A DNA stretch of 38,479 nucleotides from Chitinophagales bacterium. Its GTDB lineage: Bacteria > Bacteroidota > Bacteroidia > Chitinophagales > CAIODY01. Below the pieces are notes generated by a model. It did not search any database, was not told the DNA's origin, and saw nothing but the letters and a program-made list of their open reading frames with translations. Positions 1-38,479 of the stretch are shown here, in pieces. Numbering within the stretch: position 1 is the stretch's first letter; each line of letters begins with the position of its first letter. A program made the position numbers and the translations under genes. The DNA lies in assembly GCA_947449695.1 (NCBI GenBank), contig CANFST010000026.1, forward strand, positions 1 through 38,479, given 5' to 3'.

Positions 1-1311
1 CTTCAACTTCACATCCATGGCATCTCTTAAAGCTTCGCCTAAAATATTATAAACCAACACAGTTAAGAAAATGCACAAACCAGGAAATACTACTAGCCAC
101 CAAGCCTGAAAATTTTCTCTGCCCGAATTAATTAAAGAACCCCAGGTTACTTGTTCCACAGGCACTCCAACACCTAAAAAGGATAAACTCGATTCAATTA
201 AAATTGCTGAAGCAATGCCAAACGAAATACTTACTAATGCCGGTGCAATCGCATTTGGCAATGCATGACGAAAAATGATTTGCCAATGTTTTAATCCTAA
301 AACTTCTGCTGCCTGAATAAATTCTGAATTGCGCAAACGCAACATTTCTGCACGAATGAATCTTGCAATTTGTGTCCATTGCACCAATGCGATGATGCAA
401 ATCAAATTCAGCATGGAAGGTTTTGCAATAGCCGCTATAGTAATAATCAATAATAATGTTGGTAATGAAACCACAACTTCAATGGTTCGTGAAATGATAT
501 TGTCCAATGGAATTGAGATTCCTGAATTGAGAAATGAAATTTTACTAAATATTTTTCCGATGAAATAAAAAATACCAAGCACCAATAAAAAAATCAACCC
601 ACAAAAAAGCAATTGGGTAAAAAATGAAAATGAATTTTCTAACAGCAAATTCCAGGAAATATCAAATGCATAAAACCAAGCAAACACCAATCCTATCAAC
701 AAACTCAACACCATTCCTTTTTGAAGTTTTATTTTATTATCACCAAAATAGCCAGCAATTAATCCTAAAAATATTCCAATAATCGATGCCATCAACATTG
801 AAAAAACACCAACCAATAATGAAACAGAAGCGCCATGAATCAAGCCGCTCAAAACATCTTCGCCACGTTTATTCGTTCCTAAAAAATGTCGGAATCGAAA
901 AGGCATTTCAATTATTTCTCCAGTTGCATTTTTAAATTGCTGTTCATTATTTGGTGATTTATAATTTGAATTTAAAATATCCGAAGTATTGGCTGAATAA
1001 GCTATTGGTGGAAATATTGCAGATTCATAATTCAAATGTTTCCAATCAATTTGTTCAGCATTCATCATTTCACTTTTTCCATTCACATCAAAAAATTCAA
1101 CCTGATTTTTCAAACTTAACAAAGGAAAATAGGTGTGTTGATTTACACAGATATAAAATGGTTTATCATTTGCCAACCAAGGTGCAAACACAGCCAATGC
1201 AACAAAAAAGCCTAACACCCAAATTGCAGCAAAAGCAATTTTATTTTGCTTGAGCTGTTGCCAAGTGTGTCGGCGAAAGCTGAATGGTTTTATGTTTTGA
1301 GTTTTGTTCAA
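1..1311 (-). CDS. Peptide ABC transporter permease, OppC/DppC type (3' end cut by window edge)
   Basis: Inner-membrane permease of a peptide/nickel-type ABC importer. The frame is open from position 1311 to the window edge (437 codons), and the visible C-terminus (EALRDAMDVKLK) resembles the LDP(R)xR end of OppC proteins, so only a few residues should be missing. A membrane segment follows the N-terminus (about residues 27-45). The binding-protein-dependent permease domain fills the second half, with the cytoplasmic loop HALPNAIAPALV and the downstream ESSLSFLGVG stretch typical of the family. The start is inferred to be TTG at 1311, 3 nt after the stop of the upstream permease; no in-frame ATG is near. 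The protein is longer than the usual 300 residues because of a soluble insertion after the first membrane segment and extra hydrophobic sequence between the second and third. It is the last visible gene of an operon with its partner permease and binding lipoprotein. Substrate is not deducible. Confidence 0.88.
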   Translation of the reverse strand, partial: MNKTQNIKPFSFRRHTWQQLKQNKIAFAAIWVLGFFVALAVFAPWLANDKPFYICVNQHTYFPLLSLKNQVEFFDVNGKSEMMNAEQIDWKHLNYESAIFPPIAYSANTSDILNSNYKSPNNEQQFKNATGEIIEMPFRFRHFLGTNKRGEDVLSGLIHGASVSLLVGVFSMLMASIIGIFLGLIAGYFGDNKIKLQKGMVLSLLIGLVFAWFYAFDISWNLLLENSFSFFTQLLFCGLIFLLVLGIFYFIGKIFSKISFLNSGISIPLDNIISRTIEVVVSLPTLLLIITIAAIAKPSMLNLICIIALVQWTQIARFIRAEMLRLRNSEFIQAAEVLGLKHWQIIFRHALPNAIAPALVSISFGIASAILIESSLSFLGVGVPVEQVTWGSLINSGRENFQAWWLVVFPGLCIFLTVLVYNILGEALRDAMDVKLK

Positions 1312-1314
1312 AAT

Positions 1315-2490
1315 TTACTTTTCAAATTTTATTCTTGGGTCAACCATTGCATATAAAATATCGCTTACCAAATATCCCAACATCGTCAGAAAGCCAGTAA
1401 TGGTGAACACTGCAACAATCACCGGATAATCATGATTGCCAATTGCCTGATAAATGCTAAAGCCCATTCCAGGCAATGTAAACACCGTTTCTAAAATCAC
1501 ACTGCCACCAATTGCCATCGGAAAAACATTTGCAAACACAGTGATAATAGGCAACAAAGAATTTCGCAAAGCATGTTTCCAAATCACCGCTTTTTCACTC
1601 AACCCTTTTGCTCTGGCAGTTCGAATAAAATCCATGTTTAAAGTTTCAAGCATGCCCACTCTCATTGTTCTTGATAAAAATGCAATGCTGCTATAAGTGA
1701 AACAAATAATGGGTAAAATCAAATAAGATAAAGTGATTTTCATTTTTTCAAACCATGAAATTCCTTCTGCAAATCCTTCCACAGGTTTCACTCCTGATGA
1801 AGGTAAAACATTTATTATATCTGGATTTGAAAAGGTCATCATCAATAATGTTGCTACCCAGAAAGCAGGCAAAGCCGGCAACATGAAAACTAAAACACTC
1901 ACTATTTTTTCCAATCGTGTTCCTTTTTTTGAGGCAGCAAATACACCCAACGGAATACTAATTAAATACGCAATCAGAATTGAACATAAGCTGAAAAACA
2001 AACTCCATGGCAGTTTCTCACTGATTAAGTCTGCAATTTTTTGTTGCGTAATAATTGAAATTCCAAAATCTCCCCGAAGAATTCCTTTAGTGGTTTCGCC
2101 ATCACCAAATAACCACCGATGATATTGATTGTGAAAATGAAACGAAATTTTCGGAATGAATTTTTGAAAACCAGAATTGTTCAAAATTTTATTTTCAGCA
2201 ATTTTTCTTTCGTCGTTATCTGTTATTTGCATCAATGAATCTGACAATACAGATGATTGCATCGTAAAATAAAAAACTGGCAAATCCAATCCCAACTTAT
2301 GTTTCCAAAGTTTCACCAAATCATTATGATTGGCTGAAGTTGCTGACTCTTCGCCGCCACCTTGTGTGGAACTGATAATTCTTTCAACCGGATTTCCTGG
2401 CGATTTTACACTAATGACAAACGCTAACAAGGATATTATTATCAATGTCGGGATAAAAAACAATAAGCGTTTGACGATATAGCGCAGCAT
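1315..2490 (-). CDS. Peptide ABC transporter permease, OppB/DppB type
   Basis: Inner-membrane permease expected to pair with the OppC-type protein encoded just downstream. The N-terminus MLRYIVKRLLFFIPTLIIIS is the classic OppB/DppB opening. The cytoplasmic coupling loop is visible as RTARAKGLSEKAVIWKHALR followed by NSLLPIITVF, and the C-terminus ends near VDPRIKFEK, matching the family DPR ending. At 391 residues it exceeds the usual 306-340 because of a roughly 100-residue soluble stretch (about 30-140) between the first and second membrane segments. It starts 6 nt after the stop of the binding-protein gene and ends 3 nt before the next permease, so the three genes are almost certainly cotranscribed. 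Family assignment is secure; substrate is unknown. Confidence 0.93.
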   Translation of the reverse strand: MLRYIVKRLLFFIPTLIIISLLAFVISVKSPGNPVERIISSTQGGGEESATSANHNDLVKLWKHKLGLDLPVFYFTMQSSVLSDSLMQITDNDERKIAENKILNNSGFQKFIPKISFHFHNQYHRWLFGDGETTKGILRGDFGISIITQQKIADLISEKLPWSLFFSLCSILIAYLISIPLGVFAASKKGTRLEKIVSVLVFMLPALPAFWVATLLMMTFSNPDIINVLPSSGVKPVEGFAEGISWFEKMKITLSYLILPIICFTYSSIAFLSRTMRVGMLETLNMDFIRTARAKGLSEKAVIWKHALRNSLLPIITVFANVFPMAIGGSVILETVFTLPGMGFSIYQAIGNHDYPVIVAVFTITGFLTMLGYLVSDILYAMVDPRIKFEK

Positions 2491-2496
2491 TATTTT

Positions 2497-4371
2497 TTAA
2501 TTAGCACTAACACCATTTTTCATTTCATTGCCACCTGAAAACAAGAGTTTCAAATTATTCAAAGCCACATAAGGTTTTTGCAGATAAATATTTGAATTAC
2601 CAAATCGTTTATGCAATACAACTCTTCTTGTGTTAGCATTTAAGAAAATGTAAGGTTGCTCATCATACACCATTTTCTGAAAACGTTTTACCATCGGAAT
2701 TCGTTTCGCATCATCCACTGTAAAGCGACATGAATCAATCAATGCATCAGAATTTGCATCACCGAAGCCGCTGTAATTATCGCCATGTTTTTCCCAGGCT
2801 TCTGTTTTCCAAAGTTGCGAAAAATCATCAGCGCCGCTGTATCCACCCCATACACCCATCGCCAAATCGAAATCATGTGCTCTGCATTTTTCTTTCCAAA
2901 CAGGCAATTCAACTGCATTCAGATTTAGCTTAACGCCTGCTTTTGCATAAGCTTCAGCAATCATAGTCGCCATATCTTTCCACTCTACCTGATTGTTTAG
3001 AATATTGATGTCCATTTCCATTTTCACTTTTTTTCCATCCACCATTTTATCCCTGAAACCATCGCCATCTGAATCTTTCCAGCCAGCATCATCTAATATT
3101 TTTTTTGCTTTTTCTAAATCATAAGGAATCAACAACAAATCAGCATTGTATTCTTTTTTCATTGGAGAAACCACTGATACCATGCGTTTTGGAACACCTT
3201 TAAATACCACATTCAAAATATCATCAACAGGTGTAAGCAATGCCAAAGCACGACGAACATTCTTATCCGTCATGATTTTTTTATGCTTCACTCCATCAGG
3301 TTTTGTATTCAAAGCAATGTAAGTGTAGTTGAATGTATTGAGGAAATAATTATAATAGTTGCGATTGAAATTACTATCAGCTCTGAGCTGCATCAACTGC
3401 CCGATTGAAATGGCAGTGCTGGCATCCATCTTTTGTGATTTGAATTCGAGCAAAGTTGAATTCGGGTCTTTATTGATTTTGAAAATGATTTTTGCAGGTA
3501 AAGCTTTATCATCTAATTTATCTGAATTGGCGGCCCAATAATTTTTCTTTTTCTCTAAAATTATGGATTGACCATGTTCCCAACTAACAACTTTGTAAGG
3601 TCCTGCACCAGTCATGAAAGCCACGTCCATTCCGTATTTAGCATCATTGTACTCTTTTGTCCAAGTCGATAAATTTTTATCACTTTCTGCTTTGAAATTT
3701 TTATCACTGAATTGTGTTAAAGAAAATTTGTCTAATACATTTTGCTTATCAAAAAAAGATTTTTGCAACATTGGATAATCAATCATAAAATCCGCATTCT
3801 GCACATATTCTCGAACCATCACCAATGTAAATTTCAATGGATTGCTTTTATCTAAAACCAAATCCTTCAAATTCTCTAAATAACTTTTACTCTGCGGATT
3901 ATTCACCAATGGGCATTTCAAAACTTTGAATGTGAACTCAACGTCTTTAGCAGTGATTGCTTCGCCATTGTCCCATTTAGCTTCGGGCCGCAATTCATAA
4001 GTATATTCCAATTTATTAGCTGAAATCACTGGATAATCTTTTACCAAGTCAGGCACAACACCCAAATTCTCCAGACCATATCGCATAATATATTTCTGAG
4101 TGTATTGGTTGATTATATTTCTTGGCTCATCACCACCATTTGATGGATGCAGCGTTGCAGGTTCGCCAGGAAAATGAACGACCACAATATTTTCTTTGCT
4201 CCAATCTTGTTGCCATTCAGCATCAGGATTATGGATAAATTTTTCACCGTTTGCGCCAGTGAAAATTTCTTTATTGCTGATTGAATTTTCAACAACTTTC
4301 TTTTTTGAACCACATCCGCAAGAGTAAGCCAATAAAGCAATTGCAGGAAGTAAGAAAAAATATTTTTTCAT
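2497..4371 (-). CDS. Peptide-binding lipoprotein, solute-binding protein family 5 (OppA/DppA-like)
   Basis: Extracytoplasmic binding protein of the peptide ABC importer encoded downstream. The chosen ATG (4371) gives MKKYFFLLPAIALLAYSCGC, a lipoprotein signal with a likely lipid-modified Cys near residue 18; the frame can be opened two codons earlier at a TTG. Family-5 features include the early VVHFPGEPATLHPS segment, KDVEFTFKVLK, and the lobe II motif DDAGWKDSDGDGFRDK, whose DxDxDG element is common in these proteins and may bind calcium. At 624 residues it is a little longer than the 510-600 typical of the family. It heads the operon and is divergent from the LpxD-like gene, with about 140 nt between the two starts. 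ATPase subunits are not in view. Confidence 0.92.
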   Translation of the reverse strand: MKKYFFLLPAIALLAYSCGCGSKKKVVENSISNKEIFTGANGEKFIHNPDAEWQQDWSKENIVVVHFPGEPATLHPSNGGDEPRNIINQYTQKYIMRYGLENLGVVPDLVKDYPVISANKLEYTYELRPEAKWDNGEAITAKDVEFTFKVLKCPLVNNPQSKSYLENLKDLVLDKSNPLKFTLVMVREYVQNADFMIDYPMLQKSFFDKQNVLDKFSLTQFSDKNFKAESDKNLSTWTKEYNDAKYGMDVAFMTGAGPYKVVSWEHGQSIILEKKKNYWAANSDKLDDKALPAKIIFKINKDPNSTLLEFKSQKMDASTAISIGQLMQLRADSNFNRNYYNYFLNTFNYTYIALNTKPDGVKHKKIMTDKNVRRALALLTPVDDILNVVFKGVPKRMVSVVSPMKKEYNADLLLIPYDLEKAKKILDDAGWKDSDGDGFRDKMVDGKKVKMEMDINILNNQVEWKDMATMIAEAYAKAGVKLNLNAVELPVWKEKCRAHDFDLAMGVWGGYSGADDFSQLWKTEAWEKHGDNYSGFGDANSDALIDSCRFTVDDAKRIPMVKRFQKMVYDEQPYIFLNANTRRVVLHKRFGNSNIYLQKPYVALNNLKLLFSGGNEMKNGVSAN

Positions 4372-4513
4372 TTGCAAAATTTATTCCGAAAAATTACTTG
4401 AATAAAATCTGCAACCACATTTTAATTCACTTTTACTTTGAACAAAGCCTTGTGAGTTGTTGAGAAAAAGAAATTTTACTCCGTATTTTCGCCATTCAAT
4501 TTTTTGAAAATTT

Positions 4514-5437
4514 ATGAAATTACAAACGCCAATTTCGGTTGTAAAAGTTGCTGAAATGATTTCAGCAAAATTGTTGGGCAACGAAAAAAATATGCTGCAA
4601 GGCATCAATGAAATTCACATGGTAGAAGCTGGTGATTTAACTTTTGTTGACCATCCAAAATATTACGACAAGTCTTTAAACTCAGCCGCAACAATAGTTT
4701 TGATAAACAAAGAGGTGGAAGTGCCGCAAGGAAAAACTTTATTGGTGAGCGATGACCCATTTCGTGATTATATTTTCTTGGTGAAACAATTTCGCCCGTT
4801 TGAAAAATCATCGCAACATATTTCACCATCAGCAACAATTGGTGAAGGTACACATTTGCAGCCCGGTGCGTTTGTCGGTAATCATGTGAAAATTGGAAAG
4901 AACTGTTTGATTCATGCCAATGTAAGCATTTACGATTTTTGTGAAATCGGCGATAATGTTACCATCCACAGTGGAACAGTGATTGGCGGCGATGCATTTT
5001 ATTACAAAAAGAGAACTTCACCAAAAACATTCTACGATAAAATGGAATCATGCGGCAGAGTAGTCATTCATGATCATGTTGAAATCGGTGCCGGATGCAC
5101 GATTGACAAAGGTGTTTCAGGCGACACAGTAATTGGATGGGGGACAAAAATTGATAATCAAGTTCACATTGGGCATGACACCGTGGTTGGAAAAAATTGC
5201 TTATTTGCAGCACAGGTGGGCATTGCAGGCGTTACAAAAATTGAAGATGGTGTAATTCTTTGGGGACAAGTGGGTGTAAATAAAGATTTAGTGATTGGCG
5301 AAAATGCTGTGGTGTATGCACAAAGTGGCGTTCCTAAAAGCATAGAAGGCAATAAAGTTTATTTTGGTTCGCCTGTTCAGGAAGCAAGAGAAAAGATGAA
5401 AGAGTTGGCGATGCTAAAGCAAATGAGTAAAAGGTAA
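4514..5437 (+). CDS. lpxD: LpxD-like UDP-3-O-acylglucosamine N-acyltransferase
   Basis: Left-handed beta-helix acyltransferase that resembles LpxD, which N-acylates UDP-3-O-acylglucosamine in lipid A synthesis. Residues 1-95 form the LpxD-type N-terminal domain (GINEIHMVEAGDLTFVDHPK). Residues 100-270 are hexapeptide repeats (IGEGTHLQPGAFVG, VKIGKN, CEIGDNV, and so on). IDNQVHIGHD (213-222) corresponds to the catalytic-histidine segment of LpxD, with H221 the likely general base. It has 307 residues rather than about 340, with a shortened C-terminal helical part. Bacteroidota often carry a canonical LpxD plus a second LpxD-like paralogue, so this could be the paralogue acting on another nucleotide sugar. 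It is a stand-alone gene divergent from the peptide transporter. Confidence 0.85.
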   Translation: MKLQTPISVVKVAEMISAKLLGNEKNMLQGINEIHMVEAGDLTFVDHPKYYDKSLNSAATIVLINKEVEVPQGKTLLVSDDPFRDYIFLVKQFRPFEKSSQHISPSATIGEGTHLQPGAFVGNHVKIGKNCLIHANVSIYDFCEIGDNVTIHSGTVIGGDAFYYKKRTSPKTFYDKMESCGRVVIHDHVEIGAGCTIDKGVSGDTVIGWGTKIDNQVHIGHDTVVGKNCLFAAQVGIAGVTKIEDGVILWGQVGVNKDLVIGENAVVYAQSGVPKSIEGNKVYFGSPVQEAREKMKELAMLKQMSKR

Positions 5438-5502
5438 AAAAATCTTTTTCAAAAATCCACTTGAACAATTCCATCGTAATTGAGTTTTATAAAATATAAA
5501 AA

Positions 5503-6009
5503 ATGAAATTCATTATTATTGCTTCTATCACATTAATTTCTATTCAATTTCAAAATTGCAATTCAGGAAAATCTATTTCAAATAATAACACTTCAAGCAT
5601 GAGCAACGCCGAAAACAAACCAATCAAATCAAATGAAGAATTGAAAAAGCAATTAACTGATGATCAATATGAAGTAACTCAGAATTGTGGTACAGAGCCT
5701 GCATTCAATAATGCTTATTGGAATAATCATAAGGATGGAATGTATCATTGTGTAGTTTGTGGAGAGCCTTTATTCAGCAGTACAGCTAAATTTGATAGTG
5801 GAACTGGTTGGCCAAGTTTCGATCGTCCATTTGATAGCTTAACAATCAAAGAAAAAATTGATAATTCTTATGGAACGAAAAGAACAGAAGTTGTTTGCCA
5901 ACATTGCGGTGCACATTTAGGCCATTTATTTAATGATGGTCCTGCAACCACAGGGATGCGCTATTGCATTAATTCGGCCGCACTAAAATTTGATGAAAAG
6001 AAAAAGTAA
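5503..6009 (+). CDS. msrB: Peptide-methionine (R)-S-oxide reductase MsrB, putative lipoprotein
   Basis: Reduces methionine-R-sulfoxide in proteins. The MsrB domain spans about residues 44-165: zinc-binding pairs CVVC (C83, C86) and CQHC (C132, C135), the GTGWPSF motif at 100-106, and the catalytic cysteine in RYCINSAAL (C155). The first 19 residues (MKFIIIASITLISIQFQNC) read as a short signal peptide ending in a possible lipoprotein cysteine (C19), followed by a Ser/Asn-rich linker, so the enzyme is probably exported and membrane-anchored rather than cytosolic. This start was chosen because it is the first ATG and gives a coherent signal. It is convergent with the methyltransferase gene; the two stop codons are only 3 nt apart. 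Confidence 0.93.
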   Translation: MKFIIIASITLISIQFQNCNSGKSISNNNTSSMSNAENKPIKSNEELKKQLTDDQYEVTQNCGTEPAFNNAYWNNHKDGMYHCVVCGEPLFSSTAKFDSGTGWPSFDRPFDSLTIKEKIDNSYGTKRTEVVCQHCGAHLGHLFNDGPATTGMRYCINSAALKFDEKKK

Positions 6010-6012
6010 TTT

Positions 6013-6747
6013 CTACTTTTTTATGGCATGAATAATTAATCTGTCTGAAGTTTGTTCATCAAAGTTATCTAAAGCATAACTTCCAAACAGATTTTTTATA
6101 CTCAAATTTTGTTGTGTTAATAATTTTTCAAATTGAATTAAATCAAAAGCTTTTACTTTTTCTTTAGCAATCATTTGTTGTACACCGTTTTCAAATACTT
6201 TGGTGGTTTTGCAAATAAAACCATTTTCAACAAAACGATTTATTTCGAACACACAATTTTCTTTTTCTGTTTTTTCATTTGCTACCAAATTTCGAATCAC
6301 TTTTTTTATATTCATGAAATCTATTACCAAGCTGCCGCCCTTTTTCAATGAGGCTTGCAGGGCAGCAAATTGTTTTTCGTCATCCGATGTTTTTTCAAAA
6401 TAACCCATACTGGTAAAAAAACTACATACTACATCAAAGTAATTTACTCGAAAAATTCGGCGCATATCGTGTTCGTAAAAATGTAAATTTTCAGTTTCCA
6501 TTTTTTTAGCCTCAGCAATACTGTTTGATGCTAAATCGATTCCGCAAACATCCATTTTTTTTGATGCTAAATATTTAGAGTGCCTGCCTTTTCCGCAAGC
6601 AACATCTAAAAATTTTTCTTGTGGTTTCGATTGCAAATAATTAATTAAATTGTCAATAAAAAATTGCGCTTCTTTATCATTTCGGTTGTTGTACAACAAG
6701 TGATAATAACGGCTATTAAACCATATTTCGAACCAATTATCTGTCAT
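6013..6747 (-). CDS. Class I SAM-dependent methyltransferase
   Basis: Rossmann-fold methyltransferase of the Methyltransf_25/11 type. Motif I is FLDVACGKGRHSKYLA at about residues 46-61, followed by the acidic second strand VCGIDLA and the motif IV region VNYFDVVCSFFTSMGY. The 244-residue length is normal. The substrate cannot be inferred; small-molecule methylation is as likely as any other role. The gene is last in a tight minus-strand run after rnhA and a membrane acyltransferase, 14 nt from the latter, which suggests cotranscription but not necessarily a shared function. It ends nose to nose with msrB. Confidence 0.82.
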   Translation of the reverse strand: MTDNWFEIWFNSRYYHLLYNNRNDKEAQFFIDNLINYLQSKPQEKFLDVACGKGRHSKYLASKKMDVCGIDLASNSIAEAKKMETENLHFYEHDMRRIFRVNYFDVVCSFFTSMGYFEKTSDDEKQFAALQASLKKGGSLVIDFMNIKKVIRNLVANEKTEKENCVFEINRFVENGFICKTTKVFENGVQQMIAKEKVKAFDLIQFEKLLTQQNLSIKNLFGSYALDNFDEQTSDRLIIHAIKK

Positions 6748-6761
6748 TCTCTTTGATTATT

Positions 6762-7886
6762 TTATATAAATTTTCTGTCTCTCCACTGCATTACAGGTTT
6801 TTCGATTAGCAAGTGCAAACTCACTGAAAGTATCATTACAATTATCCAATAAGCAAAGTAAACAGGAATTGTTAAATACACCCAACTTACTTTATCAAGG
6901 TGTGTTCTTTGTAAAAATTCAATTATAATGACATTTTGAATGGTTGTTTTGTTTAGCAAATAAGCTGAATAAGAAACTACGCTAATTATTGTAATTGTTT
7001 TCGAGAAAAAATATTTTCGAAAATCAATTTGCCAATCAGCAAAAAAAGGAATACATAAAAAAATTGCAAATGGTTCGATGGTGAAAAGCAAAACGGAGAA
7101 ATACAAGTTCATTCGTATTGCAAATGTTACTATTACAAAACGGAATACAAAAATTATGCAACCAATCAACAGCAAAATATTTTTTCTGCTTTTTAAAAAT
7201 GAATAGAATCGCTTTTGCACAGCAGCTGCTAATACACCAAACATGACTGAATCTAACCTGAATAAGACCACATTGCGATATTCAATAAGTGGAAATTTTT
7301 GAAAATTATCGGTGTAAAAATAATACAACCTCAATGTTAATGGGAGCAATAAAAAAATTGAAATGACCATTAATAATATGTTCTTCTTTCGCTTAAAAAT
7401 AAAACTGACTACAAAAATTGTGACTGGAAATAAAACATAGAACCATTCTTCCACCGATAGACTCCATGCTTCTAAAAACCAATTTGGTGGTGGTGATAAA
7501 AAATTTTGTACAAAGAAAAATATCTTAAAAGAAAACTGCTCAAGGGCTTTATCACTTATTAATATGTATAAAAAAAACACACCATACACGAAATAAAAGG
7601 CAGGCAAAGTTCTCAGCCATCGCCTAATCCAGAATCGTACAATTTTTTTGAATGAGAAATCATTGCCATAAAATTGAGTTAGAAATATATTGCCAATTAG
7701 ATAACCACTTAATACAAAAAATACGGTTACTCCATCAAAAAAATTAATTGGTAGATAAAACCAAAACTGATATTTATGATTGATGTACGAAGTAGAATGG
7801 TCGTAAACCACCCACAAAATTGCAACGGCTCTTAAAAAATCGAGTCCGAAAATTCTTTTACTGCTTGAAGGTGGTAATAAATTCAT
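6762..7886 (-). CDS. Membrane acyltransferase family 3 (OafA/NolL-type)
   Basis: Integral-membrane O-acyltransferase that typically acetylates envelope polysaccharides, peptidoglycan or small molecules. The conserved opening RIFGLDFLRAVAILWVVYDH contains the family R/K-x10-H arrangement, with the Asp-His pair at the end of the first membrane helix. It is followed by GVTVFFVLSGYLIG, the second family signature. Around ten hydrophobic segments fill the 374 residues, and WSLSVEEWFYVLFPV matches the conserved central EEWFYL element. There is no C-terminal SGNH domain. The start lies 3 nt after the rnhA stop and the end lies 14 nt before the methyltransferase, so this is probably one transcript. 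The target molecule is unknown. Confidence 0.88.
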   Translation of the reverse strand: MNLLPPSSSKRIFGLDFLRAVAILWVVYDHSTSYINHKYQFWFYLPINFFDGVTVFFVLSGYLIGNIFLTQFYGNDFSFKKIVRFWIRRWLRTLPAFYFVYGVFFLYILISDKALEQFSFKIFFFVQNFLSPPPNWFLEAWSLSVEEWFYVLFPVTIFVVSFIFKRKKNILLMVISIFLLLPLTLRLYYFYTDNFQKFPLIEYRNVVLFRLDSVMFGVLAAAVQKRFYSFLKSRKNILLLIGCIIFVFRFVIVTFAIRMNLYFSVLLFTIEPFAIFLCIPFFADWQIDFRKYFFSKTITIISVVSYSAYLLNKTTIQNVIIIEFLQRTHLDKVSWVYLTIPVYFAYWIIVMILSVSLHLLIEKPVMQWRDRKFI

Positions 7887-7889
7887 TTC

Positions 7890-8342
7890 TCATTTTGTAT
7901 TTTCATAACCAGCATCAACCAATAATAATTTACTATCTGCGGCCTGAGTTGCCAAAAAATCACAGCGTTCATTTTCTGGATGATTATTGTGCCCCTTCAC
8001 CCATTTAAAACGTACCTGATGTTTATTAAATACTTTTAAAAAGCGTTGCCACAAATCTACATTTTTTACATCTTTAAAATTTTTCTTTTGCCATCCATAA
8101 ATCCATTTTTGTTCAATGGCGTTCACCACATATTTCGAATCGCTTGTAACTATCACTTCCGCATTTTCAAGTTTTATTGATTCCAATGCCACAATCACTG
8201 CCAATAATTCCATTCGGTTATTGGTTGTATTTTTATATCCCGCTGAAATTTCTTTACGGTGGTTACCACTGATTAATATTGCACCATAGCCACCGGGTCC
8301 AGGGTTTCCACGACTGCTGCCATCTGTATAGATGTTTATCAT
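7890..8342 (-). CDS. rnhA: Ribonuclease HI
   Basis: Cleaves RNA in RNA-DNA hybrids during replication and R-loop removal. The opening MINIYTDGSSRGNPGPGGYG is diagnostic. The DEDD carboxylates are visible as D7, E44 (NRMELLAV), D67 (TSDSKYV) and D127 (ERCDFLA), and the flexible catalytic histidine is in WVKGHNNH (H117). At 150 residues it has the standard bacterial length, with no hybrid-binding domain. It is first in the minus-strand run with the acyltransferase and methyltransferase. Confidence 0.97.
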   Translation of the reverse strand: MINIYTDGSSRGNPGPGGYGAILISGNHRKEISAGYKNTTNNRMELLAVIVALESIKLENAEVIVTSDSKYVVNAIEQKWIYGWQKKNFKDVKNVDLWQRFLKVFNKHQVRFKWVKGHNNHPENERCDFLATQAADSKLLLVDAGYENTK

Positions 8343-8444
8343 AATTTTTTTATTGTTGCAAAGAAAATGAAAATGCTGTTGGATTCTTTTTTTATGAAAT
8401 CATTTTTATTGATAATTGAAAAACAAGAATAAAAATGTAGTGTT

Positions 8445-8452
8445 TACATTTG
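8445..8452 (+). promoter_or_regulatory. Candidate -7 promoter element (TACATTTG)
   Basis: Matches the Bacteroidota primary sigma -7 consensus TAnnTTTG and lies 21 nt before the ATG of the prenyltransferase gene. No well-spaced TTTG -33 box is evident. It probably drives the prenyltransferase, DUF4920 and ABM genes. Confidence 0.5.
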
Positions 8453-8473
8453 CAACTTAATTCAAAAAAATAA

Positions 8474-9340
8474 ATGGCAAAGGCAAAAGACTTTTTTTCT
8501 CTGATAAAATTCAGTCATACTGTATTTGCTTTACCATTTGCCATTATTGGATTTTGTTTGGGGGTAAAAGAATCTTCTTTTTTTTCCGCTGAATACTTTT
8601 GGATTCTTTTTGCAAAGGTTTTGATTTGTATGATAACTGCCCGGACAGCTGCCATGGCTTTTAACAGGTATATCGACAGAAGATTTGATGCACTTAACCC
8701 TCGAACGGCCATAAGAGAAATCCCATCTAAAAAAATTTCACCCAATCAGGCTTTGTGGTTAACAATTTTGTCGTCATTGGTTTTGATTGCAACCACTTTT
8801 TTCATCAATAAAATTTGTTTTTATTTATCACCAATTGCTTTATTTGTTACACTTGGATATAGTTATACCAAGCGGTTTACAGCTTTGTGTCATCTGATAT
8901 TAGGTATTGGTTTGTCATTGGCGCCAGTTGGAGCTTATTTAGCAGTAGTTGGTCATTTTGATATTATTCCTGTAGTATTTGGTGTATTGGTAATTTTTTG
9001 GGTAAGTGGTTTTGATATGTTGTATGCATTGCAAGATGAAGATTTTGATAAAACCAACAAACTGTTTTCCATTCCAGTTGCTATTGGAAGAAAAAATACA
9101 TTGTTGTTATCGGTTGCGTTTCATCTTATTTCTATTGGCTGTGTTTTGTGTAACGGTTATTTGGGTAATTTTGGCCTGTGGTATTGGATAGGAGCAGCTT
9201 TGTTTTCTTCCTTATTAATTTATCAGCATTTAATATTAAGCCCAAAAGATATTAGCCGAATCAATTTAGCTTTTGCAACATTGAATGGCATATCGAGCAT
9301 TATATTTGCCTCGTTCTTTTTAATTGATTTTCTTTTTTAA
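8474..9340 (+). CDS. mqnP: UbiA-family prenyltransferase, MqnP-like (menaquinone biosynthesis)
   Basis: Polytopic inner-membrane prenyltransferase. The first Asp-rich motif is NRYIDRRFD (64-72), followed at once by ALNPRT, a combination seen in the MqnP/UbiA-like proteins of the futalosine menaquinone route rather than in MenA. The second Asp motif is DMLYALQDEDFD (181-192). About eight or nine hydrophobic segments occupy 288 residues. A role in attaching the polyprenyl tail to the menaquinone ring precursor is inferred from the family; 4-hydroxybenzoate prenylation is the common alternative annotation. No other mqn or men gene is in the window. A lipoprotein gene follows 19 nt downstream. 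Confidence 0.85.
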   Translation: MAKAKDFFSLIKFSHTVFALPFAIIGFCLGVKESSFFSAEYFWILFAKVLICMITARTAAMAFNRYIDRRFDALNPRTAIREIPSKKISPNQALWLTILSSLVLIATTFFINKICFYLSPIALFVTLGYSYTKRFTALCHLILGIGLSLAPVGAYLAVVGHFDIIPVVFGVLVIFWVSGFDMLYALQDEDFDKTNKLFSIPVAIGRKNTLLLSVAFHLISIGCVLCNGYLGNFGLWYWIGAALFSSLLIYQHLILSPKDISRINLAFATLNGISSIIFASFFLIDFLF

Positions 9341-9359
9341 AAATAAATTTTCCAAACAC

Positions 9360-9866
9360 ATGAAATTCTTGATTTTAGTTTTTGCTGCTTCTACAATTTT
9401 TTTAGCAAGTTGTAACAATACAACTACCAACGATAAAAAATCGGATAAAGATTCGACTACCACAATAACTAATTTTTTTGGAAAACAATTTGAAAATACT
9501 AATGCTATTGCGGCTTCGGAAGTTGTTGTTCAAATCAACTCAGGCAAACCGTTTAAGGGTGTAATGGAAGGCAGAATAATGGATGTATGTCAGGCAAAAG
9601 GTTGTTGGGCCAATTTAGAATTACCTGCCGGGCAAACAATTAAAGTATTATTCCGTGATGCAAATGGCGATGAATTTAGTATTGATAAAACTTCAACGGG
9701 AAAAATGATTGATGTGAATGGTGTGGGTTATATGGATACTACATCAGTTGAAATGTTGAAACATTATGCTGAAGATGATGGTGCGTCTAAAGAGGAGATA
9801 GCTAAAATAAAATCACCTGAAATTAAACCTGTATTTACAGCCAGTGGCGCATTTATAAAAAAATAA
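9360..9866 (+). CDS. DUF4920 lipoprotein
   Basis: Small exported lipoprotein of the DUF4920 family, whose function is unknown. The start at 9360 gives MKFLILVFAASTIFLASCNN with lipobox LASC (Cys at residue 18); a frame extension upstream would bury the signal peptide. After a Thr/Asp/Lys-rich linker, the domain shows the family core GRIMDVCQAKGCWANLEL, then VLFRDANGDEF and a late HYAEDDGASKEEIA segment. The two cysteines in the CQAKGC core are strongly kept in this family and may form a disulphide or bind metal. It lies close behind the prenyltransferase and 13 nt before the ABM-domain gene, suggesting cotranscription. Confidence 0.85.
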   Translation: MKFLILVFAASTIFLASCNNTTTNDKKSDKDSTTTITNFFGKQFENTNAIAASEVVVQINSGKPFKGVMEGRIMDVCQAKGCWANLELPAGQTIKVLFRDANGDEFSIDKTSTGKMIDVNGVGYMDTTSVEMLKHYAEDDGASKEEIAKIKSPEIKPVFTASGAFIKK

Positions 9867-9879
9867 TATTTATAGATAA

Positions 9880-10176
9880 ATGCTAATCAGAATTGTCAAA
9901 ATGACTTTTAAAAAAAACGAAGTAGAGAATTTTTTAAAAGTTTTTGAAGCTTCAAAAACTAAAATAAGAAATTTTGAAGGTTGCCAGCATTTGGAATTGT
10001 GGCAAGAAAAAAGCGAATCTGATATTTTATTCACTTATAGCTGGTGGCAAGATGACCATTGTTTGCAAAATTATCGTCAATCAGAATTATTTGCAGCTAC
10101 TTGGGCGCAAACAAAGATTTTATTTGCTGCCAAACCCGAAGCTTGGAGTGTGGATGTATTAAAAAAAATAGATTAA
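9880..10176 (+). CDS. ABM-domain protein (antibiotic biosynthesis monooxygenase-like)
   Basis: Ninety-eight residues forming a single dimeric alpha/beta-barrel-type ABM domain: MLIRIVKMTFK as first strand, FEGCQHLELWQE as the second strand region, then DILFTYSWWQDDHCLQNY and a C-terminal strand AEAWSV-like (KPEAWSVD). Members include quinol monooxygenases, haem-degrading proteins and many uncharacterised proteins, so no substrate is claimed. It is the last gene of the probable prenyltransferase-DUF4920-ABM transcript. The roughly 140 nt after it, before yidC, hold no convincing feature. Confidence 0.8.
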   Translation: MLIRIVKMTFKKNEVENFLKVFEASKTKIRNFEGCQHLELWQEKSESDILFTYSWWQDDHCLQNYRQSELFAATWAQTKILFAAKPEAWSVDVLKKID

Positions 10177-10318
10177 ATCTGCCCCAATATCCTATCCACC
10201 TTAATTAATGGTGTAATTACCTTCTTGGAATTGTTAGTTACCTAACACCAGAAACTCCACACTGCAATCTCAAAAAGTTTGCGTTTATTTGCAACCCAAA
10301 TTTTATAGAATATTTTTT

Positions 10319-12157
10319 ATGGATAAGAATACCGTCATTGGTTTTGTATTGATTTTTGCTTTGCTGGGTGGTTATATGTGGTATAACCAACCTACTAAAG
10401 AACAATTGGCTGCACAAAAACGCCAGCAAGATTCCATTGCAATTGCCAGTAAATTCGAGCAAGAACATTTTAAAGAACCAAGTAATATTGCAGATTCAAC
10501 TGATAAAAAAATAACCAATGATTCGTTGAAGAAGGCTTTGACTGGCTCTTTTGTAAGCTCTCAAAGTAATACTGAAATTGTAAAAACTTTAGAAAATGAT
10601 GTAGTAAAGGTAACCTTGAGTAGCAAAGGTGGACGCATTATATCAATTGAATTAAAAAATTATAAAACTTTTGATGGCAAGCCATTGCTTTTGGCTACTG
10701 AAAAAACTTTTTCGCAAGGCATTGAATTTTATACAAAACAAAATATGTTGTTGAACACAAACGATTTTGAGTTCAATGATATTGAAGGCAACAACAATTC
10801 TATCTCATTCACTGCTAAAAGCGATTCTGGTGGTTTTATTAAGCAAGCCTATACTTTAAAGCATGGGAGCTACATGGTTGATTATGATATTACATTGCAA
10901 GGCATGGATAAAATTATACCAGCTAATAATAGTGTCCTTGGCTTGAGTTGCAAAGCTGAATTGATAAAACAAGAACAAAATAGAGATAATGAAAATTTAT
11001 CTACCACAGTTTATTATCATTATGCTACTGATGATTATGACAAATTAGATGAAAATAAAAGCGAAGAGGTAAAACCTGCAACGAGCATTAAATGGTTTAG
11101 TTTTAAACAAAGGTTTTTCAATATATCATTGTTGAATAAAGAAGAATTTTCAGATGTAAAGTTTAGTCAAAAAAAATCTGATTCGTTAGGCAAATTAAAA
11201 AGCATGACAGCTTATGTTATGATGCCTTTTAATCATACCAATCAACAAACCTATCATTTGCAGTGGTATATTGGTCCAAACAAATATAATGAATTAAAGT
11301 CGCTGAATATTGGATTAGAAAAAATAATTACACTTGGTGGTGGAATTTTTAAATGGGTGAAATACCTAAATCAATATGTCATCATTCCAATTTTTAATTT
11401 CTTCGATGGCTATCATATCAGCTATGGTTATATCATTTTGATTTTGGTTTTAATTTTCCGATTGATTCTATTTCCATTGAATTTTAAAACATTTAGCAGC
11501 GCTGCAAAAATGCGAATCATCAAACCTGAAATTGATGAATTGAGAGCCAAGTATAAAGATGACCAAGCTAAATTTGGGCAAGAGCAAATGAAGCTCTATC
11601 GTCGAGCTGGCGTAAGTCCACTGGGCGGCTGTTTACCTCAATTAATGCAAATTCCGATTTTCGTTTCGATGTATTATTTCTATCCATCTTCCATTGAATT
11701 ACGTCAGCAAGCATGGCTTTGGTCGCCTGATTTGTCTAATTTTGATTCGATTTTAAATTTAGGGTTCAGCATTCCTGGCTATGGTAGTCATATTAGTCTG
11801 TTCACTTTGTTGATGACGGCAACCACTTATGTAACCATGTATTTGAACCGCAATCAGATGAATATGAATAGCGACCCTAACATGAAAGCAATGCAATGGA
11901 TACAATATGTTTTCCCAATAATGTTATTAGGTGTATTTAATAATTCTCCAGCAGCTTTATCTTATTATTATTTGTTGCAAAATTTAACTGCTATTGCTCA
12001 ACAATTTATTATTCAAAAATTTGTAATTGATGAAAAAAAATTGCATTTACAAATTGAGGAAAATAAAAAACGCCCAGAAAAAAAATCTGGCTGGCAACAA
12101 CGATTGGATGAAGCATACAAAATGAGAGAGCAACAAAATAAAAAGGGCAAAAGATGA
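10319..12157 (+). CDS. yidC: Membrane protein insertase YidC
   Basis: Inserts and folds inner-membrane proteins, alone or with SecYEG. The ATG at 10319 gives MDKNTVIGFVLIFALLGGYM, the standard N-terminal membrane anchor; the longer frame opening 30 nt upstream is not needed. A large periplasmic beta-sandwich domain follows (about residues 75-345). The conserved Oxa1/YidC five-helix domain starts at YHISYGYIILILVLIFRLIL, containing the conserved arginine in the first core helix, then GGCLPQLMQIPIFVSMYYF and SYYYLLQNLTAIAQQ. The C-terminal tail is Lys/Gln-rich, as expected for ribosome contact. The 612-residue length is typical for Bacteroidota. Confidence 0.97.
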   Translation: MDKNTVIGFVLIFALLGGYMWYNQPTKEQLAAQKRQQDSIAIASKFEQEHFKEPSNIADSTDKKITNDSLKKALTGSFVSSQSNTEIVKTLENDVVKVTLSSKGGRIISIELKNYKTFDGKPLLLATEKTFSQGIEFYTKQNMLLNTNDFEFNDIEGNNNSISFTAKSDSGGFIKQAYTLKHGSYMVDYDITLQGMDKIIPANNSVLGLSCKAELIKQEQNRDNENLSTTVYYHYATDDYDKLDENKSEEVKPATSIKWFSFKQRFFNISLLNKEEFSDVKFSQKKSDSLGKLKSMTAYVMMPFNHTNQQTYHLQWYIGPNKYNELKSLNIGLEKIITLGGGIFKWVKYLNQYVIIPIFNFFDGYHISYGYIILILVLIFRLILFPLNFKTFSSAAKMRIIKPEIDELRAKYKDDQAKFGQEQMKLYRRAGVSPLGGCLPQLMQIPIFVSMYYFYPSSIELRQQAWLWSPDLSNFDSILNLGFSIPGYGSHISLFTLLMTATTYVTMYLNRNQMNMNSDPNMKAMQWIQYVFPIMLLGVFNNSPAALSYYYLLQNLTAIAQQFIIQKFVIDEKKLHLQIEENKKRPEKKSGWQQRLDEAYKMREQQNKKGKR

Positions 12158-12274
12158 AATTTTTAGCCAAATGGTTGCATGTATCTAAAAAAATATTTAT
12201 TTGGCATTTTACAAAATGAAACTTACTTTTGGCTTTCAATTTTATTTCAAAAATTTTTAAACAATCAAAATACA

Positions 12275-14524
12275 ATGAGAAAAATTCTTCTTCTTTCACT
12301 TGGCTTTGCTCCAGCATTATTATTTGCTCAAAAGAATAATATTGTTGGTTCGTCGTTAGTAAAAACATCTAACATTCAAAAAGCAAAACCATCTTCTGCG
12401 GCTTTTATGCAAGCCACTGATAATTGCACATCTAATGGTTCTGCAAAAAGTAACAAACCTGGCCATGCAAAAATTACTTCTGCTGTTGGTACTGTAATCG
12501 GTCACTCTTATTATGATTTACAAAGCAATGCATCTGTTCAACGTCGTGTAAATCGTTATGCAGGTGGTAAAACATCTGCTACGTGGACTTTTGCGCCAGT
12601 TGCTGATTCGGGTTCTTCAACTTTTCCAGCAAGAGGAACAGGGTATAATTATTTTAATGGTACAAGTTGGAATGCAATTCCTACAGCTCGTCAAGAAGCT
12701 TCAACTAGAACTGGTTGGCCAGCATTGGTAGTGAATAAAAATAATGAAGAAGTAATTATTACACATACTAATGTAAGTGGAACTATTTATGCAAATCATA
12801 AGCTGAAAAACACTGCCGTTGGCAATACAACTTGGACTGAAAATAATATTACAACCAATGCAACTGATATTTGGGTAAGAACTGCTGCATCTCATGATGC
12901 AAATCATGATATGATTTATATGATTGATGCAAGTCAGGATACTAACTACGTTAAATCGGGTTGTACAACAAAACAACCTATGTTGTATTCACGTTCAACC
13001 GATGGCGGAGTAACATGGAGCACAGACCATATTTTAATTCCAGGGTTTCCATGCAATCGTTATTATAGAAATGGGGGCGATGATTATTTTATAGATGCAA
13101 AAGATTCAATAGTGGCGATAGTTGTTGCTGGTACAGGAAGAGATATTACATTATTCAAATCAACTGATTGGGGTGTTACATTTTCAAGTTTGGCAGTTCA
13201 ATCATTCCCTATTGCAGCTTATCATGGCGGAGCAACTGGTTCTATAACTGATTCAATTGAATCAAATGATGGTAACGTAACTTGTCTGATTGATAATTGG
13301 GGTAAAGTGCATGTATGGTGGGGGTCTTATTGGTTAAAAGGTAATCCGCAATCTTCTTCAAGTTGGTCTTTTTACCCAAAATTAAGTGCCTTGGTTTATT
13401 GGAATGAGTATGCACAACAAGCAAGGGATTTAGATAACATCTTGTTTACTTTGCACGATTGTGATAACAATGGCGCATTTGATTTAGGTACAGGATATGA
13501 TGTAGGTACTGCTAGTGCACAAGATGCAATTTACCGTTCAGGAATGGTATCAATGCCTCAAGCTGGTATTGATGCATCAGGTAATATTTATGTTACTTAT
13601 TCAGAGCTAATTGAAAATGATACAACAGGAATTTCAAATTCAATGAATACGATTGCTGGTCAAAATTATCGCGATTTATTTATGATGTATTTAAAGCCCG
13701 ATGTTGCTGCTCAATCTTATGATTCAGCTTTTGCAGTTCATTCAGCAAATTACACTTGGAGTTTTCCTGTTAATATTACTAAAACACCTGGATTTGAAGA
13801 TGTTTTTCCTTCTATGTCACGTGATGTAGATTCAAAGGCTTATATCACTTGGCAAGAAGATATTGAACCAGGAACTAATCTAATTAATGGTGATCCAGGT
13901 GGATTGAACTACATTAAATATATGGAATTGGATATTACGCAATTCCAAACTGATGCAACTACAGGTTCAAATGTTTGTCAAACAACAACTTTAACAGCAC
14001 CTGTTGCTCAGTTTGATACTGCATCTGCTGGTTGTACCTGGCATTTTACTGATCAATCTACTCCATCTGCTTTGGCTTGGAGCTGGGTTTTCCCATCTGA
14101 TGCTACCCCACAAACATCAACTCAACCTAACCCATCAGTTGTTTTCTCAAATGGTGGAAATCACATTATTAAATTAGATGTTTATAATCAAGCTGGAACA
14201 ACCCATAGCCAAAGAACAATTAAAGTAAATGGTTCTGGTTGTGTGAATGGTATCGAAACAGTTTTAAATGAACATGCAGTAAATATTTATCCTAACCCAA
14301 CTACTGGATCAATAAACATTTCATTTAATAATTTGGATGCTAATAACGCTTCTATTCAGATTGAAAATATGTTAGGACAACAAGTTGCTAATTTGCAAAA
14401 TCAAACAATTCATAGCGGAAGCAACTTTAGTTTCAATTTACAAAATCAAACTGCTGGTGTTTATCTTGTAAAAATTAAAACAGAAAAAGGAAGTTTAACT
14501 CAAAAATTGGTTATTGAAAAATAA
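12275..14524 (+). CDS. Secreted T9SS protein with Asp-box (sialidase-like) repeats and PKD-like domain
   Basis: Large exported protein with signal peptide MRKILLLSLGFAPALLFAQ; the ATG at 12275 was chosen because it directly opens this signal, whereas the frame upstream adds 32 implausible residues. Two Asp-box motifs are visible, STDGGVTW (241-248) and STDWGVTF (296-303), as found in BNR/sialidase-type propellers. A PKD-like module follows (HFTDQSTPSALAWSWVFPS, then NGGNHIIKLDVYN). Residues 670-749 are a T9SS C-terminal sorting domain, beginning NIYPNPTTGSINIS and ending GVYLVKIKTEKGS plus a basic tail. The propeller part does not reveal an enzyme. It is followed by a strong terminator and is probably transcribed alone or by readthrough from yidC. 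Confidence 0.88.
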   Translation: MRKILLLSLGFAPALLFAQKNNIVGSSLVKTSNIQKAKPSSAAFMQATDNCTSNGSAKSNKPGHAKITSAVGTVIGHSYYDLQSNASVQRRVNRYAGGKTSATWTFAPVADSGSSTFPARGTGYNYFNGTSWNAIPTARQEASTRTGWPALVVNKNNEEVIITHTNVSGTIYANHKLKNTAVGNTTWTENNITTNATDIWVRTAASHDANHDMIYMIDASQDTNYVKSGCTTKQPMLYSRSTDGGVTWSTDHILIPGFPCNRYYRNGGDDYFIDAKDSIVAIVVAGTGRDITLFKSTDWGVTFSSLAVQSFPIAAYHGGATGSITDSIESNDGNVTCLIDNWGKVHVWWGSYWLKGNPQSSSSWSFYPKLSALVYWNEYAQQARDLDNILFTLHDCDNNGAFDLGTGYDVGTASAQDAIYRSGMVSMPQAGIDASGNIYVTYSELIENDTTGISNSMNTIAGQNYRDLFMMYLKPDVAAQSYDSAFAVHSANYTWSFPVNITKTPGFEDVFPSMSRDVDSKAYITWQEDIEPGTNLINGDPGGLNYIKYMELDITQFQTDATTGSNVCQTTTLTAPVAQFDTASAGCTWHFTDQSTPSALAWSWVFPSDATPQTSTQPNPSVVFSNGGNHIIKLDVYNQAGTTHSQRTIKVNGSGCVNGIETVLNEHAVNIYPNPTTGSINISFNNLDANNASIQIENMLGQQVANLQNQTIHSGSNFSFNLQNQTAGVYLVKIKTEKGSLTQKLVIEK

Positions 14525-14544
14525 TCATAATAAAAATTAATTTT

Positions 14545-14584
14545 ACAGCCTTGTTGTTTAAATGCAACAAGGCTGTTTTTTTTT
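14545..14584 (+). terminator. Intrinsic terminator after the Asp-box T9SS gene
   Basis: A perfect 12-bp stem (ACAGCCTTGTTG paired with its complement at 14565-14576) with an 8-nt loop is followed by eight T residues. It lies 20 nt after the stop codon. Confidence 0.92.
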
Positions 14585-14606
14585 CAAAACATCCAAATCC
14601 ATCATA

Positions 14607-16130
14607 ATGAATATTATTGGCAGCATTGTTAAAAATGCTTTGCAGATTAGAAAAAGGTTGGAAAGAGGCAATAATTTATCACCTCAAAAGCAACAGCAAA
14701 AGCAATTATTAAAATTATTGCAACAAGCTCAATTCACTGAATTTGGAATTCATCATCATTTTAATCAGGCATTAGAAAATAAAAAGCAAGCACAACTAGT
14801 TTTTAAAACTAATGTGCCAGTTTTTAATTACAATAAAATTTTTAATGAGTGGTGGTATAAAACTTTAGAGGGTGGACAAAACATTTGTTGGAAGGGTAAA
14901 GTAAAATATTTTGCATTAAGTAGTGGTACAAGTGAATCAGCCAGCAAGCGGATACCTGTTACAGCTGAAATGTTGAAAAGTATAAAGCGAACTTCTGTAA
15001 GGCAAATTATTACTTTAGCCGATTTCAATTTGCCAGATGAGACTTTCTGGAAAGGAGCATTATTGATTGGCGGAAGCACTAAACTTACATTTAAACATAA
15101 ATATTATGAAGGTGATTTAAGCGGAATAAGCGCTAAAAACCGACCACTTTGGTTTCAGAGATATTACAAACCTGGCAGTAAAATAGCAGCCGAAAAAAAC
15201 TGGGATGATAAATTAGAACAGATTATTGAATCTGCCCCAAAATGGGATATTGGCTTTATAGTCGGAATTCCTTCATGGGTGCAGTTATTACTTGAACGGA
15301 TTATAGAAAAATACCAACTTAATACAATCCACGATTTATGGCCTAATCTAAACCTTTATATTCATAGTGGTGTTGCATTTGATCCTTATAAAAAGTCTTT
15401 TGAAAAATTGTTTGGGAAAAATGTTCAATTTATGGAAAGCTATTTATCTAGTGAAGGTTATTTTGCTTTTCAAACCCGACCTGAACAAGGCAGCATGACA
15501 TTAGTTTTGAATGGAGGAATTTTTTATGAATTTGTTCCTTTTGATGAAAATAATTTTGATGAAAACGGCGAAATAAAATCGGATTGTAAATCTTATTTTA
15601 TTAATGAGGTAGAAGAAGGTGTAGATTATGCCATCATTATAAGCACTTGTGCTGGCGCTTGGCGATATTTGATTGGCGATGTAATTAAATTTACAAACGC
15701 TGCTAAATGTGAAATTGTTATTACCGGCAGAACTAAGCATTTTTTAAGTATTACTGGCGAACATTTAAGTGTAGAGAATATGAGCAAAGCATTAAGCATT
15801 GTTGCCAATGATTTCAATATTGAACTAAATGAATATGCCATTTGTGCCGAATCATTTGGTAATCTTTTTGCACATCGCTGGTATATTGGTTGCGACCAAA
15901 ATATTGATGTTAATCAATTAAAAAATAAGTTGGACGAAGAATTAGTAAAAATAAATGATGATTATGCTACAGAGCGAACTTCAGCTTTAAAAGAAATTTT
16001 CGTTGAGGTTGTTCCTAATCAAAAATTTCTTGATTTTTTAAAACATGAAGGTAAAGTAGGAGCACAAATAAAATTCCCGAGAGTACTTAAAGGCGCTCAA
16101 TTAGAGCGTTGGAAAAATTTTATCGGATAG
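14607..16130 (+). CDS. GH3-family acyl-adenylate/amide-forming enzyme
   Basis: Member of the GH3 (auxin-responsive promoter) family, which in plants conjugates carboxylic acids to amino acids through an acyl-adenylate; bacterial members are of unknown substrate. The ATP-binding SSGTSESASKRIPVT element is at about residues 102-116, and the late adenylation region YLIGDVIKF ... ITGRTKHFLSITGEHLSVEN is clear. The total of 507 residues is typical. The longer frame starting in the preceding terminator hairpin was rejected in favour of ATG 14607 (MNIIGSIVKNALQIRKRLE), which is how Bacteroidota homologues usually begin. No partner biosynthetic genes are nearby. Confidence 0.88.
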   Translation: MNIIGSIVKNALQIRKRLERGNNLSPQKQQQKQLLKLLQQAQFTEFGIHHHFNQALENKKQAQLVFKTNVPVFNYNKIFNEWWYKTLEGGQNICWKGKVKYFALSSGTSESASKRIPVTAEMLKSIKRTSVRQIITLADFNLPDETFWKGALLIGGSTKLTFKHKYYEGDLSGISAKNRPLWFQRYYKPGSKIAAEKNWDDKLEQIIESAPKWDIGFIVGIPSWVQLLLERIIEKYQLNTIHDLWPNLNLYIHSGVAFDPYKKSFEKLFGKNVQFMESYLSSEGYFAFQTRPEQGSMTLVLNGGIFYEFVPFDENNFDENGEIKSDCKSYFINEVEEGVDYAIIISTCAGAWRYLIGDVIKFTNAAKCEIVITGRTKHFLSITGEHLSVENMSKALSIVANDFNIELNEYAICAESFGNLFAHRWYIGCDQNIDVNQLKNKLDEELVKINDDYATERTSALKEIFVEVVPNQKFLDFLKHEGKVGAQIKFPRVLKGAQLERWKNFIG

Positions 16131-16206
16131 TTTTTTGTTTATTTTTTTCTAAAATATTTAAATATCATTTCAAGATTCATTTTTACAGAAAAAGGCAGAT
16201 AATATT

Positions 16207-16238
16207 TTTGAATTTTCATTTTGCAAAAACTACTTTTG
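16207..16238 (+). promoter_or_regulatory. Candidate promoter for lutB (TTTG, 20 nt, TACTTTTG)
   Basis: A TTTG at 16207-16210 and TACTTTTG at 16231-16238 match the Bacteroidota -33/-7 pattern with 20-nt spacing. The expected start of transcription would leave a leader of roughly 55 nt before the lutB ATG. Confidence 0.55.
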
Positions 16239-16298
16239 TTTCCTTACTGAGAAAATCACTAATTCAACTTTTATCATCAACAATTTAACACTTCATTT

Positions 16299-17672
16299 AT
16301 GAGTGATTCCGTAGAAACATTTTTCGACAAAGCAGCCGTGAAATCTGCTGACAAAGAGCATCGCCGTAAATTATTGTTCAACATTGGCAAATACAATGAA
16401 TCTGTTGTGAAAGGAAAACAACAGTATGATAATTTGGAATTGGCAAAGCAACGAGCTAAAAATGTGAAGTGGAAAGCGATTGATAATCTGGATAAATACC
16501 TTACCGAATTTGAAAGCAATTTTACCAAAAATGGTGGAACAGTTTTGTGGGCTGAAACTGCCGATGATGCAATAAAAGAGATTTATAAAATCTGCAAAGA
16601 AAATGATGCACGAATGGTGGTGAAAAGCAAAAGCATGGTGACCGAAGAAATTCATTTGAATGAAGCATTGAAAAAAATTGGTGTCGAAAGTGTTGAAACT
16701 GATTTGGGCGAATACATTCAACAATTAGATGGTGAAGCTCCGTATCATATTGTTACGCCAGCAATGCACAAAAGTAAAGAAGATGTAGCTCGTGTTTTCA
16801 ACGAACATTTAGGAACGCCGTTAGATTATACACCTTCGCAAATGACGATGGTGGCTCGTGAAAAACTTCGAGCAAAGTACACTTCAGCCGATATTGGAGT
16901 TACTGGTGCTAATTTTATTTTAGCAGATACAGGCTCAATTTTAGTGTTAGAAAATGAAGGCAATGCTCGATTAACAACTGCTTTTCCCAAGATTCATATT
17001 GCTATTGTTGGTATCGAAAAAATATTGCCGAGTGTGCATGACTTGGCGCTGTTCCTGCCTTTGCTGGCTACTTATGGCACTGGTCAGAAAGTTACGGTGT
17101 ATAATTCTATCATCAGCGGACCAAAACAAAATGGCGAAATTGATGGCCCTGAAAAAATGTACGTTATACTTTTAGATAATGGTCGTACAAATTTATTAGC
17201 ACAACCTGAGCAACGAGAAGCCTTGTACTGCATACGTTGTGGCAGTTGTTTGAATGCTTGCCCAGTTTATAAAAATATTGGCGGACATGCTTATGGCACA
17301 ACTTACAGTGGTCCAATTGGCTCTGTAATTACGCCACATTTCAAAGGAATGGAAGAATTTAAACACTTGAGTTTTGCTTCATCGTTATGTGGAAATTGCA
17401 CTGAAGTGTGTCCAATGAAAATAAATTTGCACGAACTGTTATTATTGAACAGGCGTGATGCTGTGAAAGAAGGATTAGTAAGTAGTCAAGAAAAAATTGG
17501 TTGGGCGGCATGGAAAATTGGCATGAAACATCGCAAGCTGATGGATACTGGCAGCAGCAATTTGAGAAATTTTTTCATGAAAAAATATTTTAAAGAATCG
17601 TGGGGAAAATTTCATGACTTACCAAAATTTCCAAAAAAATCTTTCAACGAAATGTGGAGAGAGAAGAAATAG
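16299..17672 (+). CDS. lutB: LutB-type iron-sulfur protein of lactate utilisation
   Basis: LUD-domain iron-sulfur protein similar to LutB (YkgF), a subunit of the LutABC L-lactate dehydrogenase. The LUD domain fills about residues 60-295 (VVKSKSMVTEEIHLNEAL; GANFILADTGSILVLENEGN). A dicluster ferredoxin part follows: C311-x2-C314-x2-C317-x3-C321 in CIRCGSCLNACP, and C364-x2-C367-x3-C371 in CGNCTEVCP. The C-terminal tail ends at residue 457, near the family norm. LutA and LutC genes are not adjacent, so either they lie elsewhere or the protein works with other partners. Confidence 0.92.
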   Translation: MSDSVETFFDKAAVKSADKEHRRKLLFNIGKYNESVVKGKQQYDNLELAKQRAKNVKWKAIDNLDKYLTEFESNFTKNGGTVLWAETADDAIKEIYKICKENDARMVVKSKSMVTEEIHLNEALKKIGVESVETDLGEYIQQLDGEAPYHIVTPAMHKSKEDVARVFNEHLGTPLDYTPSQMTMVAREKLRAKYTSADIGVTGANFILADTGSILVLENEGNARLTTAFPKIHIAIVGIEKILPSVHDLALFLPLLATYGTGQKVTVYNSIISGPKQNGEIDGPEKMYVILLDNGRTNLLAQPEQREALYCIRCGSCLNACPVYKNIGGHAYGTTYSGPIGSVITPHFKGMEEFKHLSFASSLCGNCTEVCPMKINLHELLLLNRRDAVKEGLVSSQEKIGWAAWKIGMKHRKLMDTGSSNLRNFFMKKYFKESWGKFHDLPKFPKKSFNEMWREKK

Positions 17673-17742
17673 TTGCTGGTTTTTGGTAATTGGTTACTTG
17701 TTTTTTTTATAAACTTTATAACTTGATAAACTTTACAAACTG

Positions 17743-18258
17743 ATGAAACCGCTACCAAACGAGTTTGCAGCCTACTATCAAAAATATATTGATGAAGTAG
17801 AAACGGTTGATTTGCTGATGGAATTGAAGAAAAGCAAATTAAAATTTCAAACCGAATTTTTTAAGTTGGATGATGCCATTGCCAACTATCAATATGCGCC
17901 CGAAAAGTGGACGGTGAAAGAATTGTTGTTGCACATTATTGATTGCGAACGCATTTATGCTTATCGGGCTTTGTGTTTTGCACGAGGTGAACAACAAGCT
18001 TTACTAGGTTTTGATGAAAATGATTTTGCCAAAAATTGCAACGCTGATAAACGTACTTTGCAAAGTATTTTGGAAGAATATTTATCGGTGCGGCAAGCCA
18101 CCATTGTGCTTTTCGAGCATTTTGAAAAAAAGGATTTGTTGCGAATTGGCAAAGCAAACAATCATGATGTTTCGGTTCGTGCCATCGGATTTATTTTGGT
18201 TGGGCATCAACAACATCATTTAAAAGTGTTGGAAGAAAGATATTTGCATCGTTTATAA
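17743..18258 (+). CDS. DinB-like metal-dependent protein (DinB_2/YfiT fold)
   Basis: Four-helix-bundle protein of the DinB superfamily, a fold that includes metal-dependent thiol transferases and hydrolases. The three expected histidine ligands are present: H64 (LLLHIIDCERIY) and the GHQQHHL pair (H155, with H158 or H159). WTVKELLLHIIDCE is characteristic of the DinB_2 subfamily. At 171 residues it is full length. The exact reaction is unknown for most members. It lies between lutB and scpA, 31 nt before the latter. Confidence 0.82.
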   Translation: MKPLPNEFAAYYQKYIDEVETVDLLMELKKSKLKFQTEFFKLDDAIANYQYAPEKWTVKELLLHIIDCERIYAYRALCFARGEQQALLGFDENDFAKNCNADKRTLQSILEEYLSVRQATIVLFEHFEKKDLLRIGKANNHDVSVRAIGFILVGHQQHHLKVLEERYLHRL

Positions 18259-18274
18259 ATTTCCGCAAAACCAC

Positions 18275-18282
18275 TATCTTAG
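18275..18282 (+). promoter_or_regulatory. Weak -7-like element just before scpA (TATCTTAG)
   Basis: One mismatch from TAnnTTTG and only 7 nt before the GTG start of scpA. If used, the mRNA would be leaderless or nearly so. Evidence is limited to the motif and its placement. Confidence 0.25.
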
Positions 18283-18289
18283 CACCCTT

Positions 18290-19057
18290 GTGGCAAATAC
18301 TTACGAAATAAAATTACCGCAGTTTGAAGGTCCGTTCGACTTGTTGCTTTTTTTTATAGAAAGAGACGAGTTGGATGTTCAGGATATTCCTATCACTAAA
18401 TTGTCGAAAGATTTTTTGGATTATATCCATCAAATGGGTGAAATGAATATCGAATTGGCAAGCGAATTTATTTTGTTTGCTGCCACTTTGATGAAGATAA
18501 AAGCAAAAATGCTCTTGCCCCGAAAAGACAAAGATGAGTTTGGAAACGACATTGATCCACGAACCGAATTGGTTCAAAAACTGCTTGAATACAAACGTTT
18601 CAAAGAAACATTGCCAGAATTGCATTCGTTAGAAGAACATCGCTTGCGACAAATAAAACGTGGTAATTTAACTGCGGAATTGGCTCAAATTGCTGAGTTG
18701 CACAATACTGAACATGAAATTCATTCGCTTACTTTGTTCAAATTGTTAAAATCGTTTGATAAGGTAATTCAGCGATTCAATGCACAAGCAACTCCAGTTC
18801 AACACACCGTTGTTCGTTACAATTATAGCCTTGAAGATTCTAAAGTTTATCTGCAAACGCTCACTCGGCATCATAAAGAAACGCCGTTTGAAAAAATGTT
18901 TGAAATCTGCCAAGATAGAATTCATGCTGTTTTCATTTTCTTGGCTATGTTAGAATTGGTACAATTAAGAATCCTGAACTTGAAGATTGGCGTAGGTTTC
19001 AACAGTTTTTATATTTCGTCCAACCAAAGCTTTTTGGGTGAAGCAACTGAATCATAA
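18290..19057 (+). CDS. scpA: Segregation and condensation protein ScpA
   Basis: Kleisin subunit of the SMC-ScpAB condensin that organises and segregates the chromosome. The N-terminal LPQFEGPFDLLLFFIERDEL (about residues 9-28) is the defining ScpA signature, followed by VQDIPITKLSKDFLDYI and ATLMKIKAKMLLPRK. The C-terminal winged-helix part ends around residue 240. The start is GTG (18290); no ATG precedes the conserved N-terminus. Its last 6 nt overlap the end of the convergent trmN6. scpB is not in the window. Confidence 0.95.
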   Translation: MANTYEIKLPQFEGPFDLLLFFIERDELDVQDIPITKLSKDFLDYIHQMGEMNIELASEFILFAATLMKIKAKMLLPRKDKDEFGNDIDPRTELVQKLLEYKRFKETLPELHSLEEHRLRQIKRGNLTAELAQIAELHNTEHEIHSLTLFKLLKSFDKVIQRFNAQATPVQHTVVRYNYSLEDSKVYLQTLTRHHKETPFEKMFEICQDRIHAVFIFLAMLELVQLRILNLKIGVGFNSFYISSNQSFLGEATES

Positions 19058-19753
19058 TTTCAGATAAAACGGCTGCATCAGTTTTTTAAACGCTATAGAA
19101 TATTCTCCATTTTTATTTTTTAAAATCAATTCTTCTCCCACAATTTTTTTACTAATTTTTTTTTGTAAAACGTAAACACACCGTTTGGCAACGCTTTCGG
19201 GCTTATCGTGCAGATAAATTATTTGGGAACAATGTTGAATGATTTCCTGTTTTCGGCGAATTGGTAATACTAAATAAATTAGTCCATTTTCGTTGAGTAA
19301 CTCAAATGAACAATCAATTAATTCTTTCAAACTCAATTCTGTGCTGTGTTTGGCTGTGTTCACATTTTTATTCGGCGATAATAAATCATTTTCAAAAAAT
19401 GGCGGATTAGAAATGATTAAGTCAAATTTTTTATTCGGATTTTCTTTTGCAAAATTTTGAATGCTGCTAAAATGCGATTGCAATCTATCTTTCCATGGGC
19501 TTGCTGAAAAATTTTCTAGTGTTTGTTGAAAAGCTTTTTCTTCAATTTCCACTGCATCAATTTTTGCTGATGAAAATTTTTGCGCCATCATCAATGATAG
19601 TACTCCAGTGCCACTGCCAATGTCTAAAATATTTTCTAGCAGTAAATTTTCATCCACTAATGCACCTAGTAAACAAGCATCTGTACTCACTTTCATGGCA
19701 CATTTTTTTTGATGAACAATAAATTGTTTAAACTGAAAAAAGGAGTTTGACAT
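19052..19753 (-). CDS. trmN6: tRNA1(Val) adenine-37 N6-methyltransferase (TrmN6/YfiC family)
   Basis: Class I methyltransferase that in E. coli makes m6A37 in tRNA1(Val). The opening FFQFKQFIVHQKKCAMKVSTDACLLG is split by the family's conserved K-T/STDA-LLG element. The SAM loop is DIGSGTGVLSL (44-54), and the catalytic NPPF for adenine N6 methylation is at 116-119 (SNPPFFENDL). The 233-residue length is normal. It is encoded 17 nt downstream of birA on the same strand, so probably cotranscribed. The tRNA specificity is inferred from the family. Confidence 0.92.
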   Translation of the reverse strand: MSNSFFQFKQFIVHQKKCAMKVSTDACLLGALVDENLLLENILDIGSGTGVLSLMMAQKFSSAKIDAVEIEEKAFQQTLENFSASPWKDRLQSHFSSIQNFAKENPNKKFDLIISNPPFFENDLLSPNKNVNTAKHSTELSLKELIDCSFELLNENGLIYLVLPIRRKQEIIQHCSQIIYLHDKPESVAKRCVYVLQKKISKKIVGEELILKNKNGEYSIAFKKLMQPFYLKL

Positions 19754-19770
19754 TTACTTCTTAATTAAAA

Positions 19771-20529
19771 TTATTCTTGAATCAGGTACTCGATTTCTTT
19801 ATTCATGAAGGTTTTGAATTCGCCTTCAATCAATACTATTAATTTTCCTTTATGATTAACTCCTACAATTGTTCCCCCTACTTTTTCAAAATTTACTTTA
19901 AAAAAATGTGGTTCGTTTAAACGGTAAAGATGTTTCATGTAAAAATCGGTTAACGCCTGAAACCTTTTCCCAATCAACATTTCATAACAAATATGCAAAT
20001 GATTAAGTAGTTTAATCACCATAACATTCACTACAAATTCTTGGTTGGTAATTAACTTGATAGATGTACATTTTTGTTTCAACAATTCACCAAAATTTTC
20101 TTGATTTACATTTAAACCGATGCCAATAATTGCATGTTTGATATGGCTTCCCATAACTGCATTTTCAATCAAAATACCTGCAATTTTTTTGTCGCCAACA
20201 TAAATATCATTGGGCCATTTTATTTTAGCCGCAATTGAAAATTCGGCTTGCAAAAAATTCAGAATGGCTTTTGTTACCACTTTATTAAGAAAAAAAATCT
20301 CATCGGGTTTCAGAAAAACCGGGTAAACAATACGACTCATCAAAATGTTTTTGCCAGCATCACTTACCCAATTATTTTGGTGTTGACCTTTTCCTTTGGT
20401 CTGAAAGGCAGCCACAATGGCAGTTTCATCGGCAGGATTATCTTTTAAAATGCTGTTGGCATAAAGGTTGGTACTTTCGGTTTCATTCAACCAAATAATT
20501 TTATGGTTAGGTAAAGTTTGGTTGAACAT
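19771..20529 (-). CDS. birA: Biotin-[acetyl-CoA-carboxylase] ligase (single-domain BirA)
   Basis: Attaches biotin to the carboxyl carrier protein of acetyl-CoA carboxylase and related enzymes. The ATP/biotin loop appears as GKGQHQNNW (46-54), close to the canonical GRGxxGxxW but with Lys and Gln-His replacements usual in Bacteroidota. The catalytic region KWPNDIYVGDKKIAGILIE is at 104-122. A small C-terminal beta domain follows. There is no N-terminal helix-turn-helix, so it should not act as the biotin-operon repressor. It is divergent from rsfS across an 82-nt gap that must hold both promoters; no clean motif was identified there. Confidence 0.95.
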   Translation of the reverse strand: MFNQTLPNHKIIWLNETESTNLYANSILKDNPADETAIVAAFQTKGKGQHQNNWVSDAGKNILMSRIVYPVFLKPDEIFFLNKVVTKAILNFLQAEFSIAAKIKWPNDIYVGDKKIAGILIENAVMGSHIKHAIIGIGLNVNQENFGELLKQKCTSIKLITNQEFVVNVMVIKLLNHLHICYEMLIGKRFQALTDFYMKHLYRLNEPHFFKVNFEKVGGTIVGVNHKGKLIVLIEGEFKTFMNKEIEYLIQE

Positions 20530-20611
20530 AAAGTTGTTGCTGTAGATTAATTTTCCTTAATTTTACGGGCTAAATTTATTTTAAAATTTTCACTCTCAAA
20601 TAAAAAATTAC

Positions 20612-21094
20612 TTGGCTAAGATATCTTCCACTAAAAAATCTGCTGTAAAAAAAGCAGCCCCGAAAAAAGTTGCCACCAAAAAATCAGCAGCAAAAAAATC
20701 AACTTCACAGGCTTCAAAAATTAAAAAAGCGAAACAAACTTCAACAAAAAATGTTGAGTTGCTGCACGATACAATCATTGAAGCTATTCGAGATAGAAAA
20801 GCAAACAATATTGTCAGCCTTAATTTATCTAACATTGAAGATGCAGTAGCAAACTATTTCATCATTTGCTCAGGTGATGTAAATACGCATATCAAATCAA
20901 TTGCTGATAATGCCGAAGAAGATGTGAGAAAAAAAATCGGGGAAAAGCCTTGGCATGCCGAGGGTTTTGAAAATTTGGAATGGGTGATTGTAGATTATGT
21001 GAATGTGGTGTTGCATATTTTCAAAAAAGATATTCGCGATTTTTATCGCTTAGAAGAATTGTGGAGTGATGCTGAAAAAAAAGTGTTTGACTAA
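20612..21094 (+). CDS. rsfS: Ribosome silencing factor RsfS with Lys/Ala-rich N-terminal extension
   Basis: Binds ribosomal protein L14 (uL14) and blocks subunit joining when nutrients run low. The RsfS core begins near residue 49 (LLHDTIIEAIRDRKANNIV) and contains YFIICSGDVNTHIKSIAD, KPWHAEGFENLEWVIVDYVN and VVLHIFKKDIRDFYRLEELW, all diagnostic. Ahead of it is a roughly 45-residue, highly basic low-complexity segment built from KKSA, KKAAPKK, KKSAAKK units, resembling histone H1-like tails. The start is TTG at 20612; there is no ATG before the core, so the extension or part of it depends on this non-ATG start. It is followed by ftsH 56 nt later. Confidence 0.92.
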   Translation: MAKISSTKKSAVKKAAPKKVATKKSAAKKSTSQASKIKKAKQTSTKNVELLHDTIIEAIRDRKANNIVSLNLSNIEDAVANYFIICSGDVNTHIKSIADNAEEDVRKKIGEKPWHAEGFENLEWVIVDYVNVVLHIFKKDIRDFYRLEELWSDAEKKVFD

Positions 21095-21150
21095 ACATTT
21101 TTACAAAAATGTTTCATAAAATTTAATTAAGAAATTCAATAAAAATAAAA

Positions 21151-23271
21151 ATGGAAAACGAGGGAAAGGTTGAGCAAAATAACAATCAAGAACAAAATAC
21201 TGATAATAAACAGATTGCTAACAATCAATTAAAACAGCCTGCCAATAATGCTTCGCAAGAAAATGACCCATTGGGAAAAAAACCAAAAGGTGGTTTTAAA
21301 TTCAATATTTATTGGGTGTATGGCATTTTGATTTTAGGATTGATTGCTTTGGAAATTACTGGCTCGAAAAGTTCATCGAAAGATATTGAGATGAGTTATT
21401 TTTTCAGCAAGCTATTGCCAACACATGATGTAGAAAGAATCGTGATTGTTAATAAAGAAGACGCTGAAATTTACATTAAGAAAGATTCTTTGAAAAAGGC
21501 TGCCTATAAGGATTTGACGCATACGCAATTTGGCACTGAAAATAATGGTCCGCATTTTCACTTCAATATTGGTACGCCTGAAGTATTCAGCAAACAGCTT
21601 GACGAAGCGATGAAAACTTGGAATGAATCAGATAAAATTCAACTGGATTTTACTAACAAAACAAGTTGGATGGAAAATATTTTCAGCATTCTTCCCATTA
21701 TTTTTATCATGATATTTTTATTCATGATGTTCTTCCGTGGTAGAGGTGGAATTGGCGGTGGTGGCGGTGGTCCAGCTAGTATATTTAATATTGGAAGAAG
21801 TAAAGCTACTTTATTTGATAAGGATGAAAAAATAAAAATCACGTTTGATGATGTGGCTGGATTGGATGAAGCAAAAGAAGAAGTAAAAGAAATTGTTGAC
21901 TTTTTAAAGAACCCCAAAAAATACACCAAGCTTGGCGGTAAAATTCCGAAAGGTGCTTTATTGATTGGCCCTCCGGGAACTGGTAAAACATTGTTGGCTA
22001 AGGCAGTTGCAGGCGAAGCCCAAGTTCCGTTTTTCTCTATTAGTGGTTCTGATTTTGTTGAAATGTTTGTAGGTGTTGGTGCATCACGTGTTCGTGATTT
22101 ATTCCGTCAAGCAAAAGAAAAATCACCTTGTATTATTTTCATTGATGAAATTGATGCTATTGGAAGAGCTCGAGGAAAGGGCATGGTTCAAAATAATGAT
22201 GAACGTGAAAATACTTTGAACCAATTGTTGGTTGAAATGGATGGATTTGGAACTGACGTAGCGGTAATTTTATTAGCAGCTACAAATCGCCCAGATGTGT
22301 TGGATTCTGCATTGATGCGCCCTGGTAGATTTGACAGACAAATTAGTGTTGATAAACCTGATGTAAAAGGACGTGAAGCAATTTTCAAAGTTCATTTAAA
22401 AGGTAAGCAACTTTCTGAAGAAATTGATGCTAAAAGATTGGCTCAACAAACGCCAGGTTTTGCTGGTGCTGAAATTGCCAACGTGTGTAATGAAGCTGCT
22501 TTAATTGCTGCCAGAAAAAATAAGGAAACGATTGATATGAAAGATTTTCAAGACGCCATTGATAGAACAATTGGTGGGTTGGAAAAGAAAAATAAAATCA
22601 TTTCACCTGATGAAAAACGCATTGTTGCTTATCACGAAGCTGGCCATGCCGTTTGTGGTTGGTTTTTAGAACATGCTGACCCATTGGTGAAAGTTACAAT
22701 TGTTCCTCGAGGTGTGGCAGCTCTGGGCTATGCACAATATTTACCGAAAGAGCAATATCTATACACAATTGAGCAATTGACTGATACTATGTGTATGTCA
22801 TTAGGTGGCAGAGCTGCTGAGGAAATCGTATTCGGCAAAATCAGCACAGGTGCACAAAGTGATTTGCAACATATCACCAAATTGGCTTACAGCATGGTTA
22901 CCAATTATGGAATGAACAGCAGAGTTGGAAATATTTCTTTTTACGACCCGAATAATGAGTATGGTTTCCAAAAACCTTATTCAGAGCATACTGCACAGAT
23001 GATTGATGAAGAAGTTCGCAAAATGATTGACGAAGCTTTTCAGTCAACCAAAAGATTATTGACTGAAAAACGAGAACAATTAGAAACCATTGCACAAGAA
23101 TTATTGAGCAAAGAAGTTTTGTTTCAAGCAGATTTGGAACGCTTGATTGGCAAACGACCATATGAAGTGAAGCATGCATTGCAATTGGAAGAAGATGAAG
23201 CAAGAGAGAAAGCAAAAATGGCTGAAAATTCATCAATACCAACTTCAGAAATAATTCCACCAGTGGCTTAA
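21151..23271 (+). CDS. ftsH: ATP-dependent zinc metalloprotease FtsH
   Basis: Membrane-bound AAA+ protease that degrades misfolded membrane and short-lived regulatory proteins. In order: a Gln/Asn-rich cytoplasmic N-terminus, membrane segment 1 (about 52-70), extracytoplasmic domain, membrane segment 2 (about 176-195) with a glycine-rich linker, Walker A GPPGTGKT (273-280), Walker B IIFIDEID (328-335), second region of homology [20 protein letters not shown], and the zinc site HEAGH (495-499). The third ligand is the Asp in the GAQSDLQ region. The 706-residue length is slightly above average because of the N- and C-terminal tails. It is probably cotranscribed with rsfS. Confidence 0.98.
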
Positions 23272-23299
23272 TTTATTTTTTGTGAATTGAAGAAATGTT

Positions 23300-23929
23300 A
23301 TGCAATTAGTTCAGTTAGAAAATGTTTTATCTAAACATATTCCTGCAAAATCAAGCCCATACTTGGCTTCATTGATTGCTCATTACAAAGTTCATCTGAC
23401 AATTAAATGGAACAGGCAAAGTAAATTTGGCGATTATCGTGTTCCACGAAAAGGTGAACAACATCGAATTACTATTAATAATGCGCTGAATAAATATGCA
23501 TTTTTGATTACGCTGGTTCATGAATTGGCACATCTTACCACATTTTTAAAATACGGATTTAAAGTAGCTGACCATGGGGCAGAATGGAAACAAGAGTTTA
23601 AAATGTTGATGCAGCCATTATTACACGATGCTGAAATTTTTCCTGCCGATGTTCAACGTGCTATGATTTTATACATGAATAATCCGAAAGCAAGTAGTTG
23701 TAGCGATGTACATTTGATGAAAACATTAAATCAACACAACGTTGTTCCATCAAAGCATGTGTGTGATTTGGCTTTGGGAACTCATTTTGTACTGCACAAC
23801 AATTCTAAAATTTTCAGATTGGATAAAAAATTGCGAACAAATTTTTTGTGTAAAGAAATCCAATCGGGATTGAATTATCGTATAAGTTCTATTGCCGAAG
23901 TAAAACAAGTGGTTGAAATAACATCATGA
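23300..23929 (+). CDS. SprT-like zinc metalloprotein
   Basis: SprT/SprT-like domain protein, a family related to the DNA-protein crosslink protease Spartan; bacterial roles are poorly known. The zinc motif is HELAH at 74-78, with H92 in the following DHGAEWKQEF segment as likely third ligand. The early IKWNRQSKFGDYRVP and HRITINNALN stretches fit the SprT fold. The C-terminal half (about 110-209) lacks an evident CxxC zinc ribbon, although it has scattered cysteines. It starts 28 nt after ftsH and is likely in the same transcript. Confidence 0.85.
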   Translation: MQLVQLENVLSKHIPAKSSPYLASLIAHYKVHLTIKWNRQSKFGDYRVPRKGEQHRITINNALNKYAFLITLVHELAHLTTFLKYGFKVADHGAEWKQEFKMLMQPLLHDAEIFPADVQRAMILYMNNPKASSCSDVHLMKTLNQHNVVPSKHVCDLALGTHFVLHNNSKIFRLDKKLRTNFLCKEIQSGLNYRISSIAEVKQVVEITS

Positions 23930-24003
23930 ACTTTATGATGCAACCTTTTGTTCTAAAATCACGTCTATTTGTTTCTAAACATTTTTAAAGTTAGATTTAC
24001 ACA

Positions 24004-24906
24004 ATGAAAAAAATAATTACTCTTGCTTTATTGTTCGTTTTCGGAATTTTTTTTTCCGAAAAAACGATTGCACAAACAAACTTTACCAACAGGGTTGTGT
24101 TTAATTTTCAGCCAGGCGATATTATTCAACAAGAATATGATGAACAAAGCTACAGCCCTGATAGTGCTGGAATTACCTCATATATTGAAGATTCATTTAT
24201 CAATAAAACCTACTTATCAGGGAATACTGCTGTTCAATATGTCTTTAATAGAAAATTTGTAAAAACTATAACACCAGCACCAGTTGGTTTTTTAGCATCA
24301 ATGATTGAAAAATTAGATACTATAGTTTACAATAATTTAGACAGTTTGCCAACAACTAATCTTGGTAGATCACTTTGTAATCAAGTAGTTTCATCTACTT
24401 CAATTTCTGCTGACCCATCTCAATGCAACGATTCGGTTTGGACTCAAATTTATGGTCAACCTTATATTTGTGGGCAGAATTATGTGTGCTATACCCAAAT
24501 TTTATTTTATATGGGATTGGGTGGTCCTTATTATAATTCAACATCTGCTGTAACGAATGTAGACAAACATCTGAATATCATTTTTTACAAAAAAGGCAAT
24601 AAAACTTGTGGGCAGCGTCTTACTCTTTGGAAATATACTGGTGTTAATGATTTGGAGGGTGCAGCTTCTTCTGGAATTAAAATTTATCCAAATCCTTCCA
24701 ATGGCAATTTTACTATTGAAAAGTTATCGAATGATGCAACAGACTTTTCTTTATATAATTTAGTTGGGCAAAAGATTTTAACTCAACAATTGAATGCGCA
24801 AAAAACTCTTGTAGCAAATTCTAATCTTATCAAAGGTGTTTATTTGTATAGTATAAATACTCTTTCAAATACGAATCAAAAGTGGGGAAAATTGATTGTT
24901 GAATAA
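24004..24906 (+). CDS. Secreted T9SS protein of unknown function
   Basis: Exported protein with signal peptide MKKIITLALLFVFGIFFSEK...AQ (cleavage near residue 23). The central region (about 24-215) matches no family I recognise; it has several cysteines (for example in QPYICGQNYVCYTQ) that could form disulphides. Residues from about 225 form a T9SS sorting domain: IKIYPNPSNGNFTIE, then LYNLVGQKIL and GVYLYSIN, ending KWGKLIVE. It stands alone between the SprT-like and YceI genes. About 160 nt downstream are AT-rich with only a promoter candidate. Confidence 0.8.
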   Translation: MKKIITLALLFVFGIFFSEKTIAQTNFTNRVVFNFQPGDIIQQEYDEQSYSPDSAGITSYIEDSFINKTYLSGNTAVQYVFNRKFVKTITPAPVGFLASMIEKLDTIVYNNLDSLPTTNLGRSLCNQVVSSTSISADPSQCNDSVWTQIYGQPYICGQNYVCYTQILFYMGLGGPYYNSTSAVTNVDKHLNIIFYKKGNKTCGQRLTLWKYTGVNDLEGAASSGIKIYPNPSNGNFTIEKLSNDATDFSLYNLVGQKILTQQLNAQKTLVANSNLIKGVYLYSINTLSNTNQKWGKLIVE

Positions 24907-25025
24907 ACACTTATAGTTTTTTTCAATTAATCTAATTTATCCTTTTTCCAATTCGATTTTATTTTTTGAAAAAAAACATTGAAAATCTAGTATGTGTTTG
25001 AACATTATTTTAAATGAAGTGTTTA

Positions 25026-25033
25026 CCTTTGTA
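25026..25033 (+). promoter_or_regulatory. Candidate -7 promoter element for yceI (TACCTTTG)
   Basis: Matches TAnnTTTG and sits 37 nt before the YceI-family start codon. A TTTG at 24997-25000 is 25 nt upstream, longer than the usual 19-21 nt spacing. Confidence 0.45.
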
Positions 25034-25070
25034 ACACATATTTATAATTAAAATAAAACAAAACAAAATT

Positions 25071-25655
25071 ATGCAAAAAAATTTAGCCATTGTAGCAGCT
25101 TTATTTGCTACCACATTGTTATTTTCGTTCAAATCAATTGAACCAAACACCTGGTCACTTGACCATTCTCATTGTAATCTTCGTTTCTCAATTTCGCATT
25201 TAATGGTTGATGATATTGAAGGTGGTTTTTCGAAATTCGACTCAAAAATTACGGCTTCAAAAGAAGATTTATCTGATGCTGTAATTACCATGAATGCAGA
25301 GTCAGCTAGTATTTTTTCATATGATGAAAAAAGAGACGCACATTTAAAAACGGCAGATTTTTTCGAAGTGGAAAAATATCCAAGCATTACTTTTAAAAGT
25401 ACATCGGTTAAAAAAGTAGGTGAAAATAAATATGTAATTACAGGTGATTTGAATTTGCATGGTGTTACCAAATCTATCACTTTAGATGGTGTAATTAAAT
25501 CAGGTAAAAATCCGATGAGCCAAAAAGATATTTATGGTGCAAAAATCACTGGTACAATTAAACGCAGCGATTTTGGTATAGCTCCCAAAATGCCTTCAAT
25601 GATGATCAGCGATGAAGTGGCTATTGTAGCTAATGCTGAATACGATAAAAATTAA
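25071..25655 (+). CDS. YceI-family periplasmic lipid-binding protein
   Basis: Lipocalin-like beta-barrel protein of the YceI family, thought to bind isoprenoid or other amphiphilic molecules in the periplasm. A signal peptide covers about residues 1-22 (MQKNLAIVAALFATTLLFSF). The family start is seen as WSLDHSHCNLRFSISHLMVDD, followed by GGFSKFDSKI, SIFSYDEKRDAHLKTADFFE, KYPSITFKST and the late GDLNLHGVTKSI. The 194-residue length is standard. It has its own promoter candidate and terminator, so is probably monocistronic. Confidence 0.95.
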   Translation: MQKNLAIVAALFATTLLFSFKSIEPNTWSLDHSHCNLRFSISHLMVDDIEGGFSKFDSKITASKEDLSDAVITMNAESASIFSYDEKRDAHLKTADFFEVEKYPSITFKSTSVKKVGENKYVITGDLNLHGVTKSITLDGVIKSGKNPMSQKDIYGAKITGTIKRSDFGIAPKMPSMMISDEVAIVANAEYDKN

Positions 25656-25678
25656 ATTATTTTCTGTTTTACATATTT

Positions 25679-25709
25679 AAAAAAGGCATCATTTTTTGAT
25701 GCCTTTTTT
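25679..25709 (+). terminator. Intrinsic terminator after yceI
   Basis: A 13-bp stem (arms 25679-25691 and 25697-25709, core AGGCATCA/TGATGCCT) with a 5-nt T loop and a T-rich 3' arm lies 24 nt past the stop codon. The A-rich 5' arm could let it work on the other strand too. Confidence 0.92.
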
Positions 25710-25819
25710 ATTTTTAGAATTTCTATAATAAATCTGTCAATAACTTTTTTAGTACTTCAATGTTAATTTGTTTAATTTTCGGGGAACATTTTTTGAAACC
25801 ACTTAAACAAATTTTTTTT

Positions 25820-26296
25820 ATGAATTGCTTAACACATTATTGGTGGCAAATTTTAGTAGCCACAGTCTCTTATTTTATGATTGGCGCCATTTGGTTTAAT
25901 CCAAAAGTATTTGGAACACTATGGCAAAAAAGTCATAATATGCCCGAAATGACTGATGAAAATAGAAGGGCAGCGCAAAAAATGTTGCCAATGGCTATGG
26001 CGAAGTCATTTGTTGGTGCATTGTTAATCTGTATTTCATTGTGTTATGTGCTTTGCGTCACTTGCGGTTGTTGCATACATTGCACCACCCCAGATATGTG
26101 TATGCCAATATTGATGCATACTGTCAAAGTAGCTTTGCTATTAAGCATAGGCACATCTGGTGGATCAATTATGATGGGTTATGTTTATCAAATGAAACCT
26201 ACATCAGCTTATTTAGTTGATATTGGCTATCATGTTGTTTCAACTACAATAGCTGCTATTGTACTTCATTTATTAATGTGTCATTTAGCAGGATGA
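25820..26296 (+). CDS. DUF1761 membrane protein with a cysteine-rich loop
   Basis: Small integral membrane protein of the DUF1761 family, function unknown. Start ATG 25820 (MNCLTHYWWQILVATVSYFM) puts the first membrane helix near the N-terminus; an upstream extension of the frame is unlikely. Family features are AIWFNPKVFGTLWQ after helix 1 and the C-terminal DIGYHVVSTTIAAIVLHLL. Four membrane helices are expected. Unusual is a cluster of eight cysteines between residues 71 and 94 (C71, C75, C79, C82, C84, C85, C88, C94), partly within the second hydrophobic segment; I do not know this as a family trait. It is flanked by two terminators, so transcribed alone. Confidence 0.8.
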   Translation: MNCLTHYWWQILVATVSYFMIGAIWFNPKVFGTLWQKSHNMPEMTDENRRAAQKMLPMAMAKSFVGALLICISLCYVLCVTCGCCIHCTTPDMCMPILMHTVKVALLLSIGTSGGSIMMGYVYQMKPTSAYLVDIGYHVVSTTIAAIVLHLLMCHLAG

Positions 26297-26317
26297 AATA
26301 TGATGGTTTGAATACAC

Positions 26318-26350
26318 AAAAAGCCTCGATAAAAATTTCGAGGCTTTTTT
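26318..26350 (+). terminator. Intrinsic terminator after the DUF1761 gene
   Basis: A perfect 12-bp stem (AAAAAGCCTCGA, with its complement at 26338-26349), 8-nt loop and T run. It ends about 50 nt before the next start codon. Confidence 0.92.
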
Positions 26351-26396
26351 GTTTTGCTAAAGTGAGTTAATATTGCAATTGCTAAAAAATAAAATA

Positions 26397-26837
26397 GTGG
26401 CTCGATTAAAACTGCAAGTAACTTGTAATAAAATTTTTACTACAAAAATTATTGTTCGTATAACTGATTTAAATTATGGTGGCCATTTAGGCAACGATGC
26501 CATGTTGTCATTAGTGCATGATGCACGAGTTCAGTTTTTTAAGAGTATGGGAGCAAGCGAAATAGATTTTTTTGGCAAGGCAGTTATTATGAGCGATTTG
26601 GCTGTGCAATTTAAGAATGAAGGCTTTGCAGGTGATGAATTAATTTTTGAAATAGGTGTACATGATATTGCCGAACGCAGTTTTGATATTTGGTATCATA
26701 TTTTTAAAATTATCAATGATGAGAAGAAGGAAGTAGCTATTGTAAAAACGGGAATGATGTGTTTTGACTATGCGCTCAGAAAAACGACTGCTGTTCCAAT
26801 TTTTTTTAAACACAAAATAGACTTAAATCAGGTATAA
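26397..26837 (+). CDS. Hotdog-fold acyl-CoA thioesterase (4HBT family)
   Basis: Single hotdog domain of the 4-hydroxybenzoyl-CoA thioesterase family, hydrolysing acyl-CoA or acyl-ACP thioesters. The diagnostic helix region is RITDLNYGGHLGNDAMLSLV followed by HDARVQFFKSMG, equivalent to the D/N-x-GHV-N region of YbgC/FcbC enzymes, though the usual catalytic Asp position reads as part of TDLNYGGHLGND. The start is uncertain: GTG at 26397 gives (M)ARLKLQV, which best fits this subfamily; a TTG 24 nt upstream is possible. At 146 residues it is a standard length. It is close upstream of pckA but has no known link to it. Confidence 0.82.
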   Translation: MARLKLQVTCNKIFTTKIIVRITDLNYGGHLGNDAMLSLVHDARVQFFKSMGASEIDFFGKAVIMSDLAVQFKNEGFAGDELIFEIGVHDIAERSFDIWYHIFKIINDEKKEVAIVKTGMMCFDYALRKTTAVPIFFKHKIDLNQV

Positions 26838-26889
26838 AGTTTTTATTACAGAAATTTTATTTTTTGAATCAATCAATTCAAAAATCCTT

Positions 26890-26897
26890 TACTTTTG
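26890..26897 (+). promoter_or_regulatory. Candidate -7 promoter element for pckA (TACTTTTG)
   Basis: Exact TAnnTTTG match, 27 nt before the pckA ATG. A TTTG at 26863-26866 is 23 nt upstream, slightly long for the -33 box. Confidence 0.5.
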
Positions 26898-26924
26898 TGG
26901 CTCAAATCAATCAACTTTAATCGT

Positions 26925-28535
26925 ATGCAAGAGAATGGAATCAAAAATACCGCAGTAAATTTAGAAACTGTGGGTTTGAAAAATATTTCAGTTTGTAACT
27001 GGAATTTAACACCTCAACAATTAATGGACAAAGCCATTGCCTTAGGTCATGGTGTTTATGCCGATAATGGCGCAATCGTTTTTGATAGCGGCGAATTTAC
27101 AGGCAGAAGTCCCAAGGATAGATTTATTGTAAGAGATAACATTACTGAAAAAGATGTGAATTGGGGTGATACAAACGTAGGCGTTACACCCGAAGCGTTT
27201 GATGCATTGCAAGCCGAGGTGTGTGCTCACTATGAAGGAAAAGAAATTTATGTTCGTGATAATTTTGTGTGTGCTAATGATAATTACAAATTGAATGTAA
27301 GAACTATCAACGAAATTCCTTACCACAATTTGTTTGTAGATAACATGTTTATGCGTCCGTCAGATGCTGAAAAAGCAAGCATGAAGCCTGATTGGACCAT
27401 CCTTTGCGCACCAAGTTACAAAACATCAAATGCTGCAAAATATGGCATTCGTCAGGGCAATTTTGTGATTTTAAATTTCACTAAAAAGATTGTATTGATT
27501 GCTGGTACTGGCTATGCAGGCGAAATGAAAAAATCAATATTCTCTGTTTTGAATTTCATTTTACCAGTAAATAGAAACGTATTACCAATGCACTGCTCGG
27601 CAAATATTGGTAAAAATGGCGACACAGCTGTGTTCTTTGGATTAAGCGGCACAGGAAAAACGACTTTATCAGCTGACCCAAACAGAGCTTTGATTGGTGA
27701 TGATGAACATGGTTGGGCTGATGATGGTGTGTTTAACTTTGAAGGTGGTTGCTATGCTAAATGCGTTGATTTGACAGCTGAAAAAGAACCTGAAATTTGG
27801 GCTGCTATTAAACATGGTACTGTTTTGGAAAATGTAAAATTCTTTCCAAACACCAACACTGCTAATTATGCCGATATCAGCAAAACAGAAAATACTCGTG
27901 CAGCCTATCCGTTGAATTATATTCCAAACGCAGTGATACCAAGCATTGGTGGTATTCCAAAAAATATTTTCTTCCTTACTTGCGATGCCTCTGGTGTGTT
28001 GCCTCCAATTTCTAAATTGACAACGGGCCAAGCGATGTACCATTTTATAAGTGGATATACCGCAAAAGTAGCTGGTACAGAAGCAGGTATTACGGAGCCT
28101 ACAACCACTTTCAGTGCTTGCTTTGGCGCACCTTTCTTGCCTTTGCATCCAACGCGTTATGCTGAAATGTTAGGTGAAAGAATGCGTAAACACCATACCA
28201 ATGTGTGGTTGATCAACACTGGCTGGAGTGGCGGTGCGTATGGTGTTGGAAGTAGAATGAAATTAAAATTTACTCGAGCCATGATTACTGCTGCGTTGAA
28301 CGGACAATTGGATAATGTAACTTTTGAAAATCATCCCGTGTTTGGTTTGGCAATGCCAACAAGCGTTCCTGAAGTACCATCTGAAATTTTAAACCCACGA
28401 AATACCTGGGCTGATGCTAATGCCTACGATGCAAAAGCAAACGACTTGGCAAATAAATTTGTAAATAATTTCAGCAAATACGCTGCGCAAGCAAATGAAG
28501 AAATTATGAGTGCAGCACCAAAAGTATTGGTATAA
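26925..28535 (+). CDS. pckA: Phosphoenolpyruvate carboxykinase (ATP)
   Basis: Converts oxaloacetate plus ATP to PEP, CO2 and ADP, the entry step of gluconeogenesis, or runs in reverse in some anaerobes. Family motifs are all present: GEFTGRSPKDRFIV (57-69), MHCSANIG (222-229), the kinase loop GLSGTGKTTLS (239-249), the metal-binding GDDEHGW (258-264) and the later TGWSGGAYGVGSRM segment. The ATG at 26925 gives 536 residues, the expected size for the ATP-dependent form; an extension 30 nt upstream is not needed. It is followed by a clear terminator. Confidence 0.98.
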   Translation: MQENGIKNTAVNLETVGLKNISVCNWNLTPQQLMDKAIALGHGVYADNGAIVFDSGEFTGRSPKDRFIVRDNITEKDVNWGDTNVGVTPEAFDALQAEVCAHYEGKEIYVRDNFVCANDNYKLNVRTINEIPYHNLFVDNMFMRPSDAEKASMKPDWTILCAPSYKTSNAAKYGIRQGNFVILNFTKKIVLIAGTGYAGEMKKSIFSVLNFILPVNRNVLPMHCSANIGKNGDTAVFFGLSGTGKTTLSADPNRALIGDDEHGWADDGVFNFEGGCYAKCVDLTAEKEPEIWAAIKHGTVLENVKFFPNTNTANYADISKTENTRAAYPLNYIPNAVIPSIGGIPKNIFFLTCDASGVLPPISKLTTGQAMYHFISGYTAKVAGTEAGITEPTTTFSACFGAPFLPLHPTRYAEMLGERMRKHHTNVWLINTGWSGGAYGVGSRMKLKFTRAMITAALNGQLDNVTFENHPVFGLAMPTSVPEVPSEILNPRNTWADANAYDAKANDLANKFVNNFSKYAAQANEEIMSAAPKVLV

Positions 28536-28570
28536 GTTTTTTTTGATAGCACTTGTTTTTAAAATAAACT

Positions 28571-28606
28571 AAAACCGAATCATTGCAAATGGTTCGGTTT
28601 TTTTTT
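28571..28606 (+). terminator. Intrinsic terminator after pckA
   Basis: Arms 28571-28584 and 28588-28601 form a 14-bp stem with one G-T wobble, around the core ACCGAA/TTCGGT, with a 3-nt loop and a T run to 28606. It lies 36 nt after the stop codon. Confidence 0.88.
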
Positions 28607-28735
28607 ATGCAGTTTACCCTTAATTTACGTCCCTGTTGGCGCAAGTCTGAAGCAGAGGAATTAAGTGTAGCCGAATTGTGCCTGTAATAACAAAACAAAC
28701 GCATTGACGAGTTGGAAAAACAAGCCAAGCATTAA
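28607..28735 (+). pseudogene. Possible short gene remnant interrupted by two stop codons
   Basis: A single frame reads MQFTLNLRPCWRKSEAEE then LSVAELCL, two consecutive TAA codons, then QNKRIDELEKQAKH and a final TAA. Both parts have protein-like, partly coiled-coil composition. I do not recognise the family; the second part resembles the coiled-coil ends of many unrelated proteins. It starts directly after the pckA terminator T run and has no convincing promoter. It may be a decayed 3' fragment of a lost gene or chance coding. Confidence 0.3.
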
Positions 28736-28783
28736 ACTAATTGCTGCCTTTTTATTCTTTAATTTTACTACAAATAGTTTGTG

Positions 28784-29461
28784 ATGAAAAACAATTTTCT
28801 TTTACTGCTTGCCTTGCTGCTGTTTGCAGCCTGCCAAAAGCAACCCACTGCTAATTTTAATACAGATAAAACCTTATACTATGCAGGTGAAACCTTACAC
28901 TTAACCGATGCAAGCACCAATGCCCAGCATTGGTATTGGACTATGCCCGATGGTACTTACAAAACTGGACAAACTGTAGATTATGTAATTGATACTAACG
29001 ATTTAGGAGGCAATGAAACTTTTGCCTTGACAGTTACCTCAAAAAATGGGAATAAACTTTCAACAATTTCAAAGACTGTGCAAATTTCACAGCCTATTGA
29101 TGCTAGTGATTACTTTTCTCATGGTACTGTTACAAATCAAGGAATAACTTATCCAAATTTTATTAGTACAAATCATCAAACAGTTCAGGTGGCTAATATT
29201 TCAACAGGAGCGAACCTCACTATCTATTTTCCAGAAAATTATAAAACAGGTACTTATCAGGTAAAGAGTTATGTTGCATCTAATACTGCGTTAATTGAAA
29301 TTAGAGGAGGAAAGTATGATTCCTACTATGTTTATGGTTCAGATACAGGTACTTTAACCATTTCACCCTATCAAAATGGTCTTTTTAAAATTGCTTTTAA
29401 TAAAATTAGTGTACAAGGGTCTGTAAATTGGTTTTTGAATGGAGTAATAATAACTAGATAA
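28784..29461 (+). CDS. PKD-domain lipoprotein
   Basis: Exported lipoprotein starting at ATG 28784 (a GTG just before is also in frame). The signal MKNNFLLLLALLLFAACQ places the lipid-modified Cys at residue 17 (lipobox FAAC). Residues about 20-105 form a PKD-type Ig-like domain: PTANFNTDKTLYYAGETLHL, then HWYWTMPDGTYKTG and FALTVTSKNGN. The C-terminal 120 residues (YFSHGTVTNQGITYPNF...) match a beta-rich domain I cannot name; there is no T9SS sorting domain, so it probably stays anchored to a membrane. It is about 50 nt upstream of the next gene and may be cotranscribed. Confidence 0.75.
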   Translation: MKNNFLLLLALLLFAACQKQPTANFNTDKTLYYAGETLHLTDASTNAQHWYWTMPDGTYKTGQTVDYVIDTNDLGGNETFALTVTSKNGNKLSTISKTVQISQPIDASDYFSHGTVTNQGITYPNFISTNHQTVQVANISTGANLTIYFPENYKTGTYQVKSYVASNTALIEIRGGKYDSYYVYGSDTGTLTISPYQNGLFKIAFNKISVQGSVNWFLNGVIITR

Positions 29462-29510
29462 ACTAAATAATTATTTAAACGATTGCTAATTGTAATCAAA
29501 AAATCAATCA

Positions 29511-30236
29511 ATGAAAAAAATATGTCTTACTATTATATTAATATGTTGCTTTGCGCCAGCGGTGGAAGCAATTAAAGCTGAATTGAAAAATATCAGAACT
29601 ATTTATTTGTTCACATTTCTTTTATTGATTAGTTTAAATGTTTTGGCGCAACAAAGTAGTGATTCGCTAAAGCTAAATCATCAGCGTAAAATCAATGGTT
29701 ATTTTTCATTTAATTTGGGGAATTCCTATGCTATGATTAAGAATCCATGGTACTCTACTACATGGTGGGCTGTAAAGGATAAATTTAATTTTGCAATGCT
29801 ACTTTGTAGTCATGTAGTAATTAATAAATACAATATAATTCTTGAAGGTTCTGTATCATCCTCATCTGCATATTATCAAATCCATAATTCTCTAGTTTCT
29901 AATTATCCTCATGTAATTCAAGAAACTGACTTTGTTAAAGGTGAAGCAAGTTTAGATGCATCCCTTTCTGTCTATAAATTGTTGCTGAAAAGAAGAAAGA
30001 TAAATATTGCACCGGGTTTAGGGTATTACTATCTAAGCAGTAGTTTAGCACCTGCTTCTAGCGGCGTAAGATTGCTATTATTGTCAAATGTTTTTATTGA
30101 TAAAAAAAGGAATTGGGCAATTGCTTTATTGATTGAAAAACGATTTTATAAGAATCCTTTGAATGCTTATTTTCCAAACAATGAAATAATTTATCCTATT
30201 AATCTATTTATAGGTATTCAGCATAAACTTTTTTAG
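29511..30236 (+). CDS. Putative outer-membrane beta-barrel protein with two signal-like segments
   Basis: I do not recognise the family. After about residue 50 the protein has alternating beta-strand-like segments (INGYFSFNLGNSYAMI, NIAPGLGYYYLSSSL, WAIALLIEKRFY) and ends NLFIGIQHKLF with a terminal Phe, as outer-membrane barrels often do. The N-terminus is odd: MKKICLTIILICCFAPAVEA is already a complete signal peptide, and a second one follows at once, (L)KNIRTIYLFTFLLLISLNVL then AQ. The second would be a normal N-terminus if translation began at the TTG at 29583. Either start is possible; the longer is listed because it uses ATG. Confidence 0.6.
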   Translation: MKKICLTIILICCFAPAVEAIKAELKNIRTIYLFTFLLLISLNVLAQQSSDSLKLNHQRKINGYFSFNLGNSYAMIKNPWYSTTWWAVKDKFNFAMLLCSHVVINKYNIILEGSVSSSSAYYQIHNSLVSNYPHVIQETDFVKGEASLDASLSVYKLLLKRRKINIAPGLGYYYLSSSLAPASSGVRLLLLSNVFIDKKRNWAIALLIEKRFYKNPLNAYFPNNEIIYPINLFIGIQHKLF

Positions 30237-30237
30237 T

Positions 30238-30315
30238 ATGAAAAAAATAATTTTAATTTTACTTCTGCGCAGAGGTTCGTGTCCCCACGAACCTCTGCAG
30301 GGAATTATTGCTTAA
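30238..30315 (+). pseudogene. Truncated signal-peptide reading frame ended by a hairpin repeat
   Basis: ATG at 30238, 1 nt after the stop of the preceding gene, opens MKKIILILLL, a convincing signal-peptide start. It then runs into the hairpin repeat (RRGSCPHEPLQ), stopping at 30315 inside the antisense end of the next gene. It looks like the first codons of an operon gene whose remainder was lost when the repeat arrived. Chance is possible with so few codons. Confidence 0.4.
30269..30298. repeat. GC-rich hairpin repeat, copy 1
   Basis: A perfect 13-bp inverted repeat (arm GCAGAGGTTCGTG, 30269-30281; partner 30286-30298) around TCCC. It shares CTGCGC and GTGTCCCCACGAAC with the hairpin at 33314-33374. 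It lies between convergent genes, so it may also act as a bidirectional terminator, although no T run follows. Confidence 0.8.
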
Positions 30316-32884
30316 CTATTTTACTACGCCAAACATTACCATGTTGGATAATTTCTATAATGTAAATACCCTTTGCTTGTTGCGACATATCTAAATAGAA
30401 ATGGTCGCTTGTTTGTTTTTGTTTCTCAATTATTGTTTGACCTGTTAAACTTATTAGTTTTATGGTTGCCTCATCAACGATTTTTGTCAATGTAATAGTA
30501 GTTCCATTGATTGTTGGATTTGGGAAAACCTTTAATTGGTTATTATTGGCAAATGGTTCATTTAACCCAGAAACTTCAATATATACGCAATCAGAAGTAT
30601 CAGTACATGAACCCATGCTTATAATCACCGCATAATGCCCAGTAATAGATGCAGTATAGTTTTGAGCCAAAGCGCTAGGAATAATGTTATTGCTATCACA
30701 ATTAATCCATTGATAAGATGCGCCAACTTGCAGTGCTGTAATTGTTGCACCACTATTTGAGGTTGTTATGTTGGGAGGCAGATTTACAGTTAAATTTAAA
30801 ATCAATAGTGAATCGCAACCTAAATAGTTGATTAAGGTGTCTTTATAGATACCATTATTGAAAATAATATGACCATTGAATAAAATGCTATCTCCTTTGC
30901 AAATACTTTCATTAATTGTATCGATGCTTTTTGGGATAACATATAAATTTAAAGTCAATATTGAGTCACAACCTAAGTAATTTTGGAAGGTATCTTCATA
31001 AACCCCACTTGAAAGTAATAGACGGTTATTGAAAACAATAAATTGACCATTGCAAATGGTTCTGTTAATTGAAGAATAAGATATATTGCGAACTAATAAA
31101 TGAGTTACAATAACACTATCGCATCCCTGATAGGTTGAAATGGTATCAATATAAATACCTGCTGATTGCACGTTAACCCCGTTGGGTAAAGTGTAATTTT
31201 GATTAGCACAAATTGAACTGTTTATATTTTTATATTGAATATTATGTACAATTAGTTTCAAAGTAACAATAGAATCGCAGCCCCAATAATTTTGAATTGT
31301 ATCATAATAATATCCGCTTGCAGATAGTTGATGACCATTAAAATAAAATGTTTCATTGCTACATAATGTTTGAATGATAGTATCTTTTGAAATTGGATTC
31401 ACAGTTAAAAATGTAGTAATTATGCTATCGCAACCTAAATAGTTAGTTAACGTATCTAAATATGTGCCTGATGAAGTTGATAATTGACCATTAGGTAAAG
31501 TATAAGCATGATTTGCGCAAATTGTAATATGAGCATTAGATAGGGAAGGCGAATTGATAGTTAAATGAAGCTCAACTATTGAATCATCACCCACTAGATC
31601 GCTTAGGGTATCATAATAAACACCTGCTGTTCGAAGCGTATCATGACCAATTACATAAGATCTACCGCTACAGATACTTTGATGACTGATAGTTACATCA
31701 TTCCACATGGCTACAAATTGATGATTTGAACTATCTACAAATGCACCACCAAAATATAATTTATCTTTTTCGTCCCGAAGTATAGTTATTATAGAAGACA
31801 AGATTCCTAGGTTATACCCAAAAATACCATTAAACCTATATTTACCACCACCCATTTCTTTCCAATTTGTCCCATCCCATTTGGCTACATAGCAGTGTCC
31901 GTTTTGGGCAATCACACTATCAGCGAAACTACCAGCGGAATATACGTTTCCTTTATTGTCAACTGATACAGATAGTATATTGCCATTCGCATTCAAAGAA
32001 TTGATACCTACACCTAATTCGTTCCAAGTTGTTCCATCCCATTTGGCTACAAAGCGATGTCCATTAGTACTTATGCTACTATCTGTAAAAACCCCAGCCG
32101 CATAAATATTGCCTTGCTTATTAGTTGTAAGCGCTAAAATCGAATTATTGGCATGTAATGCATTGTTACCTGTGCCCAATTTTGACCAAGTAGTTCCATT
32201 CCATTTGGCAACATATTTATGCCCCAACATCGGGTTGGTTGTATCTGAAAAAACACCACCTGCATATAAATTGCCAGCTTTATCAAAACACAATGCATGA
32301 ATATATTGATTAGCATTTAAAGCATTGCTGCCTGAGCCCAATTCGCTCCAAGCCGTTCCGCTCCATTTGGCTACATAACACTTTGCTGCTGAATTTGTAA
32401 AAGCCCCAGCGGCATAGACATTGCCAAGGGTATCTAAGGCAATGGTGAAGATGTTACCATTTGCATTTAAAGCATTGCTACCAGTACCTAATTCGCTCCA
32501 AGAGGTTCCATTCCATTTGGCTACATATTTCTTATTGAATGAATTCCTGAATCCGCCAGCAGCATAGACATTGCCAAAAGTATCTACTACAATAGCATTA
32601 ATACCGCTGTTTGCATTTAAAGCATTGCTGCCTGTGCCCAATTCACTCCAATTGATGCCATTCCATATGGCTACATAATACTTACCTGTTGAGTTCGTGA
32701 AATCACCAGCAGCATAGATATTACCGTATTTGTCTTTTACAATACTTTGAATATCGCCATTGGCGAAAAGCCTATTAGCTCCCTTACCTAGTTCGATGAA
32801 GCCAAAAGGAATACTTTGACCTACAGCAATGTTAACTGTAAGATAAAAAAGGAGCAATAATCCTATAATTTTAAAAGATTGCAT
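30305..32884 (-). CDS. Long secreted T9SS protein: seven propeller-type repeats plus six Cys-containing repeats
   Basis: Exported, probably surface-displayed or released. Start ATG 32884 gives signal MQSFKIIGLLLLFYLTVN...GQ; a GTG 24 nt upstream is also in frame. Residues about 40-400 hold seven repeats of 50-54 residues, each with GN(V/I)YAAG, then (Y/F)VAKWNGT-W and ELG-G-N-LN; the seventh is divergent. Seven units suggest one seven-bladed propeller. Next come six units of about 50 residues with IC at the start and YLGCDSI at the end (the first has GDDS instead). An Ig-like segment (ASYQWINCDSN) follows, then a T9SS sorting domain (KVFPNPTINGTTITL ... GIYIIEI). It is likely an adhesin or structural protein; no catalytic motif was seen. 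Confidence 0.87.
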   Translation of the reverse strand: MQSFKIIGLLLLFYLTVNIAVGQSIPFGFIELGKGANRLFANGDIQSIVKDKYGNIYAAGDFTNSTGKYYVAIWNGINWSELGTGSNALNANSGINAIVVDTFGNVYAAGGFRNSFNKKYVAKWNGTSWSELGTGSNALNANGNIFTIALDTLGNVYAAGAFTNSAAKCYVAKWSGTAWSELGSGSNALNANQYIHALCFDKAGNLYAGGVFSDTTNPMLGHKYVAKWNGTTWSKLGTGNNALHANNSILALTTNKQGNIYAAGVFTDSSISTNGHRFVAKWDGTTWNELGVGINSLNANGNILSVSVDNKGNVYSAGSFADSVIAQNGHCYVAKWDGTNWKEMGGGKYRFNGIFGYNLGILSSIITILRDEKDKLYFGGAFVDSSNHQFVAMWNDVTISHQSICSGRSYVIGHDTLRTAGVYYDTLSDLVGDDSIVELHLTINSPSLSNAHITICANHAYTLPNGQLSTSSGTYLDTLTNYLGCDSIITTFLTVNPISKDTIIQTLCSNETFYFNGHQLSASGYYYDTIQNYWGCDSIVTLKLIVHNIQYKNINSSICANQNYTLPNGVNVQSAGIYIDTISTYQGCDSVIVTHLLVRNISYSSINRTICNGQFIVFNNRLLLSSGVYEDTFQNYLGCDSILTLNLYVIPKSIDTINESICKGDSILFNGHIIFNNGIYKDTLINYLGCDSLLILNLTVNLPPNITTSNSGATITALQVGASYQWINCDSNNIIPSALAQNYTASITGHYAVIISMGSCTDTSDCVYIEVSGLNEPFANNNQLKVFPNPTINGTTITLTKIVDEATIKLISLTGQTIIEKQKQTSDHFYLDMSQQAKGIYIIEIIQHGNVWRSKIVKQ

Positions 32885-32963
32885 TTTAAAGATTTTTGAA
32901 TTATCCACAAGTTTAGTAGGGCGCTGTTGATAAATTTATTTGCAAATATGTTTGCATATTATG

Positions 32964-32977
32964 AAAAAAAAAAAAAA
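32964..32977 (+). repeat. Homopolymeric A tract (14 A) after a possible start codon
   Basis: Fourteen consecutive A residues immediately follow ATG 32961, which is in frame with the downstream secreted-protein frame. Such tracts are prone to slippage in replication and transcription. Confidence 0.9.
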
Positions 32978-33313
32978 ACTTCGTAGAAATTATCAACAAA
33001 CTAATAATTATCCCATGAAATCAAATCTCTTAATTATTTCATTATTTTGTTTTGTACTACTATTGCCTTCTGTTGTATTTCCTCAGGCATTTATGCAATC
33101 ATGCAACCCAGATTTTCGGGCAGGTAGTTATAGTAGCGCTGTAACTACTACTAATATGGATGCCTATTCAGATAATCAAACCAACGGTATTTCCGTTGAA
33201 GCTGTGGTATTTGATGGCAGTACACCAGGTTTAACCATTATGGATTATTCGGGAGGGGCTACATTTCCTACAATGGGTTACTTAGCTTTATCAACGAATG
33301 CTTTTGACCCTGC

Positions 33314-33374
33314 GCCTCGGTTAGTGTCCCCACGAACATCAATCATTTCGGTTAGTGGGGACACTAACCGAGGC
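33314..33374. repeat. GC-rich hairpin repeat, copy 2
   Basis: Perfect 20-bp inverted repeat, arms 33314-33333 and 33355-33374, with a 21-nt loop. The left half contains CTGCGC and GTGTCCCCACGAAC shared with the hairpin at 30269-30298. It is much more GC-rich than the surroundings. Confidence 0.85.
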
Positions 33375-33395
33375 AGGGTGGTGAGATTGTCTTTA

Positions 33396-33430
33396 GCTCC
33401 CCCTCCTTTAGGAGAGGGCAGGGGTGAGGT
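33396..33430. repeat. GC-rich imperfect palindrome (GEGRGEV-type intergenic repeat)
   Basis: The core CTCCTTTAGGAG is palindromic and is flanked by C-rich and G-rich arms (CTCCCC... and GGGGTGAG). Read in frame it gives PPPLGEGRGEV, a peptide I recall as frequent in predicted proteins of Bacteroidota where such intergenic repeats are translated; that recollection is not checked. GC content is far above the flanks. Confidence 0.65.
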
Positions 33431-33472
33431 CAAAATAAGGGGTTTAAAGCGGATAGATATTGAAAATCAAAT

Positions 33473-33703
33473 GGTTGTAAATTATAAACAAAAGTTTACA
33501 GCCTGTAACCAACTGGATATGGCTTGTAACCAGTTGGTTACAAATGATAACCAGACGGATAAGGTTTAAAACCATTTGGTTACAAAACAAAACCAGTTGG
33601 ATACGAACCATATCCAGTTGGTTATAAAGCAAAACCAACTGTTTACTAATTATAACCAGTTGGTTATAATTGATAACCAGACGGATAAAATGACAATAGA
33701 TTT
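33473..33703. repeat. Degenerate 21-bp tandem repeat array (about 11 units)
   Basis: Units start at 33473, 33494, 33515, 33536, 33557, 33578, 33599, 33620, 33641, 33662 and 33683, exactly 21 bp apart. Most begin GGTTA or GGATA (alternating through much of the array) and end AACCAGTT or AACCAGAC; the first and last are degenerate. Each unit is itself loosely palindromic (GGTTA near one end, TAACC near the other), so many overlapping short stems are possible. The period equals seven codons, and both strands stay open over parts of it with NQL-containing heptads. Confidence 0.85.
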
Positions 33704-33748
33704 TTTAAAATAAAAATTTTTAACAATTAAAACAGCTAACAATTATGA

Positions 33749-34042
33749 GCTCAAAAAACATTTGTCGGCTCACATCTGGCACCTCAAAAAGATGTTTTTA
33801 TTTGTCAGCGTACTTTGCAACCTACTGATGATATCTTAATGATTAATAGCGGTCATGTGCCTCTCAGATTTTTTGCTGCTGCTCAAAAAACTGACCCTAT
33901 AGGTGTAGCTTTTGTCGAAATATCCCCTATGTCTTCTCAAACCCACCAAGCACATGAGCTGGGGGCTCTGAGCACCAATCATTACATTAAAGTATATAAC
34001 CCCGACCTGTTTCAAGAAGCAAGCTGGGAGTTGGATTTGTAA
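33749..34042 (+). pseudogene. Orphan C-terminal gene fragment without a start codon
   Basis: An open frame after TGA at 33746 reads AQKTFVGSHLAPQKDVFICQ and on through TDDILMINSGHVPLRFFAAA to a TAA at 34042, 97 residues. It has no good start: the first candidates are a TTG at 33815 and an ATG inside, at 33839. The composition is protein-like and a good terminator follows, as if this were the true 3' end of a gene. I do not recognise the family. It may be the missing end of the secreted gene at 33015 or of another lost gene. Confidence 0.5.
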
Positions 34043-34067
34043 TACATAAATAAGCGCTTAAAAATTC

Positions 34068-34110
34068 AAAAAACGGATGTTGAAATAAATTATCAGCATC
34101 CGTTTTTTTT
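34068..34110 (+). terminator. Intrinsic terminator before der
   Basis: Arms 34068-34083 and 34093-34108 give a 16-bp stem with one G-T wobble (core ACGGATG/CATCCGT), a 9-nt loop and a T run. It lies 25 nt after the orphan fragment's stop. Confidence 0.9.
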
Positions 34111-34149
34111 GTTTCACAAAATAAAACTGTCAGAAGTGAAAGCCTTTGT

Positions 34150-34157
34150 TAATTTTG
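34150..34157 (+). promoter_or_regulatory. Candidate -7 promoter element very close to der start (TAATTTTG)
   Basis: Exact TAnnTTTG match only 6 nt upstream of the der ATG. If used, transcription would begin at or next to the start codon. Confidence 0.45.
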
Positions 34158-34163
34158 CACCTT

Positions 34164-35465
34164 ATGAATACAGTAGCAATAGTTGGTAGGCCCAATGTGG
34201 GTAAATCTACCTTGTTTAATCGGTTAACCGAATCGAGAAGAGCCATAGTAGATGATATGAGTGGCGTGACACGAGATAGAATATATGGCGAAGCGGAATG
34301 GAACGGTACAAAATTCAGGTTGATTGATACAGGCGGCTATGTAAAAAAAACAGATGATATATTTGAAATTGAAATAAAAAAGCAAGTAGAAATTGCCATC
34401 AGCGAAGCGCAATTGATATTATTTATGCTGGATGTAACCACCGGTATCACCAATTTGGATGCAGAAATGGCAACCATTTTAAGAAAAAGCAAAAAGCCAA
34501 TTTTTGTAGTGGTAAACAAAGTAGATAATTATGAAAGAGGGCTGGCAGCCACCGAATTTTATAGTTTAGGTTTTGAGAATTTATTTATGCTTTCATCCGT
34601 ATCGGGCAGTGGCACTGGCGAAATGCTGGATGAAGTGATACAAAAATTACCTGATGATTTTAGTGCTGCCGAAAATGAATTGCCAAAATTTTGTCTGCTG
34701 GGTAGGCCTAATGTAGGCAAATCATCCTTGCTGAATGCCTTGCTGGGCGAAGAACGTACCATTGTTAGCCCCATAGCTGGCACCACCCGTGATTCAATTC
34801 ATACGCATTACAATCTGTATGGTAAAGAATGCATTTTGATTGATACGGCAGGTATTCGCAAAAAAACAAAAGTGCATGAAGATTTAGAATTTTACTCAGT
34901 AATTCGTTCTATAAAAGCTATTGACGAATCGGATGTGTGTATGGTGATGATTGATGCACAGCTGGGTATAGAACAGCAGGATTTGAACATTGTAAAGCAA
35001 GTAGAACAAAAGAAAAAGGGCTTAGTGATTATTGTGAATAAATGGGATTTAATTGAAAAGGGGAATAATACACATATTGAATTTGAGGAAAAAATCAAAC
35101 AAAAAATTGCCCCATTTACAGATGTGCCGATTATTTTTATTTCAGCTACAGAAAAAATCAGGATATCAAAAATAATGGAAACCTGCCTGCAGGTGTATGA
35201 AAACAAAAACCGAAAAATTACCACTTCCAAACTAAACGATGTCATTGAAAAAGCTGTGGAAGCTACCCAGCCACCATCTCATCGTGGACATTTAATAAAG
35301 ATAAAATACAGCACTCAGATTACGGCTCAGGTGCCAACATTTGCGTTGTTTTGTAATTATCCGAAAGAAATTAAAGAAGCTTATCGTAATTATTTAGAGC
35401 GTAAAATCAGGGAAGCCTTTGATTTTAAAGGTGTTCCGGTCTATTTATATTTCAGGGAGAAATAA
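34164..35465 (+). CDS. der: Ribosome biogenesis GTPase Der (EngA)
   Basis: Double-GTPase needed for maturation of the 50S subunit. Domain 1: GRPNVGKS (8-15), DTGG (55-58), NKVD (118-121). Domain 2: GRPNVGKS (180-187), DTAG (227-230), NKWD (292-295). The C-terminal KH-like domain (about 350-433) ends GVPVYLYFREK. ATG 34164 gives MNTVAIVGRPNVGKS, the usual N-terminus; the frame opens 18 nt earlier but those codons overlap the promoter candidate. It has 433 residues, the normal size, and is preceded by a terminator, so it should have its own promoter. Confidence 0.98.
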   Translation: MNTVAIVGRPNVGKSTLFNRLTESRRAIVDDMSGVTRDRIYGEAEWNGTKFRLIDTGGYVKKTDDIFEIEIKKQVEIAISEAQLILFMLDVTTGITNLDAEMATILRKSKKPIFVVVNKVDNYERGLAATEFYSLGFENLFMLSSVSGSGTGEMLDEVIQKLPDDFSAAENELPKFCLLGRPNVGKSSLLNALLGEERTIVSPIAGTTRDSIHTHYNLYGKECILIDTAGIRKKTKVHEDLEFYSVIRSIKAIDESDVCMVMIDAQLGIEQQDLNIVKQVEQKKKGLVIIVNKWDLIEKGNNTHIEFEEKIKQKIAPFTDVPIIFISATEKIRISKIMETCLQVYENKNRKITTSKLNDVIEKAVEATQPPSHRGHLIKIKYSTQITAQVPTFALFCNYPKEIKEAYRNYLERKIREAFDFKGVPVYLYFREK

Positions 35466-35511
35466 AAAATATTTTTTCATGAAATTAGTAGAAAAATTAA
35501 ATTTGAACGAT

Positions 35512-35519
35512 TACCTTTG
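35512..35519 (+). promoter_or_regulatory. Candidate -7 promoter element for the small lipoprotein (TACCTTTG)
   Basis: Exact TAnnTTTG match 46 nt before the start codon, in the gap between der and the lipoprotein gene. No clear -33 box. Confidence 0.5.
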
Positions 35520-35565
35520 CCGCCGAATTATAATTCAATAACACAAAATTTTTTTTACAATCAAA

Positions 35566-35787
35566 ATGAAAAAGTTATCATTAATCATTGTTGCAGGTGC
35601 GATGTTCGCTGCTTGTAACCAAGCTGCTAAAGTTGACACTTCTGCTGCTGACTCTGCGAAATTGGCCGATTCTTTAAAAGTTGCTGCTGCAAAAGCTGTT
35701 GCTGTTGATTCTTCTTCTATGAAGAAAGATTCTACTGCTGCTATGCCTGCTAAAGCTGAAGAAAAGAAAGAAGAGAAAAAGAAGTAA
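35566..35787 (+). CDS. Tiny Ala/Lys-rich lipoprotein
   Basis: Seventy-three residues: signal MKKLSLIIVAGAMFAAC with lipobox FAAC (Cys at residue 17), then a mature part of only about 57 residues made almost wholly of Ala, Lys, Ser, Asp and Glu (for example ADSAKLADSLKVAAAKA) and ending in alternating acidic and basic residues (EEKKEEKKK). The mature chain is probably helical and fully exposed. Small lipoproteins of this composition are common in Bacteroidota; their function is unknown. Its own promoter candidate and a strong terminator make it a single-gene unit, possibly highly expressed. Confidence 0.82.
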   Translation: MKKLSLIIVAGAMFAACNQAAKVDTSAADSAKLADSLKVAAAKAVAVDSSSMKKDSTAAMPAKAEEKKEEKKK

Positions 35788-35818
35788 TTTAACTACTACT
35801 TATACTCTTTGCAAAGAG

Positions 35819-35857
35819 AAAAAGGGATTGAATTTAAAATTCAATCCCTTTTTTTTA
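35819..35857 (+). terminator. Intrinsic terminator after the small lipoprotein
   Basis: A 16-bp perfect stem (arms 35819-35834 and 35838-35853, core AGGGATTGAATT) with a 3-nt loop and a T run. Because the 5' arm starts with A residues it can also serve the opposite strand, where nuoL ends 60 nt away. Confidence 0.92.
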
Positions 35858-35915
35858 TGTGTTTAGATTTGGAAAAAGTTCTATTTAAAGATTAAAAGAA
35901 TCAGTAATCAAAAAA

Positions 35916-37799
35916 TTAAAAAGGATAGATATGGAATACTCTCATCAAATTCAATCCAACAATGATGACTATTGCACAAACCATCATGAAAATATAAGAG
36001 CCAACTAAACCATTTTGCATGTACTTAAATGTAGTACCCAACCAGGTTACAGATTTGCCCGACATGAAAACCATTCCGTCAATTATTTTATTATCAGCTA
36101 CATCAGCCCACAATTTTGAAGCTGCCATAGTTGGTTTCACAAATAAAAATTCATACGCTTCATCTACATAATATTTATTTTCCAACACTTTTCCAATGCC
36201 AGTGTATTGAGCATTGTAGCCGCTTACAGAGAATTTCTTTTTCGTTACAAAATAAATTGCTGCCAACCCAATAATCGTTGCTACTAATAAATAAATGCCA
36301 AACATACCTTCTTCAGTTTCAGGTTTTACAGGAACAATGGCACTTAAAAATTCATTCAAATGAGGTGTTCCATGCACCAATGCAGGCAATTGAATAAATC
36401 CACCTAACAAACTTAATGCGGCTAAAATCATCAATGGCAAAGTCATGGTAATAGGCGATTCATGCAAATGATGTTCTTGTTCATGCGTTCCTCTAAATGT
36501 GCCGAAGAAAGTTAAAAAGTACATTCGCAACATGTAGAAGATGGTCATCAACGCACCAACGAAAGCCAGTACGAAATAAATTTTGTTGTGATTGTAAACC
36601 GCTACCAAAATTTCATCTTTAGAAACAAAACCGCTGGTAAACGGAAACCCAACAATAGCAAGCACTCCAATGGTAAACGTCCAAAAAGTAATCGGAATTT
36701 TTTTAGCTAATCCACCCATTTTGGTTATATCTTGTTCGCCACTCATTGCATGTATAACAGAGCCTGCACCCAAGAACAATAATGCTTTGAAGAATGCATG
36801 TGTCATTAAATGAAACATACCGCTGGTGAATGCACCAACGCCCAATGCCAAAAACATATACCCCAACTGACTTACAGTTGAATACGCTAATACTTTTTTA
36901 ATATCTTTTTGATAAATCGCAATCGTACCTGCAAACAATGCAGTCGCTATACCAATCACAGCAATAAATTCCATCGTGAATGGAGCCAAAGAGAAAAATA
37001 CATTGCTGCGAACAATCATGTAAATACCTGCCGTAACCATTGTGGCAGCATGAATCAATGCTGAAACTGGTGTCGGACCTGCCATCGCATCAGGCAACCA
37101 AGTATAAAGCGGCAACTGCGCTGATTTTCCCATTGCGCCAACAAACAAACACATAGTTATCAAAACCAATGAATGAGTTGGAACTGTTGAAAAATCAAAT
37201 GCCATCACCTTAGCAAATTCAAGGCTTCCAACAAACTGATATAAACCGAACATACCCATCAAAAATCCTAAATCACCCACACGATTCATAATGAATGCTT
37301 TCTTTGCCGCATCATTATAATTCTGATTTTTAAACCAAAATCCAATCAATAAATACGAACATAACCCAACGCCTTCCCATCCAAAGAACATCAATAAATA
37401 ACTTGCGCCCATCACCAATGTCAGCATGCTGAAAACGAATAAATTTAAGTATGCAAAGAATTTGTGGTAGCCTGCGTCATCGTGCATGTAGCCGATAGAA
37501 TAAACGTGAATTAAAAATCCGATGCCAGTGATTATCATCATCATCATCAAACTCAAATGATCAATTTGCAAAGCGATTTCTGCTTTGAATGTCCCGATTT
37601 CTAAAAAATTAAACAAATGAATTACGCCAGTTACATCTTTAAAAAACAATGCAGCAGTGCCTACAAACGAAGCCAGTAAAGCTCCGCACCCGATGATGCC
37701 AACAAATGATTTTGGTAAATTTTTTCCAAACAATCCGTTGATTAAAAATCCAACGAAGGGTGAAAGAAGAATTAAGACAGTTATAATTTCGAGTTTCAT
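35916..37799 (-). CDS. nuoL: NADH-quinone oxidoreductase subunit L
   Basis: Largest antiporter-like membrane subunit of respiratory complex I, part of the proton-pumping arm. It is 627 residues with about sixteen hydrophobic segments. Conserved stretches include LLMFFGWEGVGLCSYLLIGF, KSAQLPLYTWLPDAMAGPTP, VSALIHAATMVTAGIYMIVR and DIKKVLAYSTVSQLGYMFLA, which carry the Lys, Glu and His residues of the ion path. The C-terminal part matches the lateral helix region. Upstream on the same strand is nuoK (108-nt gap); nuoM and nuoN do not follow, since the next gene downstream is on the opposite strand. Confidence 0.97.
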   Translation of the reverse strand: MKLEIITVLILLSPFVGFLINGLFGKNLPKSFVGIIGCGALLASFVGTAALFFKDVTGVIHLFNFLEIGTFKAEIALQIDHLSLMMMMIITGIGFLIHVYSIGYMHDDAGYHKFFAYLNLFVFSMLTLVMGASYLLMFFGWEGVGLCSYLLIGFWFKNQNYNDAAKKAFIMNRVGDLGFLMGMFGLYQFVGSLEFAKVMAFDFSTVPTHSLVLITMCLFVGAMGKSAQLPLYTWLPDAMAGPTPVSALIHAATMVTAGIYMIVRSNVFFSLAPFTMEFIAVIGIATALFAGTIAIYQKDIKKVLAYSTVSQLGYMFLALGVGAFTSGMFHLMTHAFFKALLFLGAGSVIHAMSGEQDITKMGGLAKKIPITFWTFTIGVLAIVGFPFTSGFVSKDEILVAVYNHNKIYFVLAFVGALMTIFYMLRMYFLTFFGTFRGTHEQEHHLHESPITMTLPLMILAALSLLGGFIQLPALVHGTPHLNEFLSAIVPVKPETEEGMFGIYLLVATIIGLAAIYFVTKKKFSVSGYNAQYTGIGKVLENKYYVDEAYEFLFVKPTMAASKLWADVADNKIIDGMVFMSGKSVTWLGTTFKYMQNGLVGSYIFMMVCAIVIIVGLNLMRVFHIYPF

Positions 37800-37907
37800 T
37801 TTTTTTGAAGAAAGTTATTTGTTATTGAGTTATAAGTTATTAGGGTAGAAATTAAAAGTTGAAAATGTATTCCTAATAACCATTAACTTTTTTCGATTAA
37901 CCAAAGT

Positions 37908-38216
37908 TTACCATTTCAATTTGTTCGCTACATTAATATCAATGCTTCGTGTGTTTCTGTAAATCATCACGATGATAGCCAAGCCCACAGACACTTCAGC
38001 AGCGGCAACCGTCATGATAAAGAACACAAACATTTGCCCAGCAGCATCATTTAATTTTGCGCTGAAAGCCACCATTAATAAATTCACGGCATTCAACATT
38101 AATTCGATGCACATAAAAACCACAATCGCATTGCGGCGAATCATTACGCCCACCATGCCAATGATGAACAATGCCATGCTTAAGTAAATGTATTTGTCGA
38201 TGAAAATTTCTTGCAT
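37908..38216 (-). CDS. nuoK: NADH-quinone oxidoreductase subunit K
   Basis: Small three-helix membrane subunit of complex I. The conserved [15 protein letters not shown] segment carries the buried glutamate of helix 2, preceded by [18 protein letters not shown] and followed by [20 protein letters not shown] with the second conserved Glu. ATG 38216 ([20 protein letters not shown]) gives 102 residues, the usual length; a longer frame opening 27 nt upstream is unlikely. The 108 nt to nuoL contain an inverted repeat (GTTATTAGG at 37836 and its complement at 37872) of unknown meaning. nuoJ is not upstream: the neighbour is uvrC. Confidence 0.96.
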
Positions 38217-38299
38217 CTGAAAATTTATTTTAGAGATGTGCAAAGAAAAGAAATTTCTGTTTAAGGATTTTAAAAAAGATGACGAATTTTAAATGTTTT

Positions 38300-38479
38300 C
38301 TATTCTTGCATTTTCAATCCTTCAACAACAACTTGTGCTTTTTGAACGCCAACAATGGCAGCTATTTCATCGTAAGAAGCCTGGCGAATTTTTTCTACCG
38401 ACCTGAAATGCTTGAGCAGCTTGGTATTCGTTGACTGACCAATTCCTTTTATTTTTTCCAGCTGTGGCATTAATGTCGC
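38300..38479 (-). CDS. uvrC: UvrC C-terminal end (5' part outside window)
   Basis: The last 59 codons of a minus-strand gene. The peptide PQLEKIKGIGQSTNTKLLKH followed by FRSVEKIRQASYDEIAAIVG is a helix-hairpin-helix domain of the type that ends excinuclease subunit C, with the expected IxGIGxxT and LLKHFxSV pattern. UvrC makes the dual incisions in nucleotide-excision repair. Only the DNA-binding end is visible, so other HhH2 proteins cannot be fully excluded, but the spacing and proximity to the C-terminus fit UvrC best. It ends 83 nt before the nuoK start. Confidence 0.8.
   Translation of the reverse strand, partial: ATLMPQLEKIKGIGQSTNTKLLKHFRSVEKIRQASYDEIAAIVGVQKAQVVVEGLKMQE

Follow-up and report, generated by a model that had tools for sequence, protein, structure and literature searches.

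A REP-associated array of 21-bp quasi-palindromic units whose palindrome differs between paralogous copies in a Chitinophagales genome

The closest described counterpart of the locus reported here is BrickBuilt of Porphyromonas gingivalis, a minisatellite of 23-nt units set between a leader and a tail within a MITE, which is present in 19 copies in one genome with a variable number of units. The same species has MITEPgRS (MITE464), with 41-nt repeats, and the paper describing both elements (PMC4596501) was the sole close case returned by our literature search on 21-bp palindromic arrays. We analysed a window of 38,479 nucleotides (the whole stretch of DNA, contig C26) from the genome of a Chitinophagales bacterium, a 3.14-Mb assembly in 99 contigs belonging to the Bacteroidota. 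Here, a composite element that encloses an array of 21-bp units would seem to work like BrickBuilt without being a member of it, the two being likened by description. As BrickBuilt is described in PMC4596501, both are Bacteroidota minisatellites of about two helical turns, enclosed together with a leader and a tail by a short intergenic element that is present in several copies, both vary in unit number between copies, and both have long predicted stem-loops. Conserved leaders and tails flank the units in our genome, and there are several intergenic copies with varying unit number. However, BrickBuilt units are described as 23 nt long, of one sequence family and bounded by IS5-type terminal inverted repeats (PMC4596501), whereas here the units are 21-bp quasi-palindromes, a REPIN lies at the left end, paralogous copies hold different palindromes and many unrelated arrays have the same period. 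No IS-related terminal inverted repeats were found in the composite, and because these ends are missing we do not file it as a BrickBuilt member. MITEPgRS offers a parallel at about four turns, with tandem units in a short non-autonomous element; our genome and that of a sister species (G001) have 41- and 42-bp arrays. The likeness is again one of description, and the available account of MITEPgRS reports neither an association with REPINs nor palindromic units (PMC4596501).

The left part of the composite recalls another group of elements, the REPs, REPINs and BIMEs that go with RAYT transposases (PMC3733652). The shared features are pairs of short inverted hairpins between genes, a single RAYT-like gene and the joining of hairpins into composites with other repeats; unlike those elements, the hairpins here have no GTAG or CGTC end tag by inspection. 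What is new at this locus is a variant of the known minisatellite-MITE kind, made of palindromic 21-bp arrays whose palindrome is swapped between paralogues.

The array and the composite that carries it

The array (Table 1) holds eleven units on a strict 21-bp grid, without indels by inspection. TRF assigned a period of 21 to positions 33527-33680 of the window and a period of 42 to 33527-33687. Identity at lag 21 is 0.62, against a best value of 0.44 at any lag from 5 to 59 in 1000 dinucleotide shuffles, and the tandem array of about eleven 21-bp units that had been claimed from the letters is therefore real. Each unit is a near-palindrome TAACCA-nn-TGGTTA followed by about seven variable bases; a typical one reads TAACCA-GT-TGGTTA-CAAATGA, in which a 14-bp near-palindrome centred on two bases precedes a variable piece of seven. 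Within the units, 52 of 66 arm positions pair, and the density of palindromes (8.1 per 100 bp) is about eight times that obtained when unit columns are permuted (1.0), with 0 of 300 permutations reaching it, which bears out the near-palindromic character in the original prediction. Palindrome centres are seen as GT and AC, and also as AA and TT; since AC is the reverse complement of GT, units lie in both orientations. The alternating GGTTA and GGATA ends that had been singled out reflect a true 42-bp higher-order period. A CRISPR array, which would share the regular layout, the partly palindromic units and the variable pieces, was rejected on architecture: the units are diverged (pairwise identity 9-19 of 21 bases) with a variable part of about 7 bp, and the Rfam scan of the array returned no CRISPR family.

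Table 1. Features of the composite and the adjoining frames (window coordinates)
Feature	Positions	Strand	Basis or remark
Putative secreted-protein gene, 5' part, running into the composite's left end	33015-33308	+	translation; signal-peptide-like start
REPIN-like pair of inverted REP hairpins, left end of composite	33309-33380	.	24-nt arms, 96% complementary
GC-rich hairpin repeat, type CTCCCTCTCCTTTGGAGAGGGCAGGGGTGAGG	33396-33430	+	short matches in relatives' genomes
Leader CAAAATAAGGGGTTTAAAGCGGATAGATATTG (33 bp)	33431-33463	+	kept in 3 of 3 copies; alignment of C26, C15 and C47
Array of 11 x 21-bp quasi-palindromic units	33464-33694	.	TRF, inspection, alignment
Short tail AATAGATTTTTT, right limit of the part common to C26, C15 and C47	33695-33707	+	alignment
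Gene fragment (75 aa) downstream of array	33815-34042	+	relatives in open frames of 321-333 aa

The composite measures about 400 bp (33309-33707) and consists of a REPIN-like hairpin pair, a GC-rich hairpin, a leader, the array and a short tail. Its two hairpin elements are the two adjoining repeat classes that had been reported beside the array. The left pair consists of two REP hairpins in inverted orientation, is multi-copy, and is kept in both other copies of the composite; the GC-rich hairpin repeat is widespread, with short matches in seven relatives (G001, G002, G031, G040, G070, G075 and G083). Nearby genes had been called broken, and both adjacent reading frames do look fragmentary. 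The upstream gene, for which 60 genomes yielded no relatives, appears to have been truncated. The downstream frame is most likely a broken gene, judging from the open frames of more than 320 aa in its relatives. REPs are also seen within or just past the signal-peptide part of other frames (window 30265-30295; L007:8717-8785), as if such a site were preferred. The 150-bp repeat at 32309-32722 is an ordinary coding repeat; the protein concerned (30305-32908) is of propeller type and has a type IX secretion tail.

The array is not unique: the composite occurs at at least three places, between genes or in broken genes, and BLAST within the genome located two further copies, on C15 (99% identity over the array) and on C47 (69%). 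The three composites have a left flank of about 153 bp in common at 92-95% identity (C26 and C47 flanks are about 92% alike), and in each a reading frame that starts with a signal peptide precedes the left end, represented by its first 10 to about 100 codons. Beyond the tail, only C26 and C15 are still similar, over a further 50 bp or so that lead to a start codon (ATGAGC at about 33758). Each copy has 11 units. The C26 and C15 arrays differ at three positions, all at or adjoining palindrome centres. Between C26 and C47, units 1 and 2 match at 20 and 19 of 21 positions (39/42) and unit 11 more weakly (14/21), whereas units 3-10 match at 101 of 168 positions in total, with AAACAnnTGTTT in C47 where C26 has AACCAnnTGGTT. 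Both arms shift in concert, from AACC..GGTT (AACCA/TGGTT) in C26 to AAAC..GTTT (AAACA/TGTTT) in C47. The middle spacers are no more similar at the same index than at other indices (p = 0.32), and this absence of positional likeness fits re-amplification. Paralogous copies retain their flanks yet exchange the palindrome.

Arrays of 21 and 42 bp across the genome and beyond

A TRF survey of 1.64 Mb, about half of the genome in pieces partly chosen by hits, gave 28 rows with a period of 21 bp, 14 with a period of 42 bp and at most two with any other period from 16 to 40. When arrays that lie within long genes or are plainly coding were left out and at least four units and a period of at least 14 were required, 19 non-coding arrays were counted in the same 1.64 Mb, 17 with a period of 21 or 42 and two with a period of 41; no other period was found. 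For the most part they are unrelated in sequence (compare TTGGGCGGATGCCCACAACTT, GGAAACnnnnnGTTTCC and TGTATGnATACA), and in 12 of the 19 the density of palindromes lies above the column-permuted null (P<0.05). The window array is one of at least 17 arrays that have a 21- or 42-bp beat in common and are scattered between genes, in support of the unit expansion and two-turn spacing proposed in the original prediction.

The exchange of the palindrome recurs in this class. In a second pair of paralogues, L139 (C4) and L176 (C17), the left flank is 100% identical over 76 bp and the tail matches at 174 of 180 positions; the units differ in both arms (GGAAA..TTTCC vs GCGAAA..TTTCGC), and the final unit is AACAAGTTGT in both. 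In another pair, L149 (C7) and L197 (C19), the left flanks are 98% alike and the arrays have 6 and 8 units, a difference of exactly 42 bp. Five arrays (L139, L157, L176, L182 and L195) adjoin members of a single family of secreted-protein genes, marked by an N-x-S/G-F-E motif that follows the signal peptide; this family has 28 matches in the sampled half of the genome.

REPs are frequent beside the arrays. REPs and REPINs of family 1, to which the pair in the window belongs, were found at 20 places and those of family 2 at 12 in the 1.64 Mb. For twelve of the 19 arrays a REP stands no more than 300 bp away (seven of family 1 and five more of family 2), against a mean of 1.3 and a maximum of 8 in 5000 trials of random intergenic placement. 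In this count, family 2 had been identified through the flank of an array, certain pieces of sequence had been chosen for the REPs or arrays in them, the family-1 neighbour at L122 matches weakly, and paralogous composites do not count as independent. With the dubious cases removed, L132, L161 and L195 still adjoin REPs. We know of no 21-bp tandem array that forms part of BIMEs. The genome has a single Y1_Tnp (RAYT-like) gene, at L180:15031-15630 (C28), with an NHFHFM motif and a score of 27.6 bits against a cut-off of 23; it has no directly flanking REPs, and the nearest family-1 REPIN lies about 2.3 kb downstream with one gene between. Structure, copy number and this single gene support the assignment of the left hairpin pair to the REPINs.

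Few counterparts of the array were found among relatives. A DNA-similarity search of 99 of them found, outside the genome itself, just the GC-rich hairpin repeat and chance pieces. A three-unit covariance model run on 396 genomes of the order, with 14 candidates scored per genome, yielded a single degenerate 21-bp array (G132, L066), along with two pairs that are operator-like or due to chance; at that depth of scoring, its silence elsewhere says little. When the motif was sought with free spacing in 395 Bacteroidota genomes, true arrays turned up in the genome itself and in no other, the remaining four matches being long coding-like repeats. The sister species G001 has, in 0.29 Mb, a 42-bp array directly after REP-like sequence and a 41-bp array, and G003, of another genus, has in 0.4 Mb a 19-bp array built of REP sequence and two non-palindromic 21-bp arrays. 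At L224:15146-15317 in G003, nine near-identical 19-bp units CGTGAGACACGAACCATAA are pieces of a REP hairpin that stands intact about 50 bp away, and on this sequence evidence the array appears to be a REP turned into a tandem array.

Farther afield, among 84,980 species searched for the exact motif, arrays were present in one Armatimonadetes genome, one of Stahlbacteria, two of Tannerella and a further, uncultured one. Both period and palindrome were required by the search pattern, so these distant arrays point to convergence or a wider class and not to descent, and they cannot show a preference for 21 bp outside the genus. In the Stahlbacteria genome (G773), ten 21-bp units ACGGATGTCTGCATGCTTCAT on C14 (L120:1476-1790) stand right after two in-phase units of an unrelated palindrome AAGCAGTTGCTTATAGGAGGT, and a further 21-bp array lies on C10. 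The two Tannerella genomes (L062:800-1180 and L064:6050-6300) have intergenic 21-bp arrays between divergent genes, with a common 12-bp palindrome AAACACGTGTTT and different 9-bp spacers. In viral contigs the same palindrome gave 3, 1 and 2 matches at periods of 20, 21 and 22, so 21 is not special there; three such contigs (L115, L116 and L117) have 20-bp iteron-like arrays AATCATTTGTTTTACATTGT in common.

Competing explanations and the origin of the arrays

Any explanation has to deal with the grid, the symmetry and the concerted change of arms. If the array were transcribed, it might form a single long hairpin, or several short ones, that would play a conserved role. Its folding energy is indeed far below that of dinucleotide shuffles (z = -12 in C26 and -5.6 in C47), and the C26 spacers add foldback complementarity on the + strand (z -2.2 to -3.9). 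However, most of this energy comes from the repeated palindrome: when palindromes are kept and spacers are permuted, C47 becomes ordinary (z -0.8) and C26 modest, and the extra foldback of C26 is not seen in C47. Arms covary between the array consensuses, which template switching would also explain, and compensation is absent at the level of units. Among 122 changed pair cells within arrays (the near-duplicate C15 left out), 116 are broken and 6 are still paired by a double change, so selection on individual hairpins looks weak. Rfam yielded no family at its gathering threshold, with weak matches far under the cut-off, and the structured RNA that had been offered as one reading appears quite improbable. 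An antisense coding heptad repeat (KQMFTxx / NQLVxxx), intact or decaying, is more improbable still. In each of the three arrays the antisense frame is open throughout and has the same end, LIFNxYPL-stop, but no conserved ATG, GTG or TTG stands ahead of it, and with four core codons per unit free of stops such openness comes cheaply. Formally, both strands do read as NQL-type heptads; the sense heptad frame nevertheless contains stops in all three copies, no Pfam family matches the sense ORF extending into the array, and the 41-bp sister arrays cannot be heptads, so that the suggestion of a decaying coding repeat is not supported. Because 41 is not a multiple of three, the factor common to 21, 42 and 41 would be an even number of helical turns and not codons.

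Even helical turns are what a protein-binding array would predict, with each palindrome a dimer site on one helix face, two turns apart, for example for a nucleoid, partition or REP-binding protein, and with the spacing under selection. The strict 21-bp grid, the recurrence of 21, 42 and about 41 bp across unrelated sequences, the palindromic units and the retention of 11 units in C26 and C47 all agree with this idea. Iterons and plasmid centromeres likewise have tandem sites, spaced by about 20-22 or 43 bp and often dyad-symmetric; unlike in those systems, no adjoining replication or partition gene was seen here and the sequence is not kept between copies. Nearly each array has its own palindrome, even among paralogous copies in one genome, so no single sequence-specific site fits all; changes in one arm go uncompensated, and no common neighbouring regulator gene was seen. 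We think a binding array unlikely. Similarly doubtful is an active process in the genus that installs and rewrites palindromic arrays at a two-turn period beside REPINs, in which hairpin processing, perhaps by the RAYT, would swap the palindrome while unit number, period and flanks are held, and in which period and symmetry, not sequence, would be inherited or selected.

The account we consider probable is that the array is a REP-associated, MITE-like minisatellite within a non-coding composite, amplified and homogenised by hairpin slippage and template switching. Template switching is documented to create and mend hairpins, and can perfect the stem of a quasi-palindrome in one event (PMC8794818). 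We envision that units are born and replaced through repeat slippage and hairpin-templated copying: a single template switch would alter both arms of a palindrome and could invert a unit, and slippage would then propagate the new unit along the array and leave the non-palindromic flanks unmoved. Such a combination would account for coordinated arms, inverted units, changes in unit number and frozen flanks. The concerted change of the palindrome has two readings, selection for paired arms or mutational copying of one arm onto the other, and we infer the latter mechanism. Exactly 11 units in C26 and C47 despite a changed middle would be a coincidence under free slippage. Template switching and slippage alone leave the 21 bp unexplained; the two-turn period may reflect DNA geometry. 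The composite may be mobile as a unit. By inspection, neither of its ends, CTGCGCC... and ...GACAATAGATTTTT, is an inverted copy of the other; no terminal inverted repeats were found, and the three copies show no obvious target-site duplication. Movement of the composite in one piece is therefore unproven, and it could instead have spread by recombination or segmental duplication. In G001, the region upstream of der has different genes and no array, and thus provides no clean empty site. On this account the array needs no function of its own.

If our account of a minisatellite shaped by slippage and template switching is right, this one genome amounts to many natural replicates, in which unrelated arrays have a 21-bp period and symmetry in common. 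Paralogous pairs in which the core has been rewritten between frozen flanks would then serve as a test of hairpin-templated mutation against selection for covarying stems. Covarying stems that arise by mutation would, moreover, be a trap wherever covariation is taken as proof of a functional RNA.
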